A DNA stretch of 64,000 bases. Source: Agrobacterium larrymoorei. GTDB taxonomy: Bacteria > Pseudomonadota > Alphaproteobacteria > Rhizobiales > Rhizobiaceae. The position numbers and the translations under genes are program-made. How positions within the stretch are numbered: position 1 is the first letter of the stretch; each line of letters opens with the position of its first letter. Below are positions 1-64,000 of this stretch, in pieces. The stretch lies in assembly GCF_030819275.1 (NCBI RefSeq), contig NZ_JAUTBL010000002.1, forward strand, positions 2,533,501 through 2,597,500, written 5' to 3'. A model generated the notes under the pieces. That model made no database searches and was not told where the DNA came from. It saw only the letters and a list, made by a program, of their open reading frames with translations.

Positions 1-80
1 TTCAGCCCAGAGACCTGGGCTGGCTGGATTCCTGCGACGATCCCCGGAACAAGTCCGAGGACAGGAATGAGGTCCGTACG

Positions 81-1244
81 GTGTGGCTCCTCGCGCTGAC
101 CACCCTCACCCTGCTCTTCGCCTCGCTCGGCATCGCCCATGCGCAATCGCCGCTCGGCATCGGCTCGGCCGAACCCTCCATTTCCGTCGGCGGGCCGCTC
201 GCACCCTTCTTCCAGTGGATCAACGTCCACCAGCAGAGCTTCTACCGCGCGCTGACCGGCGCGCTGAAAGCCATGCGCGAAGACCCATGGGCGCTGACCT
301 CGTTGATCGGCCTCTCCTTTGCCTATGGTGTGTTCCATGCGGCTGGCCCCGGCCACGGCAAGGCGGTCATCTCCTCCTACATGATCGCCAACGAAACACA
401 GCTGAGACGCGGCATCCTCATCTCCTTCGTCTCGGCGCTGATCCAGGGCGCGGTCGCCATCCTGCTCGTCACCGCCGCTTACTTTCTGCTGCGCGGCACC
501 TCCATCACCATGACGAAAGCCACGCAGGCGATGGAGATCGTAAGCTTCGCCATGGTCGCGCTCTTCGGCGCATGGCTGCTGGTGCGCAAGATCTGGAGCA
601 TGCTGCACCAGCGCGCCGATCATCACGCCGTCGCATCCCCGCAAGCGCCCGCACCGGCCCTTGCCGCATCCCCATCCGCCTTACCTGTCGCAAGCGCTAC
701 CCTGTCCAGAACCCCTACTCTCTCGTTCAAGGCAGCCGAGAACACCACGACGGGTTTCGCGGAGGCCGGAACCGCAGCACCCCGCCGCACCGGCATGGGA
801 AGCGGCCTGCGCTTCCAGGGCCAGCCGGTCTTTGCCGATCACGCCCAAAGCGGCAGCGGCGAACTCTGCGATGCCTGCGGCAAAGCCCATGCACCGGACC
901 CCTCACTCTTCCAGTCCCGCACCTTCAGCCTCACCGAAGCCTGGTCGGCCATCGTCGCGGTGGGCCTGCGCCCCTGCTCCGGCGCCATCATCGTCATGAG
1001 CTTTTCGATGCTGAACGGCCTGCTCATCGGCGGCATGCTCTCGGTACTCGCCATGTCCATCGGCACCGCCCTCACCGTATCGCTGCTTGCCATCCTCGCC
1101 GTCACCGCCAAGGACGCCGCCATCCGCTACGCCGGAACCGGAAGCCGCCGTGCCTCAAGGATCGCCAACGGCATCGAGATCGCCGGGGCGCTCGTGGTGT
1201 TGCTGATGGGGCTGGCGCTGCTGGGGGCGTCGTTGCAGGCGTGA
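81..1244 (+). CDS. NicO/RcnA-type nickel-cobalt exporter
   Basis: A 387-residue inner-membrane protein of the NicO family (COG2215), whose members export Ni2+ or Co2+. The first 22 residues form a hydrophobic signal-like segment ending AHAQS. The family motif HAAGPGHGK lies at residues 86-94 and a second conserved motif GLRPCSG near residue 295. Between the two membrane halves is a soluble loop (about 180-285) with scattered His and a CDACGKAH motif that could bind metal. The start is GTG at 81. The reading frame stays open upstream to the window edge, so the true start could lie outside. Such genes often follow a DUF1007 gene, which would be off the left edge; the first 80 bases hold no identifiable gene. 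Confidence 0.85.
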   Translation: MWLLALTTLTLLFASLGIAHAQSPLGIGSAEPSISVGGPLAPFFQWINVHQQSFYRALTGALKAMREDPWALTSLIGLSFAYGVFHAAGPGHGKAVISSYMIANETQLRRGILISFVSALIQGAVAILLVTAAYFLLRGTSITMTKATQAMEIVSFAMVALFGAWLLVRKIWSMLHQRADHHAVASPQAPAPALAASPSALPVASATLSRTPTLSFKAAENTTTGFAEAGTAAPRRTGMGSGLRFQGQPVFADHAQSGSGELCDACGKAHAPDPSLFQSRTFSLTEAWSAIVAVGLRPCSGAIIVMSFSMLNGLLIGGMLSVLAMSIGTALTVSLLAILAVTAKDAAIRYAGTGSRRASRIANGIEIAGALVVLLMGLALLGASLQA

Positions 1245-1311
1245 GGCGTACTTCTCGATTTAAGGGTGTTTCGAGCAAACGTCGAAATCGGCCACTAAAG
1301 AGGACTCTGCT

Positions 1312-2290
1312 TTATCGTGACATTTCATAATTTGGCAAATCTCTCTCGCCCTCAGCAAAACCGCTCATCGATTGAATCCAGGCACTCTGGTTCGGCCAGC
1401 GATACTCAACCATTTGCGCTTCCGGCTTGATCACTACCGTGTAAAGCGTACCCAATCCCTCGTCATAGGCGGTGCGATAAAGCGGCTTTTGGTGAAAGCC
1501 CGGCAATGAACGAATCGAGTTGCATGCGCTCGGCTCTGAGCTTTGCCAAATGGTCTGCCCGTTCCGCTGTTTCCGACCACCGATTACCCTCCGGCCATTC
1601 CAGCGCCAGTTGATGGTTTGTGGCAATCGGCACTCGCCGAAATGCCATCTCTCGGTCTGGCGACAGATACGCAACCGCGTAGTCACCGCTTTTATCAAGA
1701 ATGACAACGTTGCTCACCATCTGCACTGGGAGCCTTTTAAGCGTCTCTATCGCCTGAATGGTTGTAGAGCAGACTTCGAGTACGTATCGTACAAGCAAAG
1801 GCGTTTGAAAGCCGTCCGCGCTGTAATCAAGCCTTCCGCCAAAGGTCAGGGCGACCGCTAATCCGTTGGAGTTCAAGCCGTCGAGACAGCCGATCCACCC
1901 TTCGGAAGTTGCAATAACATCCTGCTCCAACCAACGGCTATGAAGCACGGTGCCTTCGAAAAAGTCCGGTGTCAGATCATAATTGCGAACCAAAACTGGC
2001 GTTTCTGTCGGTGCAATCGCAACACTGCATCCCGCAATAACCGGCGGCGTGTTAAACAGTGACAACGCCCGTTGGGCAAGCGTATCGGGCTGGACGATGT
2101 TGCAGACCCGATCATAAAGGGGCAGGAGTTCAGGCATATACTGCCTGATCGCCCTTCGTGCAGCCTCTAACGAAGGGCGTGCATCTTCTCCTTGGCTGAG
2201 ATACCAATCGCGGTAGCGCGGCCAAGATTCATCAAACCGGTTCCGCCATTTTCCTGAAGGTTCCGGCTCAGAGATCGCAAAGATTTTCAT
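1312..2290 (-). pseudogene. C45-family acyltransferase/hydrolase, frameshifted
   Basis: This resembles the acyl-CoA:6-aminopenicillanate acyltransferase (peptidase C45) family of N-terminal-nucleophile enzymes, which cleave or transfer acyl groups on small amides. The probable nucleophile is the Cys of the AGCSVAI stretch (about residue 87), at the expected junction between alpha and beta parts, followed by VLVRNYD and an SNGLAVALTFGGR core. The frame breaks near 1499-1501: read normally the protein stops at 1463, but removing one G from a GGG run (minus strand) joins IAGF to HQKPLYRTAYDEG and restores about 325 residues down to 1312. ATG at 2290 is preceded by AAAGAGG; an upstream in-frame TTG at 2308 is less likely. 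It is either a true pseudogene or a sequencing error. Confidence 0.75.
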
Positions 2291-2526
2291 GAGACCTCTT
2301 TCGGCCAATCACTAGGACCATCTGCCGCTGCAGCATATTTTCTAAAGAATGCGATGAGAACCATCGCGGAGTTGGCGCCCGAATACTTTATGGAACGGGG
2401 CATTCTTGACATGGATACCCTCCAGATAATGTCGAACTTTAAGCCATGGCGGTTCGTGTCGCAATTGTCTCTTCTCAGGTCTGGAACCGTGTTTTAAAAA
2501 TGGACCATTCACCGATGCGGAGAACC

Positions 2527-2964
2527 ATGACAACAAAGATCAGACCTGCCGAACCAGCTGATGTCCCGGCACTATTTCACATTCGCACATCCGTACGCGA
2601 GAACCACCTCAGCCGGGAACAACTGGCCGGTCTCGGCATCACCGAAACCTCGATTGCCGAGATGATTTCCTCTGCACCCTGCGCTTGGGTCGCCGTTTCG
2701 GGTGATGAGGTCGTTGGATTCTCGATGATCGATATTACCGAAGGGTCTCTCTTCGCTGCCTTCGTTCTTCCCTCACATGAGGGCATGGGGTTTGGCGCGG
2801 AGCTTGTGCGTGTTGCGGAGAACGGGTTGTTCCGACACCATTCTGAAATCTGGCTTGAAACGGCCGAGAACAGCCGCGCCGCTGGCTTTTATAAGCATCT
2901 TGGTTGGGGCAACGAGGTTAAGGTTGAGGACGATCAAATCAGGCTGACCAAGGCGCGCCATTGA
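2527..2964 (+). CDS. GNAT-family N-acetyltransferase
   Basis: A 145-residue single GNAT domain. The acetyl-CoA loop is seen as LPSHEGMGFGAELV (about residues 80-93), followed by WLETAENSRAAGFYKHLGW, the usual beta5-alpha4 segment with the conserved Asn and Tyr. The substrate cannot be read from the sequence. ATG at 2527 is chosen because it follows GGAG; ATG at 2515 is in frame and possible, and the further extension to 2446 looks non-coding. It is a single gene between the broken C45 gene and the SDR on the opposite strand. Confidence 0.8.
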   Translation: MTTKIRPAEPADVPALFHIRTSVRENHLSREQLAGLGITETSIAEMISSAPCAWVAVSGDEVVGFSMIDITEGSLFAAFVLPSHEGMGFGAELVRVAENGLFRHHSEIWLETAENSRAAGFYKHLGWGNEVKVEDDQIRLTKARH

Positions 2965-3066
2965 TGTCTGCTGGCTGAAGAGGCGGCCATTGCTGTCTTC
3001 ACCAGAGGGATTGGCTTCGCAGCACCCGATCCCTTCGAGGTCGGGCACCGCGTCTCACCCTAAGCC

Positions 3067-3798
3067 TTAAACCTGCCGCAACCCACCATCGACGCAGAGT
3101 TCCGCTCCTGCGATGTAGCTGGCATCATCGCTCAACAGAAACAGTGTGGCCGCGGCCACTTCTGAGGGTTTTGCCATGCGCCCCAACGGGATCGGCGCGA
3201 CGATGGAGGCCCGCACGTCGTCCGCGACGGCGGCCATCATCTCCGTATCCGTCGGGCCGGGGGCGACGACGTTGACGCGGATGCCTTTGGGGGCGAGTTC
3301 GGCGGTCCAGGTTCGGGCATAAGAGCGCACAGCCGCCTTGGTGGCGGCGTAGGTGCCGTAGCCGGGGTAGCCGGCATGGGCACCGATCGAGCCGATGAGG
3401 ACGACCGAGCTACCCTCCGTCATCGCCGGTAGCGCAGCCTGAAGGCCGAACACCATGCCGCGCACGTTGACGTCGAAGTGGCGGTCGAAGAATTCCGGGG
3501 TGATGCCGGCAATCTGTGAATGTTCGGCAAGACCGGCATTCAGGACCAGCGTGTCGATACGGCCACGGGCTTTGCGAACGGTTTCGACAGCTGCGAGCAT
3601 ATCGTCGGGAGAGCTTGCGTCCGCAGAGATACCGACCGCGCCATGGCCGATGCCTTGCGCCGCCTTTGCGGCCTCCTCGCCTTTGCGGCTGGTGAGAAAG
3701 ACCGTTGCGCCCTCGGCAGCAAGCCGCTCCGCAATGGCGAGACCAATGCCCCTTGCGCCGCCCACGACCAGAGCCACTTTGTTATTCATGCGAGCCAT
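3067..3798 (-). CDS. SDR-family oxidoreductase
   Basis: A 243-residue classical short-chain dehydrogenase using NAD(P)H. The nucleotide-binding motif GGARGIG is at residues 13-19, LNAG near 85, the catalytic Ser in IGSIG, and the YxxxK pair in YAATK. The C-terminus VDGG is typical. The substrate is unknown. ATG at 3798 follows AAGGAA. The gene is transcribed away from a HxlR regulator across 182 bp, the usual arrangement in which the HxlR protein represses an adjacent oxidoreductase in response to electrophiles or aldehydes; that link is inference. Confidence 0.88.
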   Translation of the reverse strand: MARMNNKVALVVGGARGIGLAIAERLAAEGATVFLTSRKGEEAAKAAQGIGHGAVGISADASSPDDMLAAVETVRKARGRIDTLVLNAGLAEHSQIAGITPEFFDRHFDVNVRGMVFGLQAALPAMTEGSSVVLIGSIGAHAGYPGYGTYAATKAAVRSYARTWTAELAPKGIRVNVVAPGPTDTEMMAAVADDVRASIVAPIPLGRMAKPSEVAAATLFLLSDDASYIAGAELCVDGGLRQV

Positions 3799-3928
3799 CG
3801 TAGTTCCTTTCAGGAAAGCATTTCCAGCAAACGTGTGCTCGGTTTTGCGCCCGGAAATGCGTCAAACAAAAACGAGTGCACTTCAGGGGAACTCGTGTTC
3901 ACCCAAAATTGCTCTCAATGGTCTCACC

Positions 3929-3955
3929 ATGATATACAGTGGATATCTGATATCA
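3929..3955. promoter_or_regulatory. Candidate HxlR operator
   Basis: In the divergent SDR/HxlR intergenic region lies a cluster of GATAT repeats including the perfect 8-bp palindrome TGATATCA (3948-3955) and a nearby GGATATC. It sits about 25 bp before the HxlR start. An autoregulatory operator is plausible but unproven. Confidence 0.35.
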
Positions 3956-3980
3956 ATTACGCACCTGGAATAGCCTAGAT

Positions 3981-4373
3981 ATGGACGAGTATACCGACCT
4001 GGAAACCCTCTCTCAGCAGGCGCTCTGCGATATGCCCAAGGTGCGCCCGGTGCTGGACAAGATCGCCGACAAATGGACGATCCTGATCCTGACGGTGATC
4101 TGCCCCAAGCCTTCGCGCTTCAACGAAATCAAGCGACGTCTGGACGGCATCACCCACAAGGCTCTGGCCGATGCCTTGAAGAGACTGGAGCGCAATGGCC
4201 TTGTCACGAGGACGGTTCTGCCAACGCAGCCGATTGGCGTGGAATATGCCATCACGCCGCTCGGGCATTCCCTGCGCGAACCTTTCGAAGCTCTATGCGC
4301 CTGGGCGGCGGCCAATGGCGACAAGATCGAGGCGGCGATGAAAACCTATGATGGCGCGAAAGAGCGTCGGTGA
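3981..4373 (+). CDS. HxlR-family transcriptional regulator
   Basis: A 130-residue winged-helix protein of the HxlR type. The N-terminal CDMPKVRPVLDKIADKWT stretch and the motif RFNEIKRRLDGITHKALADAL are characteristic, with a Cys at residue 16 in the position used by redox- or aldehyde-sensing members. The C-terminal wing YAITPLGHSL is intact. It is divergent from the SDR gene and probably controls it. The start ATG at 3981 has no strong Shine-Dalgarno sequence. Confidence 0.88.
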   Translation: MDEYTDLETLSQQALCDMPKVRPVLDKIADKWTILILTVICPKPSRFNEIKRRLDGITHKALADALKRLERNGLVTRTVLPTQPIGVEYAITPLGHSLREPFEALCAWAAANGDKIEAAMKTYDGAKERR

Positions 4374-4606
4374 CGGCTTCTGGGCAACCTCCCCAACTGG
4401 CGGCCCGTCAAACCGCTCGGTGCCCTCCTGAGCCGCCACTTTTGACCTCGCATCGCGCGTCTCGGCAGGCAGGCCTTCGACACAAAAACATTGAAGCTTG
4501 TGGCCCGACCCCATAAAGCCTGCTCGCAAACGGTCTCGATGCTGCGATAGCCGATCCCGGATCAGGGAAGCGCGCCGCGAGCATGGAAGCGAACAAAGGA
4601 ACTGAG

Positions 4607-5005
4607 ATGTCGATCACGGTACAGAAGACAATCCCCGCACAGCGCATGCGCCAGTTCGACCAGATGGTCGATCGCTGGCTGGCAGAAGGCCCGATCAAGC
4701 TGGCAACGAATGCGACGATCACCGCGATGGACAATGCCGGCATCCCGAAGGAGGAACAGGCCGCGATCATCGAGGACCGCGACATCATCATGCGATACAA
4801 TATGCGCCTCGGCGTCATCAGCGAAGTTTTCGCGCCCGCCATCGAGAAGGCGGTGGGTTCATCCCGCTCGGGAAGCGAAGCGCAGGACGAGATCGCAAGG
4901 TTGATCGTCACGGCCATCGGCATCCGTCAGAGCGATGACAGCGAATTGGTGACATTCACATTCGCAAGTCAGGCTGAAGCGGATCTGTTCGATCAGTCTG
5001 TCTGA
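4607..5005 (+). CDS. Hypothetical protein, mostly helical
   Basis: A 132-residue soluble protein I do not recognise. It is predicted mainly helical, has no signal peptide or membrane segment, and is acidic toward the end (SDDSELVTFTFASQAEADLFD). ATG at 4607 is chosen because AAAGGA lies 6 bases upstream; an in-frame ATG at 4583 has no such site. The 233 bp upstream (4374-4606) show no gene or clear signal. It stands alone between the HxlR gene and an HNH gene on the other strand. Confidence 0.6.
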   Translation: MSITVQKTIPAQRMRQFDQMVDRWLAEGPIKLATNATITAMDNAGIPKEEQAAIIEDRDIIMRYNMRLGVISEVFAPAIEKAVGSSRSGSEAQDEIARLIVTAIGIRQSDDSELVTFTFASQAEADLFDQSV

Positions 5006-5056
5006 GTCCATTGGTGAGGGAGGCTATCGGGTCCGCATTCGGCGCCCATTCACCGC

Positions 5057-5407
5057 TTACAACCTGCGGCCTCGGCCGAATGACTGCCGCGATTCCTTGG
5101 CGGAATCCGCAAAGCCCGGTGGCTTGTTTTTGACCCAGGTGACGAAGGTCTGCACAGCCGGGTCTTCCAGAATGGCCTCGATCGTAGAAAATTTCTTGGC
5201 GAGTTGGGCATCGGTGAAGATCGAATGGATCTGGTCGTGGCAGATCCGATGCAGACAGACGGTTTTCTTTCCACCCTTGCTCTTGGGAACGAGATGATGC
5301 TCGTCTTTCTGGTCGTCCGGAATGATGCGCTCGCACAGCGGACAGATCACCGGCTCCGGCGTCGGCTCATCCCATGACGCAAACTCATCCCTGTTCTTGC
5401 GGGCCAT
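5057..5407 (-). CDS. Small HNH-type zinc-binding protein
   Basis: A 116-residue protein with an HNH-like core: CPLC at about residues 22-25, then EHHLVPKSKGGKKTVCLHRICHDQIH. The paired Cys would hold zinc, and the HH/CHDQIH part fits the beta-beta-alpha metal site of HNH nucleases. Small stand-alone members of this family are widespread and mostly uncharacterised, so nuclease activity is inference. ATG at 5407 follows AGGAAAG; an upstream in-frame start at 5464 lacks support. Confidence 0.75.
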   Translation of the reverse strand: MARKNRDEFASWDEPTPEPVICPLCERIIPDDQKDEHHLVPKSKGGKKTVCLHRICHDQIHSIFTDAQLAKKFSTIEAILEDPAVQTFVTWVKNKPPGFADSAKESRQSFGRGRRL

Positions 5408-5779
5408 GACTTGATCTTTCCTGCTATGGATTCGGATGCTGCCCGCTAAGGCGCCTTGCGCCACTTTTGACGCATCGAGCTTTCCGACGCGAATATGACG
5501 ACGTGCCTATGACTAGCACAAAACCGTCAAAACCGCATCGCCTGTTTTGGCGCGTCTGATCCGTCCTTCTCCATCAGTCGAAATCCGCCGGCATTGCAGA
5601 TCACGCGCGCAGTGTGTCCGCAACCGGAGCATTGGCATAACCATGGCCCAGGCCGCGCTCATGCTTCAGTATATGAACACACATAAATGTGATCGAGACC
5701 ACACAGGCAACCTGCTCCAGACAGTGTATGCAACCCATTGGCGAAGCCAATATCATGATTTTAAACGGCTTCAGGGGGA
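5408..5779. other. Intergenic region without recognised gene
   Basis: These 372 bp separate the divergent HNH and PAS genes. Short open frames on both strands lack ribosome binding sites and family resemblance. I see no RNA gene; promoters for both neighbours must lie here but none is clear. Confidence 0.5.
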
Positions 5780-6298
5780 ATGTGTGGGACTGCCATGGAG
5801 ACAATGCAGAGGCGCCTGGTCAAAAATCTGTTGGAAGGCGGGGGATTTTATTCCTGGTCATTGGCAACGAACCTGCTGACAGGTGATCTGGCCTTCGCGC
5901 AGATATACGAGATCGATCAGGACGACCTCGCCAAGGGTATTCCGGTCGAGTCCATACTCGAAAGAATCGTCGAGGAAGACCGTCCGCGCCTCGCCGCCCG
6001 CATCCATGATGTCATCCTTGGCGGCACACCCTTTGTCTCGCCCTATCGGATCTATTGTGCCGATGGACAGGTGAAGTCTCTTCTAAGCATGGGTTCCTGC
6101 GCCAGGGACGCCGATGGTGTGCCTTCGGTCTATTCGGGTGTCGTGCTTGTCGAAAGGGAGATTGGCGCGAATTCCGGGGCTGAAGGGCTCGAATTGCACA
6201 TCGGCGCTGCAATCGATCTGGCGAAGACGAAGAAGTTGGAACTGACGGAACGGTACCTGTCCTCTGCGCTCAGATCTCTCTCGCCCGGCGGCTCATAA
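5780..6298 (+). CDS. PAS-fold sensory protein
   Basis: A 172-residue protein with one PAS domain at roughly residues 25-130. It has the beta-strand pattern of PAS_3 domains (GGFYSWSLATNLLTGD, then EDRPRLAARIHDVILGGTPFVSPYRI) and no effector domain except a short C-terminal helix. It may be a stand-alone sensor. It faces the kinase/receiver pair convergently. The start is uncertain: ATG at 5780 lies directly after a GGGGG run, and in-frame ATGs at 5795 and 5804 are alternatives. Confidence 0.65.
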   Translation: MCGTAMETMQRRLVKNLLEGGGFYSWSLATNLLTGDLAFAQIYEIDQDDLAKGIPVESILERIVEEDRPRLAARIHDVILGGTPFVSPYRIYCADGQVKSLLSMGSCARDADGVPSVYSGVVLVEREIGANSGAEGLELHIGAAIDLAKTKKLELTERYLSSALRSLSPGGS

Positions 6299-6380
6299 GA
6301 CCAATACGAAGCCTGCGCGGACGCGTGATGATCGTCCAGGCGGCTGGGTCAGCCCTGATCCTTACCTGGGGTGCAGCACT

Positions 6381-6749
6381 TCACGTCGAGAGTTTGACGA
6401 GAGACGAAAGGACTTCCCGCTCCGAATATGGCTTGCCGACGAAGCCAACCGGCTTGGATGCCTGCGCAAGCGCGCGGGTTCTTTCGTCCAGATTCGCGCT
6501 GACGAAGAGGGACGGGACATCCCAGCGATTGCGGAGCACCGCAGCCGTCTCGACGCCGTTCGTTCCCCGGGCAAGATTGACATCCATAATGGCGACGTCG
6601 ACGGCTCCATCGACCTTCTCGGCGAGTGCGATGGCCTGAAGCATGTCGGATGCCTGACCGACGACGGTGTGCCCCGCGTCGACCAGCATGTCCTCAAGGT
6701 CCAGGGCCAGAAGCATTTCATCCTCGACGATCATCACGCGCAGCGGCAT
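6381..6749 (-). CDS. Receiver-only response regulator
   Basis: A 122-residue CheY-like receiver with no output domain. Acidic pocket residues are in VEDE, the phosphoacceptor Asp in AIMDVNL, the Ser of LFVSAN and the Lys of GFVGKPY. ATG at 6749 follows GGAGG by 7 bases. It overlaps the end of the upstream kinase gene by 16 bases, so the two are probably translationally coupled and act as a pair. Single receivers often shuttle phosphate or inhibit a kinase; which applies here cannot be told. Confidence 0.85.
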   Translation of the reverse strand: MPLRVMIVEDEMLLALDLEDMLVDAGHTVVGQASDMLQAIALAEKVDGAVDVAIMDVNLARGTNGVETAAVLRNRWDVPSLFVSANLDERTRALAQASKPVGFVGKPYSEREVLSSLVKLST

Positions 6750-8143
6750 TGAGGAGCCTCCACCGGGAATGTTATCATCCATGAACTCCGACCGTCTGGG
6801 CGCGAGATGGTGCCATCGATCTGGCTCGCCATGCTGGCGACCAGGCGTTCTGACAATTCGCTGGCTGGCGACGCAATCTCATCGCCGATAATGCTCAACA
6901 CGTACCGGTCAGGCGAACTCCGTTTCAAGGCCACGCGAATCCGGTCGCCACCGCTGCGGTGCTGCGGCACATCATGGACAAGCTCGCTGACGATCACGGA
7001 GACGGGAATCGCGCGTTCGGGGGGAAGGCTGATCTCATCGACGTCGATTTCAATCCGCTCTCCTCCGGCAACGGTCATGTCTCTGCAAAGCTTGTCGAGA
7101 TGTTCGGCCATGTTCACGGCCAGCGAGTTCTGATCCCGGTAGAGACCTTCATGCACGGATATGATGGCACGGACACGCGAAATGGCGCGATCGAAAGCCT
7201 GGGCGACCGCAGGCTCTTCCAGACGGCGGGCCTGAAGCCGCAATGTGCTGATCACCAGTTGCAAACTGTTCTTGACGCGGTGGTTCACCTCGGCAAGCAA
7301 GAGATCCTTCTGCGCGACGAGATCGCTCTTCTCTTCAAGCGCCGATGAAAGCGCCGCCTCGCGTTCCCGGTCGGCGGTCACATCCATCAGGACGCCGATC
7401 ATCCTGATCTTGCCGGTCGATGTCCGAAGAACTTCGCCGCGCGAAGCGACGTGCCTCACAGCATCTCCATTGATAATGCGATAGTCGAAGTTGATCACCG
7501 TATGGTCGGGCGATGCGATGGCTGAGGCAACTTTCTCACGAACGCGCTCCAGATCCTCTGGATGCATCTTTGCGAAGAACGGTGCCGCGACCGGTCCACC
7601 CTCTCCCGGTTCGAAGCCGAACATCACATCGGCAGCGCCGCTGCGACGCCAGAGATCTGTCTCGGGTTCGTACTCCCACGATGCTAGATCGGCAGCGTGG
7701 AGGGCAACGCGCAGACGCGCATCCGCTTCCCGCGTCTTCAGCACACTTTCTGTCACGTCCACCGGACTCTGGATGATGAAGGCGGGCTTACCATCGACGC
7801 CCGCGACGGGCGTGTGGACAGGTGTCCAGAACCTCTGCATGAACCCGCCGCCTGGCTGCGGGATGTCATATTGAATGACCGCCATCTCATGCGGATTTCC
7901 AGTTGCCAGCACGTGACGCAGAGACACTTCCAGAGGGCCTTGCTCGACCGTTCCGGCGGCATCGGGATTTTCCGGAAACGCCTCCAGAATGGACCGCCCC
8001 ACGATGTCCTCGAGCGTACGGTCCGTCAGCGCCAGATAGGCGTTGCTCGCCGCAACGATGACGAGATCAGCATCGAGTATGAGATAGGGTTGAGGCATCC
8101 CTTGCACTATCGCGACAAGATCAGTGGAGGTCAGGATATGCAA
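6734..8143 (-). CDS. HisKA_2 sensor kinase, degenerate ATPase domain
   Basis: A soluble sensor kinase of about 469 residues with two PAS domains (about 10-135 and 150-275) and a HisKA_2 dimerisation domain, EVNHRVKNSLQ, with the phosphoacceptor His at about 288. The C-terminal HATPase region is abnormal: the N box reads ELVHDVPQH where the family has ELVTNA, and the DNGxG motif is replaced by IIGDEIASP. ATP binding is therefore doubtful. There is no membrane segment. TTG at 8143, 11 bases after GGAG, puts the first PAS domain at the N-terminus as in relatives; the longest frame opens at ATG 8260. Confidence 0.82.
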   Translation of the reverse strand: MHILTSTDLVAIVQGMPQPYLILDADLVIVAASNAYLALTDRTLEDIVGRSILEAFPENPDAAGTVEQGPLEVSLRHVLATGNPHEMAVIQYDIPQPGGGFMQRFWTPVHTPVAGVDGKPAFIIQSPVDVTESVLKTREADARLRVALHAADLASWEYEPETDLWRRSGAADVMFGFEPGEGGPVAAPFFAKMHPEDLERVREKVASAIASPDHTVINFDYRIINGDAVRHVASRGEVLRTSTGKIRMIGVLMDVTADREREAALSSALEEKSDLVAQKDLLLAEVNHRVKNSLQLVISTLRLQARRLEEPAVAQAFDRAISRVRAIISVHEGLYRDQNSLAVNMAEHLDKLCRDMTVAGGERIEIDVDEISLPPERAIPVSVIVSELVHDVPQHRSGGDRIRVALKRSSPDRYVLSIIGDEIASPASELSERLVASMASQIDGTISRPDGRSSWMITFPVEAPQCRCA

Positions 8144-8524
8144 GAGGGATGGTTCTCCAGGGTGGTAGCAGTATGTTTGTGACGAAAATCGAAAGTCTTT
8201 CAGTCGAGGGACCGACCAAGAACCAACACCGACAACGGCCGGCAGGCGGAAAAGTTTCATCAGGATCCGCTTTTTATTTGGTCGATTCCGTCGTTTCGGT
8301 GCCTCGCCTATGCACGGATCTGATCAGGTTCCCGTCACCGAACGCTTGTGACCCGAAAGGACGCTCCCGATAATCGCCAAGATCGTCGAACGACCCAATC
8401 GCGTTGGCTACTTGAACACAAGTCCCGGGCTGTAAGATGTCGCCCACCAGAATAGGGTCTAGGATTCTTGTTTTCGCGCTTCTAAATGAGGCCCCGGTAA
8501 AATAAGCCGTAACCTGAGGTGCCC

Positions 8525-9370
8525 TTGAAGAAGATCAAATCGTCCTTCGTCGCGAAGACCTTTCTCGTTTGCTTCGTCAGCGTCCATGTGCCGCTGATAG
8601 CACTTGCAGTCTATCTGGCGTTGGGGTTCCAGCCAGGCACGTTGTCGGTCCTTCTTCTCATCCTCGGCGCCACTCTGGTCGGCACGGCCCTATGCCTTTT
8701 CGCGATCTGGCGGCTAATCCGGCCCCTCAACCTCCTGGCGGACGCTATGAGGCGGTATCCGGAGGACAAGGGAATCCTGAGGCTTTATCCGAAATCCCGT
8801 GACGAAATCGGCACCGTGACGGATATTGCGCGTTCGACGCTCTCGCAGGTCGAGAATTTGACCAAGCAACTGAAGCATCAGGCGATGACGGATTTTCTAA
8901 CAGGGCTCGGCAACCGCAGAGCGCTGATGGAGCAGATGCCGATCATTCGCGCCAAGGCCGCGCGCCCGGAAGAAGCGGTGTCGCTCATCCTCTTCGATCT
9001 CGATCACTTCAAGCGCATCAATGACGAATACGGACACGATGCTGGCGACAGCGTTTTGATGGCAATCGGCGAAGCGGTGAAGGATCACCTGCGGCCCTAC
9101 GACTACGCCGCAAGAATGGGTGGCGAAGAGTTCTGCATCGTCCTGCCAGGCGCCGACCTTGCAGCCGCCGAAACGGTTGCGGAACGCCTGCGCCGCGCCG
9201 TGGAAAGCCGCGTCGTCGAACCATTGCCAGAAGGCCGCATCACCTGCAGTTTCGGCGTCGCGCAGGCGCGCCCGAATGAGAGACTGCAAGAGCTGCTTCT
9301 GCGCGCCGACGCAGCGTTGTACACGGCCAAAGACCGGGGTCGGAACCTCGTGGTTCGGGCGGAGCCTTAA
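8525..9370 (+). CDS. Membrane-bound diguanylate cyclase
   Basis: A 281-residue protein that should make cyclic di-GMP. Two membrane helices (about 10-32 and 40-62) are followed by a HAMP-like linker and a GGDEF domain from about 125. The active site reads GGEEF, and RPYD five residues upstream is an intact RxxD product-inhibition site. The DxLTGLGNRR and FDLDHFKRIND motifs are complete. TTG at 8525 is preferred since GAGG lies 5 bases upstream; GTG at 8519 overlaps that site. The 381 bp between the kinase start and this gene hold no recognised gene. Confidence 0.85.
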   Translation: MKKIKSSFVAKTFLVCFVSVHVPLIALAVYLALGFQPGTLSVLLLILGATLVGTALCLFAIWRLIRPLNLLADAMRRYPEDKGILRLYPKSRDEIGTVTDIARSTLSQVENLTKQLKHQAMTDFLTGLGNRRALMEQMPIIRAKAARPEEAVSLILFDLDHFKRINDEYGHDAGDSVLMAIGEAVKDHLRPYDYAARMGGEEFCIVLPGADLAAAETVAERLRRAVESRVVEPLPEGRITCSFGVAQARPNERLQELLLRADAALYTAKDRGRNLVVRAEP

Positions 9371-9413
9371 AAGGAAACTTCCGCTGGTCGGCGCATGCCA
9401 ACGGTCTCCACCC

Positions 9414-10058
9414 TCAGTTGGATAGGCTAGAAACCGCCTGCACCGTCCCCGCCAGCCGACGAACGTACACCTGCGTCTCACCTTCATTTGAAGCAACACG
9501 CAAACCATCACCAGACGCCATCGTTTCCATCTCCGCTGCATCGATACGCGAGGCGATGCCGAGGCATTTGGCGTGGGCTTCTTTTGCTGTCCAGCGGGTG
9601 ACGAGCGTGTCGGGAGAGGCACCGTGAAGGGCCAGCCATTCGCTGCGCGTAAAGCTGTCCTCCGGTGGCGGCTCGGCATCGATGGGTTCGATATCCACGC
9701 CGATGGGGGACCGGCTGAGACCGATCAGGCAATGGGGGAAACGGCCCGCAACGCTGATATGCCAGTCGGGTGGATGGAGGATTTGCGGCGCACCGAACTC
9801 GGTTCTGCCGATGATGATCTCATCCGGATGCGAGCCTGTGAGCCGCGCCAGAAGAACCTTTGCCAGACGTCGGCGCAACGCCCGCATGCCCGCCTCCGGC
9901 CTGGCTGCCAGATCCTGCCTGTCGGCGGCGGAAAGTGCAGCACCGCCCGCCAATGTCTCCGTCTCGGAGCTGTCGAGGCGCAGATACCACGCCACCGGCG
10001 CATCGCCGGTGGGTGTTGTCAGATCGTCTGCGCCGGAAAGCCAGACGATCTCGCTCAT
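9414..10058 (-). CDS. 4'-phosphopantetheinyl transferase (Sfp type)
   Basis: A 214-residue enzyme that transfers phosphopantetheine from CoA onto a carrier-protein serine. The family motifs IGVDIEPI (about residues 115-122) and RWTAKEAHAKCLG (about 155-167) are present with their metal-binding acidic residues. The ATG at 10058 overlaps the stop of the upstream synthetase gene in an ATGA, so the two are coupled. The obvious substrate is the carrier domain of that synthetase. Confidence 0.9.
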   Translation of the reverse strand: MSEIVWLSGADDLTTPTGDAPVAWYLRLDSSETETLAGGAALSAADRQDLAARPEAGMRALRRRLAKVLLARLTGSHPDEIIIGRTEFGAPQILHPPDWHISVAGRFPHCLIGLSRSPIGVDIEPIDAEPPPEDSFTRSEWLALHGASPDTLVTRWTAKEAHAKCLGIASRIDAAEMETMASGDGLRVASNEGETQVYVRRLAGTVQAVSSLSN

Positions 10059-13000
10059 GCGCTGCGCACGGGCTGGGCGGGAGACCCTTCCCATGAGGTG
10101 CCCGCCGGCAGCGTTTCGCCCTTCATCACGACGGATAGATCGCCGAGTTGTGCATCTTCGCCGATTTCGGCATCGTAGAGCACGATGGCGTAGGAGCCGA
10201 TCACGGCGCGGTCGCCCACGGTCACACTGCTCACCTTCATCACCCGGTCTTCAAAGAGATGGGTCTGCAGGCCGGAGAACTCGTTCAGCGCTACCTCGTC
10301 GCCGATGCGCACCAGATCGTGCTCGGTGACGTCGGTCGTGTCGATGAAGCAATCGCGGCCGATCTTGCAGCCGAGCAGACGCAGATAGGCCGAGATCCAC
10401 GGCGTGCCGCGCAAGGGCTGCAAAAGGTTCGGCACCGCGAGGTTCTCATACGTGGCCGTCACCAGTTCAGTGCGCCAGACGAAGGTGCTCCACAGCGGCT
10501 TGGTCGTCGGCTTGTAGCGCCCCATCACCAGCCATTTCAGCGCAACGACCGAGAGACCCGAGGCCAGCGCGAAGCCGATATAGAGGAAGGGGAAGACGGC
10601 TGCGATCAGCGCCTGGCTGTCATCGTAATCCTGAATATCCCCGACGATGGAGAAGAGGATGCTGAAGAAGGCCAGGAACAGGGTCAGCGGCAGGATCACG
10701 CGCATCGCCTCGATCGACAAACGCATGGCGACGAGTCTTGGCCGTGGGTTAAAACGCGCACCCTCATCGAACAGGCCGACGGCCTGGCGCACGGGCAGCG
10801 AAATCGGCGGCGAGCCGAACCATGTGCCATCCGGCTTTTCCGCTCCGCCATCCGATGGCGGCTTGGAAAGAACGCCGATCAGCGTACCATCGGCAATCTT
10901 GGCACCCGTCGGCAGCACGGCGGAATTGCCGATGAAGGAGCGGCGACCAATGCGTGTATGGGCAAGCTCGATGATGCCCGGCTCATGGCGCGCCGCGCCG
11001 AAGACCACGCCATCGGCAATGAAGCTTTCCGGCCCGATATCGACAAGATCGGGCACGATCTTCGCGGCGGTGGAAATCTCGGCGCGTTTGCCGATCCTGA
11101 CGCCAAGCGCGCGATACCAGGGCAGCACGTAAAGCGTGGCATAGATCGGGTGAAGCAGTGCCAGCGCCAGATCCGTGACCTGCTGGACGAACCAGAAACG
11201 CAGATAGAACCAGCTATGGATCGAGTAGCGTCCGGGCCGCACCGGCCCGAGGATCAGGCGCTTGGCGAAGACGGTCAGAACGCACATCAACACGATATAG
11301 GTGAGCGCCAGGAACGGCGAAATCAGCAGGTAGGAATAGCCATCGGTGTTCCAGTCGATTTCGATCATCGCGATCAGACCGGGCGCAATCGGCAGGATGG
11401 CGACCACGGGAAGAAGGGCAGCGGCGACAAACAGACCGACGCCGACCAGGAAGCGACGCAGGAAGCCTGCCTCGTCATCGCGCCGGGCAACACGGCCCGT
11501 GGCGGCGCATTTGGCGGGAGAGCCGTTCCAGCTTTCGCCTGCCGGGATCGACTGGTTCATCGGCAGCGAAGACAGGTCTTCAAGTGCAGCGGCATCGCCC
11601 ACGACGCAATTGCGCCCGATCACCGCCATGGTACCGATGGAAGCACTGCGGCCGATCTTGACCGGGCCAAGGCGCAGCAGACCACGCTCGACGGAGCTGG
11701 TGGCAAGCATCGCATAATCGCTGACGATCGCATCATCGCCGATGCTGACGAGATCGGCGGTGTCGATGGCAACGGTGCCGATGAAGGCACGGCGACCGAT
11801 CCTGGCACCCAGCAGCCGGTAATAGAAACGGATCATCGGCGTGCCGCTGAGATAGGGTGTCGCGATGATATCGGAGAGGCGGCGCACAAACCACCAGCGC
11901 AGATAATAGCTGCCCCATAGCGGATAATCGCCCGCCTTGTAGCGGCCGATCACCAGCCATTTGACCAGGATGGCAAAGACCATGCCGAGCGGTGGAATGA
12001 GAATGAAACTCAAACCGCTCAGCAGCAGCGCCGAGACGCGGCCGAAGTCTTCGACGAGATAGGTATAGGCCAGATAGGGGAAGAACCATTGCAGCCCCGC
12101 CACCGCATAGATCGGCACCAGCGCGATGGTCTGCAGCGTCCAGCAGAGACGCTTCTGGAACGTGCTGACACGGTGGAAAGGCTCGAGGGCTGCGCTTTCC
12201 GCCATCACCCGTTCGCCAAGGCGTGCGGCAAGCCGGCGGATCGTCGGCGCGGCATAGAGATCCTGAATGGACACGCCGGAGAGGCCGGGCGCCTTGCGCA
12301 TGGCCGACGCCAGACGCGCAGCTTTCAGCGAATGGCCGCCCAGATCCTCAAACAGATCGTCTTCGACAGACACCTTCTGCGGCGCGAAAGCCTCCGACCA
12401 GATGGCATGCAGCTGGATTTCGAGCGGCGTTTCAGGCGCGACAGCCGCGCGATCCGAGGAGGCCACCACCACCGGGCGCTGAAGCGCCTTGCGGTCTACC
12501 TTGCCGGAGGCGGGCAGCGTCGGCAGCGCATCGAGGATCTGGTAAGCGGCGGGCCGCATATAGTTCGGCAGGCGGTCGGCCACCCGCTTGCGGGCAGCGT
12601 CGATATCGATCACCGCACTGCCACGCGCCACGAGGAAGGCGGCGAGAAGCTCCGAGCCATCATCATCCCGGAAGAGATGCACCACGGCCTGCGCCACAGC
12701 GGAATCCTCGGCAATCACCGCTTCGATCTCGGCAAGCTCGACGCGGAAACCACGGATCTTCACCTGCGTATCGATGCGGCCCATGAATTCGATATCGCCG
12801 ACGGCATCGAGGCGCACGAGATCGCCGGAGCGATAAATCCGGGCAGGAAACCCATCCGGCCCGTCGAAGGGCGTCATGACGAATTTGTCTGCGGTGAGAT
12901 CGGCACGGTTCACATAGCCGGAACTGACGCCCGGCCCGCCGATGACGAGCTCGCCTTCGGCACCGGCATTCACCGGCCAGAGCTTGTCGTCGACGATCCA

Positions 13001-14071
13001 GGCGGTATAGCCCGGCAGCGGCCGGCCGATGGTGACGCGGCGGCCCGGCTGCACCTCCGTCCATGTGGCCGTGACCGTCGTTTCTGTGGGGCCATAGGTG
13101 TTGAGAATGCGAAGACCGGGGCGCGCCCAGCGGTTTACCAGATCCGGCGGGCAGGCTTCGCCGCCGAGATTGACGATCCGCAGCGTCGGAAGCTCGGTTT
13201 CCACGAGCGTGAAGAGCGATGGCACCACGTGCCAGACGGTAACGCCTTCCTCGGCCAGCGTAATCGCCACATCCGGGCCCGCCTTGTGCAGGGCTTCGTT
13301 GGCGACCAGCAACTCCGCACCGGCGGAAAAGGCGCTCCACATGGTCTCGATCGACATGTCGAAGGCGACGCTGAAGCCGCCGAACACCTTGTCCGTATCT
13401 TCGACCGCCAGGATCGCGCCTTCGGCCCGCAGAAAATGGCAGGCGCTGCGGTGCGATATCATCACCCCCTTGGGGCGACCGGTGGTACCGGATGTGTAGA
13501 TGATATAGGCGAGATCGTCGGGAGACGCGCCGATTTCGGCCCGGGTGATCGGCAGCGCATCCTGTGCTGCGAGATCGCCGAGCGTCTCGTTGACCACCAA
13601 GGTCTGCACCCGCATGGCACCGGCGCGTTCCGCATCGGTCACGATCAGTGTGGCGCCACTATCCTCGGCAATGAAGTCGATACGGTCCTGCGGGTAGGTC
13701 CAGTCCACCGGCACATAGCAGGCGCCGGCCCAAAGGGTGCCGAGGATCGCCATATATTGATCGAGACCGCGCGGCAGGCAGATCACGACGCGGTCGCCGC
13801 GTCTCACCCCCATGGTCTGAAGCGTGCGGGCAAAGCGAATGGCGCGTTCAGCCAGCTGCCCATAGGTCAGCTCGGTCCGGCGGCTATATTCAGGATCGTT
13901 TCCCAGAAGCCGAAGCGCGCGTTTGGACGGATAGCGCTTGGCCGTCTGCTCAAAAATTTCCTGCAACATCTCGTCGCGGGCGTAAGGTTCATCCTCTCGG
14001 ACGGGAAGCGACGGGGCAATCGGCGCAAAGACGGTCAATTCCAACGGCCTTTCGGCCACATTCCGATCCAT
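10055..14071 (-). CDS. Pls/PosA-like NRPS with membrane hexapeptide repeats
   Basis: A 1338-residue single-module synthetase. The adenylation domain spans about 30-530, with YTSGTTGRPKG near 190, NTYGPTE, YRSGDLVRL and LPASGKVDRKAL near 520. The carrier domain serine is about residue 580 in EDLGGHSL. From about 640 on there are three similar units, each made of two membrane helices, a KWLVIGRYK-like linker and a left-handed beta-helix hexapeptide domain. No ordinary condensation or thioesterase domain is visible. This is the layout of epsilon-poly-lysine synthetase (Pls) and its relatives, which polymerise one amino acid at the membrane. ATG at 14071 follows GGTGA. A GCGGCAT/ATGCCGC hairpin (14093-14110) lies just upstream in the leader. 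Confidence 0.88.
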   Translation of the reverse strand: MDRNVAERPLELTVFAPIAPSLPVREDEPYARDEMLQEIFEQTAKRYPSKRALRLLGNDPEYSRRTELTYGQLAERAIRFARTLQTMGVRRGDRVVICLPRGLDQYMAILGTLWAGACYVPVDWTYPQDRIDFIAEDSGATLIVTDAERAGAMRVQTLVVNETLGDLAAQDALPITRAEIGASPDDLAYIIYTSGTTGRPKGVMISHRSACHFLRAEGAILAVEDTDKVFGGFSVAFDMSIETMWSAFSAGAELLVANEALHKAGPDVAITLAEEGVTVWHVVPSLFTLVETELPTLRIVNLGGEACPPDLVNRWARPGLRILNTYGPTETTVTATWTEVQPGRRVTIGRPLPGYTAWIVDDKLWPVNAGAEGELVIGGPGVSSGYVNRADLTADKFVMTPFDGPDGFPARIYRSGDLVRLDAVGDIEFMGRIDTQVKIRGFRVELAEIEAVIAEDSAVAQAVVHLFRDDDGSELLAAFLVARGSAVIDIDAARKRVADRLPNYMRPAAYQILDALPTLPASGKVDRKALQRPVVVASSDRAAVAPETPLEIQLHAIWSEAFAPQKVSVEDDLFEDLGGHSLKAARLASAMRKAPGLSGVSIQDLYAAPTIRRLAARLGERVMAESAALEPFHRVSTFQKRLCWTLQTIALVPIYAVAGLQWFFPYLAYTYLVEDFGRVSALLLSGLSFILIPPLGMVFAILVKWLVIGRYKAGDYPLWGSYYLRWWFVRRLSDIIATPYLSGTPMIRFYYRLLGARIGRRAFIGTVAIDTADLVSIGDDAIVSDYAMLATSSVERGLLRLGPVKIGRSASIGTMAVIGRNCVVGDAAALEDLSSLPMNQSIPAGESWNGSPAKCAATGRVARRDDEAGFLRRFLVGVGLFVAAALLPVVAILPIAPGLIAMIEIDWNTDGYSYLLISPFLALTYIVLMCVLTVFAKRLILGPVRPGRYSIHSWFYLRFWFVQQVTDLALALLHPIYATLYVLPWYRALGVRIGKRAEISTAAKIVPDLVDIGPESFIADGVVFGAARHEPGIIELAHTRIGRRSFIGNSAVLPTGAKIADGTLIGVLSKPPSDGGAEKPDGTWFGSPPISLPVRQAVGLFDEGARFNPRPRLVAMRLSIEAMRVILPLTLFLAFFSILFSIVGDIQDYDDSQALIAAVFPFLYIGFALASGLSVVALKWLVMGRYKPTTKPLWSTFVWRTELVTATYENLAVPNLLQPLRGTPWISAYLRLLGCKIGRDCFIDTTDVTEHDLVRIGDEVALNEFSGLQTHLFEDRVMKVSSVTVGDRAVIGSYAIVLYDAEIGEDAQLGDLSVVMKGETLPAGTSWEGSPAQPVRSA

Positions 14072-14205
14072 GAAGTCACCAAAATATGTGAAGCGGCATC
14101 TCAATGCCGCCGCTATACATCATTTGGAATTGCGCCGAAAGAAGGGGCAATAAAAGGCAGAATGCAGAATTTTTGGGCAGGCACGATCACTCTCGCGATT
14201 TGCTC

Positions 14206-14412
14206 TCAACCCCGCCGCTGATGGCGCGCTCTCAGCCAGAATACCAGGAAGAAAGCCAGCACCGCCGCAACATCGAAAGCCGCCGCGAGCCAGACCGAAT
14301 AGGTATTGGCAAGCCACAGCGTTACCGTCGGCACGATGTAGAACAGAACCCCGAAGCCGAGAATGATGACGATGGCGGCAATGGCGGCCGACTTCGTGTC
14401 CTTGCTGCTCAT
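14206..14412 (-). CDS. Small two-helix membrane protein
   Basis: A 68-residue protein with two hydrophobic helices (about 9-30 and 38-60) and a basic tail RARHQRRG. I do not recognise a family. The ATG at 14412 overlaps the stop of the upstream acetyltransferase in an ATGA, so it is probably co-translated with it. It lies 134 bp before the NRPS start on the same strand, so it could be co-transcribed with it; no terminator is visible between. Confidence 0.65.
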   Translation of the reverse strand: MSSKDTKSAAIAAIVIILGFGVLFYIVPTVTLWLANTYSVWLAAAFDVAAVLAFFLVFWLRARHQRRG

Positions 14413-15104
14413 GCGGCAGCCCCGGCGGAAAGACCGGCACGGATGTCTTCCAGCTTGCGCTTTTGCGTTCCGTCTTCCTTGAAGTTGTCCGGCGAGAGCC
14501 ACGTCTCGAAGGCCTCGCGGATCACCGGCCATTCGCTGTCGATGATCGAGAACCAGGCCGTATCGCGATTCTTGCCCTTTGAAATCATATGTTGGCGGAA
14601 GACGCCCTCGAAGGTGAAGCCATAGCGCTTGGCCGTCGCCTTCGACGGCTCATTCTCATTATGGCACTTCCACTCGTAGCGGCGATAACCGAGATCGTCG
14701 AAGACATGCCGCGCCATCAGATAATGGGCTTCGGTGGAAAGCGGCGAACGCTTCATCTTCGGCCCATGGGCAACCGACCCCACTTCGACCACGCCATTCT
14801 TCGGATCGGGCCGCATATAGGTCGCCATGCCGACGACCTCCTTTGTCGCATTTTCGATGAAGACCAGCGTCACCCATTGAAGGCTCGTCGCCATGCCTTC
14901 GATCCAGTCGCTGAAGGCGGCCGCATGCGGGAAGGGATCGTTGGGAAAATACTTGATCAGATCATTGGTGCCGAGCCCGCCAAGGGCATCCCAGATCGCC
15001 TGCTGGTGCGCCTCCCGATCAAAGGGAACGGCGGTCACGAACCGGCCTTCAAGCGTCACCGGCTGCGGTGCTGGACATCCTTTGAACTGGCTGAGATCGC
15101 GCAT
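14409..15104 (-). CDS. RimJ/RimL-type GNAT acetyltransferase
   Basis: A 231-residue acetyltransferase of the RimJ/RimL group (Acetyltransf_3). The N-terminal PVTLEGRFVTAVPFD and the core RRYEWKCHNENEPSKATAKRYGF match the group, where the Asn-rich stretch precedes helix alpha4. Such enzymes acetylate protein N-termini, amino acids or drugs; the substrate is unknown. It overlaps the small membrane protein gene by 4 bases. The gene is followed downstream by the NRPS operon in the same direction, so an acylation role there is conceivable but unsupported. Confidence 0.83.
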   Translation of the reverse strand: MRDLSQFKGCPAPQPVTLEGRFVTAVPFDREAHQQAIWDALGGLGTNDLIKYFPNDPFPHAAAFSDWIEGMATSLQWVTLVFIENATKEVVGMATYMRPDPKNGVVEVGSVAHGPKMKRSPLSTEAHYLMARHVFDDLGYRRYEWKCHNENEPSKATAKRYGFTFEGVFRQHMISKGKNRDTAWFSIIDSEWPVIREAFETWLSPDNFKEDGTQKRKLEDIRAGLSAGAAA

Positions 15105-15141
15105 CTTGCCTCCTGAGCGTTGTGACGCTCAGGAATAGGTC

Positions 15142-15303
15142 AGAGCGTTTCCTTGTCAAATGGAAACGTTCTGCCGGAGCAGGTTTTCGTCAGGGCAAAG
15201 GCGATTGGCGAAGGGCATACCCAAAGGTACGGTCAAGCCGATCGCCTTTGAGCCTGGCGGAAAGGTGCCCGGCAGAGCGTCTCCATTTGACAAGGAAACG
15301 CTC
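15142..15303. repeat. Palindromic intergenic element, 162 bp
   Basis: The ends are an inverted repeat: 15142-15168 begins AGAGCGTTTCCTTGTCAAAT and 15277-15303 is its reverse complement with one mismatch. An inner pair, GCAAAGGCGAT and ATCGCCTTTGAGC, extends the fold. The same outer motif recurs in short form at 41080-41112, so this is a dispersed family, probably of the rhizobial intergenic palindrome type. Confidence 0.8.
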
Positions 15304-15353
15304 TCACCGGTCATCAAAGACAACCGACCTCTGATATGGAATAAATTGATCGA

Positions 15354-16055
15354 TCAGACCTTGGCGGCGGAAACGGTTGCTTCGATATGCTCCACCAGCG
15401 CATCCGGCAAGCCAAGACGACCGGCGAGGAGATCGAGATAGCCGCGCTCGGCCCGGCTGTCCGGCTCGATGGTGAGGCGCGAGGCGGTGTAGATTTCCAC
15501 CTTCTGCTCTTCGGTCTTTGCCGCGGCCACCAGCGCGTCGATGTCGAGCGGATCGGCCAGTTCCTTTTCGATGAAGGCTTCCGCCTCATGGTCTAGACCG
15601 GAGATCTTGACCTTCTCCATGATATGGGCGCGCTCGGCCGCATCGATATGGCCGTCAGCTTTTGCCGCGGCAATCATTGCCTGCACCAGCGTCAGCGCAA
15701 AGCTGTTGGACAGCACGGGCGACTGCGGGTGAAACGGGGAATCGACCGGCGGTGGCAAAAGCTCCTGCGTCGGCTGCGGCTGTGTCGCTGCCTGCGGCGA
15801 CTTGCCGGACTGGTAGTTGCGATAAGCCAGATAGCCAAGACCGGCAATGGCGGCGATACCGCCCACGGCGGCCGCATTACCCGCGAGTTTACGGCCCGTC
15901 TTGGTGCCAAGAATGGCGGCGGCAAGCGCGCCCGCCTTCATCGGATTGTTCTTCGCGATTTCCGCGGCCTGCCCTGCCCGGTCCCGCACGCTTCCTGACA
16001 GCCCAGGCACCTGCGAACCCAAAAACTGGTCGAGAAGCTTCTTCGCGTCGAACAT
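15354..16055 (-). CDS. DUF533 (TerB-like) membrane-associated protein
   Basis: A 233-residue DUF533/YebE-like protein. The N-terminal half contains an Ala/Gly-rich hydrophobic stretch (about 38-78, KAGALAAAILGTK and AAVGGIAAIAGLGYLAYR), then a Pro/Gln-rich linker, then a TerB-like helical domain from about 110 with AAAKADGHIDAAERAHIMEK, a calcium-loop-like acidic motif. The function of the family is unknown; relatives are envelope-stress genes in enterics. ATG at 16055 follows AGGAGA, which is buried in a strong hairpin (see the regulatory entry), suggesting conditional translation. Confidence 0.85.
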   Translation of the reverse strand: MFDAKKLLDQFLGSQVPGLSGSVRDRAGQAAEIAKNNPMKAGALAAAILGTKTGRKLAGNAAAVGGIAAIAGLGYLAYRNYQSGKSPQAATQPQPTQELLPPPVDSPFHPQSPVLSNSFALTLVQAMIAAAKADGHIDAAERAHIMEKVKISGLDHEAEAFIEKELADPLDIDALVAAAKTEEQKVEIYTASRLTIEPDSRAERGYLDLLAGRLGLPDALVEHIEATVSAAKV

Positions 16056-16092
16056 CAAAATCTCCTGTTTCGGTCAATGTCGAAACAGGAGA
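16056..16092 (-). promoter_or_regulatory. Hairpin sequestering the DUF533 ribosome binding site
   Basis: In the leader RNA, 12 bases at 16081-16092 pair perfectly with 16061-16072, separated by an 8-base loop. The 3' arm CGAAACAGGAGA contains the Shine-Dalgarno sequence, and only TTTTG separates it from the ATG. In this fold the ribosome site is fully closed. There is no long U run, so a simple terminator is unlikely. Confidence 0.75.
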
Positions 16093-16160
16093 TAGGAAGT
16101 GTCCGGGCCAATACAATTGGCTGTAGCCATCACGCCGTCGTGAACGGCGTGGGCGTTTCG

Positions 16161-16799
16161 TCAGCCCCGAAGCGCTGCGGCTTCTGCCGCAAGCTTGGTT
16201 ATGCCAGCCCAATCGCCCGCCGCAATCAGTTCCTTCGGCGCAACCCAGGAGCCGCCGACGCAGACGACGTTCGGCAGCGACAGGTAGTCCTTGGCGTTCT
16301 TCAGCGAGACGCTGCCGGTCGGGCAGAACACGGTGCCGGCGAGCGGCGAAGAGAGGGCTTTCAGGTAGGGCGCGCCACCGGCCTGTTCGGCGGGGAAGAA
16401 CTTCAGGACCTTGTAGCCTGCATCGCGCAGCACCATGACTTCGCTGGCTGTCGCAGCACCGGGGAGCAGCGGCACATCCGAGCCTTCAGCAGCGTCCAGC
16501 ACGCTCTTGTTGACGCCGGGGCTGACGATGAAGGTGGAGCCCGCCTTGACAGCGGCGTCGAAATCCTTCGCATTCAAAATGGTGCCGGCACCCACATGTG
16601 CGCCTTCCACCTCTGCGGCAACGGCGCGGATGGCGTCGAGTGCCACAGGCGTGCGCATGGTGATCTCGATGGCTTTCAGACCGCCTTCCACCAGGGCGCG
16701 GGCCAGCGGAACGGCGGACGCCAGATCATCCACGATCAGCACAGGCACCACAGGTTGAAGTTTCAGGATGGGAAGAAGCTTTTCGGAATCCTGGGCCAC
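16161..16799 (-). CDS. eda: KDPG/KHG aldolase
   Basis: A 212-residue 2-keto-3-deoxy-6-phosphogluconate aldolase, the last step of the Entner-Doudoroff pathway, giving pyruvate and glyceraldehyde 3-phosphate. The Schiff-base Lys is in [10 protein letters not shown], the catalytic Glu in AIEITMRT, and the phosphate-binding PTGSV and CVGGSW motifs are present. GTG at 16799 is chosen because GGGAGA lies 7 bases upstream and the length then matches the family; the open frame runs further upstream through antisense of the CYTH gene. A hairpin lies just after the stop (16131-16151) without a U run. Confidence 0.92.
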
Positions 16800-16952
16800 G
16801 GTGATATCTCCCGCTTTTGTATCGATTGAAATTGCGCATTCAAATACCGCGCCCACTTCGCCATGTCGAGGCCGAGGCAACGTTTTCTCATTTATTGCTT
16901 TTTCATGACAACCACTTGGTTTACCGTCCGGCAAAACAGCACAGGGTGTTGA

Positions 16953-17441
16953 ATGGCAAAAGAAATCGAACGCAAGTTTCTGGTCCGCAGCGATGAGTGG
17001 CAGCGAGAAACGACGTCTCGGAAGTCCTTCCAGCAAGCCTATATCGCCTCGATGGAAGACCGCTCGGTGCGCGTCAGGATCATGGACGATGCCGACGCCC
17101 GGCTGACCATCAAGATCGGCACCGGTGCACTTGTGCGCGACGAATACGAATACCCCATCGCTATCGAAGATGCCCGCGAATTGATGACCACCGCACTTGG
17201 CATCGTCATCGAAAAGACCCGCTACACGGTGGATCACGAAGGCTTCGTCTGGGAGGTGGATGTGTTCGACGGCATCTATCGCGGTCTCGTCGTCGCCGAA
17301 GTCGAGATGCGCGAAGAGACCGACCGCCCCGCACTTCCCGCATGGCTTGGCACCGAAGTGACCGGCGACCGGCGCTATTCCAACCAGCACATGGCCATGG
17401 AAGATCTCAGCTTGGAGCTGCGCCATGTCCTTCAAGATTGA
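16953..17441 (+). CDS. CYTH-domain triphosphatase-like protein
   Basis: A 162-residue CYTH protein. The signature EIERKFLV is at residues 4-11, and the charged tunnel strands RVRIMD, LTIK, YEYPI, EKTRY, WEVDVFDG and VVAEVEM are complete. CYTH proteins hydrolyse inorganic triphosphate or other triphosphates with a divalent metal. It overlaps the following CHAD gene by 17 bases. In many proteins the two domains are fused in one chain; here they are separate overlapping genes. Confidence 0.9.
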   Translation: MAKEIERKFLVRSDEWQRETTSRKSFQQAYIASMEDRSVRVRIMDDADARLTIKIGTGALVRDEYEYPIAIEDARELMTTALGIVIEKTRYTVDHEGFVWEVDVFDGIYRGLVVAEVEMREETDRPALPAWLGTEVTGDRRYSNQHMAMEDLSLELRHVLQD

Positions 17442-18333
17442 TCCCGCCCGCTCCTTCGTCGAGGAGATCAGGCGAAAGGCTCTTCAACTCATCGACGACG
17501 CCATCGCTCTTTTGAAGGATCAGCCGGACGGCACGGACCGTGCAGTGCATGATGCGCGAAAGAAGTTCAAGCGCATCCGGGCGCTCTATCGCTTCCTGGA
17601 AAAGGAGGTGCCGGAGTTCCGCAAGATGGAAAACGCCCGCTTCCGCGATATCGCCCGTTCACTCTCTGCCGCGCGCGATGCCGCGGCCCTGGTGGAAACC
17701 ATCACCTATCTGCAAGGCTTCGCCCGCTCCGATCCCGAACGCGACGCATTGGCAACCGTTCATGACGTTCTGAGCAAGCGCCGCGACGACGCAACCCATG
17801 AGGACGGCGACCTGCCAAAGCGGATCGAAGCGGCCATTCAGTCCTGCGAGGAGGGCAAGGACGCGCTCTCGGCCCTGTCGCTCTCCCACGGCGAAAAGAC
17901 CGCGCTGAAGATGATCCGCAAGACCTGGGAAAAGCAGCGCCGCAAGGCGCTCGATGCGCTGGACCTCTGCCATGGGCAAGCCCATGACGAGTATTTTCAC
18001 GATCTGCGCAAGAGCGGCCAGATCTACTGGATGCATCTGGCACTCCTCCAAAAGCTCTGGCCGTCGGCCATGCGCGCCAAGAGGGCGGAAGCCAAACAAC
18101 TGGTCAAACTCCTCGGCCACGAACACGACCTCTCCGTACTCGCCGCCTTCGCCGACCGCGAACCGGACAGCTTCGCAGGCGGCGAAACCCTCGCCTTGCT
18201 GCTCGACGCCATCATCGACCGGCAGCAGGCGCTGCGCGAAGAAAGCCTCGCACTTGCAGACCACGTCTTCGCTGAAACGGCCGCCCGCGAAGCGGAGATC
18301 GTTGCGCTTTTGTGGAAGCATGCGGCGCGGTAA
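17425..18333 (+). CDS. CHAD-domain protein
   Basis: A 302-residue all-helical CHAD protein with the conserved His-rich basic pattern, for example VHDARKKFKRIRALYRF (about 40-56) and YFHDLRKSGQIYW (about 190-202). CHAD domains bind polyphosphate through this basic surface. The gene overlaps the CYTH gene and should be co-translated with it, pointing to a joint role in polyphosphate or triphosphate metabolism. ATG at 17425 lies inside the CYTH gene. Confidence 0.9.
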   Translation: MSFKIDPARSFVEEIRRKALQLIDDAIALLKDQPDGTDRAVHDARKKFKRIRALYRFLEKEVPEFRKMENARFRDIARSLSAARDAAALVETITYLQGFARSDPERDALATVHDVLSKRRDDATHEDGDLPKRIEAAIQSCEEGKDALSALSLSHGEKTALKMIRKTWEKQRRKALDALDLCHGQAHDEYFHDLRKSGQIYWMHLALLQKLWPSAMRAKRAEAKQLVKLLGHEHDLSVLAAFADREPDSFAGGETLALLLDAIIDRQQALREESLALADHVFAETAAREAEIVALLWKHAAR

Positions 18334-18426
18334 CGAATATCTATCAGGCTGCAAGTCTCAGAAAATGAGCCCGGTCCTTGCGGTGTCAGATCAGTCGATA
18401 GCTACGGGTGAAGACTTGAGAGCAAA

Positions 18427-18939
18427 ATGGAAGACGAAGTAGTAGAAATGCCCGAGCCTCTAGGCTTCCACGCGAAAGAATTATTCCATCGTGGCTCTGA
18501 GTATTTTGAAGCATTTAAGATCACAAAAGACGACGAGCGACTAAAGTACCCGACCTACTTTCTTCTCGTCCATTCAATCGAGTTATTTCTGAAAAGCTTC
18601 TTAGCCGCGAAGGGTGTCACAAAACGCGAATTGAAGAAGGCAGACATCCGTCACGATTTGGAAAAGCTCTATGAGCGCTGTGATGAACTGGGGCTCCCGA
18701 AAGTCAGCTATCTGAGGGATTTTACCCGAGAGTTCAAAGATAAAAATAGCGATCACGACTTTCGATATCCGACATCCTTCATTCTTAGAGTTCCCTCGCC
18801 AAAACTGTGTATAGAGGTAGTAGATCCTTTACGAGAAGCTTTAAGACCGATCATTTCTGAAGTAGCGTTGAGAGCACAAATTGATTTTGCAGCAGAAACC
18901 TTTCATTTGAGGCCGCGCAAAATTCGCTTTTCTGATTAG
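18427..18939 (+). CDS. HEPN-like helical protein
   Basis: A 170-residue protein whose central part, LLVHSIELFLKSFLAAKG followed by RHDLEKLYERCDELGL, matches the pattern of HEPN-domain proteins (a conserved His/Glu helix, then a GHDL-like motif). The classical RNase motif RxxxxH is not evident, so it may be a non-catalytic or nucleotide-binding member. The gene is visibly richer in A/T than its neighbours and uses rarer codons, suggesting transfer. It is followed after 49 bp by a membrane protein gene of the same composition. ATG at 18427 has a weak upstream GAGAG. Confidence 0.6.
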   Translation: MEDEVVEMPEPLGFHAKELFHRGSEYFEAFKITKDDERLKYPTYFLLVHSIELFLKSFLAAKGVTKRELKKADIRHDLEKLYERCDELGLPKVSYLRDFTREFKDKNSDHDFRYPTSFILRVPSPKLCIEVVDPLREALRPIISEVALRAQIDFAAETFHLRPRKIRFSD

Positions 18940-18988
18940 TGCCACCACGTTGGCGAGTCGTCGAAAGGCATGCCTAGGACGATACATC

Positions 18989-19546
18989 ATGATCATGCAA
19001 TTAGTCTCATCTCAGTTTGCCCAAGCCGTGTTTCTCGCAATCTTTTCCGTGGTTGTCGCCCAACTACTGTCTGCAAAAGGGAAGTTGCGATGGTCTGTCC
19101 GACATGCGCACTGGTACAGGCTTCCCGCGGCAAGCAGTGATGGGACGGACTTAAATGTTGTTACACAAGAGCTTTGGTTTAACAACACTGGGCGAGCGGC
19201 AGTAGAGCAAGTCGAGATAGTGCTTAACTGGCCACCACAACATTACGAATTGTGGTCGCCGAGAGATTTCTCGCAACAAATGCTTCCAGACGGGCGATTG
19301 ATTATCCGCATTCCAACGCTCGCAGCTAAAGAATGGTTTTCACTGTCGCTAATCGACACCAAGCAGCTACCTCCGATTGTCAATGTCCGCAGTAGAAATG
19401 GCGAGGGGCGTGAAATTTTAATGTCACCCACGAGAGTTTTTTCTAAAACAATTAACATCGTCGCTGCTGTTATGATGCTTACAGGCTTGGCCACGATAAT
19501 CTACGCTTTGATTTCTGTTGGTAAAATAGTTTCAAATTTCTTTTAG
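18989..19546 (+). CDS. Hypothetical protein with terminal membrane helices
   Basis: A 185-residue protein with one membrane helix at each end (about 8-25 and 155-178) and a beta-rich middle (ELWFNNTGRAAVEQVEIVLNW, then WSPRDFSQQML) that would lie on one side of the membrane. I do not recognise a family. It follows the HEPN-like gene and shares its AT-richer composition, so the two may form a transferred unit. ATG at 18989 or 18995 is likely; a frame open to 18950 has no support. The 267 bp after it hold nothing recognised. Confidence 0.55.
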   Translation: MIMQLVSSQFAQAVFLAIFSVVVAQLLSAKGKLRWSVRHAHWYRLPAASSDGTDLNVVTQELWFNNTGRAAVEQVEIVLNWPPQHYELWSPRDFSQQMLPDGRLIIRIPTLAAKEWFSLSLIDTKQLPPIVNVRSRNGEGREILMSPTRVFSKTINIVAAVMMLTGLATIIYALISVGKIVSNFF

Positions 19547-19813
19547 CATAATGGCCAATCTTTAGCGCAGTTACTACTTGAAGCCTTCGCTAGAGCGATT
19601 TGCCTATTAACCGTCAACGCGTCGAACTACCGAGCAATGGTCGCTATTGCCTAACGAATTTGTACCTGATCAACAACTGCCGTTCACAAGCACGATTAAT
19701 GCGGTGACAAAACGTTCGACCGAAATTGACCATCGTTAAGCGCCGCAACGACCCTCGCAAATCCAACATCATCAGGATTGCAACCGCGCCCGGATGGCTG
19801 TATTTCAGCGGCC

Positions 19814-20800
19814 ATGACCGACAACACGACATCCTTCCGCCCGGACGCCACTGCCGAGGCGACGTCTTCCAGTTCCACCCTCTCCGGTGCCGCTGGCGAT
19901 TTCCTCGTGGCAGCGCTGTACCACTTCGCTCGCTTCCCGCGGTTCGAGAGCGTGCGCGATCCGCTGTTCAAGCTCTGTCAGGAACAGGGCGTCAAGGGCA
20001 CGCTGCTTCTGGCGGCGGAGGGCATCAATGGGACGATTGCCGGAACCGATGCCGGCGTGCAGACCGTGCTCTCCTATCTGCGTGCGCAGCCGGAATTTGC
20101 GAGCCTCGAGCACAAGGAAAGCCGCGCATCGAAGATGCCCTTTGTGCGCATGAAGGTGAAGCTGAAGAAGGAAATCGTCACCATGGGCGTGCCGGATATC
20201 GATCCCAACCGGATCGTCGGCACCTATGTCGATCCGAAGGACTGGAACGCGCTGATCTCCGATCCGGACACCATCGTCATCGATACGCGCAACGATTACG
20301 AGACCGCGATCGGCCTCTTCAAGGGCGCGGTCGATCCGCAGACCAAGACCTTCCGCGAGTTCCCCGAGTGGGTGAAGAACAATCCTGGCCTGCACAACAA
20401 GCCGAAGATCGCCATGTATTGCACCGGCGGCATTCGCTGCGAGAAGGCCACGGCCTTCATGAAGGAACAGGGCTTTGAAGATGTCTTCCACCTGAAGGGC
20501 GGCATTTTGAAATATCTGGAAGAGGTGCCGGAAGAAGAGAGCCTGTGGGAAGGCGCCTGCTTCGTCTTCGACGAGCGCGTCTCCGTGGTCCACGGTCTTG
20601 CCGAAGGCGATCACCAGCTTTGCCACGCCTGCCGCAATCCGATCACCGAGGAGGTGCGCCTGTCGCCGCTCTTCGAAGAAGGCGTCTCCTGCCCGAGCTG
20701 TTACGATGATCGGACCGAAGAAGACCGCCAACGCTTCCGCGACCGCCAGAAGCAGATCGAGATCGCCAAGAAACGCGGCGAGAAGCATCTGGGGCGCTAA
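19814..20800 (+). CDS. trhO: tRNA uridine(34) hydroxylase (rhodanese-like)
   Basis: A 328-residue TrhO/YceA-family protein, which hydroxylates U34 of certain tRNAs in the path to 5-methoxy- or 5-oxyacetyl-uridine. An N-terminal ferredoxin-like domain ([25 protein letters not shown]) precedes a rhodanese domain whose active loop is CTGGIRCEK with the catalytic Cys. A C-terminal zinc-type cluster HACRNPI and CPSCYDD follows. ATG at 19814 starts the recognisable protein; the frame is open to 19778. Confidence 0.9.
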
Positions 20801-20899
20801 AGCGCCGGGCCTCCTACTGGACGCGCAAAGGACGCTTTCCCTTTTTTGAATCGACGCATCGTGCTTTGCGAAAATCGAGTCCGATTTTCGGGCCGATGC
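20793..20899. repeat. Palindromes after trhO
   Basis: A small hairpin GGCGCTAAAGCGCC spans the trhO stop (20793-20806). Further on, CGAAAATCG (20869-20877) and CGATTTTCG (20882-20890) form a stem flanked by GCATCG/CGATGC (20856-20861 and 20894-20899). The second is a palindrome type common between rhizobial genes and may serve as a transcription barrier between the two convergent genes. Confidence 0.6.
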
Positions 20900-20917
20900 T
20901 GTAATCGCCCTTAGTCG

Positions 20918-23101
20918 TTATGAAGCCTTCAACTGCTCCATCGGCGCATCTTGCTGCGCCAGCAGGTCGTGAATGCCTGCCGCAGCCAGCGGCTTGGAGA
21001 AGAGATAGCCCTGCAGCTCATCGCAGCCGCAGATCTGCAGGATCACGGCCTGGTCTTCGGTTTCGATACCCTCTGCCGTCACCGGCATGCCAAGCGAGCG
21101 GGCGAGTGCGACGGTGGCGGTCAGCATTTCCAGTGAGCGGCCGCCCTCTTCCAGCGCCACGACCAGCGACTTATCGATCTTCATGCGGTCGAAACCGAAG
21201 CGGCGCAGATAGCCGGTGCTGGCAAAGCCGGAGCCGAAATCGTCGAGCGCGATGCTAAGCCCGATCTGCTGCAACTTTTCGATGGCCGCCTGGGCGCGCT
21301 CTGGATGGTGGATGAAGTAACCTTCTGTCATTTCCAGCATGACGCGGTCCGGCGCAATTCCGGTCTCCTCCAGTACCTGCACCACATGGCCGGCAAAGGC
21401 GGGGTTGCGGAACTGGACGGGTGAGATGTTGATGGCGACCTTCAGGTCCGGCCAGGCAGCCGCTTCCTTCAGCGCCGTGCGCATGACCTGCATACCGAGC
21501 TTGTCGATCAGGCCACTCGATTCTGCTGCGGCAATGAAGACATCCGGTGAGACGGGACCGTAGCCCGGGCGGTCCCAGCGGGCCAGCGCTTCGACCCCGA
21601 TGATACGGCGCGTCAGCGTGTTGACGACTGGCTGGAAGGCCACGCGGATTTCATTGTTGTCGATGCCGTATTTCAGGTCGGCTTCCAGCTGCTTGCGTTC
21701 TTCGCGGCGCGCATCGAGATCGGCCTGATAGGCGAAATAGCGTCCACCGCCCCCTTCTTTCGCCTCATACATGGCCATATCCGCCCGCCGCAGCAGTTCC
21801 TCGCCATGGATATCACCACCCTTGGAAACGGCCATGCCAATGCTGCAGCCGATTGCGGCAACGCGGTCGCCCAGCATGAAGGGTTCGGAAACGAGTTCCA
21901 GCAGCGCATCGCAGAACTTGCGGCCCTCAATGCGGGCATCGGGTCCTTGCAGGGCAACGGCGAATTCGTCGCCACCGAGGCGCGCCAGCAAGGCATCCTT
22001 CGGCGCGAGAACCTTGAGTGCAGCGGCCATGGCCTTGATCAAGAGATCGCCCACCTCATGGCCAAAGGAATCGTTCACATCCTTGAAGCCATCGAGATCG
22101 AGATAGATGAGCTCCACATAGGAGCCGTCTGCACTGGCCGTCTCCGTCATGCGCTTCAGGCCACGGAACAGACCAGGGCGATTGTAGAGACCGCTCAAGC
22201 GATCGACCAGAAGCTCTTCGCGCATGACCGCTTCCTCACGTTTGAGCTTGCGGATCACGGCAAGTCCGAAGATGAAGAGCACAAGGAAAAAGACGCCGAC
22301 AATGGCAAAGGCGCTGAGAACCCGCGGGCGGACTTCCTTGAGGCTGACATCGCCCGGCATGGTCGAGGTCCAGGTCAGCTTGCCAAGGATCTCGCCATTC
22401 GGATCGACGATATCGACATAATAGGGCGTGGTTGCAAAGCCGTTATTGAGCGACAGCCCGTTGACCAGATAGGTCTGGCCGAGCTTGCCGACCTTTTCAT
22501 CGGTGAGATGGCGAACGAAGACCAGATAGCGCTTGCCAAGCGAGGGATCGAGCTCTCCGGATTTCTTGCGCACCAGAGCCACACCGGCGGCGGCAACGCC
22601 GTCACGCGTGCGGATGAAGCCGGTCATTTCGGGATTGGTCTCCGGTCCGGCATTGCGGATGCGGTTGATCATTTCAGAAATGCTGCCACCGAAATAGGAG
22701 CCGACGCTCCAGGGTGCCGGCGCGCCATTCTGATAGGCAAGCAGCACGCCCTCCTGATCGTCCAGAACGACGGCGGTATCGAAGAGCTCGCTATTGACGG
22801 TCATGTCACCGTAATTGCTGATGATCCAGCCGGTGCCATCCTCGGCATAGACGAAACGGGCCGCATCGTCCCAGGCGGCGTAATCATTCAGTGTCGCGCC
22901 AAGTTGATGCTGGAAGGTGGAGAGCGCCCCGCGCGTCGTCTGGAGAGAACGCTCCTCATCCAGCCGATTGGCCATCTGCGTGACATTGGTCAGCGCCGAA
23001 AGAACAAGCGCCGTGATCAGAGCGACGATAAGCGCAAAGGCGAAAAGCACACCTGCAACCGCAGATCTCCTGCCAATCATCCTCATTCTGCTCTGCCCCA
23101 C
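20918..23101 (-). CDS. CHASE4-GGDEF-EAL cyclic di-GMP protein
   Basis: A 727-residue inner-membrane protein with helices at about 14-36 and 265-287 enclosing a periplasmic CHASE4 sensor domain, then GGDEF (about 305-455) and EAL (about 475-715) domains. The cyclase site GGDEF is intact, without the RxxD inhibition site (APKD instead). The EAL domain keeps its key residues: EALARW, NISPVQF, the Glu in EMTEGYF, DDFGSG, KIDKS and the Glu in EGIETEDQ. Both making and breaking cyclic di-GMP are possible; the phosphodiesterase is the safer prediction. Confidence 0.9.
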   Translation of the reverse strand: MGQSRMRMIGRRSAVAGVLFAFALIVALITALVLSALTNVTQMANRLDEERSLQTTRGALSTFQHQLGATLNDYAAWDDAARFVYAEDGTGWIISNYGDMTVNSELFDTAVVLDDQEGVLLAYQNGAPAPWSVGSYFGGSISEMINRIRNAGPETNPEMTGFIRTRDGVAAAGVALVRKKSGELDPSLGKRYLVFVRHLTDEKVGKLGQTYLVNGLSLNNGFATTPYYVDIVDPNGEILGKLTWTSTMPGDVSLKEVRPRVLSAFAIVGVFFLVLFIFGLAVIRKLKREEAVMREELLVDRLSGLYNRPGLFRGLKRMTETASADGSYVELIYLDLDGFKDVNDSFGHEVGDLLIKAMAAALKVLAPKDALLARLGGDEFAVALQGPDARIEGRKFCDALLELVSEPFMLGDRVAAIGCSIGMAVSKGGDIHGEELLRRADMAMYEAKEGGGGRYFAYQADLDARREERKQLEADLKYGIDNNEIRVAFQPVVNTLTRRIIGVEALARWDRPGYGPVSPDVFIAAAESSGLIDKLGMQVMRTALKEAAAWPDLKVAINISPVQFRNPAFAGHVVQVLEETGIAPDRVMLEMTEGYFIHHPERAQAAIEKLQQIGLSIALDDFGSGFASTGYLRRFGFDRMKIDKSLVVALEEGGRSLEMLTATVALARSLGMPVTAEGIETEDQAVILQICGCDELQGYLFSKPLAAAGIHDLLAQQDAPMEQLKAS

Positions 23102-23216
23102 GCTGAACGCAACTACGCACCTCTACAAAGCGCCATGGTGCGGGGGAAACATTCAAAAGAGATTAAAAATACGCGCAGAAATCTGGTACGAAACGTACAA
23201 TTCTGCCACTTTTGCA

Positions 23217-23250
23217 AGAAAAAGCCCCTGCCGCGGTTGCGGAAGGGGCG
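23217..23250 (-). terminator. Terminator of metNIQ
   Basis: A GC-rich hairpin GCCCC..CCGC/GCGG..GGGGC (23225-23250) lies 27 bp after the metQ stop. Read on the minus strand it is followed by a T-rich tract (A-rich at 23217-23224 on the plus strand). Confidence 0.7.
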
Positions 23251-23276
23251 TGTTTTCCAAACCGGGTGCCGGTCGA

Positions 23277-24053
23277 TTACCAAGACGGGATGACGGTGCC
23301 GTTGTACTTTTCCAGAATGAAATTCTTCACTTCCGGGCTGTGGTAAGACTCCACCAGCGTCTTGACCCAAGGCTTGTCCTTGTCTTCCGAGCGAACCGCA
23401 ATCACATTCGCATAGGGAGACTTTTCGCTTTCGATGGCGATCGAATCCTTCTTCGGGTTGAGACCGGCGGCGGTTGCATAATTGGTGTTGATCACCGACG
23501 CGTCGGTATCGTCCAGCGAACGCGGCAGTTGTGCGGCGTCGAGTTCGACGATCTGGATGTTCTTCGGGTTCTCGGTGATGTCGGCTGGCGTGACCTTGAG
23601 GCCGACAGCTTCGTTCACCTTGATCAGGCCCTTGGAAGCCAGAACCAGAAGCGCGCGGCCACCATTGGTCGGGTCGTTCGGGATGCCGACGGTTGCGCCA
23701 TCCTTCAACTCGTCCAGGCTCTTCACCTTCTTGGAGTAGACGCCCATCGGCGTGGTGATGGTGGTGCCGACGCTGACGAGATCGAACTTGCGGTCGGCGA
23801 TCTGGTTGTCGAGATAGGGCTGGTGCTGGAAGGAGTTGGCCTGCAACTCGCCATCGGCCAGCGCCTGGTTCGGCACGACGTAGTCGGAGAATTCGAGGAT
23901 CTCGATGTCGAGGCCCTTGGTGGCTGCAATCTTCTTCACCTGCTCCATGATCTGCGCATGTTCGGCAGGTGTTACGCCGACCTTGATGGTTTCAGCCAGC
24001 GCGCTGCCGGCAAAAAGAGCTGCGAGAGAAGCAGCGATAATAAGCTTTTTCAT
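23277..24053 (-). CDS. metQ: Methionine ABC transporter substrate-binding protein
   Basis: A 258-residue NlpA/MetQ-family periplasmic protein. The signal peptide MKKLIIAASLAALFAGSALA ends at a normal signal-peptidase site and has no lipobox Cys, so it should be a free periplasmic protein rather than a lipoprotein. The family features VGVTPAEHAQIM, QANSFQHQPYLD, GIPNDPTNGGRAL and the C-terminal VAVRSEDKDKPW are present. ATG at 24053 follows GGAG. It is the last gene of metN-metI-metQ. Confidence 0.92.
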   Translation of the reverse strand: MKKLIIAASLAALFAGSALAETIKVGVTPAEHAQIMEQVKKIAATKGLDIEILEFSDYVVPNQALADGELQANSFQHQPYLDNQIADRKFDLVSVGTTITTPMGVYSKKVKSLDELKDGATVGIPNDPTNGGRALLVLASKGLIKVNEAVGLKVTPADITENPKNIQIVELDAAQLPRSLDDTDASVINTNYATAAGLNPKKDSIAIESEKSPYANVIAVRSEDKDKPWVKTLVESYHSPEVKNFILEKYNGTVIPSW

Positions 24054-24089
24054 ATGTTGTCTCCTTGGGTTTATGGTTTGGTCTCGGTG

Positions 24090-24110
24090 AGCACCGGTTG
24101 CTCCGGTGCT
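24090..24110 (-). promoter_or_regulatory. Intercistronic hairpin metI-metQ
   Basis: AGCACCGG and CCGGTGCT (8 bp) with a 5-base loop lie in the 64-bp gap between metI and metQ. No U run follows on the minus strand. A role in mRNA stability, raising metQ over metI, is plausible. Confidence 0.5.
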
Positions 24111-24117
24111 TCGTTTT

Positions 24118-24786
24118 TCAGGTCTTGCGGTTGCGCTTGTCGAAGCTGCGGGCAAGCGCGTCACCTGCGCTTTGCACCAGCTGAACCAGCACGATGAGGA
24201 CGATGACCACCGCCAGCATCACATCCGGCATGAAGCGCTGGTAGCCATAGCGAATGCCGAGGTCTCCAAGCCCGCCGCCGCCGACAGCGCCCACCATCGC
24301 CGAATAGCCGATCAGGCTGACGAGCGTGAGGGTCAGCGCGAGCGTAATGCCGGGCTTGGCTTCGGCCAGAAGCACCTTGGTGACGATCTGAAGCGGTGTC
24401 GCACCCATGGCGCGCGCCGCTTCGATCAGCCCCTTGTCCACCTCGCGGATCGCCGCTTCCACCAGCCTTGCAATGAAAGGCACGGTCGCGACGGTGAGGG
24501 GCACGATGGCGGCATTGGTGCCGATCGATGTGCCAGCAACCAGCCGGGTGAAGGGAATGATCGCCACCACCAGAATGATGAAGGGCGTGGAGCGCGCCGC
24601 ATTGACGATGAAGCCGATAATGCGGTTCGTCATAGGCGCTTCGAACAGCTCGCCCTTGCCGCTGGTGGCGAGAAAGATGCCGATCGGCAGTCCGAGCACG
24701 GACCCGACGATGCCGGAAACCGCCACCATATGCAGCGTCTGGATCAGGCCTTTGAGGAGAATGTTGAACAGCATATCAGGCGACAT
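24118..24786 (-). CDS. metI: Methionine ABC transporter permease
   Basis: A 222-residue permease with five to six membrane helices. The EAA motif that docks on the ATPase is [19 protein letters not shown] (about 130-148). ATG at 24786 overlaps the end of metN by 11 bases, indicating translational coupling. It would bring methionine across the inner membrane together with MetN and MetQ. Confidence 0.92.
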
Positions 24787-25876
24787 AGCCAAGCACCTCC
24801 GTCGTCAGGCCCGTTTCGTCATAGAAGTGTTTCGCCCGTGCCAGAACCTCGGGCGTTGCCGGGTAGGACACGACCAGCGAGCCGAAGGGCGCCCCGGCAA
24901 TCTCTTCGATGGTGCCCGCCAGAATATTCACATCCGGGCCGATCTCGGCGACAAGACGTGCAGTGAGAGGCTGGAACGCCGTATCGCCGAAGAAGACGAG
25001 ACGCACCAGAATGCGGTCGCCTGCTGCTGCTTCACTCTTCAGGCCGGACGTGACCCAATGCGGCAGCTTGACGCCGACGGCGGACGACAACAGGCTGCGT
25101 GTCGTCTCGTGGCGCGGATGGGTGAAGATATCGAAGGTGGAGCCCTGCTCGACGATCAACCCCTTGTCGATGACGGCAACCTGCGAAGCGATGGTCTTCA
25201 CCACCTCCATCTCATGGGTGATGAGCAGCACGGTCAGGCCAAGCTCGGCATTGATGCGCTTCAACAATTCGAGGATCGATTGCGTCGTTTCCGGATCGAG
25301 CGCTGAGGTCGCCTCGTCGGAGAGCAGCAGCTTCGGCTCAGTCGCAAGCGCACGTGCAATGCCCACACGCTGCTTCTGGCCGCCGGAAAGCTCTGCCGGA
25401 TAGCGCTTGGCCTTATCGCCGAGACCGACGAGATCGAGCAACGGTCCGACTTTGCGCTGGATCTCTTGCCTCGAGACACCCGAAATTTCCAGCGGCAGCG
25501 CCACATTGTCGTAAGCCGTGCGCGACGACAGCAGATTGAAGTGCTGGAAGATCATGCCGACCGAGCGGCGAAGCGAGCGCAAGCCGCCCTCGTCCAGCGC
25601 GCCGACATCGACGCCATCCACCACCACCTTGCCGGATGTCGGCCGTTCCAGCCCGTTGACGAGGCGGATCATGGTGGACTTGCCGGCACCCGAACGGCCG
25701 ATAATGCCGGAAATGCCGCCACGCGGGACGACGAAATCCACGCCTGCAAGCGCGGTGAAGGCGGGCTCTTTGCCGTTGCCGCCAAAGGTTTTCGTCACAG
25801 CCTCGAACGCCACCATCGGGTCGGCTGTCGAGGTCGGGATAGGACGCGCTGCGCCCTTACTGATGTCGGAATTCAT
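24776..25876 (-). CDS. metN: Methionine ABC transporter ATPase
   Basis: A 366-residue ATPase with Walker [10 protein letters not shown], signature [15 protein letters not shown], Walker [13 protein letters not shown] and the switch His in LLITHEMEV. The C-terminal 90 residues form the NIL (ACT-like) domain that binds methionine and inhibits transport when the pool is high. An N-terminal extension of about 20 residues precedes the domain. Upstream lie two tandem dyads (26055-26082); no SAM riboswitch was recognised. Confidence 0.93.
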
Positions 25877-26054
25877 GCCATTGCTCTTGAGGAAACTGTC
25901 TCTTCATTCCGGCCGACGGCCCATCAGGCCACAACCGTTTACGCCGCCATAAGGCACATTCGACAATGAAAGACATCTGAGAGCATGGTCAACTTTCTGA
26001 AGACGATGACTTTCACGCCGAACCTGCGAAGGCTTTAGCGTTTCGGCCATCTGT

Positions 26055-26082
26055 GTATCGCATACATGCCGGTATGCGATAC
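26055..26082. promoter_or_regulatory. Tandem dyads upstream of metN
   Basis: GTATCGCATAC (26055-26065) and GTATGCGATAC (26072-26082) are perfect reverse complements of each other, and each is itself a GTAT-N3-ATAC dyad. Centre-to-centre spacing is 17 bp, which suits two regulator dimers. They lie about 180 bp before metN. Confidence 0.5.
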
Positions 26083-26153
26083 CGATTTATAGGCAGAATA
26101 TTTCAATTATCCGCGAATGACGGAAAAATCTGCCCGAAAGGCCCAGGCGTGGC

Positions 26154-26786
26154 TCAGTCGACCTTGGTCACGAACTGATCCAGCGGACGGCGGATCTTCT
26201 TCAGATTGACCAGCCAGTCGCCCTCTTCCTGACGATAGCCAAGCGGCAGGATCGTCACCGAGCGCAGGCCCTTTTCGCGAAGGCCAAGAATCTCGTCCAG
26301 CTTGGCAGGCTCGAAGCCTTCCATCGGCGTTGCATCCACGCCTTCGAAGGCGGCTTGGGCAACAGCCATGCCGAAGGCGATATAGGCCTGGCGGGCAGCG
26401 TGCTCGAAGTTTGCCTCCGGATCGCGATCCGGGTACATGCCAAGCAGGAACTGGCGGTACTTTTCCCAGCCTTCGTTCTTGAAGCCGCGCTCCTCATTGG
26501 TGAGGTCGAACATGTGGTTGATGCGCTCTGGCGTGTAATTGTCCCAGGCGGCGAATACGAGGAGATGCGAACCATCGGTGATCTGCGCCTGGTTCCAGGC
26601 AATCTCCTGGATCTTGGCGCGAACCTCAGGATTGGTCACGACGATGATTTCGAAGGGCTGGAGGCCGCTTGAGGTCGGAGCCAGACGCGCCGCCTCGATG
26701 ATGCGGTCCACCTTGTCTTCGGACACAGACTTTGCGGGGTCCATCTTCTTCGTGGCATAGCGCCAGTTCAATTTATCAATCAGCAT
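26154..26786 (-). CDS. Nitroreductase-family NAD(P)H oxidoreductase
   Basis: A 210-residue flavoprotein of the nitroreductase family. The FMN-contact motif RYATKKMD (residues 8-15), [15 protein letters not shown] and ILPLGYRQEEGDW are typical of the NfsB/YdgI-like group. It reduces nitro compounds or quinones; the physiological substrate is unknown. ATG at 26786 follows AAGGAG. The frame open to 26903 is not supported. Confidence 0.88.
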   Translation of the reverse strand: MLIDKLNWRYATKKMDPAKSVSEDKVDRIIEAARLAPTSSGLQPFEIIVVTNPEVRAKIQEIAWNQAQITDGSHLLVFAAWDNYTPERINHMFDLTNEERGFKNEGWEKYRQFLLGMYPDRDPEANFEHAARQAYIAFGMAVAQAAFEGVDATPMEGFEPAKLDEILGLREKGLRSVTILPLGYRQEEGDWLVNLKKIRRPLDQFVTKVD

Positions 26787-26952
26787 AGAAACTCCTTCGC
26801 GGGCCAGCCTTTGAGCGTCGACGCGACGGATCCGGCCCTTGTGAAACGAAGCACAGATAGGCGCTATTGCAGCGCACACAAGAAGGCACGGAAATGTAAC
26901 CATGCGACATGGTGAGCAGTTGCAGCGCAGAAAGCCTCATCGCGCAGGATCT

Positions 26953-27285
26953 TCAATGGGCGGAGCTTTTGGACAACAGGTTGAGGACGAGCACACCGGC
27001 AAGGATCAGCGCCATGCCGACGAAGCCCCAGAAATCCACCCGCTGACCGAAGACGAACCATCCAAGTGTCGCCGTCAAGACGATGCCGCCGCCAGCCCAG
27101 ATGGCATAGGCCACGCCCACCGGAATGCGATCGAGGATCATCGACAGGAAGAAGAAAGCGGCACCATAGCCGATGACGACGGCGATGGAGGGGATAAGGA
27201 CGGTGAACCCTTTCGATGCCTTGAGCGACATGGTCGCGACGACTTCGCTGATCACAGCAAGGGCGAGAATGGCATAGGCGGGCAT
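26953..27285 (-). CDS. Small multidrug resistance (SMR) transporter
   Basis: A 110-residue four-helix SMR protein. The essential Glu is in VISEVVATMSLKAS (helix 1), and YAIWAGGGIVLTA in helix 3 matches EmrE/QacE-type exporters of quaternary cations rather than the guanidinium-specific group. ATG at 27285 follows GGAGA. It is a single gene, with no partner SMR subunit nearby. Confidence 0.88.
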   Translation of the reverse strand: MPAYAILALAVISEVVATMSLKASKGFTVLIPSIAVVIGYGAAFFFLSMILDRIPVGVAYAIWAGGGIVLTATLGWFVFGQRVDFWGFVGMALILAGVLVLNLLSKSSAH

Positions 27286-27423
27286 GGGCAATCTCCAATG
27301 GAAGAGACCGCTAAACATCAGAAATTGCAGCGCCCGTCACCATCACAGTTTCGTGATATATCCCGCTTGAAGTAAAGGCCGCTGGCAGAGCGTTTGCCCC
27401 AGCCAGCGGCCTTTTGCGTTGTC

Positions 27424-28416
27424 TTACTTCTTGGCGAAGGCCAGAAGATCGGCGTTCAGCACATCGGCGTTCACCGTCAGCATGCCGTGGGAGAAGCCCG
27501 GATAGGTCTTCAACTCACCGTTCTTCAGAAGCTTGATCGACTTGTGCGCGGAGTCCGCAATCGGAACGATCTGGTCGTCTTCGCCGTGCAGCACCAGCGT
27601 CGGAACGCCGATCGCCTTCAGGTCTTCCGTCTGATCGGTTTCCGAGAATGCCTTGATGCCATCATAATGGGCCTTTGCGCCGCCCATCATGCCTTGGCGC
27701 CACCAATTCTGGATCACGCCTTCATGCACAGTCGCGCCGTCACGGTTGAAGCCGTAGAAGGGGCCAGCCGGAACATCGCGGAAGAACTGCGCGCGGTTGG
27801 CGGCAAGAGCCGAACGGAAACCGTCGAAGACCTCGATCGGCAGACCTTCTGGATTGGCCTCGGTCTTCAGCATCAGCGGCGGAACGGCGGACACCAGAAC
27901 CGCCTTGGCAACGCGCCCTGCCGGTTCGCCATGCTTGGACACATAGCGGGCAACTTCGCCGCCGCCGGTGGAATGACCGATATGGATGGCGTTTTTCAGG
28001 TCCAGCGCTTCGACAACGGCAAAGGCATCGGCGGCGTAATGGTCCATGTCGTGACCTTCCGACACCTGCTCCGAGCGGCCGTGACCGCGCCGGTCATGGG
28101 CAACGACGCGGTAGCCGTTGGCGAGGAAGAACAGCATCTGCGCGTCCCAGTCGTCGGAAGACAGCGGCCAGCCGTGGTGGAAGACAACCGGCTGCGCGTT
28201 CTTTGGACCCCAGTCCTTGTAGAAGATCTGCACGCCGTCTTTGGTGGTAACGTATGCCATGGTGATTTCTCCTTGTGCTGAATTGGTTGCTGCATAGGCG
28301 GATGAAAAATCGAGTGGCGAGAGTGCGGCTCCGGCCAGTGCCGCGCCGCCGATCAAGACGGTGCGACTCGACATAAAAAAGCGGTTGGCATCATTGGTTG
28401 TCCCTGATTCCGTCAT
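27424..28416 (-). CDS. Alpha/beta hydrolase, chloroperoxidase-like
   Basis: An alpha/beta hydrolase of the cofactor-free haloperoxidase/esterase group. The nucleophile is in GHSTGGG, the acid in HGEDDQIVP and the His in PGFSHGM; the oxyanion region is FHHGWPLS. From ATG 28416 (AGGAGA upstream) it is 330 residues with an export signal, [17 protein letters not shown] ending AYAAT. From an internal ATG at 28260, preceded by a strong AAGGAGA, it is the usual 278-residue cytoplasmic form. Both starts look usable. It is divergent from a GlxA-type regulator 103 bp away, probably its controller. Confidence 0.88.
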
Positions 28417-28519
28417 CGCGCTCTCCTGTCAGGTCATGCCTGGTTGCTGTTGACTTGAACAAGCTAGCGCCTTGCTCTACACAAAACACGTGGCGCAAAT
28501 GACTTTATAGAAGGCAAAA

Positions 28520-29569
28520 GTGACAATGGTGCAAATACAGGAGAACAGCCAGCAGCCCGACGCCCAGAAGACCGTAACGGTGGCGATGGATGCGACTGAT
28601 GCTACGAATATCAGCACAATCGAAATTGCGCTACTCATCTATCCGGACTGTCAGCTGGCGGCGATCTACGGGCTGACCGATCTCTTCAGCATTGCCTCCA
28701 GCTGGGCCATGAGGCTGGAAGGGCGCAGCGGCGAAAGCAGCATCCGCATCAGCCACTGGAAGATGGAAGGCAGCACGGTCGCTTGCATCTGGGACTCGCA
28801 TCCGGACCAGCCCCACGCGCTGCGCTATGTCATCGCGCCACCCAGCATCATCATGCCCGAGAAGATGCAGAGCATGACACCAGCGTCGGAATGGCTCTCA
28901 GCGCAGCACGCGGAGGGCGTGACCGTCTGCTCGGTCTGTGCTGGCGCTTTCGTGCTGGCTGAAACCGGCCTCATCAACGGACGGCGCGCCACCACCCACT
29001 GGGCTTTTGCCGACAGGCTGTCGGAGCGCTTTCCCGGCATCGACGTGGCGCCCGACAATATGATCATCGACGATGGCGACGTGATCACCGCTGGCGGCAT
29101 TCTCGCCTGGGCCGATCTCGGCCTGCTGCTCGTCGAAAAACTTCTCGGCCAATCGGTGATGCTGGAGACCGCCCGCTTCCTGATTGTCGATCCGCCGCGG
29201 GCCAGCCAGGCCCGCTACAAGGCCTTCCTGCCGCGCTTCGACCATGGCGACCGCGAGGTGCTGCAAATCCAGCACCAGTTCCATGCCACACCGGAACTAC
29301 AAAAGAGCGTCGGCGAACTGGCAGACAGCGTCAACCTCTCGGAACGCACCCTGCAACGCCGCTTCTTCCGCGCCACGAAACTGAAGCTCACCGAATATCA
29401 CCAGAATGTCCGCATCATGAAGGCGCGGCAACTGCTGGAAACCACCAACGGCTCCATCGAATCCATCGCCTGGTCCGTCGGCTACACCGACCCCGCCGCG
29501 TTTCGAAAGATCTTTGGGCGACTGACGGGGACGACGCCGAATGTGTATCGGGGGGATGTGCGGGTGTGA
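28520..29569 (+). CDS. GlxA-family AraC-type regulator
   Basis: A 349-residue regulator with an N-terminal DJ-1/PfpI-like domain (about 30-210, containing CSVCAGAFVLAETGLINGRR) and a C-terminal AraC HTH pair (about 245-345, ending WSVGYTDPAAFRKIFGRLTG). The Cys in the PfpI-like elbow is present, though these domains are usually sensors, not enzymes. GTG at 28520 or ATG at 28526 may start it. It likely regulates the divergent hydrolase gene. Confidence 0.88.
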   Translation: MTMVQIQENSQQPDAQKTVTVAMDATDATNISTIEIALLIYPDCQLAAIYGLTDLFSIASSWAMRLEGRSGESSIRISHWKMEGSTVACIWDSHPDQPHALRYVIAPPSIIMPEKMQSMTPASEWLSAQHAEGVTVCSVCAGAFVLAETGLINGRRATTHWAFADRLSERFPGIDVAPDNMIIDDGDVITAGGILAWADLGLLLVEKLLGQSVMLETARFLIVDPPRASQARYKAFLPRFDHGDREVLQIQHQFHATPELQKSVGELADSVNLSERTLQRRFFRATKLKLTEYHQNVRIMKARQLLETTNGSIESIAWSVGYTDPAAFRKIFGRLTGTTPNVYRGDVRV

Positions 29570-29656
29570 GTTGAACTCCGTAAATGCTAAAGAATCGTAA
29601 GCCTTGGGTGACGGCATCATTAGGCGCATCATTCTCTAGTAGGACTGCCGACAAGA

Positions 29657-29944
29657 TTATCCCTTGAGAAACAGAAGCCGTTCATCGACGCGACCTGGCG
29701 TCACCTCATGGATCTCGGCCTGCACCACCCGCTCCGCCACAAACGGATCTTCCTGAAGGAGCGCCTCAAGGCGTTCCTCATCGATATTGTGGGCAAGAAG
29801 CGTTCCGCCCGCGTTCGGCTGAAGGCTGCCTGCAAGCAGGAATATACCGCTATCGAAACCTTTTCTAATCCAGGCATTGTGCTGCTCCAGCAACTGAGAA
29901 GCCTTCGCCTTGTTGTCGGAGAATCTGAGAAAGACAATGAACAT
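29657..29944 (-). CDS. YciI-family protein
   Basis: A 95-residue YciI-like alpha/beta barrel monomer. The start MFIVFLRFSDNK, the middle GSLQPNAGGTLL and the end EDPFVAERVVQAEIHEVTPGR match the family, which resembles muconolactone isomerase and carries a His-Asp pair in some members. The function is unknown. ATG at 29944 follows AGGAAA. It lies 74 bp after the TetR gene on the same strand and is probably in its operon. Confidence 0.82.
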   Translation of the reverse strand: MFIVFLRFSDNKAKASQLLEQHNAWIRKGFDSGIFLLAGSLQPNAGGTLLAHNIDEERLEALLQEDPFVAERVVQAEIHEVTPGRVDERLLFLKG

Positions 29945-30018
29945 GACGTTTCCTGTTGTTTGAACTGGATTGGAAAGGAGACAGGAGACAATCGCGCCCC
30001 GATGCGACATCCATATGC

Positions 30019-30630
30019 TTAGGGCGAGCTTTCGAGACGTTCGGTTTCGATATGCTTCAACCATTCCTTCATCTGGGCAACCTCGCGCTCAACGAAGTCC
30101 TGATCCTGGAATGCGTTGAAAAGGGTCGCTGCGCCCTGGCTTCGAGAAAGGAGATGCATGGCCAGCATATCGGCATCGTCTTCCCGACCGAGCGCGACAA
30201 ACTGACGACGCAGCCACATGCGGAACAGTGTAAATAGTCGTCCCGCATCCGGCTGGGCCGGATGATTCAGCTTCGCCAATTCGCTCGTCAAAGTGCCGAT
30301 GGGGCAGCCATATAGTTTGATCTTATCCCCATTGACGATCAGAATATCGATGAAACTGTTGATCCGGTCCGCCGGTGTCCTGCCCTCTATCTCCCATCGT
30401 GTCAGCATGGCGCCGCGATCAGCCAGACGTTTTTCAATCACCGCTTCGAGGATATCGTCCTTGGTTTTGAAGTGATGATAGAAGTTGCCGCGAGAAATCT
30501 TCACCAGTCCGGCAATGCCGGCGAAAGATGTATGGTCAAAGCCTTTTCGATAGAAAAGGTCATCCGCCACCTTGACGATCTCCTCGCGTGTCGTCGAACC
30601 CACCGCCGCCCCCAGACTTAAAGAACACAA
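30019..30630 (-). CDS. TetR-family regulator
   Basis: A regulator of up to 203 residues. The HTH reads DHTSFAGIAGLVKISRGNFYHHFKTKDDIL, a normal TetR domain, followed by a helical ligand domain. The start is not certain: TTG 30630 opens the frame, and GTG 30603, giving VGSTTREEIV, is as likely. The gene is directly preceded by a long double dyad (30634-30675), so autoregulation is expected. The YciI gene follows on the same strand and is a likely target. Confidence 0.85.
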   Translation of the reverse strand: MCSLSLGAAVGSTTREEIVKVADDLFYRKGFDHTSFAGIAGLVKISRGNFYHHFKTKDDILEAVIEKRLADRGAMLTRWEIEGRTPADRINSFIDILIVNGDKIKLYGCPIGTLTSELAKLNHPAQPDAGRLFTLFRMWLRRQFVALGREDDADMLAMHLLSRSQGAATLFNAFQDQDFVEREVAQMKEWLKHIETERLESSP

Positions 30631-30633
30631 TGA

Positions 30634-30675
30634 TTAGGTCAGTTGTCCTAATGACTTTTAGGACAACTGACCTAA
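30634..30675. promoter_or_regulatory. Double dyad operator upstream of tetR
   Basis: TTAGGTCAGTTGTCCTA (30634-30650) and its exact reverse complement (30659-30675) are separated by 8 bases. Each arm also contains an imperfect dyad AGG-CA--TG-CCT, so this could be two TetR dimer sites in mirror order. It begins 4 bp upstream of the furthest tetR start. Confidence 0.75.
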
Positions 30676-30693
30676 ACTTGTCAACGCGAGGCA

Positions 30694-30732
30694 CTTAAAA
30701 AACATCACCCCGGATTTGACCCCGGGGTGATG
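30694..30732 (-). terminator. Terminator of xylA
   Basis: An 11-bp perfect stem CATCACCCCGG/CCGGGGTGATG with an 8-base loop (30703-30732), followed on the minus strand by a run of six T. It lies about 30 bp after the xylA stop. Confidence 0.88.
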
Positions 30733-30763
30733 CTCTCATTTTTGAATGCCGCGTTCGCAGACC

Positions 30764-32074
30764 TCAAACGTAGCGGTTGACCACGTTTTCGAGATATTCC
30801 TGGCGACCGGACTTCGGCTCGGGGTTGATGTTTTCCCGCTCCACCTTGGCCGCGATCTCTTCCAGCTTCATTTCGCCGCGCAGCATCTTCTGGGCTTCCG
30901 GCTGGTCCCACTTGGCGTAGCGCTCAGCAAGCGGCTTGGAGAGCGCGCCGTCTTCCACCATCTTCGCCGCAGCCTTGAGGCCGCGGGCGCAGCAATCCAC
31001 GCCGCCGATATGGCCGATCAGCAGATCTTCCGGGTCGAGCGACTGGCGGCGCAGCTTGGAATCGAAGTTCGTGCCACCGGTGGTGAAGCCGCCGGCCTGC
31101 AGGACCTGGTAGTAAGCAAGCGCCATTTCCGGCACGTTGTTGGGGAACTGGTCGGTATCCCAGCCGGACTGGTAGTCGTTGCGGTTCATGTCGATCGAGC
31201 CGAAGATGCCGAGCGTGTTGGCCAGCGCCAGCTCATGCTCGAAGGTATGGCCTGCAAGGATCGCGTGGCCCTGTTCGATGTTCATCTTCACTTCGTTTTC
31301 GAGGCCGTACTTCTTGAGGAAGCCGTATACGGTCGCGACATCGTAATCATACTGATGCTTGGTCGGCTCCTGCGGCTTCGGCTCGACGAGGATCGTGCCC
31401 TTGAAACCGATCTTGTACTTGTACTCTACGACCATATGCAGCATGCGCGCCATCTGGTCGAATTCACGCGACAGGTCGGTGTTGAGCAGCGTCTCATAAC
31501 CTTCGCGACCGCCCCACAGAACATAGTTCTCGCCGCCGAGCTTCATCGTGGCGTCCATGCAGGTCTTGATGGTGGCTGCCGAATAGGCAAACACATCCGG
31601 GTCCGGATTGGTGGAGGCGCCGGACATGAAGCGGCGGTTGGAGAACAGGTTCGCCGTGCCCCAGAGAAGCTTGACGCCTGTCTCTTCCTGCTTCTTCTGC
31701 AGGTAGTCGACGATCTCGTTGAGGTTCTTGGTGCTCTCGGCAAAGGTCTTGCCTTCAGGACGCGCATCCGCATCGTGGAAGCAATAGTAAGGCGCGCCGA
31801 GCAGGCTGAACATTTCAAACGCCACATCGGCCTTCAGCTTGGCCTTCTGCATGTCATCGCCAAACCATGGACGATCAAAGGTGCGTCCGCCGAAGGGATC
31901 GCTGCCCTCCCAGGCGAAGGAATGCCAGTAGGCGACCGCAAAGCGCAGATGGTCTTCCATGCGCTTGCCGGCGACGATCTCATCTGGGTTGTAGTGGCGG
32001 AAGGCCAGCGGATTGGTGCTTTCGGGGCCTTCATATTTGACCTTGGCGATATCGCCGAAAAATCCAGTGCTCAT
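30764..32074 (-). CDS. xylA: Xylose isomerase
   Basis: A 436-residue enzyme that converts D-xylose to D-xylulose. The catalytic His and Asp are in [13 protein letters not shown] (about 98-110), and the metal ligands in [15 protein letters not shown] and GSIDMNRND. The length matches the long (class II) xylose isomerases such as E. coli XylA. ATG at 32074 has a GGGAGAAG site upstream. It follows xylB by 247 bp, a gap mostly filled by a palindromic element. Confidence 0.96.
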
Positions 32075-32124
32075 TGTTGCTTCTCCCTTGGTAATGCGTG
32101 GTGTGTCGGTAGAGGGTGTGGTTC

Positions 32125-32300
32125 ACCCCCCTCTGCCCTGCCGGGCATCTCCCCCTCACGGGGGGAGATCGATTCGTGGTGGGCGCTCGACCCCATCGTG
32201 ATCGCTATCGATCCCAGCGAGGCCGTAATGGACGTGGCGCCGGTGAGCCCAGCCGATCTCCCCCCGTGAGGGGGAGATGTCCGGCAGGACAGAGGGGGGT
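32125..32300. repeat. Long inverted-repeat element between xylB and xylA
   Basis: Two 46-bp arms (32125-32170 and 32255-32300) are reverse complements at 44 of 46 positions, around an 84-bp centre. The arms contain CTCCCCCTCACGGGGGGAGA, which is itself palindromic. There is no coding capacity, so it looks like a miniature mobile or intergenic mosaic element of the type repeated across rhizobial genomes. It lies between two genes of one operon and could affect xylA expression. Confidence 0.85.
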
Positions 32301-32321
32301 AAACCCCACCCTCAACCCCGC

Positions 32322-33777
32322 CTAATGCGAAAGCGGCTTGATCGCCGGATAAAGCGCCCGATATCGCCCGTAAGCCTCTTCGTAAGCGCCTGATAGCGAT
32401 GTGACCGGCTCGATCGTCTCCTCCGTCTCCGGCTGGCTGCAGACCGCAAGCGGATCGGCCCCCGTCGCGGCAATCAGGCCGAGACGCGCAGCCCCGAAGG
32501 CCGCGCCGAAATCGCCTTCCGCCGGAATATCGACCGGCACGCCAAGCGAGGTCGCAATCGAGGCCAGCCAGTAGCGCGAGCGCGAGCCGCCACCGATGGC
32601 GGTGACGCGCGAGATGGAGGTGCCTGCCGATTTCAGCGCTTCGAGATTGTCGCGGATTGCGAAGGTCACGCCTTCCAGCACGGCCTGCGTCAGCGCCTTG
32701 CGGTCGCTCTCATGCGAAAGGCCGATGAAGGAGCCGCGAATGGCCGCGTCATTGTGCGGGGTGCGTTCGCCGGAAAGATAGGGCGCGAAGGTGACGCCGG
32801 TCGGCGCTTGCAGGTCGTCGCCCAACTCGCTGGAAAGCTCAGACGCGGATTTGCCGGCAATGCCGGAATACCAGTTGAGCGCATCGGTGGCCGACAGGAT
32901 CACGCCCATCTGGTGCCAGGTGTTGGGCAGCGCGTGGCAGAAGGCGTGAACCGCACTCTCCGGCTTCGGCAGGTAGGAGGCATTGGCGGCAAAGAGCACG
33001 CCCCGACGTGCCGAGCGACACAAAGGCGTGGCCTTCGGCAACCGTGCCCATGCCGCAGGCGGATGCGGCATTGTCGCCAGCACCGCCAGCGACGACCACT
33101 TTGCCGGAAATGCCCCAGGCAGAGGCCAGCTCGGAGCGCAGCACGCCCGCCTCATCCGTGCCTTCCACCAGCGACGGCATATGCGTCTCATCAAGATCGG
33201 TTGCCGCAAGCAGCTCGGAAGACCACTTGCGCGCACCCGTATCGAGCCAGGAGGTGCCGGCAGAGTCCGACATTTCGGAAATATATTCGCCCGTCAGCCA
33301 CAGCCGCAGATAATCCTTCGGCAGCAGAACCTTGGCGACCTTGGCAAAAATCTCAGGCTCGTTGTTCTTCACCCAAACGAGCTTCGGCGCAGTGAAGCCG
33401 GGGAAGACGATATTACCAGTGATCTGGCGAAAGCGCGGGTCCGTGTCGAGCTTCGCAGCTTCCGCGTAGGATCGCGTATCGTTCCACAGGATCGAGGGGC
33501 GAAGAACGTCGCCGCTCGCATCGACCAGCGTGGCGCCATGCATCTGACCGGAGAGGCCGATGCCCTTGACCGCCGAAAGCTCGGCCGGAAACTTCGCCTT
33601 CAGCCCGGCAATCGCCGTTTCGGTCGCCTTGATCCAATGGGCCGGATCCTGCTCCGACCAGCCGTGATGCGGACGCGAGACATCCAGCGCGCCATTGGCG
33701 GAACCGATGACCGTCTGATCGCCATCGATCAGCAGCGCCTTCACGCCGGATGTGCCAAGATCAAGACCGAGATACAT
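32322..33777 (-). pseudogene. xylB: Xylulokinase, frameshifted
   Basis: A FGGY-family kinase phosphorylating D-xylulose. The N-terminal part from ATG 33777 (after TTGGAGG) carries MYLGLDLGTSGVKALL, SGQMHGATL, ILWNDTRS and GGAGDNAASACGMG. After FVSLGTSG the frame is lost; the C-terminal part continues in another frame as GVLFAANASYLPKPESAVH through AIGGGSRSRYWLASIATSLG to 32322. Removing one G from the GGGG run at 33001-33004 (CCCC on the plus strand) restores an uninterrupted 484-residue protein, the length of E. coli XylB. All catalytic motifs are otherwise intact, so a sequencing error or a very recent mutation is likely. Confidence 0.88.
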
Positions 33778-33858
33778 ATCGTCCTCCAAGATTGGATGTG
33801 AATGTGCTGGAGCAGTTCCAGCCGGGCCGTGCCCGAAATGGGTTGAAACGAGGGTCGC

Positions 33859-34881
33859 TCAAGGCAGATTGTCCCTCAGGAATATGTCGATACGGATACG
33901 CTCCTGCGCCTCGATGACGGCAAGCCCATCGGCGCGGGCCTTGAGGACGCGAATGGCGCTGCGCACCTCATGACCTGCATCCTGGTTCAGCACCGCATCC
34001 AGCGTGCCATCGCGAAGTGCTGCGGCGGTCGTGTCGTTCAGTTCGTGGGCAATGACGCAAGGTCTCAAACCGTCATGCGCTTTCAGCGCCCGGATCAGAC
34101 CGCGATTGCCCGCGCCAAGGCTGTAGAGCCCGGCAAGCGTGGGATTGTCGCGCAGAGTGTCTCCGACCAGCGCTTCCACCCTCTCGGCATCGTCGCGCCC
34201 TTCCAGAACCGGACGGATGGAGAGATGTGGAAACTCCGCCTCGATCACGCCCTCGAAGCCGGCAAGACGCTCGCGGTGATCCTTCACCAGCATGGAGCCC
34301 GCCAGAACCGCGATCTCGGCCTCCTCCTTGGGCAGGAAGCGCCCCATCAGGCTTGCCGCCGTGCGGCCCGCTGCGGCGTTATCGACGCCTGCAAAATGAT
34401 CGCGCTTCGAGCCCGTCAGATCCGACACCAGCGTGACCACGGCAATGCCGCTATCGGCTAGGCGATCCGTCGCCTCCACCACATCCTCGGAATCGATCGC
34501 GACAAAGGCAACGCCCGACGGCTTTTCCAGCCGCGCCACATCCAGCGCCTGGGTCAGTGCCGCCGCATCGAAGGGCGGCACCTCGATGATGCGGATCGAC
34601 GTGCGCTCCACATAGGAGCGCGAGGCCGCACACCTCACCTCGTTGCGAAGCCCGGCCATGAAGGAATTGTCGTTATTGGGAAGAATGAAGACCAGCGCAT
34701 AGCTGCGCCCTTTGGCAAGATTGGCGGCTGCGATATCGCGCACATAGCCAAGCTCGGAAATCGCCGCTTCCACCTTGGCGCGGGTCAGCTGATGCACGCC
34801 CGGACGCAGATTAATCACCCGGTCGACGGTGGCGAGACTGACCCCTGCCTTTGACGCAATATCGTGAACTGTCGGCTTCAT
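33859..34881 (-). CDS. LacI-family regulator, probable xylose repressor
   Basis: A 340-residue LacI-type regulator. The HTH is TVHDIASKAGVSLATVDRVIN at the N-terminus, then a hinge and a periplasmic-binding-like domain from about 60. Its position just upstream of xylB-xylA on the same strand suggests it controls them and itself. ATG at 34881 follows GGAGG. Upstream is a dyad containing TACGTA (34917-34951). The effector, xylose or a related sugar, is inference from context. Confidence 0.85.
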   Translation of the reverse strand: MKPTVHDIASKAGVSLATVDRVINLRPGVHQLTRAKVEAAISELGYVRDIAAANLAKGRSYALVFILPNNDNSFMAGLRNEVRCAASRSYVERTSIRIIEVPPFDAAALTQALDVARLEKPSGVAFVAIDSEDVVEATDRLADSGIAVVTLVSDLTGSKRDHFAGVDNAAAGRTAASLMGRFLPKEEAEIAVLAGSMLVKDHRERLAGFEGVIEAEFPHLSIRPVLEGRDDAERVEALVGDTLRDNPTLAGLYSLGAGNRGLIRALKAHDGLRPCVIAHELNDTTAAALRDGTLDAVLNQDAGHEVRSAIRVLKARADGLAVIEAQERIRIDIFLRDNLP

Positions 34882-34916
34882 GCTTCCTCCCGGCGCAACG
34901 TCATAGAGGAGTTTCT

Positions 34917-34951
34917 GAGGTACGTAAATCAGAAAATGATGTACGTACCTC
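34917..34951. promoter_or_regulatory. Candidate operator of the LacI-type regulator
   Basis: GAGGTACGT (34917-34925) and ACGTACCTC (34943-34951) form a 9-bp inverted repeat with a 17-base spacer, 36 bp upstream of the regulator start. TACGTA at the inner edge repeats in both arms. Confidence 0.5.
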
Positions 34952-34990
34952 ATGAAGAGCCTCATGCGCCGGGGCGGCCACTCTTACCGA

Positions 34991-35671
34991 TCATGTCAAG
35001 GTTTGCAGATAGTCCTCGAAACGCTTTCCCTTTTCCGGACGGAAGTGTTTTCCCGTCCGCTCGACGCCTTCGATCCGGTCGACACGCAAATTGCGGAAGT
35101 CATTCTTCGTTTCGCACCAGATCGTCAAAAGCCACACCTCGTCGAAGACAGTCAGGCCCAAAGGGCGGGCAAGACGCTGGCTTCTGGCCTCCTTCAGATC
35201 GAGGTATCGAATATCGAGCAAGGCTTTTTCTCTGATGGCTTTTCGCAGGAAACCGAGATGGACGCCGGTTTTCGTATCCCCGGGGGCATGCTGCGAAACG
35301 GCGCGAAACGGCAAACGCGCATATGCCTCGCCAGCTTCGCCATCCATGACGGCGCTGACCTTGGCCGACACACGCCTTGCGGCGTCAGACAATTCCCCGT
35401 CTGCCCGCGCCGCGATCAGCCGGGTGCCCAGCATAATCGCCTCCAACTCGTCCGCATCGAATTGCAGCGGCGGCAGAAAATATCCGCGTTCCATGCAATA
35501 GCCGATACCAGCCTCCCCGCGCACGGGGGCGCCCATGGCCTGTAGGGTTGCCATATCCCTGTAGATCGTTCGAAGCGAGACATTGAGGTCAACGGCCAAT
35601 GTTTCGGCTGAAACCGGGCTCAGCCGACCGCGAAGATTATCCAGCAATGCGAAGAGTCGAAGCGTGCGCAT
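34991..35671 (-). CDS. YafY-type HTH-WYL regulator
   Basis: A 226-residue regulator with an N-terminal HTH_11 domain (about 5-60; PVSAETLAVDLNVSLRTIYRDM) and a WYL domain from about 135 (LDIRYLD, RLARPLGLTVFDEVWLLTIWCE). The family usually represses a neighbouring gene and senses nucleotides or nucleic acid ligands. It is divergent from a two-domain ABM-like protein, with a dyad between them. Confidence 0.87.
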   Translation of the reverse strand: MRTLRLFALLDNLRGRLSPVSAETLAVDLNVSLRTIYRDMATLQAMGAPVRGEAGIGYCMERGYFLPPLQFDADELEAIMLGTRLIAARADGELSDAARRVSAKVSAVMDGEAGEAYARLPFRAVSQHAPGDTKTGVHLGFLRKAIREKALLDIRYLDLKEARSQRLARPLGLTVFDEVWLLTIWCETKNDFRNLRVDRIEGVERTGKHFRPEKGKRFEDYLQTLT

Positions 35672-35692
35672 ATCTCATCAATCGCATATCAC

Positions 35693-35713
35693 TCCTGCCG
35701 GAAACTGTCAGGA
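35693..35713. promoter_or_regulatory. Candidate WYL-regulator operator
   Basis: TCCTGCC and GTCAGGA flank a 7-base centre, matching as inverted repeats at 6 of 7 positions, in the 83-bp divergent intergenic region. CTGNC/GNCAG dyads are typical for YafY-type repressors. Confidence 0.45.
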
Positions 35714-35754
35714 TGAAAACCGTATGACCCGGCTCCAAACTCAAAGGAGCTGTC

Positions 35755-36351
35755 ATGACCACGTTACTTTATAAAATCGTGACCTACACGGTCACGGATG
35801 AGAACGAAGCAGATGCCGCACGCGACGCGGCGCGGGAACGGCTTGCGACCTTTCCCGGCTTCATTCACTGGTCTCCATTCACGCGGGTGGACGACGCGTG
35901 CACCCGCGTCGATCTGGTGGCGTGGCGCAGCCTGGAAGAAGCCAATTCGGCGGCGAGAATGGTTGCGAGCGCTGCCGAATTCGCCGGCTTCCGGGCATCT
36001 GTCTCCAGTTGTATCAGTATGCAGCATTACCGGCTGCCGCCGGTCTCTCAACACCCTATCGCCAACGGGAGCGGTGTGGAAATCGGACGCTTCCGCCTAA
36101 AACCGGGAGTAGACGAGGCCGACATGCGCAAGGCCCATGCTGCGATGGTGGAGAGCCACCTCTCGCGACAGACGGGCTGGCGCCGCCAGCATCTGGTCAA
36201 GCTCGATGACGGGGTGTTTCTGGATCTCGCCTTTGCGGATGCGCGCCTGAGCGCGGAAGAGATTTGTTCGAGCTGGAACGGGCAGCCGGACTGCGATGCA
36301 TTTCTTGCATTGATCGAACCTCAGAGCATGGAGTTCGGCACCATGCTGTAG
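35755..36351 (+). CDS. Protein with two dimeric alpha/beta barrel-like domains
   Basis: A 198-residue protein with two repeated ferredoxin-like units. The first (about 1-95) reads YKIVTYTVTDENEADAARDA then FPGFIHWSPFTR and LVAWRSLEEANSAA; the second (about 105-195) reads EIGRFRLKPGVDEADMRKAH and VFLDLAFADARLSAEE. This resembles antibiotic-biosynthesis-monooxygenase-like folds. The enzymatic role is unknown. ATG at 35755 follows AAAGGAG. It is the likely target of the divergent WYL regulator. Confidence 0.7.
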   Translation: MTTLLYKIVTYTVTDENEADAARDAARERLATFPGFIHWSPFTRVDDACTRVDLVAWRSLEEANSAARMVASAAEFAGFRASVSSCISMQHYRLPPVSQHPIANGSGVEIGRFRLKPGVDEADMRKAHAAMVESHLSRQTGWRRQHLVKLDDGVFLDLAFADARLSAEEICSSWNGQPDCDAFLALIEPQSMEFGTML

Positions 36352-36374
36352 GCGTCGTGAAAATAGCCCCCCCG

Positions 36375-36405
36375 AAAAAAAGGGGCCACCGTTTCCGGTG
36401 ACCCC
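36375..36405 (-). terminator. Terminator of the emrAB-like operon
   Basis: Stem GGGGCCACCG/CGGTGACCCC (36382-36405) with a 4-base loop and one G-U type mismatch. Seven A on its left become a T run on the minus strand. It sits 28 bp after the emrB-like stop and just after the convergent ABM-like gene. Confidence 0.8.
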
Positions 36406-36432
36406 ACATGCGCTGCGGTGGATAGGTAAACC

Positions 36433-38016
36433 TCAATGCGCCGCGTCGGGCGGCGGGGCCGCCTTCGGCTTTTTGATCAGCACCGTCAGGAAGATGAGGC
36501 CGGTGAACAGAAAGGTCAGCAGCAGGAAGACATCGGCAAAGGCGAGGATCCAGGCCTGTTGCGATACCACGCCGACGAGCTTCTTGATCGCTACCGAGGA
36601 GCCGTCGAGGCCATAGGAGTCGTAATTGCCGCCGACGCTGCTCAGCCAGTCGAGTGCTGCCGGATTGCCGTAATTCACATGCTCGGCAATGCGGACATAG
36701 TGGTCGTCGGTGCGCTGGCTGAGCAAGGTGTTGATGATGGCAAGACCGACCGCGCCGCCCAAGTTACGCGTGAGGTTGAAGAGACCGGATGCGTTCTTGA
36801 TGCGGGCGGGCGGAAGCGTGCCGAGCGCGATGTTGTTGATCGGCACCATGCACATCATGAGACCGAAACCGCGCAGGATCTGCGGAATCAGAAGCTCGTT
36901 GAAGTCCCAATCGGCCGTGACATGCGTCATGATCCAGGTCCCGGCGGCAAAGCTGATGAAGCCGATCGCCATCATCACCCGCGGATCGAGCTTGGCTGAA
37001 AGCCGCCCTGCAATCGGCGCGGTGAAGAACATGGTCAGACCCGAAACGAACATCGTCTCGCCGATCATCAGCGCGTCATACCCGCGCACGCGACCCAGAT
37101 AGAGCGGGTAGAGATAGGTCAGGCCATAAAGACCGATACCCATGACGAAGGAAAACAGCGAGCCGATGGAGAAATTTCGGTCGGCGAAGGCGCGCAGATC
37201 CACCACCGGGAAATCCACCTTGAAGGCCCGCCAGAAGAACACAACTGCCCCGATCGTCATGGCAATCGCGGCAATGACGATATTCTCGTCATTGAACCAG
37301 TCGTTGTTGTTGCCCTCTTCCAGCACATATTCCAGCGATCCGAGGAAGACGCCCATGGAGAGCAAGCCCCACCAGTCGAACTTCTTCCACAGCGAGGTTT
37401 CCGGCTTGTCGAAATCGATCAGGCTCCAGGTCAGAATGGTGACGATGATGCCGGGGATGATGTTGACGAGGAACAGCCAGTGCCAGGAAAAGGCATTGGA
37501 GAGATAGCCGCCGACTGTCGGGCCAATGGTAGGCGCAAGCGTCGCGACAAGACCGATGATCGGCGACACGATGGGGCGCTTGGAGGGCGGAAAGATGGTG
37601 AAGGCCGCGGCAAAGACCGACGGGATCATGCCGCCGCCGATGAAACCCTGGATCGCGCGATAGACGATCATCTGGTCGATATTCGTCGCGGTGGCGCAAA
37701 GCGCGCTGGAAATGGTGAAGCCCGCCGCACAGGTGGCAAACAGCACGCGGGTGGAGAGGATGCGTGCCAGCGTGCCGGACAGCGGAATCATGATGACTTC
37801 CGCAATCAGGTAGGAGGTCTGCACCCAGGCGATCTCATCCGATCCGGCACCGAGACCGGCCTGGATCTCGGCCAGCGAGGCCGAGACGATCTGAATGTCG
37901 AGGATCGACATGAACATGCCGAAGACCATGGCGAAGAACGCGATCAGGCGTCTTCGATCCATCGGCGGATCGACGGCGGCCGTGGTGCCGCCGCTCATGC
38001 TGGCTGTAGCCGCCAT
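36433..38016 (-). CDS. DHA2-family MFS drug exporter (EmrB-like)
   Basis: A 527-residue proton-driven exporter with 14 predicted membrane helices. The motif LDIQIVSASLAEIQ in helix 1, RAIQGFIGGGMIPS and the motif-C-like GPTVGGYLSNAFSWHWLFLVN are those of the EmrB/QacA family. It is 33 bp after the membrane-fusion gene and forms the tripartite pump with it. Substrates are probably hydrophobic toxic compounds. Confidence 0.92.
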   Translation of the reverse strand: MAATASMSGGTTAAVDPPMDRRRLIAFFAMVFGMFMSILDIQIVSASLAEIQAGLGAGSDEIAWVQTSYLIAEVIMIPLSGTLARILSTRVLFATCAAGFTISSALCATATNIDQMIVYRAIQGFIGGGMIPSVFAAAFTIFPPSKRPIVSPIIGLVATLAPTIGPTVGGYLSNAFSWHWLFLVNIIPGIIVTILTWSLIDFDKPETSLWKKFDWWGLLSMGVFLGSLEYVLEEGNNNDWFNDENIVIAAIAMTIGAVVFFWRAFKVDFPVVDLRAFADRNFSIGSLFSFVMGIGLYGLTYLYPLYLGRVRGYDALMIGETMFVSGLTMFFTAPIAGRLSAKLDPRVMMAIGFISFAAGTWIMTHVTADWDFNELLIPQILRGFGLMMCMVPINNIALGTLPPARIKNASGLFNLTRNLGGAVGLAIINTLLSQRTDDHYVRIAEHVNYGNPAALDWLSSVGGNYDSYGLDGSSVAIKKLVGVVSQQAWILAFADVFLLLTFLFTGLIFLTVLIKKPKAAPPPDAAH

Positions 38017-38049
38017 AATGCTTGTCCCTACCTTGATCCGGGCCGCCGG

Positions 38050-39276
38050 TTACTTGGACTGGTTCTGCGCTGCCTGGGTGTCGGCCTGCTTTGGTGCCGT
38101 GCGCGTATCGACATCGACAACGACGCTCAAGCCCGCACGCAGGTGGTGCTTGTCGATGTCTTCCTTGGAAAGAACGATACGCACCGGTACGCGCTGGATC
38201 ACCTTGGTGAAGTTGCCCGTGGCGTTTTCCGGCGGCAGCATGGAGAAGACCGAGCCGGATGCCGGCGAGATCGACTGCACCGTGCCTTCGATCGCGTCAT
38301 CGTCGAAGGCATCCACATGCACCTTCACCTTGGAACCGGGCACGACTTCAGCGAGCTGCGTTTCCTTGAAATTGGCATCGACATAAAGCTGGTTCATCGG
38401 CACCAGTGAAGCCAGGCGCTTGCCAGCAGAGACGAGATCACCGGTCTGGACCGAAAGATTGCCGATCACGCCGTCATAGGGCGCGCGAAGCACGGTGAAG
38501 GAGAGATCGCGGGCTGCCTTGTCACGCGCCAGCTCCAGCGATTTGATCGAGCCTTCGGCCTCTTTACGCTGCGCCTTCAGGAGCGCGATATTGGCCTCAG
38601 CTGCAACCACATTTGCCTGACCGGCAGCGAGATTCGCCTTGGCCTGCTCAAGTGCGATGCGGGCATTGTCGGCGGATGCGGCGGTGCCGACATCCTTGGA
38701 CTGCAACTCGGTGGCACGCTTGTTGTTGATCTCGGCACCCTGCAGAGCAGCGTCAAGCGCACCCTTCTGGGCAACGGCCTGTGCCAATGCTGCCTCACCG
38801 CCTGCGATCTGCGCGTCGATGCGGTTCAAGGACAACTGCTGCGTGGCAAGCTGCGCCTCGGCCTGTTCCAGTGCAAGGCGATAGTCGCCATCATCCAGCG
38901 TCACCAGCGGATCGCCAGCCTTGACCTGCTGGTTGGCAACAATATCCACCTTCGCCACATAGCCGGAAACCTTCGGCGAAATCACCGCGATGTCGCCATG
39001 CACATAGGCGTCGTCGGTCGACACCATGAAGCGGCCAGTCGTCCAGTAGTCGTAGCCATACCACGCAGCGCCTGCGAGCAACGCAAGACCGATGATCGGG
39101 AGAAGGAAGGGCTTACGCTTCTTTTTCTGAACAGGCGGCTGTACGGGCGCTGCGGCCTTCGCGGCATCTGCCGGACGGTTTTCCTCAGTGCGGGCCTCAG
39201 CCTGGACTCTGGTCTGGGCTTCTGCTTCTTCAGACGAATTGATCGCCCGGACTGCGCCACTCTTTTGAGACGACAT
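38050..39276 (-). CDS. HlyD/EmrA-type membrane fusion protein
   Basis: A 408-residue adaptor with one membrane helix at about 72-92 (PFLLPIIGLALLAGAAWYG), a lipoyl-like domain (DDAYVHGDIAVISPKVSGYV), a long coiled coil (about 150-265), and the second lipoyl half and beta-barrel (FTVLRAPYDGVIGNLSV, LYVDANFKETQLAEV). ATG at 39276 follows AGGTG; an ATG at 39333 in the frame is less likely because it lies in the operator region. It links the EmrB-like pump to the outer membrane channel, which is not encoded here. Confidence 0.9.
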   Translation of the reverse strand: MSSQKSGAVRAINSSEEAEAQTRVQAEARTEENRPADAAKAAAPVQPPVQKKKRKPFLLPIIGLALLAGAAWYGYDYWTTGRFMVSTDDAYVHGDIAVISPKVSGYVAKVDIVANQQVKAGDPLVTLDDGDYRLALEQAEAQLATQQLSLNRIDAQIAGGEAALAQAVAQKGALDAALQGAEINNKRATELQSKDVGTAASADNARIALEQAKANLAAGQANVVAAEANIALLKAQRKEAEGSIKSLELARDKAARDLSFTVLRAPYDGVIGNLSVQTGDLVSAGKRLASLVPMNQLYVDANFKETQLAEVVPGSKVKVHVDAFDDDAIEGTVQSISPASGSVFSMLPPENATGNFTKVIQRVPVRIVLSKEDIDKHHLRAGLSVVVDVDTRTAPKQADTQAAQNQSK

Positions 39277-39307
39277 GGTAGACACCTGGTTATACGAAAT
39301 TTGTTGA

Positions 39308-39382
39308 ACTGAACCGTTCGGTTCGATTGACATAATCGGTTTTAACCCACATATCAAGTGGCATCGAACCACTCGGTTCGAT
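39308..39382. promoter_or_regulatory. Two TetR operators between emrA-like gene and tetR
   Basis: Two sites share the pattern GAACC-N4-GGTTC: GAACCGTTCGGTTC (39311-39324) and ATCGAACCACTCGGTTCGAT (39363-39382), about 55 bp centre to centre. They lie in the divergent region and are the probable binding sites of the adjacent TetR protein. Confidence 0.75.
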
Positions 39383-39421
39383 ATATTGAATCGGGTGTTA
39401 ACCGCGATCGGACGGAAGACG

Positions 39422-40093
39422 ATGACAGAGAAGGTAATCGAGGACGCATGTTCGGCCGCCGCATCGGGTGGACGCTTTGCGGCGGGCGAAGACCCCTCCA
39501 AGCGTGAACAGATCCTCGATGGCGCGTGGCGCATGTTCAGGCAAAAGGGCTTCGATGCCGCCAGCATGAACGATATCACCCGGGAAGCCGGGGTTTCCAA
39601 GGGTACGATCTATGTCTACTTCGCCAATAAGGAAGAGTTGTTCGCCGCTTTGATAGACCGGCACCGGCGCGAATTTGCCGAATCCATGCGCGATATTCTG
39701 GCCGGCACCGAAGAGGTCCACGAAGGTCTTCGCCAATTCGGCACCGCCTTTGCCACACGGTTGGTTTGCACGGACATGATACCTGCCATGCGCTCACTGC
39801 TTGGCGTGATCGACCGTATGCCCAACCTGTCGCGCCGTTTTTTCTCCTCCGCACCGAACAATGTCCGCATCGTTCTGGAAGAATTCATTCGCCATCACAT
39901 TGAAAATGGCAGCCTCCAGGTCGATGACATCGAGTTGGCCGCCCGCCAGTTCATCGAACTCTCCACCGGCACCTTCTTCAAATTCCGCCTTTTTGGCGAA
40001 CTCGAAGGCCCCGTGCCCGATGATGAACTGGAACGCGTGATCTCCAGCGCCATCCGCGTCTTCATGGCCGCTTACGGAACAAAAGCCGCCTGA
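39422..40093 (+). CDS. TetR-family repressor of the emrAB-like operon
   Basis: A 223-residue TetR regulator. The HTH reads DAASMNDITREAGVSKGTIYVYFANKEELF (about 45-74), followed by a TetR_C-like domain. ATG at 39422 lies a few bases after GGAAG; the frame open to 39386 includes the operator region and is unlikely. The divergent efflux genes and shared operators make it their repressor. Confidence 0.9.
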   Translation: MTEKVIEDACSAAASGGRFAAGEDPSKREQILDGAWRMFRQKGFDAASMNDITREAGVSKGTIYVYFANKEELFAALIDRHRREFAESMRDILAGTEEVHEGLRQFGTAFATRLVCTDMIPAMRSLLGVIDRMPNLSRRFFSSAPNNVRIVLEEFIRHHIENGSLQVDDIELAARQFIELSTGTFFKFRLFGELEGPVPDDELERVISSAIRVFMAAYGTKAA

Positions 40094-40120
40094 AGCCATT
40101 GAGCCTTCCGAGTCAGTCTG

Positions 40121-40155
40121 AAGCGCCGCCGGGAACCTCTCCTGACGGCGCTTTT
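40121..40155 (+). terminator. Terminator after tetR
   Basis: AAGCGCCG (40121-40128) and CGGCGCTT (40146-40153) form a stem with partial extension into the loop, followed by a short T run, 28 bp after the tetR stop. Confidence 0.7.
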
Positions 40156-40181
40156 GACATGCTTGCGTCGCAACTTATTCG
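40154..40181 (+). promoter_or_regulatory. Candidate promoter of terC-like gene
   Basis: A perfect TTGACA (40154-40159) is followed after 16 bases by TTATTC (40176-40181), a fair sigma-70-type pair about 70 bp before the start codon. Confidence 0.35.
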
Positions 40182-40251
40182 TTATAGATTGCCCATTATC
40201 TGCGTTATCACCGTCGAATAATAACCTTCAGTTGAAAGGAAGTCCGGCCCG

Positions 40252-41004
40252 ATGGAGTCCATCGTCCCTCTTTTGTCAGATCCCACCGCATGGGTGGCGC
40301 TCGTCACCCTCATCGTCATGGAAGTGGTGCTGGGTATCGACAACCTGATCTTCATCTCGATCCTGACCAACAAGCTGCCGGAAAACCAGCGTGAAAAGGC
40401 AAGGCGCATCGGCATCGGGCTGGCGCTCATCATGCGCCTTGGCCTGCTCGGCACTGTCGCCTGGATCGTGCAGCTGACGGAGCCCGTCTTCGAAGTCTTC
40501 GGCCAGCCCTTCTCCTGGAAGGACATCATTCTTATCGTCGGCGGTCTCTTCCTTGTCTGGAAGGCCACCAAGGAAATCCACCACAATGTCGACCCGATCG
40601 ACCACAAGGAAGACATGGTCGGCGGCAAGGCGGCGATTACCAGCTTCTCGTCGGCCATCGTCCAGATCCTGCTTCTCGATCTCGTCTTCTCGGTGGACAG
40701 CATCATCACCGCGGTCGGCATGACCCCGCACGTGCCGATCATGGTCGTCGCCGTTGTTGTCGCCGTCACCGTCATGCTGCTCGCCGCAACCCCGCTTGCC
40801 AACTTCATCGAGCGCAACCCAACCGTCGTCATGCTGGCGCTCGCCTTCCTGCTGATGATCGGCACGACGCTGATCGCAGAGGGCATGGGCTTCCATGTGC
40901 CGAAGGGCTACGTCTATGCCGCCATGGCGTTTTCGGCGCTGGTGGAGGTGCTCAACATCGTTGCGCGCAACTCCAAGCGCAAGAAAAGCAGCACCCTGCA
41001 TTGA
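40252..41004 (+). CDS. TerC-family membrane protein
   Basis: A 250-residue integral membrane protein with seven to eight helices. The paired acidic motifs [13 protein letters not shown] (about 24-36) and [13 protein letters not shown] (about 144-156) are the TerC signature and are thought to bind metal. Relatives export manganese or help metalate exported proteins. ATG at 40252 lies 11 bases after AAAGGAA. A manganese role would fit with sitABCD 8 kb away, but that is inference. Confidence 0.88.
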
Positions 41005-41019
41005 CGCTTCAAAGACAGC

Positions 41020-41048
41020 CCGGAGCCCGTAACTGCTGCGGGCTCCGG
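41020..41048 (+). terminator. Hairpin after terC-like gene
   Basis: A perfect 10-bp stem CCGGAGCCCG/CGGGCTCCGG with a 9-base loop begins 16 bp after the stop. There is no T run on the plus strand, so it may be a weak or factor-assisted terminator. Confidence 0.6.
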
Positions 41049-41079
41049 CAAAACCTGGGATTCTCACCCCCCGTCACGC

Positions 41080-41112
41080 TAGAGCGTTTCCTTGTTAAAT
41101 AGAAACGCTCTA
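41080..41112. repeat. Short palindrome related to the 15.1-kb element
   Basis: TAGAGCGTTTC (41080-41090) and GAAACGCTCTA (41102-41112) form a perfect 11-bp inverted repeat. The left part continues CTTGTTAAAT, nearly the same as the arms of the 15142-15303 element. Confidence 0.75.
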
Positions 41113-41298
41113 GGGCTGAGGGATAAGCAATCTCAAAGACTTGGCCCGGCACCGGCCCGAACACCGCCTGCACCAGTCGCTCCGCAAAACCCGCTATGAT
41201 GTCAGGAACAAGTGGCACGGCGCCCGCGTTCTCGATGCACCCCTTCCCGGGTCATCCCGGCACTGCGCACCCGCAATGCCCTCCTGAAAGTGCCCCGC

Positions 41299-43071
41299 AT
41301 GACCACAGAGCAGATCCTCGCCTTCACCGTGATCGCTGGGATGATGGTCGCTTTCATTTGGGACAGGTTCCGCTACGATGTGGTGGCGTGCAGCGCGCTT
41401 CTGGTGGCTGTCGCCGTCGGCGTCGTTCCCTTCGACAAGGCCTTTTCCGGCTTCTCCGACGATATCGTCATCATCGTCGGCAGTGCGTTGATCGTCAGCT
41501 CCGCCGTGGCGCGCTCCGGCATCGTCGATTTCGCCATCAAGCGCTACCTGCCGGAAATGCGCTCCAAGGGTTTGCAACTTGCCTTCCTGATGGTTGCGGT
41601 TGCCGTGATGTCGGCCTTCATCAAGAATATCGGCGCGCTCGCCATCATGATACCGGTCGCCTTCCAGTTTGCGCGCAAATCCGGAAGCCCCGTCTCCTTC
41701 TATCTGATGCCGATGGCCTTTTCCGCCCTACTCGGCGGCTTGATGACCCAGATCGGCACCTCGCCCAACATCGTCGTATCCCGCCTTCGCGAGGAGATGA
41801 CCGGACGAAGCTTCACCATGTTCGATTTCACGCCCGTTGGCCTTGCGCTGACGGTCTTCGGCATCCTCTTCCTCACTGTGGGTTATCGTCTGCTGCCCGT
41901 GCGGGCAAAGCAGCAGGCATCGCTTGAAGATATTCTCGACAAGGCAAGCTACACTGCTGAAGCGACACTTGCGCCCGACAGCGTGCTCGCAGACAAGCCG
42001 CTGCGCGAGCTCCTGAAGCTTGGGGATGGCGACGTGATTGCCAGAACCATTCTGCGCGGTCCCCGCCGCATCTCGCCCTTCCCCGATGTGACGTTGAAGA
42101 GCGGCGATACGGTGATGCTGGAAGGCAGCCCGGAAGGGCTCGACCGGATGGTGTCCCAGGCAAAGCTCATCCTCTCGGGCAAACCGCTGACCGACAAGGG
42201 CGAGAAGGTCGTCGATCTCGTCTCCATGGAAGCCGTCGTCAGCAATGATTCCCACCTGAACGGCATGTCGGCGCGCGAACTGGCGCTCTCCTATACGCGC
42301 GGCGTCAATCTGATTGCCGTCTCAAGACGCGGCGAGCGGGTCAGCGAACGCCTGAGCGATCTCACCCTACAAGCCGGCGACGTGCTTTTGTTGCAGGGCA
42401 GCCGCAAGAACGTGCCGCTGATGCTGCAGGAATTTTCGCTGCTGCCGCTTGCCCAGCGCGAAATCCTGCTTGGGGTGCAGCGCCGCGCCTTCATGCCGCT
42501 GATCGTGCTGGCCGCTGCGATGATTGCCGCCGGCAGCGGCCTGGTCCCGGTCTCGGTCGCCTTCTTCGCCGCCGCCTTCCTGATGATCGTGGTGGGCGCC
42601 ATTCCTCTGACGGACGTCTACAAGTCCGTCGATGGCCCGATCCTGGTCATGCTGGCGGCTCTCATTCCCGTGAGCGACAGTCTGAGAACCACAGGGGCAA
42701 GCGAGCTGATCTCCCATTGGCTTGGCAGCGTCGCGCAAGGCCTGCCGCCGTTTGCCGCACTTGGGTTGATCCTGCTCACCGCCATGGCCGTCACACCCTT
42801 CCTCAACAATGCCGCCACCGTTCTGGTCATGGCGCCGATTGCCGCGGGATTTGCCACGACACTCGGCTTCAAGCCCGAAGCCTTCCTGATGGCGGTGGCC
42901 ATCGGTGCCGGCTGCGATTTCCTCACCCCCATCGGCCACCAGTGCAACACGCTGGTCATGGGACCGGGCGGCTATCGTTTCAGCGATTATCCGCGCCTTG
43001 GCTTGCCCCTCTCCTTCATCATTGTCATCGTCAGCATTCCCATGCTGCTTTACGTCTGGCCGGTTTCCTGA
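41299..43071 (+). CDS. SLC13/DASS-type permease with TrkA-C domains
   Basis: A 590-residue transporter. An N-terminal membrane half (about 1-180, including FIKNIGALAIMIPVA and GGLMTQIGTSPNIVVS) and a C-terminal half (about 400-590, LNNAATVLVMAPIA and FLTPIGHQCNTLVMGP) enclose two TrkA-C (RCK_C) domains at about 205-370. The duplicated SNT/NIG-like hairpins are those of Na+/sulfate or dicarboxylate symporters. The TrkA-C pair is found in members proposed to move sulfate or silicate. The substrate is unknown. ATG at 41299 is preferred over the open frame from 41212. Confidence 0.88.
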   Translation: MTTEQILAFTVIAGMMVAFIWDRFRYDVVACSALLVAVAVGVVPFDKAFSGFSDDIVIIVGSALIVSSAVARSGIVDFAIKRYLPEMRSKGLQLAFLMVAVAVMSAFIKNIGALAIMIPVAFQFARKSGSPVSFYLMPMAFSALLGGLMTQIGTSPNIVVSRLREEMTGRSFTMFDFTPVGLALTVFGILFLTVGYRLLPVRAKQQASLEDILDKASYTAEATLAPDSVLADKPLRELLKLGDGDVIARTILRGPRRISPFPDVTLKSGDTVMLEGSPEGLDRMVSQAKLILSGKPLTDKGEKVVDLVSMEAVVSNDSHLNGMSARELALSYTRGVNLIAVSRRGERVSERLSDLTLQAGDVLLLQGSRKNVPLMLQEFSLLPLAQREILLGVQRRAFMPLIVLAAAMIAAGSGLVPVSVAFFAAAFLMIVVGAIPLTDVYKSVDGPILVMLAALIPVSDSLRTTGASELISHWLGSVAQGLPPFAALGLILLTAMAVTPFLNNAATVLVMAPIAAGFATTLGFKPEAFLMAVAIGAGCDFLTPIGHQCNTLVMGPGGYRFSDYPRLGLPLSFIIVIVSIPMLLYVWPVS

Positions 43072-43276
43072 GAAGCATGCGCCATTCCAGCGGCGAGACA
43101 GTCTTTTCTTGACGTCTGCGGCGTAATATGGCCTAAGCCATGCCCAATGGGATGGTGTGAAATGGCGCTTGATCTTGCGCCTGTTTTTGCCAATCCTGCC
43201 GCATCCAACGTCAATTTCCGTGACAACAGGCTGATAACGCCTTGCGTCGCTGCAACGTCACGACGAGTGAATTTCA

Positions 43277-44734
43277 ATGACCACTTCCGGCGTCCGCGTC
43301 CGTATTGCCCCTTCCCCCACCGGCGAGCCGCATGTCGGCACGGCCTATATCGCGCTCTTCAACTATCTCTTTGCCAAGAAGCATGGCGGCGAGTTCATTT
43401 TGCGCATCGAAGATACCGATGCCACGCGCTCCACGCGCGAATATGAAGAGAAGGTTCTGGAAGCGCTGAAATGGACCGGCCTCAAATGGTCGGAAGGCCC
43501 GGATGTCGGCGGCCCTTACGGCCCATACCGCCAGTCCGAGCGCAAGGACATGTACTGGCCCTACGCGCAAGAACTGCTCGACAAGGGCCACGCCTTCCGC
43601 TGTTTCTGCACCCCGCAGCGCCTGGAAGAAATGCGCGAGGCACAGCGCGCCGCCGGCAAGCCGCCAGGTTATGACGGTCTTTGCCTTCACCTGAAGGCGG
43701 AAGAAGTCACCGCCAAGATGGCGGCGGGCGAAGCGTCTGTCGTGCGCATGAAGATCCCGACCGAAGGCTCCTGCGATTTCCATGACGGCGTCTATGGCGA
43801 TGTTTCGATCCCGTGGGAATCGGTCGACATGCAGGTGCTGATCAAGGCCGACGGCATGCCGACCTATCACATGGCAAATGTCATCGATGACCATCTGATG
43901 AAGATCACCCATGTGGCGCGCGGCGAAGAGTGGCTGGCATCGGTGCCGAAGCACATCCTGCTGTATCGCTACTTCGGCTGGCAGGAGCCGGTGTTCATGC
44001 ATCTCTCTTTGATGCGCAACGCCGACAAGTCTAAGCTTTCCAAGCGCAAGAACCCGACCTCGATCTCCTATTATTCGGCACTCGGCTATCTGCCGGAAGC
44101 GCTGATGAACTTCCTCGGACTGTTCTTCATCCAGATCGCTGAAGGCGAAGAGCTGCTGTCGATGGACGAGCTCGGGGAAAAATTCGATCCGGAAGCCCTC
44201 TCCAAGGCCGGTGCGATCTTCGACATCCAGAAGCTCGACTGGCTGAACGGCCGCTGGCTGCGTGAGAAGCTTTCGCCGGAAGAATTCATTGCTCGCACGC
44301 TGGAATGGGCGATGGAAAACCAGCGCCTGACCGAAGGCCTGAAGCTGTCGCAGAGCCGCGTCTCCAAGCTTGGCGAATTGCCGAACCTCGCAGGCTTCCT
44401 GCTTTCCGGCGATGTCGGCCTGACACCGGCCTCCTTTGCCGGGCTGAAGAGCAAGCCGGACGAGGTCCTAGAGATCCTGACGACGGTCGCCACCGATCTG
44501 GAAAAGATGCCCGACTGGAACGTCGAGGCCATCGAAGCGGAGCTGCGTGATGTGGCCGAACGCACCGGCAAGAAGCTGCGCGTCGTTACCCCGCCGCTAT
44601 TCGTCGCCATGTCCGGCTCCTCGCGCTCGCTGCCGCTCTTCGATTCCATGGCGCTGCTTGGCCGCTCCGTCGTGCGTCAGCGCCTGAAGGCTGCCATCGC
44701 CGTCGTGACCACGATGGTTGGCGCTGCGGGCTGA
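43277..44734 (+). CDS. gltX: Glutamyl-tRNA synthetase
   Basis: A 485-residue class I synthetase. The HIGH-like motif is APSPTGEPHVGTAY (residues 11-24) and the KMSKS-like motif KLSKRKN near 257. The anticodon-binding domain fills the C-terminus. Rhizobia often carry two GltX-type enzymes, one charging tRNA-Gln as well; which this is cannot be told here. lysS follows after 72 bp on the same strand. Confidence 0.95.
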   Translation: MTTSGVRVRIAPSPTGEPHVGTAYIALFNYLFAKKHGGEFILRIEDTDATRSTREYEEKVLEALKWTGLKWSEGPDVGGPYGPYRQSERKDMYWPYAQELLDKGHAFRCFCTPQRLEEMREAQRAAGKPPGYDGLCLHLKAEEVTAKMAAGEASVVRMKIPTEGSCDFHDGVYGDVSIPWESVDMQVLIKADGMPTYHMANVIDDHLMKITHVARGEEWLASVPKHILLYRYFGWQEPVFMHLSLMRNADKSKLSKRKNPTSISYYSALGYLPEALMNFLGLFFIQIAEGEELLSMDELGEKFDPEALSKAGAIFDIQKLDWLNGRWLREKLSPEEFIARTLEWAMENQRLTEGLKLSQSRVSKLGELPNLAGFLLSGDVGLTPASFAGLKSKPDEVLEILTTVATDLEKMPDWNVEAIEAELRDVAERTGKKLRVVTPPLFVAMSGSSRSLPLFDSMALLGRSVVRQRLKAAIAVVTTMVGAAG

Positions 44735-44806
44735 TAGGACAGTGCGGGCACAAGACGTGGCCGCCACAGACACAAGAACAACTCGCCCGAAAAAGGCTTC
44801 AAGACC

Positions 44807-46309
44807 ATGACCGACACCAAGACGACCGAAACGACTGCCCTGTCCTCCGACGCCACCGAAGTGCGCCGCCAGAAGCTGGCGCTTTTGCGCGACAAGATCG
44901 GCGACGTGTATCCGGCGCATTTCCACCGCACGCTGACCAATGCCGAGCTTGCGGAAAAATATGCCGATATCGAGCCGGATGTCGAAACGGGCGATACGGT
45001 CACGGTTGCCGGTCGCGTCTACTCCTCGCGCAATTCCGGCATGTTCATGGATATCCATGATGCCTCCGGCAAGGTGCAGATCTTCTCCCACAAGGATACC
45101 ACTCCGGAAGCGGCACGCGAGATGCTGCCGATGATCGACATTGGCGACATCATTGGTGTCACCGGCAAGGTGCGCCGCACCAAGCGCGGCGAGCTGACGA
45201 TCAACGCTGAAGAGATCACCATGCTCACCAAGTCGCTTCTGCCGATGCCGGAGAAGTGGAACGGTATTTCCGACGTCGAGATCCGCTATCGCAAGCGCCA
45301 TCTGGACATCCTTTCCAACGAGGAATCCAAGCTGCGCTTCCAGCAGCGCTCCAAGATCATTTCCGGCATCCGCCGCTTCATGGAGGCCGAAGGCTTCCTC
45401 GAAGTCGAAACCCCGATGCTGCAGACGGTCTATGGCGGCGCGACTGCCGACCCGTTCAAGACCTTCCACAACACGCTGAAGATGGACATGTATCTGCGCA
45501 TCGCGCCGGAACTGTTCCTGAAGCGCACGCTGGTATCCGGCCTTTCCGACAAGGTCTTCGAGGTCAACCGCAACTTCCGCAATGAGGGTGTGTCGACACG
45601 GCACAATCCCGAATTCACCATGCTGGAATGCTACTGGGCCTATGCCGACTACGAGGACATTATGAGCCTTGTGGAGCGCATGTTCGAGACGCTGGCAATC
45701 GCCATCCACGGCACCACCGAGCTGGACTTCCAGGGTCAGAAGATTTCCTTCAAGGGTCCGTTCAAGCGTGTGCCGATGCCCGATGCCGTCAAGGAAGCAA
45801 CCGGCATCGACTTCCTCGCGATCAAGACCGATGAGGAAGCCCGCGCCGCCGCCAAGGCCGCCGGCTTCGAAGTCGAGAAGGACTGGACCTGGGGCGAATG
45901 CCTCGCCTTCATCTTCGAAGAGAAGGTCGAAGGCACGCTGATCCAGCCAAGCCACGTGACGCATTTCCCCAAGGACATCTCGCCCTTCGCCAAGGAAGTG
46001 CCGGGCGAGCCGCGCCTCGTCGAGCGTTTCGAAAGCTATTGCAACGCCTGGGAAGTGGGCAACGCCTTCTCCGAACTGAACGACCCGGAAGAACAGCGCC
46101 GCCGCATGGTGGAGCAGCTGGAACAGGCCCACGCCCGCGGCGAAAAGGACAAGCAGCTGGACGACGAGTTCCTCGACGCCATCGACCAGGGCATGCCGCC
46201 CGCCGGTGGCCTCGGCATCGGCGTCGACCGTCTGGTCATGCTGCTGACCAACGCCCCGTCCATCCGCGACGTCATCCTCTTCCCGGCCCGCCGCCAGAAG
46301 GCCGACTGA
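44807..46309 (+). CDS. lysS: Lysyl-tRNA synthetase, class II
   Basis: A 500-residue class II synthetase with an N-terminal OB-fold anticodon domain (about 60-165; VTVAGRVYSSRNSGMFMDIHD). Motif 2 is FRNEGVSTRHNPEFTMLE and motif 3 GLGIGVDRLVMLL. All catalytic segments are present. It probably shares the gltX transcript. After the stop, a GGACCG/CGGTCC hairpin (46326-46348) may end transcription; there is no T run. Confidence 0.95.
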   Translation: MTDTKTTETTALSSDATEVRRQKLALLRDKIGDVYPAHFHRTLTNAELAEKYADIEPDVETGDTVTVAGRVYSSRNSGMFMDIHDASGKVQIFSHKDTTPEAAREMLPMIDIGDIIGVTGKVRRTKRGELTINAEEITMLTKSLLPMPEKWNGISDVEIRYRKRHLDILSNEESKLRFQQRSKIISGIRRFMEAEGFLEVETPMLQTVYGGATADPFKTFHNTLKMDMYLRIAPELFLKRTLVSGLSDKVFEVNRNFRNEGVSTRHNPEFTMLECYWAYADYEDIMSLVERMFETLAIAIHGTTELDFQGQKISFKGPFKRVPMPDAVKEATGIDFLAIKTDEEARAAAKAAGFEVEKDWTWGECLAFIFEEKVEGTLIQPSHVTHFPKDISPFAKEVPGEPRLVERFESYCNAWEVGNAFSELNDPEEQRRRMVEQLEQAHARGEKDKQLDDEFLDAIDQGMPPAGGLGIGVDRLVMLLTNAPSIRDVILFPARRQKAD

Positions 46310-46487
46310 GTTTCAGAGGCGCGAAGGACCGTCGCGATGCGGCGGTCCGAGGAGAGAAATGAGGACGGTGAAAGGTTCGTGCCTTCCATGGCAACCTTCG
46401 ATCTTGCTGCTCGCATTCTCGCAGAATTGACGAATAACTTAAAAGCATGAGGCGGCGAGACAGCCTCATCTCACTCCAACACCCCAA

Positions 46488-47657
46488 TCAATGCTCGGGC
46501 TTCGGAGCCTCTGCGGCGTGGTCGCCGCCAGCGGCAGCCTCATGTCCAGCCGATGCCTGTGCCACAGGCGCATCGTGCCCACCAGCTGCCTCACCGGAAG
46601 CGGCATCGTCCTGTGCGGCAGGCTCTTCCGCCACGGCTGGCGCGCTATGACCCTCTGCCTCGCCATGGTTCTCCGAAACCGGAGCATCGCCGTGGCCTTC
46701 AGCCGCTGCTGGCTCGCCATGGCCTTCTGCTGCTGGCTGCTCGGCCGCCACCGCCGTCGTCTCGCCCTTGCCGAAAAGCAGCGATTTGATGTAGCCGAAG
46801 CTGAACATGCTTTCGCTTTTGCCTTCAGGTGTCGAGGTCAGGAGCGGTTCGGCAGAGCCGTGGCCGCTACCCTCTGCATTGGCAGGCGCATCATGTCCGC
46901 CTTCGGCCGGTTTTTCACCACCACCGTGACCATCGCCTTCAGCGCCATGCCCGTCCGAAGCCTTGGCGTCGGCGCCGTGGCCATCCGATCCCTTGCTGTC
47001 ACCGTGTCCGCCAGCCTCAGCACCGTGACCGGCAGGCTCTCCATGGCCACCAGCCGGAGCACCATGGCCGTCGCCAGCAGGGGCAACGACCGGATCGACG
47101 CAATCGGCAAATTCGGTCAATGATGCGGTTATCGCCTTGGCGTCTTCAACCGGCAGATCGATGCGCAGGCCATAAAACTGGCCGTCATCGGCAACGGCGC
47201 CATCGTAATAATAGGCGGAATAATTCTGTGAAGCCGCGCCTTCCGGCAGCTTGCTGAGATCGGCGATATAGACCGCCTGCGCGGCAATCGATCGGCCGCG
47301 CATGTCGGCGCGCATCTGCGGGCCCTTGGTATCCAGCACCGAGACCTGAACGAGATCGGGATGGTCCTTGTCGTAAATGGCCTTGGCCACGCGCAGCGCC
47401 GTCTTCATGCGCTCGGGGCCATCGCCGCCGTCGGTGCGGACGAATTTTCGGATCCAGACCGAACCATTCTTCTTGATCTTGACCGTCTGCGCCGTCTTGC
47501 ATTCCAGGCCGTTCTGCACGACCTCGTCGGGGCCGAAGAGCTGATCCCTGCCGACGACAATGGCAGCAACGCCGGAGGCACCGCCGAGAAGGAGGATACC
47601 GCCGCCAATCAACACCACTTTGCGGGAAAACCGTATTCTTTTGAACACTGCTTTCAC
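46488..47657 (-). CDS. Membrane-anchored protein with His/Gly-rich tail
   Basis: About 389 residues. A single membrane helix near the N-terminus (KVVLIGGGILLLGGASGVAA, about 13-33) is followed by a compact extracytoplasmic domain (about 40-200; NGLECKTAQTVKIKKNGSVW, GPQMRADMRGRSI), then a low-complexity tail of about 180 residues rich in Ala, Gly, Glu and His. The tail has 17 His, mostly as GH or GHG, as in metal-buffering tails. It is transcribed away from sitABCD. I do not recognise a family. GTG at 47657 is my choice, because the further frame to 47756 reads like non-coding sequence. Confidence 0.65.
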   Translation of the reverse strand: MKAVFKRIRFSRKVVLIGGGILLLGGASGVAAIVVGRDQLFGPDEVVQNGLECKTAQTVKIKKNGSVWIRKFVRTDGGDGPERMKTALRVAKAIYDKDHPDLVQVSVLDTKGPQMRADMRGRSIAAQAVYIADLSKLPEGAASQNYSAYYYDGAVADDGQFYGLRIDLPVEDAKAITASLTEFADCVDPVVAPAGDGHGAPAGGHGEPAGHGAEAGGHGDSKGSDGHGADAKASDGHGAEGDGHGGGEKPAEGGHDAPANAEGSGHGSAEPLLTSTPEGKSESMFSFGYIKSLLFGKGETTAVAAEQPAAEGHGEPAAAEGHGDAPVSENHGEAEGHSAPAVAEEPAAQDDAASGEAAGGHDAPVAQASAGHEAAAGGDHAAEAPKPEH

Positions 47658-47779
47658 GTCAAACGTCCCGACATAGACAACCTCGTCTAACGCCCTTTTC
47701 TCCCGTCGCGCTTCGTTACGCAACCGGAGCGAAAAGGCCGGATGGTGATACGCCACATCCGTGCAGCCACTGATCTTGA

Positions 47780-48055
47780 TGGCTTCTCATTGAAGAAGAC
47801 TTAATCGGACAGCAAAAACCGCTCAAAACCGGAGTTTTTTGGCTGGACCACCGTCCTGCTCAGAGCAGTATCTGCCCGAAGTGCCGCTCGAACCTCATCG
47901 CAAACGCACCGGCGTCCCTCCCCGGCGTGATACGCGATGAAATGCACGCGGATTGGCAGTCCCTGCTTGGTCCTGCTGGCAGCACAGTGGTCCGTGCCGG
48001 CTATGCTTTGCCACCGCCAAGCGGGCGCCTGCTCTACCTCGAAGCCAAGCGCTAG
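47780..48055 (+). pseudogene. Possible gene remnant
   Basis: An open frame of about 92 codons without a good start codon reads VFWLDHRPAQSSICPKC, then a segment ending RAGYALPPPSGRLLYLEAKR before a stop at 48053. The third-position GC and the CPKC pair look more coding than the opposite strand. The only in-frame ATG is near 47940. It may be a fragment of a lost gene or a short zinc-ribbon-like gene with an unusual start; I cannot decide. The rest of the 540-bp gap to sitA holds the regulatory palindromes. Confidence 0.25.
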
Positions 48056-48107
48056 CCCCGGCCTTTGCACCATCTGAACGGAACAATAGTAGGTCCCAGC
48101 CGTTCAT

Positions 48108-48180
48108 AATGCGAATGATTTGCAATAGCATTGACAATCTTTGCGATGCCTCCCACATTGCTATTGCGAATTAATCGCAA
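48108..48180. promoter_or_regulatory. Mur-box-like palindromes upstream of sitA
   Basis: AATGCGAATGATTTGCAATAGCATT (48108-48132) contains a TGCGAAT/ATTTGCA dyad inside AATGC/GCATT, and TTGCGAATTAATCGCAA (48164-48180) is a near-perfect dyad 20 bp before the sitA ATG. Sequences of the TTGCAAAT type are the sites of Mur, the Fur-like manganese regulator of rhizobial sit operons. Assignment to Mur is from family knowledge. Confidence 0.6.
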
Positions 48181-48199
48181 AAAAGGTTTGATCATCGTC

Positions 48200-49090
48200 A
48201 TGAAGTTGACCCGCTCGACGTTTCTCGCTCTCTGTGCCGTCGCATGTCTGCCTTTCTCCGCCGTCGCGGCGGAAAAGCCAAAGGTGATCACCACCTTCAC
48301 CATCATCGCCGATATGGCCCGCAACGTTGCGGGCGACGCCGCCGACGTCGAGAGCATCACCAAGCCGGGTGCGGAGATCCATAACTACCAGCCAACCCCG
48401 CGCGATATTCTCAAAGCCCGCGATGCCAACCTGGTCTTATGGAACGGACTGAACCTCGAACTCTGGTTTCAAAAATTTCTCGCCAATCTCTCCGGCGTTC
48501 CGAATGTCGTCGTCAGTGACGGCGTGACGCCGATTTCGATCAGCGGCGGCGCCTATAATGGCAAGCCCAACCCACATGCCTGGATGTCGCCGGACAACGC
48601 GCTGATCTATGTCGAGAATATCCGTAAAGCCCTGACTGGGATCGAGCCCGACCATGCGGATGTCTACGCCGCCAATGCCAAGGCCTATTCGGACAAGATC
48701 AAACAGGAAATCCAGCCGATGCGCGACGCCATCGCCGCATTGCCGGAAAACAAGCGCTGGCTGGTGACGAGCGAGGGCGCTTTCTCCTATCTCGCACGCG
48801 ATTTCGGCCTGAAGGAGCTGTTCCTCTGGCCGGTCAATGCCGATAGCCAGGGCACACCGCAGCAGGTGCGCGGCGTGATCGACGCGATGCGTGCCAACAA
48901 TGTCCACGTCATCTTCAGCGAAAGCACCGTGTCGCCCGATCCGGCAAAGCAGGTGGCGAAGGAAACGGGCGCGAACTATGGCGGCATTCTCTATGTGGAT
49001 TCCTTGAGCGAGGCGAACGGCCCTGTGCCGACCTATCTCGATCTTCTGCGCACCACCACAGCCACGATCGTGAAAGGTCTCAGCCAATGA
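48200..49090 (+). CDS. sitA: Mn/Fe ABC transporter binding protein
   Basis: A 296-residue cluster A-I (ZnuA/SitA/MntC type) metal-binding protein with a signal peptide (1-23, ending AVAA). Metal ligands fit His in [12 protein letters not shown], His in [12 protein letters not shown], Glu in IFSESTVSP and Asp in LYVDSLSE. The lack of a His-rich loop points to manganese or iron rather than zinc. It is the first of four overlapping genes. ATG at 48200 is likely; TTG at 48188 after AAAAGG is an alternative. Confidence 0.92.
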
Positions 49091-50004
49091 TGATGGGGAA
49101 ACCGAGACGTGCCGCAAAGCGTCAGTCTGGTCACGATGGGCTGACTGTCGACGATGTGACGGTCACCTATCGCAACGGCCACACGGCGTTGCGCCACGCA
49201 AGCTTCTCGATTCCCAAAGGCACCATCACTGCCCTCGTCGGCGTCAATGGCGCGGGCAAATCCACCATCTTCAAGGCCATCATGGGCTTCGTGCCGCTGT
49301 CTGCCGGCACCGTCTCCATCTTCGGCGAGCCGGCCTCCGCCGCGCTGAAAAAGAACCTCGTCGCCTATGTGCCACAGGCCGAAGAGGTGGATTGGAGCTT
49401 CCCCGTTCTGGTGGAGGACGTGGTGATGATGGGCCGTTACGGCCACATGAATTTCTTCCGCATCCCCACCAAGCGCGACCACCGCATGGTGGAAGAGGCG
49501 CTCGCCCGCGTCAACATGCTGGATTACCGCAAGCGCCAGATCGGCGAGCTTTCCGGCGGCCAGAAGAAGCGCGTTTTTCTGGCGCGCGCACTGGCACAGG
49601 AAGGCAAGGTCATTCTGCTCGACGAGCCCTTTACCGGCGTCGATGTGACGACCGAAGAGCAGATCATCGCGCTGTTGAAATCGCTGCGCGACGAAGGCCG
49701 CATCATGCTGGTCTCCACCCACAATCTCGGCAGTGTGCCGGATTTCTGCGACCGCGCCGTTTTCGTCAAAGGCACGGTCATTGCCTCGGGCAAGACGAAA
49801 GACACCTTCACCGAAGCCAATCTTCAGGCGGCCTTTGGCGGAAGCCTCCGCCACTTCATCCTGGGTGGTGCTGATCTGCATGACGATGCCGACCCGCGGC
49901 ATCTGAAAGTCATCACCGATGACGAACGCCCCTTCGTCATTTACGGCCAGAACAGTCAGGAGACGAGAAGCGATCCGGCGAAGGTGGGAGACACGGAGCG
50001 ATGA
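49087..50004 (+). CDS. sitB: Mn/Fe ABC transporter ATPase
   Basis: A 305-residue ATPase with Walker [10 protein letters not shown], signature [15 protein letters not shown], Walker [13 protein letters not shown] and the switch His in LVSTHNLGS. The C-terminal 60 residues extend beyond the usual domain. It overlaps sitA by 4 bases (ATGA), and three consecutive ATG codons (49087-49095) offer alternative starts. Confidence 0.93.
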
Positions 50005-50861
50005 TCTCCACCCTGCTCGAGCCCTTCACCTATTCCTACATGCTGAATGCCATCTGGGTCAGCGCACTGGTCGGCGGCGTCTGTGGCTTTCTCTCCGCCT
50101 ATCTGATGCTGAAAGGCTGGTCGCTGATCGGCGATGCCCTCTCCCACGCCATCGTTCCAGGCGTGGCGGGCGCTTACATGCTGGGCCTGCCTTTCGCGCT
50201 CGGCGCGTTCTTCTCCGGCGGCCTTGCGGCGGCAGCGATGCTGTTTCTCAACCAGAAGACAAGGCTGAAGGAAGACGCCATTATCGGCCTGATCTTCACT
50301 TCCTTTTTCGGTCTCGGCCTCTTCATGGTGTCGCTCTCGCCCACCTCCATCAATATCCAGACCATCGTTCTCGGCAACATTCTTGCCATCACCACGCAAG
50401 ACACGATCCAGCTGGCGCTGATCGGCGGCATCAGCCTGCTGGTCCTCTCGCTGAAATGGCGGGACTTCATGGTGGTGTTCTTCGATGAGAACCACGCCCG
50501 CACCATCGGCCTGAAGCCGGACGTGCTGAAGGTCATCTTCTTCACCCTGCTCGCCGCCTCCACCGTCGCGGCTCTCCAGACGGTCGGCGCCTTCCTCGTC
50601 GTCGCCATGGTGGTGACGCCCGGTGCCACCGCCTATCTGCTGACCGACCGTTTCGAGCGGCTGATCGGCATGAGCTTCGGCATCGGCGCCGCGACGAGCT
50701 TCATCGGCGCTTACCTGAGCTACTTCCTCGATGGCGCCACCGGCGGTATCATCGTCGTGCTACAGACGCTGATCTTCCTGACCGCTTTCCTGTTTGCGCC
50801 AAAGCACGGCTATCTCGCCTCGCGCGCCAAGGCCCGCGCCGCCCTTGAGGAGCCCGCATGA
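50001..50861 (+). CDS. sitC: Mn/Fe ABC transporter permease 1
   Basis: A 286-residue ABC-3 family permease with eight to nine helices. [21 protein letters not shown] and [24 protein letters not shown] are the family's conserved segments. It overlaps sitB and sitD by 4 bases each, so the operon is tightly coupled. It pairs with SitD as a heterodimer. Confidence 0.93.
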
Positions 50862-51706
50862 GCGAATATCTCGAACTGGCGCTCCTGCCCTTCCAGCTTC
50901 CCTTCATGCAATATGCCTTCATCATCACGCTGATGATCGCGGTGCCGATGGCAATGCTCTCCTGCCTGCTGGTGTTGAAAGGCTGGTCGCTGATGGGCGA
51001 CGCGGTCTCGCATGCGGTGCTGCCCGGCGTCGTCATCGCCTACATCGTCGGCATTCCCTTTTCCATTGGTGCCTTCATCGCCGGCATGATCTGCGCCCTC
51101 GGCACCGGTTTTCTGAAAGAAAACAGCCGTATCAAGGAAGACACGGTGCTGGGCATCGTCTTTTCCGGCATGTTCGGGCTGGGGCTGGTGCTCTACGTCA
51201 AGGTCCAGAGCGATGTGCATCTGGATCATATTCTCTTCGGCGATATGCTCGGCGTTTCGGTCGCCGATATCATCCAGACCGGCCTGATTGCGCTTGCCGC
51301 CACGCTGTTCCTCGCCATCCTGCGCAAGGATCTGCTGGTGCATGCCTTCGATCCTCAACACGCCAAGGCGATCGGCCTGCCGGTGCGTATCCTGCATTAC
51401 GGCCTGCTTGCCGTCCTGTCTCTTACCGTCGTCGGCGCGCTTCAGGCAATCGGCATCATTCTGTCCGTCGCCATGCTGGTGGCGCCCGGCGCTATTGCCT
51501 TCCTCATCACACGGCGCTTCTCGTCCATGCTAATCGCGGCCGTATCAGTGGCGCTCTTCTCCTCCATCCTTGGCATCTGGCTGAGCTTCCTGATCGACAG
51601 CGCACCGGCCCCCACCATCGTCCTGATCATGAGCGGCCTCTTCATCATGGCCTTCCTGCGTACGACGATGAGGGCGAAAAGGACATCGGCTGCGGCTACA
51701 GTGTGA
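50858..51706 (+). CDS. sitD: Mn/Fe ABC transporter permease 2
   Basis: A 282-residue ABC-3 family permease. GWSLMGDAVSHAVLPGVVIAY and LQAIGIILSVAMLVAPGAIAFL correspond to the same conserved segments in SitC. Two permeases of one family in one operon separate SitABCD from ZnuABC systems. No terminator is obvious after it; the palindrome GTGACGTCAC overlaps the stop. Confidence 0.93.
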   Translation: MSEYLELALLPFQLPFMQYAFIITLMIAVPMAMLSCLLVLKGWSLMGDAVSHAVLPGVVIAYIVGIPFSIGAFIAGMICALGTGFLKENSRIKEDTVLGIVFSGMFGLGLVLYVKVQSDVHLDHILFGDMLGVSVADIIQTGLIALAATLFLAILRKDLLVHAFDPQHAKAIGLPVRILHYGLLAVLSLTVVGALQAIGIILSVAMLVAPGAIAFLITRRFSSMLIAAVSVALFSSILGIWLSFLIDSAPAPTIVLIMSGLFIMAFLRTTMRAKRTSAAATV

Positions 51707-51746
51707 CGTCACGCGGGGGATTCTCGAAAAAGATTCTCGGTACCCT

Positions 51747-51772
51747 GGAACCTCTTCCCTCACTTTTGCGTC
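51747..51772 (+). promoter_or_regulatory. Candidate general-stress (EcfG) promoter
   Basis: GGAAC (51747-51751) is followed after 17 bases by CGTC (51769-51772), close to the alphaproteobacterial EcfG consensus GGAAC-N16/17-CGTT. It lies 132 bp before the DUF1328 gene, a family often in that regulon. Confidence 0.4.
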
Positions 51773-51904
51773 ATTAGTGCATGCCAGCGCACGTGAAGAT
51801 CATTGTGCGACAAGGGCACAGATGAACAAGCACTTAGAGACAAACGAGTGGGTCCCGGACCTTAAGCGTTTGCCCGTTTCAAATCTGACGCAAGAGGAAC
51901 GACC

Positions 51905-52078
51905 ATGCTGAAGTGGGCCCTAATATTTTTCGTGATCTCGATCATCGCCGGCGTTTTCGGCTTCACAGGCATTTCCGCGGCAGCCTCCGGCATCGCCCGA
52001 ATCCTGTTCTTCATCGCCGTGGTCGTCTTCCTCATCTTTCTGGTGCTGGCGCTCATGGCCGGACAGGCGATCCTATAG
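51905..52078 (+). CDS. DUF1328 small membrane protein
   Basis: A 57-residue protein with two helices: [20 protein letters not shown] and [21 protein letters not shown] around a GISAAASG turn, the DUF1328 (YtjA-like) signature. AGAGGAA lies upstream of the ATG at 51905. The function is unknown; the family is common in stress regulons. A terminator follows. Confidence 0.9.
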
Positions 52079-52103
52079 GGACTGGACAGTCCTGAAATGC
52101 AAA

Positions 52104-52136
52104 AACGGTCGGGTCACCCCGGCCGTTCTTTTTTGG
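52104..52136 (+). terminator. Terminator of the DUF1328 gene
   Basis: An AACGG-CGGG/CCCGG-CCGTT stem around a short loop, followed by CTTTTTT, 26 bp after the stop codon. Confidence 0.85.
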
Positions 52137-52229
52137 TCACATCGATGGCCCGTGTGGCATAGACGAAGACGAGTTTAACCCCTTCGCCACCATCCTTGGT
52201 TCAAGGCCGACGATAAGGCGATACAGAAC

Positions 52230-52961
52230 TTATGCCGTCCAGCCACCATCGATCACATGGATCTGACCCGTGGTAAATCCAGCCTCGTCAGAGGCGAGAT
52301 AGGTCACCAGCGCTGCAATCTCTTCCGGCTTGGCAATGCGACCCATGGGCTGGCGGGCGATGAAGTCGCTGAGCGCCTTTTCGTAATCGCCGGTGGCGCG
52401 CAGGCGCTCATGCAGCGAAGGGCTGTCCACCGTGCCCGGGCAGATGGCGTTGCAGCGAATACCCTTGGTGACGAAATCCGAGGCGATGGACTTCGTCAGG
52501 CCGACGACGGCGGCCTTCGACGCGGTATAGGCAAAGCGGTTCGGCACGCCTTTGACGCTGGAAGCCACTGACGACATGTTGACGATGGCGCCCTTGCCCT
52601 TTTCCAGCATGGCGGGCAAAAAGGCGCGGCAGGTGCGGTACATGGCCTTGGCATTGAGATCAAAGGAGAAATCCCAGTCCTTTTCCTCGCAGTCGAGAAT
52701 GGTGCCGGCATGCACGAAGCCAGCGCAGTTGAAGAGCACATCGGCAGAACCGATCTCGGCGGCAAAGGCCTGAACGGCAGCGCCATCGAGAACGTTCAGA
52801 ACGCGGGTCTCGGCATTCTCAAGTGTCGCGAGAGCCGCTTCGTTGATGTCGGTCGCGATCACGCGCGCGCCCAGTGCGATGAAGCGTTCCGCCGTCGCCC
52901 GGCCGATGCCCTGCGCCGCTGCGGTGATGACCACGGTCTGTCCTGAAAAGTCTTGGCCCAT
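52230..52961 (-). CDS. SDR, DHRS6/2-keto-3-deoxy-fuconate dehydrogenase-like
   Basis: A 243-residue SDR with AQGIG for NAD binding, FNCAGFVHAG, Ser in VNMSSVASSVKG and YTASKAAVVGLTKS. The segment LDCEEKDWDFSFDLN and the VDSPSLHERL region match a subgroup that includes DHRS6 and bacterial 2-keto-3-deoxy-L-fuconate dehydrogenases, acting on hydroxyacids or sugar acids. It is divergent from an IclR regulator, as often found for sugar-acid catabolism. ATG at 52961 follows GGAGGAG. Confidence 0.88.
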   Translation of the reverse strand: MGQDFSGQTVVITAAAQGIGRATAERFIALGARVIATDINEAALATLENAETRVLNVLDGAAVQAFAAEIGSADVLFNCAGFVHAGTILDCEEKDWDFSFDLNAKAMYRTCRAFLPAMLEKGKGAIVNMSSVASSVKGVPNRFAYTASKAAVVGLTKSIASDFVTKGIRCNAICPGTVDSPSLHERLRATGDYEKALSDFIARQPMGRIAKPEEIAALVTYLASDEAGFTTGQIHVIDGGWTA

Positions 52962-53000
52962 AATGGCTCTCCTCCCGCGCCCTCGGGCGCAATATCTCAA

Positions 53001-53037
53001 ATATGCATCGACAATTCATATGTAAACGGTGTATTCA
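53001..53037. promoter_or_regulatory. Candidate IclR operator region
   Basis: An AT-rich stretch between the divergent SDR and IclR genes contains ATATG (53001-53005) and CATAT (53017-53021) as an inverted repeat, and a further TATG/CATA pair ending near 53037. It is weak evidence only. Confidence 0.3.
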
Positions 53038-53074
53038 TAGACCGTCAAGCCAGCTTGCAATCAATAGAGGCCCG

Positions 53075-53839
53075 ATGACGGAAGACGATAGCGATAGATA
53101 CCGCGCACCGGCGCTCGACAAGGGGCTGGATATTCTCGAGCTTCTGGCCCGCACCGATGGCGGGCTGACCCAGGTGGAAATCGCCAAGGCGCTCGGCAAG
53201 AGCCCGAATGAGTTCTATCGCATGCTGGATCGCCTGGTCCGCCGCGGCTATGTGCAGCGCCAGGATGGAGATCGCTTTACCCTGACTCTGAAGATGTTCG
53301 GGCTCGCCCATTTCCACCAGCCGGTCCGGCGGCTCGTCTCCTTCGCCGCACCGATGATGCGAGATTTTTCCGCCAAAGCGCAGCAGGCCTGTCATCTGGC
53401 CGTTTATGATCGCGGCTCGGTGGTCGTCATCGCGCAACAGGAATCGTCCACCTACTGGGCGCTCTCCATCCGCGTCGGCGCGCAGATGAGCCTCTTCAAC
53501 ACCGGCTCCGGTCACGTCCTTCTGGCCTTCCAGAACGAGACCCACCAAGAGTTGATGATTGCCGAACAGCTGCGTGGCGATGAAAAAGAGCTGCCCGCAA
53601 ACCTGCGCGAACGGCTGCAACAGGTAAAGGCTCAAGGGTATGAGAGCATGAACAGCCTGCAAACGGCCGGCGTGCGCAACATTTCCGCCCCGATCCTGAC
53701 CCTCGACGGAACGGCGCTCGCCGTCGTCACCTGTCCCTATATCGGCTCGCTCAACGAAGCGGCGCCCAAGGAGGAGGAGTGTCTGACCCTGATCCGCGAG
53801 ACGGCCCGAGCGATCTCGGAAGTGGTTGCCGGACAGTAA
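53075..53839 (+). CDS. IclR-family regulator
   Basis: A 254-residue IclR regulator. The winged HTH is at about 15-65 (ALDKGLDILELLA, LTQVEIAKALGKSPNEFYRML) and the GAF-like effector domain from about 85 (ACHLAVYDRGSVVVIAQQE). ATG at 53075 follows GAGG; the frame open to 53003 is not supported. It likely controls the divergent SDR gene. Confidence 0.9.
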   Translation: MTEDDSDRYRAPALDKGLDILELLARTDGGLTQVEIAKALGKSPNEFYRMLDRLVRRGYVQRQDGDRFTLTLKMFGLAHFHQPVRRLVSFAAPMMRDFSAKAQQACHLAVYDRGSVVVIAQQESSTYWALSIRVGAQMSLFNTGSGHVLLAFQNETHQELMIAEQLRGDEKELPANLRERLQQVKAQGYESMNSLQTAGVRNISAPILTLDGTALAVVTCPYIGSLNEAAPKEEECLTLIRETARAISEVVAGQ

Positions 53840-54104
53840 GACACTGGGTGCTCTCCACCGAATGTCCTTACGCAAGAATCGTCCACCCGCGTCGCCGTGG
53901 CGTGCGGCAACCACTTGCGCCCTGCCTGATGTCTTCCTCAGAGAGAGCGCCTCATCAGCACGCGCGGTGACAACATTCAATATAACGCCTGTGACGCGCG
54001 GCCCTCAGTTCCCCAGCATCCACTATGGTCATACCGCTTTGATCCGTATCTGAGCCGCTGGACAACGCCGCGCCTTGCCATCTCGTGAAATCTCATCTGG
54101 AGGA
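53840..54104. other. Intergenic region without recognised gene
   Basis: This stretch between the convergent IclR and transaldolase genes (371 bp in total with the terminator) has only short frames without ribosome binding sites. I see nothing further in it. Confidence 0.5.
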
Positions 54105-54146
54105 CGCAAAGAAAAAGCGCGACTGCCAGGGGGAACAGCCGCGCTT
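54105..54146 (-). terminator. Terminator of tal
   Basis: An 11-bp stem AAGCGCGACTG/CAGCCGCGCTT with one mismatch (54115-54146). The A-rich tract to its left is a T-rich tail on the minus strand. It lies 65 bp after the tal stop. Confidence 0.75.
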
Positions 54147-54210
54147 CAAGACTGGAGATCTTATACCAATAAAACGACCGGGCGCCGATTCGGTTCCCGG
54201 CCCTTTGCCA

Positions 54211-55170
54211 TCACGCGGCGGCCAGTTCCTTGCGGACGATTTCGCGCAGGGACACCAGATCCTTGGCAAACAGGCGGATGCCTTCGGAGAGCTTTTCCGT
54301 CGCCATGGCGTCTTCGTTGAGCTGCCAGCGGAAGGTCTTCTCGTCCAGCGACTGAAGCGGCTCAGCCTTGGCGTTGTCGGGAGACAGCTTGCGCTCCAGC
54401 GTACCGGTGTCCTTGTCCAGCTCTTCCAGAAGGGCCGGGCTGATCGTCAGGCGGTCGCAACCGGCCAGCGCTTCGATTTCGCCGACATTGCGGAAGGAGG
54501 CGCCCATAACGACGGTCGAGATGCCATTGGCCTTGTAGTAATTGTAGATCTGGCGGACCGAAAGCACGCCCGGATCGGTCTCGGCGGTGTAGGTCTCACC
54601 GGTCGACTTCTTGTACCAGTCGAGAATACGGCCGACGAAGGGCGAGATGAGGAATGCCTTGGCCTCGGCGCAGGCAATTGCCTGGGCCTGCGAGAAGAGA
54701 AGCGTCAGATTGCAATCGATGCCTTCCGCCTGCAGCACTTCCGCCGCCTTGATGCCTTCCCAGGTGGAGGCAAGCTTGATGAGGATGCGGTCGCGCTCGA
54801 TGCCGCGCTCTTTGTAGGCGGCAATGATGCTGTGCGCCTTGGCGATCGATGCCTGCGTGTCGAAGGAGAGATCGGCATCCACCTCGGTGGAGACGCGGCC
54901 CGGAACGAGATCGACAAGGGCTGCACCGACGGAAATCGCCAGACGATCGGCCACCGCGGCAATCACGCCGTCGGCGTTGCCGCCCTGCTTGCGACCCCAG
55001 GCAACCGCTTCCTTCACAGTCTCCGCAAAGGCTGGCGTACCGAGCGCCTTGAGGACGATGGACGGGTTGGTGGTGCAATCCACCGGCTTCAGACGGGCCA
55101 CCGCATCGATATCACCGGTATCGGCAACCACGGTGGTGATGGCGCGAAGTTGATCAAGCTTGGAAGTCAT
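54211..55170 (-). CDS. tal: Transaldolase
   Basis: A 319-residue TalB-type transaldolase of the non-oxidative pentose phosphate pathway. The Schiff-base Lys is in [15 protein letters not shown] (about 130-144), with Asp in [14 protein letters not shown] and Glu/Asp in [11 protein letters not shown]. The length matches E. coli TalB (317). It links xylulose 5-phosphate metabolism to glycolysis and thus fits with the xyl genes. Transcription is away from a SorC-type regulator. Confidence 0.95.
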
Positions 55171-55474
55171 GCCGTATAATCCTTGTGAATGTCTCGGAAA
55201 CCATCGCTATCGAATTTCGTTCCGCACGGGTGAGCGTACAGACGGCGACAAGGGAACTCTGTTCGCGAGGAGTATCGCGCAGTCCAAGGCAGGAAGTCAA
55301 GACATTTGCCCATCGCAATTGACATAAGTTTCATGTCTGTAATACTGCACCCAAGAAAAGTTTGTGGCCGCGAGTGGCACAGCCGGAGATCGCAACCCTT
55401 TTGCAGCATGGGCGATCACTGCACGCGCAAGACTGCGCCCAAACGGACGATGGCTTAGAACATGGCGAGAGACA
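55171..55474. other. Divergent tal/SorC intergenic region
   Basis: About 300 bp between divergent genes. Besides the promoter/operator listed separately, I see no RNA gene or coding frame on either strand. Confidence 0.5.
55319..55345 (+). promoter_or_regulatory. Candidate promoter/operator of the SorC-type gene
   Basis: TTGACA (55319-55324) and TAATAC (55340-55345) are 15 bases apart. A GACAT/ATGTC inverted repeat (55321-55337) overlaps the spacer, suitable for autoregulation. Confidence 0.4.
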
Positions 55475-56473
55475 GTGACAAAACTGCGTAGAGAGACCCA
55501 TACGGCCTTTTCCGAAGCACCATCGCTGAGACTGAGAGCCGCGTGGCTCTATTACAATCAGGGCATGACGCAGAAGGATGTCGCCGAAAAACTCGGCATC
55601 AGCCGCTCCACCGTCATCCGCCTGCTTGATGAGGCGATGAAGCGCTCCGACGTGCAGATCTGGATCAATGAAGGCATCGAGGATTTCGTCGCGCTTTCCA
55701 TCCATTTGGAGAAAGCCTATGGCCTGGACGAGGCGGTGATCATCCCGACCGGCTCGGACAAGGCGGAAGACGTTGCCAAGGGCGTGGGGTTGGCGCTCGG
55801 GCAGTTTCTCTCCGAAGTCGTGCCGGACAATGCCACCATCGGTGTCGGCTGGGGCCGCACCATGACCGCTTCGCTCTCCAGCTTCCGCCCGCCACGGCGC
55901 GAAAACTGCAAGGTCGTCTCGCTGCTTGGCGGGATCGTCGCCGTGCACCAGACCAACCCGCTCGACTACACCTGGCGGCTCGCCAGTGCCTTAGGCGCGG
56001 AATGCTACATGTTTCTTGCCCCGCTCCTGGTCGATTCCATCGAAACCAAGCGGGCGCTGATCGAAAAATGCGGGCTGAGCACGCTTTATGCGCTCGCCGA
56101 AAACCTCGATCTCGCCATCGTCAGCTGCGGCGATATCGGTCCACATTCCACATCGCTCTCGGAAGGTTTCATTTCCAAACAGACGCTGGATGAGCTGGTC
56201 GCAGCGGGCTGCGTCTGCGACACCATGTTCAACTTCATCGATGCCGAGGGGCGCTCCGTCGATCATCCGATCAACAATCACGCCATGGCGATCGATCTCG
56301 ATACGCTGAAAAAGGCCAGGCACATCGTGCTCGCCTCCGGCGGCGCCCACCGCGCCACCGCCATCCGCGCCACCATCAAGCGCATTGGCTGCAACACACT
56401 GATCACGGATGAGGCAGCGGCGCGGGCGTTGATGGAGCTGGCGACGCCTGAAACTGCCGCTGAAGGGGCGTAA
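55475..56473 (+). CDS. SorC-family sugar-responsive regulator
   Basis: A 332-residue SorC/DeoR-type regulator. The HTH is MTQKDVAEKLGISRSTVIRLL (about 32-52) and the sugar-phosphate-binding domain starts at about 75 (ATIGVGWGRTMTASL, VVSLLGGI). The ligand is unknown; position beside tal suggests a pentose or polyol phosphate. GTG at 55475 is chosen; the frame runs open to 55364 without support. It abuts the convergent repair gene with no gap. Confidence 0.88.
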   Translation: MTKLRRETHTAFSEAPSLRLRAAWLYYNQGMTQKDVAEKLGISRSTVIRLLDEAMKRSDVQIWINEGIEDFVALSIHLEKAYGLDEAVIIPTGSDKAEDVAKGVGLALGQFLSEVVPDNATIGVGWGRTMTASLSSFRPPRRENCKVVSLLGGIVAVHQTNPLDYTWRLASALGAECYMFLAPLLVDSIETKRALIEKCGLSTLYALAENLDLAIVSCGDIGPHSTSLSEGFISKQTLDELVAAGCVCDTMFNFIDAEGRSVDHPINNHAMAIDLDTLKKARHIVLASGGAHRATAIRATIKRIGCNTLITDEAAARALMELATPETAAEGA

Positions 56474-57346
56474 TCACACCCGCCCCGTTTCCCAGCCCAG
56501 CATCGCTCGCTTGCGGGTAATGCCCCAATGATAGCCGGTGAGTGCGCCGCTTTTGCCAAGCGCCCGGTGACAGGGAACGACGAAAGAGATGGGATTGGCA
56601 CCGATCGCTGCACCAACGGCGCGTGACGCCGTCGGCTGGCCGATATCCTGCGCGACATGCGAATAGGTGACGGCCCTGCCCATCGGGATTTTCAACAGGC
56701 TCTGCCAGACACGCACCTGAAAATCCGTGCCGAGCAGAACGACGCGCAAGGGTTGGTCGCTGCTCCAGCGGGTAGGATCGAAGATGCGCTCTGCATAGGG
56801 GGCGGTCGCGGCGCTGTCTTCCACATAGATGGCGTTCGGCCAGCGGCGCGCCATATCCTCGAAGCAGGCTGTCTCCTCCCCCGTATCGGCGAAAGCGCAG
56901 CCAGCCAGGCCGCGGTCGGTGATCATCACCAACGCAAGACCAAAGGGCGATGGATGATAACCATAGCGGATCTGCAGCCCGCTGCCCTTCATCTTCCATT
57001 CGCCCGGCGACATCGCCTCATGGGTCACAAAGAGATCGTGCAGACGGCTTGGGCCCGACATGCCGACTTCGATGGACGTTTCCAAAAGCGGCAGATTTTC
57101 CTCCCGCAACAGCCGCTTGGCATGATCCAGCGTCACGGCCTGCAGAAAGGCTTTCGGCGACAATCCAGCCCAGCGCGTAAAGGTCTTCTGCAATTGCGTG
57201 GGTGACTGGTTGAGCCTTGCGGCGATATCGTCCAATGACGGTTGGTCGCGATAATCCAGTGTCAGAATCTCTATGACCTGGCGCACAATGTCATAATCGC
57301 TGCCGACCGGCGTGATGTCTTCTTTCAGCATGATATTGGCATTCAT
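56474..57346 (-). CDS. AraC-HTH and O6-alkylguanine-DNA alkyltransferase fusion
   Basis: A 290-residue Ada-like protein without the N-terminal phosphotriester-repair zinc domain. Residues about 20-120 form an AraC-type HTH pair (QSPTQLQKTFTRWAGLSPKAFLQ), and 130-290 the alkyltransferase with the acceptor Cys in FVVPCHRALGKSG and the arginine finger region ASRAVGAAIGANP. It removes alkyl groups from O6 of guanine, and may also activate transcription. ATG at 57346 follows AAGGAG. Confidence 0.9.
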   Translation of the reverse strand: MNANIMLKEDITPVGSDYDIVRQVIEILTLDYRDQPSLDDIAARLNQSPTQLQKTFTRWAGLSPKAFLQAVTLDHAKRLLREENLPLLETSIEVGMSGPSRLHDLFVTHEAMSPGEWKMKGSGLQIRYGYHPSPFGLALVMITDRGLAGCAFADTGEETACFEDMARRWPNAIYVEDSAATAPYAERIFDPTRWSSDQPLRVVLLGTDFQVRVWQSLLKIPMGRAVTYSHVAQDIGQPTASRAVGAAIGANPISFVVPCHRALGKSGALTGYHWGITRKRAMLGWETGRV

Positions 57347-57416
57347 GGCATGTCTCCTTAGCGATCAGAAGACCACGACCTGTCGTCTGCCTCCACCCGT
57401 TTCTTGCCAAGACCTA

Positions 57417-57899
57417 TCAGATTTTGAGCTTCACCGTCGCCAGCGCATTGCGAAATGCCTTGGCAAAGCTTTCCCGATCATCCGGGTTGAGGAAGGAGCC
57501 GATATCCGTCACCCGGCCTTCGCCCGACACATGCATGGAAAGAATACCGAATTCCTCGTGACGGCGCACCCGAAACCGCGCCCAGAACGGATTGAACCGA
57601 TGTTCAACCACCTCTCCCTTCGGCGAAAATTTACGGATGGAGAGGTTGGCGCGAGACACCACCACCTGCTCCTTAACCTTGGCGGCACGGTAGTTTGCGC
57701 GAAAGGCAATATAGAGAAGCAAGAAATCAAGCCCCAGAAAGAAGCCGATCGGCCACGCACCGGTAACGAGGAAGAAGCCGCCATAGAGGACTGCAACGAG
57801 CCCGCAGATCACCAGCAGGACACGAAACCCCTTGCGCCCCAGCGAGCGATAGGGAATGAGTTCGGCAGAAAAAACCGGCTGATCGTTGAGCATTTCCAT
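57417..57899 (-). CDS. DUF2244 membrane protein
   Basis: A 160-residue DUF2244 protein with two helices (about 26-45 and 48-68; GFRVLLVICGLVAVLYGGFF, WPIGFFLGLDFLLLYIAF) and a soluble C-terminal part. The function is unknown. ATG 57899 follows AGGAAGG; ATG 57893 is an alternative with better spacing. It is divergent from nth across 44 bp, a neighbourhood common in rhizobia. Confidence 0.85.
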   Translation of the reverse strand: MEMLNDQPVFSAELIPYRSLGRKGFRVLLVICGLVAVLYGGFFLVTGAWPIGFFLGLDFLLLYIAFRANYRAAKVKEQVVVSRANLSIRKFSPKGEVVEHRFNPFWARFRVRRHEEFGILSMHVSGEGRVTDIGSFLNPDDRESFAKAFRNALATVKLKI

Positions 57900-57943
57900 C
57901 TGCCTTCCTCGATACGGCTGATCAACGCGCATGTAGATCCGTT

Positions 57944-58714
57944 ATGACAATCGACAAGAAACGATCCAGCACCCAAACAGCAAAAAAGTCAATTTCAACG
58001 GCGAAGCCCAGGCAAAAGCGCGTGAAGACCACCTACTCGAAAGACGAGCTGAACGAGATTTTCCGCCGATTCTCCATCCAGCGGCCGGAGCCGAAGGGGG
58101 AGCTCGAGCACACCAATCCCTTCACCCTGGTGGTGGCCGTCGCACTGTCCGCCCAGGCCACCGATGTCGGCGTCAACCGGGCGACGAGAGCGCTGTTTGA
58201 AATTGCCGATACGCCGGAAAAGATGCTGGCGCTCGGGGAAGAGCGGCTGATCGATTACATCAAGACCATCGGGCTTTACCGCAACAAGGCCAAGAACGTC
58301 ATTGCGCTGTCGCAGATGCTGATCGACAATTTCGGCGGCGAGGTTCCGAAATCCCGCGAGGAGTTGATGCTGCTGCCGGGTGTGGGCCGCAAGACCGCCA
58401 ATGTGGTCATGTCCATGGCTTTCGGCATTCCCACGCTCGCCGTCGATACCCATGTCTTCCGCATCGCCAACCGCATTCTGCTGGCACCGGGCAAGACCCC
58501 AGATGAGGTGGAAGACAGGCTGGTCAGGATCATTCCCGAGCCCTACCTCTTCCACGCCCATCACTGGCTCATTCTGCACGGGCGCTATTGCTGCAAGGCA
58601 CGCAAGCCGGAATGCGAGCGCTGCATCATCGCCGATATCTGTCAATCGCCGGAAAAGACCTGGGACATCCCCGCGCCGCTGGTGGAACTACCGCCCCAGC
58701 TTATCGGTGCCTGA
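57944..58714 (+). CDS. nth: Endonuclease III
   Basis: A 256-residue DNA glycosylase/AP lyase for oxidised pyrimidines. The helix-hairpin-helix LLPGVGRKTANVV contains the catalytic Lys, VDTHVFR the catalytic Asp, and the 4Fe-4S ligands are in CKARKPECERCIIADIC. An N-terminal basic extension of about 25 residues precedes the domain. Its last 27 bases overlap the end of the convergent EI24 gene. Confidence 0.95.
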   Translation: MTIDKKRSSTQTAKKSISTAKPRQKRVKTTYSKDELNEIFRRFSIQRPEPKGELEHTNPFTLVVAVALSAQATDVGVNRATRALFEIADTPEKMLALGEERLIDYIKTIGLYRNKAKNVIALSQMLIDNFGGEVPKSREELMLLPGVGRKTANVVMSMAFGIPTLAVDTHVFRIANRILLAPGKTPDEVEDRLVRIIPEPYLFHAHHWLILHGRYCCKARKPECERCIIADICQSPEKTWDIPAPLVELPPQLIGA

Positions 58715-59455
58715 GCGAGACGCGACCCATTGAAGCGTAAATGACGGGTCCTTCCGGCTGATCGACTTGTGCAGATGCACCATGAAGGATGCTGCAAAAA
58801 GCGGTGTCAGCAGGTTGAGGAAGGGCACCGCCAGAAAGGCTGCGATCACCAGGCCCGCCATGAACACGGTCGATGCGTGTTTTGAGCGAAAGGCCCGCGC
58901 CTCCTCTGGAGAGCGGAAGCGCATGGCGGCGAATTCGAAAAACTCCCGGCCCAGCAAATAGCCGTTGACGATGAAGAAGGCGATCAGGTTCACGCCCGGC
59001 ACCAGCAGCAAGAGCAGCGCGATAGCATTGCCGAGAATGACGATGCCGAAAAACTTGATGGAGGAGACCACAGCTTCGCCCAGCGGCATGGCGCGGCCGA
59101 TGGGCTCACCGGCATAATCATCCCTCTCGATCACCTCCGCCACATCGTCGAGAAACAGACCGGCAATTACCGCGGTGACGGGTGAGATCAACAGCGCAAG
59201 CGCGAGCGCCAGGCCGATGCCTGCAAGAATCGCAAGGACGAAACTCATCCATCCAGCCCAATCCGGCATGCCGGGAACAAGCGAATCGAGCCATGGCAAT
59301 GCAAGCCAGATGAACAGGCCGCGGATGGCGAACCATAAACCGATCAGCACGAGAATGGTGAGGCCGAGAACCTCCCAGAAGACCGAGCGCGTCTCTGAAG
59401 CAAACAGTTTCTCAAAGGCGCGTTTTGCTGCATCGAGGATCAAACCACTCTCCAT
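58688..59455 (-). CDS. EI24/CysZ-like membrane protein
   Basis: A 255-residue EI24-domain protein with four to six helices, including VLGLTILVLIGLWFAIRGLF, MSFVLAILAGIGLALALALLI and IVILGNAIALLLLLVPGVNL. The NGYLLGREFFEFAAMR segment is characteristic of the family. CysZ relatives move sulfate; no cysteine genes are near, so the function is open. ATG at 59455 gives the recognisable start. It overlaps nth tail to tail by 27 bp. Confidence 0.85.
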   Translation of the reverse strand: MESGLILDAAKRAFEKLFASETRSVFWEVLGLTILVLIGLWFAIRGLFIWLALPWLDSLVPGMPDWAGWMSFVLAILAGIGLALALALLISPVTAVIAGLFLDDVAEVIERDDYAGEPIGRAMPLGEAVVSSIKFFGIVILGNAIALLLLLVPGVNLIAFFIVNGYLLGREFFEFAAMRFRSPEEARAFRSKHASTVFMAGLVIAAFLAVPFLNLLTPLFAASFMVHLHKSISRKDPSFTLQWVASRSGTDKLGR

Positions 59456-59657
59456 CTTATGGGTGTTACCTGCGTGCACAGATAAGGAGGCTGCCTTTGC
59501 TCCACAAGAATACCGAGGCATGAGCGGTTACTTGAATGAAGGCTGCGCAATTATCTTTCTCTTGAATAGAAGGCGCGCCTAAACTATGAAAAACAACGGG
59601 GAAAAAATAGTATTTTTCTTTCGAAGCGGATAGGATGTGTCACGAAGCACTTGCTCC

Positions 59658-59686
59658 ACCATTCAACCCGCGAAGCACTGAATGGT
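59658..59686. promoter_or_regulatory. Candidate RpiR operator
   Basis: ACCATTCA (59658-59665) and TGAATGGT (59679-59686) form an 8-bp inverted repeat with a 13-base spacer, 28 bp upstream of the RpiR start, in a locally AT-rich region. Confidence 0.45.
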
Positions 59687-59714
59687 CATCCGATAGAAAC
59701 GTGATGAGGCGTTG

Positions 59715-60542
59715 TTGGAAAAGTTATTGATCGATCTGTCCCGGTTGATGAAGTCCGGTACACCCGCGGAGCGGCGTATCGCAAAATATCTCATGGAGCA
59801 TCTGAACGAGCTTCCGTTCGAGACGGCTGCGACGCTGGCAGAAAAGCTGGGCTTGAGCCCGATGACGGTCGGCAGATTTTTGCGATCTCTCGGCTACCGG
59901 CAGCTCAGCGACATTCGCGAACACCTGCGTGAGCGCGTCACAGCATCGGCCGCTGCCTCTCCTGCTGAGAGCAAGGAGCCGCGGCAGACACCGCTTTCGG
60001 GCCTGATGATGCAGCAGATTCAGGCCGTGCAGGCCGTTTACGATCTCGCCGGTCAGCCCGTATGGAAGACTGCACTCGACGCTATCAACGAAAGCCGCAA
60101 CGTCTTCATCGCCTCGTCGGCGGAAAGCTTCGGCCTTTGTCGGTATTTCTACATGAAGCTGCTCGAATGTCGGGAGCGAGTGCACTATCTCCAGAGCGAC
60201 GGCTCTACCTATATCGAACTGATGGATGAGGAGCCTGAGGATACGCTCCTGATCCTGATCGACTGCGGCGGCAACCTTCCCGCCATCCAGCGCCTTGCCA
60301 AAATAGCCGCAAGCGGCGGCTACAAGACAGTCCTGATCACCACGCGCTTCTACGAGTGGGGTCCGGAAAGCGCGGACATCTGTTTAACGATCCCGCTCCA
60401 TCAGAATAGCAGTGACAGCATGCTCCAACTCGTCGCCATGAGTGAGTTCATGCTGCAGTCCCTCACCCATAACAACGGTTCCAACCGCAAACAGCGCGTC
60501 AAGCGCATTGGTGATTTGCAAAGGGCGCTTCATCACGGATGA
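59715..60542 (+). CDS. RpiR/MurR-family regulator
   Basis: A 275-residue regulator with an N-terminal HTH_6 domain (about 1-75; LPFETAATLAEKLGLSPMTVGRFLRSLGY) and a SIS sugar-phosphate domain (about 110-240; VFIASSAESFGLCRYFYMKL, DTLLILIDCGG). No sugar operon adjoins it, so the target is unknown. The start is a TTG: 59715 lies 5 bases after GAGG, with another TTG at 59712. Confidence 0.85.
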   Translation: MEKLLIDLSRLMKSGTPAERRIAKYLMEHLNELPFETAATLAEKLGLSPMTVGRFLRSLGYRQLSDIREHLRERVTASAAASPAESKEPRQTPLSGLMMQQIQAVQAVYDLAGQPVWKTALDAINESRNVFIASSAESFGLCRYFYMKLLECRERVHYLQSDGSTYIELMDEEPEDTLLILIDCGGNLPAIQRLAKIAASGGYKTVLITTRFYEWGPESADICLTIPLHQNSSDSMLQLVAMSEFMLQSLTHNNGSNRKQRVKRIGDLQRALHHG

Positions 60543-60782
60543 AGACGTCCGTGTGCAAAGGCCTGTGCGCCGTCTGGACATGAACATGCGCGCCACTCGC
60601 CAGGATGTTTCAGCTGCAGGGAGCGCGCCTTCATCAAACTCTTGTTGGTTTTTTGGTCAAGGCATGCGACGAACCATGGGAGTTGTCGTGCATCTGAAAG
60701 GTCGCGAGGCACTTTGGAAGTTGCGCGCACACTCTGACCAGACACTGGCCGCCGCACGGATCAACAAACGGAGCCTTTGAGA
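60543..60782. other. Intergenic region without recognised gene
   Basis: 240 bp between the RpiR gene and the secreted protein gene. A frame on the plus strand runs through it (ending 60780) but overlaps the RpiR gene and has no family resemblance or ribosome binding site. Confidence 0.5.
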
Positions 60783-61340
60783 ATGCTCATCGTCGCCCTC
60801 TTATCCTTCGTCGGTATAACGATGGGCGATACCCGAACGGCGCAAGTGGTGGATTCCGCGCCTTTTCAGCAGGTTGCCGCAAAGGAAGGTCGGATGTCGA
60901 TCCGCAATTTCGATGCGGCGCGCTGTAAGGCCCTTGCGGACTTGTCGCAAAAAGAGCCTCCGACATTCACCCAGATGCCCAGCGGCGAATGGGAATGCAA
61001 TTCCTTGCTGGAGTTTCCCGAGACTGGGCGCACCCCTTCGCTCTTCATCCAGATCCGCGGCAACAAGGACGGTCGGTGGACCTATTTCCGCTTGAAGCTC
61101 AACTTCGGCTCTTCCCTCTCCCGCCAAACCCTCAGCGAGAGGGCCGTGTCCGTCATCCATCTGCTGATCGGCGAGCGGACATCGACGGCAGATCTCGCCG
61201 CAAGCCTCGCGGCTGGTCAGGAATTTGAGTCCACCATCGCCGGTGCCAAGGTCAGGTACAAGCAGGAAGGCATGGACAAGTCACGCTTCAATTTCTTCGG
61301 CACCAACTCGCCGGGTTATTCGAAGGGCATTGCCGAATAG
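60783..61340 (+). CDS. Hypothetical secreted protein
   Basis: A 185-residue protein with a short hydrophobic N-terminus (MLIVALLSFVGITMG) that may be a signal peptide or anchor. The rest is soluble and mixed alpha/beta, with two Cys (AARCKALAD and EWECNSLLEFP) that could form a disulfide outside the cytoplasm. I do not recognise its family with confidence. ATG at 60783 is 10 bases after GGAG; TTG at 60777 is an alternative. Confidence 0.6.
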   Translation: MLIVALLSFVGITMGDTRTAQVVDSAPFQQVAAKEGRMSIRNFDAARCKALADLSQKEPPTFTQMPSGEWECNSLLEFPETGRTPSLFIQIRGNKDGRWTYFRLKLNFGSSLSRQTLSERAVSVIHLLIGERTSTADLAASLAAGQEFESTIAGAKVRYKQEGMDKSRFNFFGTNSPGYSKGIAE

Positions 61341-61409
61341 CGGATATCGCTCCGAACGCGTGGGCTACATCCCAGCACCGCTTGATGAAGCGCACCTCCC
61401 TTAAACGTC

Positions 61410-61440
61410 AAAACCCCGCAGCATGTGGCTACGGGGTTTT
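61410..61440. terminator. Bidirectional terminator
   Basis: A perfect stem AAAACCCCG/CGGGGTTTT (61410-61440) with T runs on both strands lies between the secreted-protein gene and the end of the rRNA operon. It can end both transcripts. Confidence 0.85.
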
Positions 61441-61458
61441 GATGGTGACTTAGATGTT

Positions 61459-61535
<77 letters not shown>

Positions 61536-61579
61536 TTGACTTTGTTCGACTTGGATGTCGAGTAATCTTTAGAACTGCA

Positions 61580-61604
61580 AAAGGCCGCTTTGGATGCGGC
61601 CTTT
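61580..61604 (-). terminator. Hairpin between 5S rRNA and tRNA-fMet
   Basis: A perfect 9-bp stem AAAGGCCGC/GCGGCCTTT followed on the minus strand by TTTT. It resembles an intrinsic terminator although the tRNA lies downstream; it may be a processing signal or a partial terminator. Confidence 0.6.
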
Positions 61605-61662
61605 GGTATCGGCCTTGGCCGGAGGAGTTTGATTTGAGAAGATTTATTCGTTGCGTTTAGCA

Positions 61663-61780
61663 GACCTGGCAGCGACCTACTCTCCCGCGTCTTAAGACGA
61701 AGTACCATTGGCGCTGGGGCGTTTCACGGCCGTGTTCGGAATGGGAACGGGTGCAGCCGCCCCGCGATAACCACCAGGTC
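61663..61780 (-). rRNA. 5S ribosomal RNA
   Basis: 118 bases with the terminal pairing GACCTGG/CCAGGTC and the conserved core CCATTCCGAACACGG and GGGAGAGTAGGTCG (minus strand). Ends are approximate by a few bases. Confidence 0.93.
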
Positions 61781-62024
61781 GGCGAAACGCAACTGGCACA
61801 TGCTTTTGCATGTGCTGTTGTATCGAGAAGCTGGGTGGCGAAGCCACATTTAATTTCAACACGTCTTTCTCCGACCTGTCTGTGTGTTGCCTTTCTCGCG
61901 TTTGAGTAAGGAGCCATACAGACCAGCGGTCGTCGCGCTTGTGGCGCGGCCCGTCCGGAGCGCTAAGCGCGTCAGGACAGAAGAGATGATGCTCATCTTC
62001 GATGAGCATGAACAATGGGAACGA
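61781..62024 (-). other. 23S-5S internal transcribed spacer
   Basis: 244 bp of spacer with several stems, including GCACATGC/GCATGTGC near 61797-61816 and a GATGAGCATC-like stem near 61990-62010, probably RNase III processing structures. No tRNA is present. Confidence 0.6.

Positions 62025-64000
<1,976 letters not shown>

Follow-up and report, generated by a model that had tools for sequence, protein, structure and literature searches.

What does a synthetase make that has one adenylation domain, one carrier domain and a terminal domain of predicted membrane helices, and whose gene overlaps that of a phosphopantetheinyl transferase (PPTase)? The locus lies in a 64,000-nucleotide stretch of Agrobacterium larrymoorei DNA, termed here the window, in a genome of 4.88 Mb and 2 contigs. 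Judging from its sequence, the locus combines a synthetase that has a PosA-like substrate pocket with an overlapping PPTase gene, and it likely makes delta-poly-L-ornithine. Both open reading frames sit where a sequence-only reading had placed them (synthetase 14071-10055, PPTase 10058-9414, both on the minus strand), and their features are as follows.

10055..14071, minus strand: Pls/PosA-family synthetase, ATG start, 1,338 amino acids (reading-frame check, TIGR02353 match and purifying selection)
12518..13954, minus strand: adenylation domain (AMP-binding, residues 40-386; AMP-binding_C, residues 448-518; Pfam)
12218..12412, minus strand: carrier (PP-binding) domain with attachment residue Ser581 in GGHS (Pfam and alignment)
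10076..12139, minus strand: TIGR02353 terminal domain with three predicted membrane-helix pairs, a left-handed beta-helix unit after each (profile, hydropathy and model)
9414..10058, minus strand: PPTase, 214 amino acids, with the stretches GVDIEP and WTAKEAHAK (Pfam)
10055..10058, minus strand: ATGA stop/start overlap of synthetase and PPTase (sequence)

Synthetase residues are numbered from the ATG (profile-search positions minus 11), which places the adenylation domain at 40-518, the carrier domain at 554-618 and the terminal domain at 645-1332. The Pls/PosA layout that had been read from the sequence is borne out. Pfam matches at E<=0.001 comprise AMP-binding, AMP-binding_C, PP-binding and Hexapep, with no condensation or thioesterase family, and a DCTN5 match lies below its own cut-off. 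The terminal domain matches TIGR02353, the NCBIfam profile named 'Pls/PosA family non-ribosomal peptide synthetase', with 948 bits (cut-off 423.1) over the whole profile (1-695 of 695). One adenylation domain and one carrier domain with its Ser present, as found here, are characteristic of the family. The three membrane-plus-hexapeptide units are likewise upheld by prediction: hydrophobic segments fall into three pairs in a hydropathy scan, and the terminal domain as modelled by AlphaFold2 (mean pLDDT 90.1, pTM 0.90) has a helix pair followed by a short-strand beta-helix stretch, three times over. A Pls/PosA protein has six membrane helices arranged as three pairs, plus three beta-helix units, and the predictions agree with this. 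A sequence search for solved structures of the terminal domain found none, its 50 matches at E<=1 being weak and to hexapeptide-type proteins, and PADLOC assigned no defence family to the synthetase.

The substrate pocket was mapped by alignment to PosA.

13070..13360, minus strand: pocket residues D238, M239, E242, H281, N301, G303, T325, V333 and T334
12500-12502, minus strand: tenth pocket residue, K524

PosA of Acinetobacter baumannii is a delta-poly-L-ornithine synthetase that makes delta-linked chains of 7-12 ornithines, and its pocket code is D M E H N G T V S K (PMC10522769, in the sections drawn on here and below). The PosA crystal chain aligns to our synthetase without gaps along the pocket stretch and reproduces positions 1-8 of the code. 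All ten positions map onto L070, a full-length A. baumannii PosA homologue (D217, M218, E221, H260, N280, G282, T304, V312, S313 and K502), giving D M E H N G T V T K for the synthetase. The code that had been aligned by eye is therefore correct, at positions 1-8 by the crystal chain and at all ten by L070. The accompanying statement that the rest of the code matches none known to that reader was wrong: nine of the ten positions equal those of PosA, and position 9 is Thr here and Ser in PosA. The candidate of a pocket without a described match was rejected on this ground, and the proposal of an 'undescribed' cationic polymer is not supported. The reading of the Glu at position 3 as a sign of a basic amino-acid pocket is supported by E242, the counterpart of E221 in PosA. 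In PosA, E221, T304 and S313 lie near the delta-amine, with the Ser at position 9 within hydrogen-bonding distance of it, and M218 determines chain length (PMC10522769). The synthetase has D238, M239, E242 and T325, as is typical of PosA, and at position 9 T334 takes the place of Ser; both residues supply a hydroxyl. The match to PosA makes delta-poly-L-ornithine, which is already described, the likely product. The synthetase shares 37.8% identity with L070 over its whole length and 41.8% across the adenylation domain, so the transfer of the pocket is a prediction.

Pls, the epsilon-poly-L-lysine synthetase of Streptomyces albulus, belongs to the same family and also has adenylation and carrier domains and six membrane helices separating acetyltransferase-like domains C1-C3 (PMC8117764, in the sections drawn on). 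This kinship, and the finding that the PosA crystal also binds L-Lys (PMC10522769), would be in keeping with epsilon-poly-L-lysine or a mixed lysine/ornithine polymer as the product. Such a product is nevertheless unlikely. Enzymes for lysine polymers, Pls included, carry Ala at position 2 of the pocket, where the synthetase has Met239, and the M218A variant of PosA gained lysine activation (PMC10522769). A Kitasatospora homologue shows an Ala-type code, DAESIGTVVK. Aligned along the pocket stretch, the synthetase scores 94 bits with 7wew, the adenylation domain of epsilon-poly-L-lysine synthase, versus 136 bits with PosA.

A second alternative turns on position 9. Thr334 is the sole pocket difference and replaces a Ser near the delta-amine, and D-ornithine was also bound in the PosA crystal (PMC10522769); the Thr might thus shift the substrate to D-ornithine or a modified ornithine and lead to a new polymer. 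We regard this as quite improbable, given that the hydroxyl is retained and that DMEHNGTVTK is the commonest code among the nearest homologues (122 of 153 rows) and is also found in rows at 43-48% identity (L013, L014, L018 and L021), so that it looks like the standard form. The 153 rows comprise the synthetase itself, 32 loci and 120 proteins listed of 5,692 found; they are the nearest homologues, so the count is biased towards the window's own code. Five of the 122 rows (L027, L028, L030, L031 and L032) repeat counted contigs or the window itself, and some of the 120 listed proteins may duplicate loci. The best-matching named synthetase among the matches listed is from Agrobacterium cavarae (98.7% identical).

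The other codes in these rows are DIECNGTVTK (15), DVEFNGTVAK (5), DAESIGTVIK (4) and seven single others, one of which comes from a row without the pocket and one from a row that is badly aligned. In a quick tree of 48 rows (representatives below 80% identity plus three plasmid-record rows; L023 and L026-L033, nine rows that were partial, duplicated or poorly aligned, were left out beforehand), every DMEHN-type row, including PosA, falls inside one 42-row clade with an SH-aLRT of 99. This clade also contains rows with DLEDIGTVVK, DIECNGTVTK and DVEFNGTVAK; pocket changes therefore occur within it. PosA joins the Rhizobium DLEDIGTVVK row, a placement for which the program warned of long branches meeting. 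The DIECNGTVTK rows (P0094, P0096, P0100 and others) and the DVEFNGTVAK rows (P0097, P0103 and others) form homologue groups of about 61% identity nested among DMEHNGTVTK rows, and both codes are missing from the sections of PMC10522769 examined, so these groups may use other substrates. Codes of the form 'D L E D I G T V T/V/I K' are named there for Rhizobia and others, without a substrate. A Pls/PosA synthetase on an Azospirillum ramasamyi plasmid (L073) has the pocket DLEDIGSVVK.

The overlap of the PPTase gene with the synthetase gene, also proposed from the sequence alone, holds: the start of the one and the stop of the other share ATGA. The PPTase matches ACPS (PF01648) with 37.4 bits against a cut-off of 25; with an ACPS superfamily domain and a length greater than that of AcpS, it is by its sequence of Sfp type. 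The stretches GVDIEP and WTAKEAHAK are presumably PPTase motifs. A PPTase homologue lies directly downstream in nine of the 26 loci given, one of which ends too early (L019) and one of which has a weak match (L067). Among alphaproteobacterial loci at >=59% identity it is adjacent in nine of 13 (the misses being L006, L009, L024 and L060), which argues that an adjacent PPTase is not always needed. In each of two carrier genomes (G001 and G017), no PF01648 match other than the neighbouring gene has an open frame larger than AcpS. Published purification of PosA included treatment with Sfp (PMC10522769), which makes a need for such a PPTase reasonable, and the adjacent PPTase would load the carrier of the synthetase.

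The arrangement differs from that of A. baumannii, where PosA is reported as a single-gene operon (PMC10522769) and no annotated PPTase lies within 3 kb downstream of L070. Nor is one annotated beside the Kitasatospora and Azospirillum genes, in plasmid gene tables that are incomplete. Annotated pairs are found on plasmids of Rhizobium sp. CCGE531 (L071) and Sphingomonas parapaucimobilis (L069), in each of which the PPTase gene directly follows the synthetase gene; the Rhizobium synthetase differs in its pocket (DLEDIGTVVK), whereas that of S. parapaucimobilis has DMEHNGTVTK. S. parapaucimobilis differs in a third gene, encoding a GNAT acetyltransferase, that overlaps the PPTase gene (L069, 9990-11101) and perhaps modifies the product.

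How the ornithines would be joined is suggested by a single residue.

10259..10261, minus strand: His1271, in the QTHLFEDRVMK stretch of unit three, a candidate catalytic residue (alignment)

This His is unique to the third of the three terminal units and is kept in 144 of 145 rows. We propose it as the catalytic residue of the terminal domain. PosA has the same domain order and shares the QTHLFEDR motif with the proposed catalytic His. The reaction that we infer would begin when the PPTase puts phosphopantetheine on Ser581 of the carrier domain. The adenylation domain would activate L-ornithine; D238 would bind its alpha-amine, E242, T325 and T334 would jointly bind its delta-amine, and M239 would set the chain length. 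The activated ornithine would be loaded as a carrier thioester. The terminal membrane domain would then link ornithines one after another, carboxylate to delta-amine, probably at a single site around His1271 in the third beta-helix unit. The polycation would be released and perhaps exported; effects on fungi or biofilms have been proposed for PosA and may apply here too. Ornithine might instead be loaded and passed once to a lipid, a sugar or a small molecule, with no polymer formed; the first terminal unit has a modelled fold that resembles single-step acetyltransferases. This is improbable, as synthetases with the same terminal domain in the sections of PMC10522769 drawn on make homopolymers, and no gene for a conjugation partner is conserved beside the synthetase.

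We turn from the proposed polymerization to the setting of the locus, where two further features are needed.

1246..14209, no strand: stretch of about 13 kb present here and absent at the equivalent site of genome G021 (genome comparison)
14114..14140, minus strand: conserved leader element TTTCGNCGCAATTCNAAATNATNTATA upstream of the synthetase (alignment of 7 leaders)

TIGR02353 is above its cut-off in 10 of the 61 genomes searched, the window's own included, and in 7 of the 37 same-genus genomes. Four genomes without a TIGR02353 match over the cut-off, picked from 39, served for comparison. The genes on either side of the variable stretch (about window 99-1248 and 14210-15104) are separated by 10 bp in G021 and by 0.9-1.5 kb in G009, G015 and G016; the difference from G021 may be an insertion here or a deletion there. 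No direct repeats of at least 14 bases mark the ends of the stretch, and the sole tRNA within the window is at 61459-61535. A repeat of about 165 bp at window 15142-15304 matches itself on the opposite strand and has many dispersed copies here and in related genomes.

The synthetases of G029 and G001 occupy the same site as in the window. In G006, G007, G011 and G017 the synthetase lacks the window's flanks and has different downstream genes, and DNA similarity starts 73-81 bp upstream of its start. The 27-bp leader pattern has one site each in the carriers G000, G006 and G017 and none in G021, and no further sites with up to 3 mismatches were found in these four genomes. Neighbours in the variable stretch encode signalling proteins and more general ones (GGDEF, histidine kinase, response regulator, PAS, SDR, HxlR, AAT family and GNAT). 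Beyond the synthetase-PPTase pair, matches to the neighbours are confined to the nearest relatives (L004 and L005), with two exceptions: a few other loci have 29-37% matches of common families (SDR and GGDEF), and an SDR/HxlR stretch (window 3064-4339) also lies close to the copy in G017. In a scan of 20 neighbouring frames, no polycation exporter or clear maker or degrading enzyme was recognized. The acyl-CoA:6-aminopenicillanic acid acyltransferase (AAT) family protein at window 1463-2308, on the minus strand inside the stretch, could, we presume, be an amidase.

The synthetase is under strong purifying selection. Against the four same-genus copies in other contexts (G006, G017, G011 and G007), its protein identity is 88.5-90.7%, and codon positions 1, 2 and 3 differ by 7.1-9.3, 3.8-4.7 and 40.1-49.5%, respectively; a protein kept at this level while third positions diverge so far is the pattern of a gene and not of chance. 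The PPTase is less conserved, with 58.9-78.0% identity and second-position differences of 19.8 and 24.8% in the two of these four copies that have it. The patchy distribution in the genus could suggest that the pair is a silent or decaying remnant. That reading is highly improbable, however: the frames are open, the pocket and the carrier Ser are kept, second codon positions are constrained as above, and the leader is conserved.

A self-activating, two-gene poly-ornithine cassette may be envisaged only tentatively, one that moves between alphaproteobacteria and forms isopeptide bonds at one of three pseudo-symmetric acetyltransferase-like units, through His1271 of the family-wide motif QTHL[FY], with units one and two as scaffold. 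The locus looks like one more member of the known Pls/PosA family, its predicted product already known, rather than a new type of system. What is new in detail is the overlapping PPTase, the location at a variable site and His1271 as a testable active-site candidate. This alphaproteobacterial group may already figure in the supplementary table of PMC10522769, and the sections of PMC9964534 drawn on report NAPAA clusters from genera other than Agrobacterium. A literature search retrieved no paper on a poly-L-ornithine synthetase of Alphaproteobacteria and none naming TIGR02353; these zeros are weak, since hyphenation variants were missed and hid the PosA paper itself from the name search.

In the literature found, within the sections drawn on, a single A. 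baumannii enzyme is the only one for which synthesis of poly-ornithine has been demonstrated. A PosA-like pocket now turns up across alphaproteobacterial relatives, often together with a neighbouring gene for an activator, and the synthetase and its PPTase form a compact unit in which the reaction could be tested in a laboratory host. The prediction of His1271 offers a concrete target for the question of how bonds are formed without a condensation domain in the Pls/PosA family.
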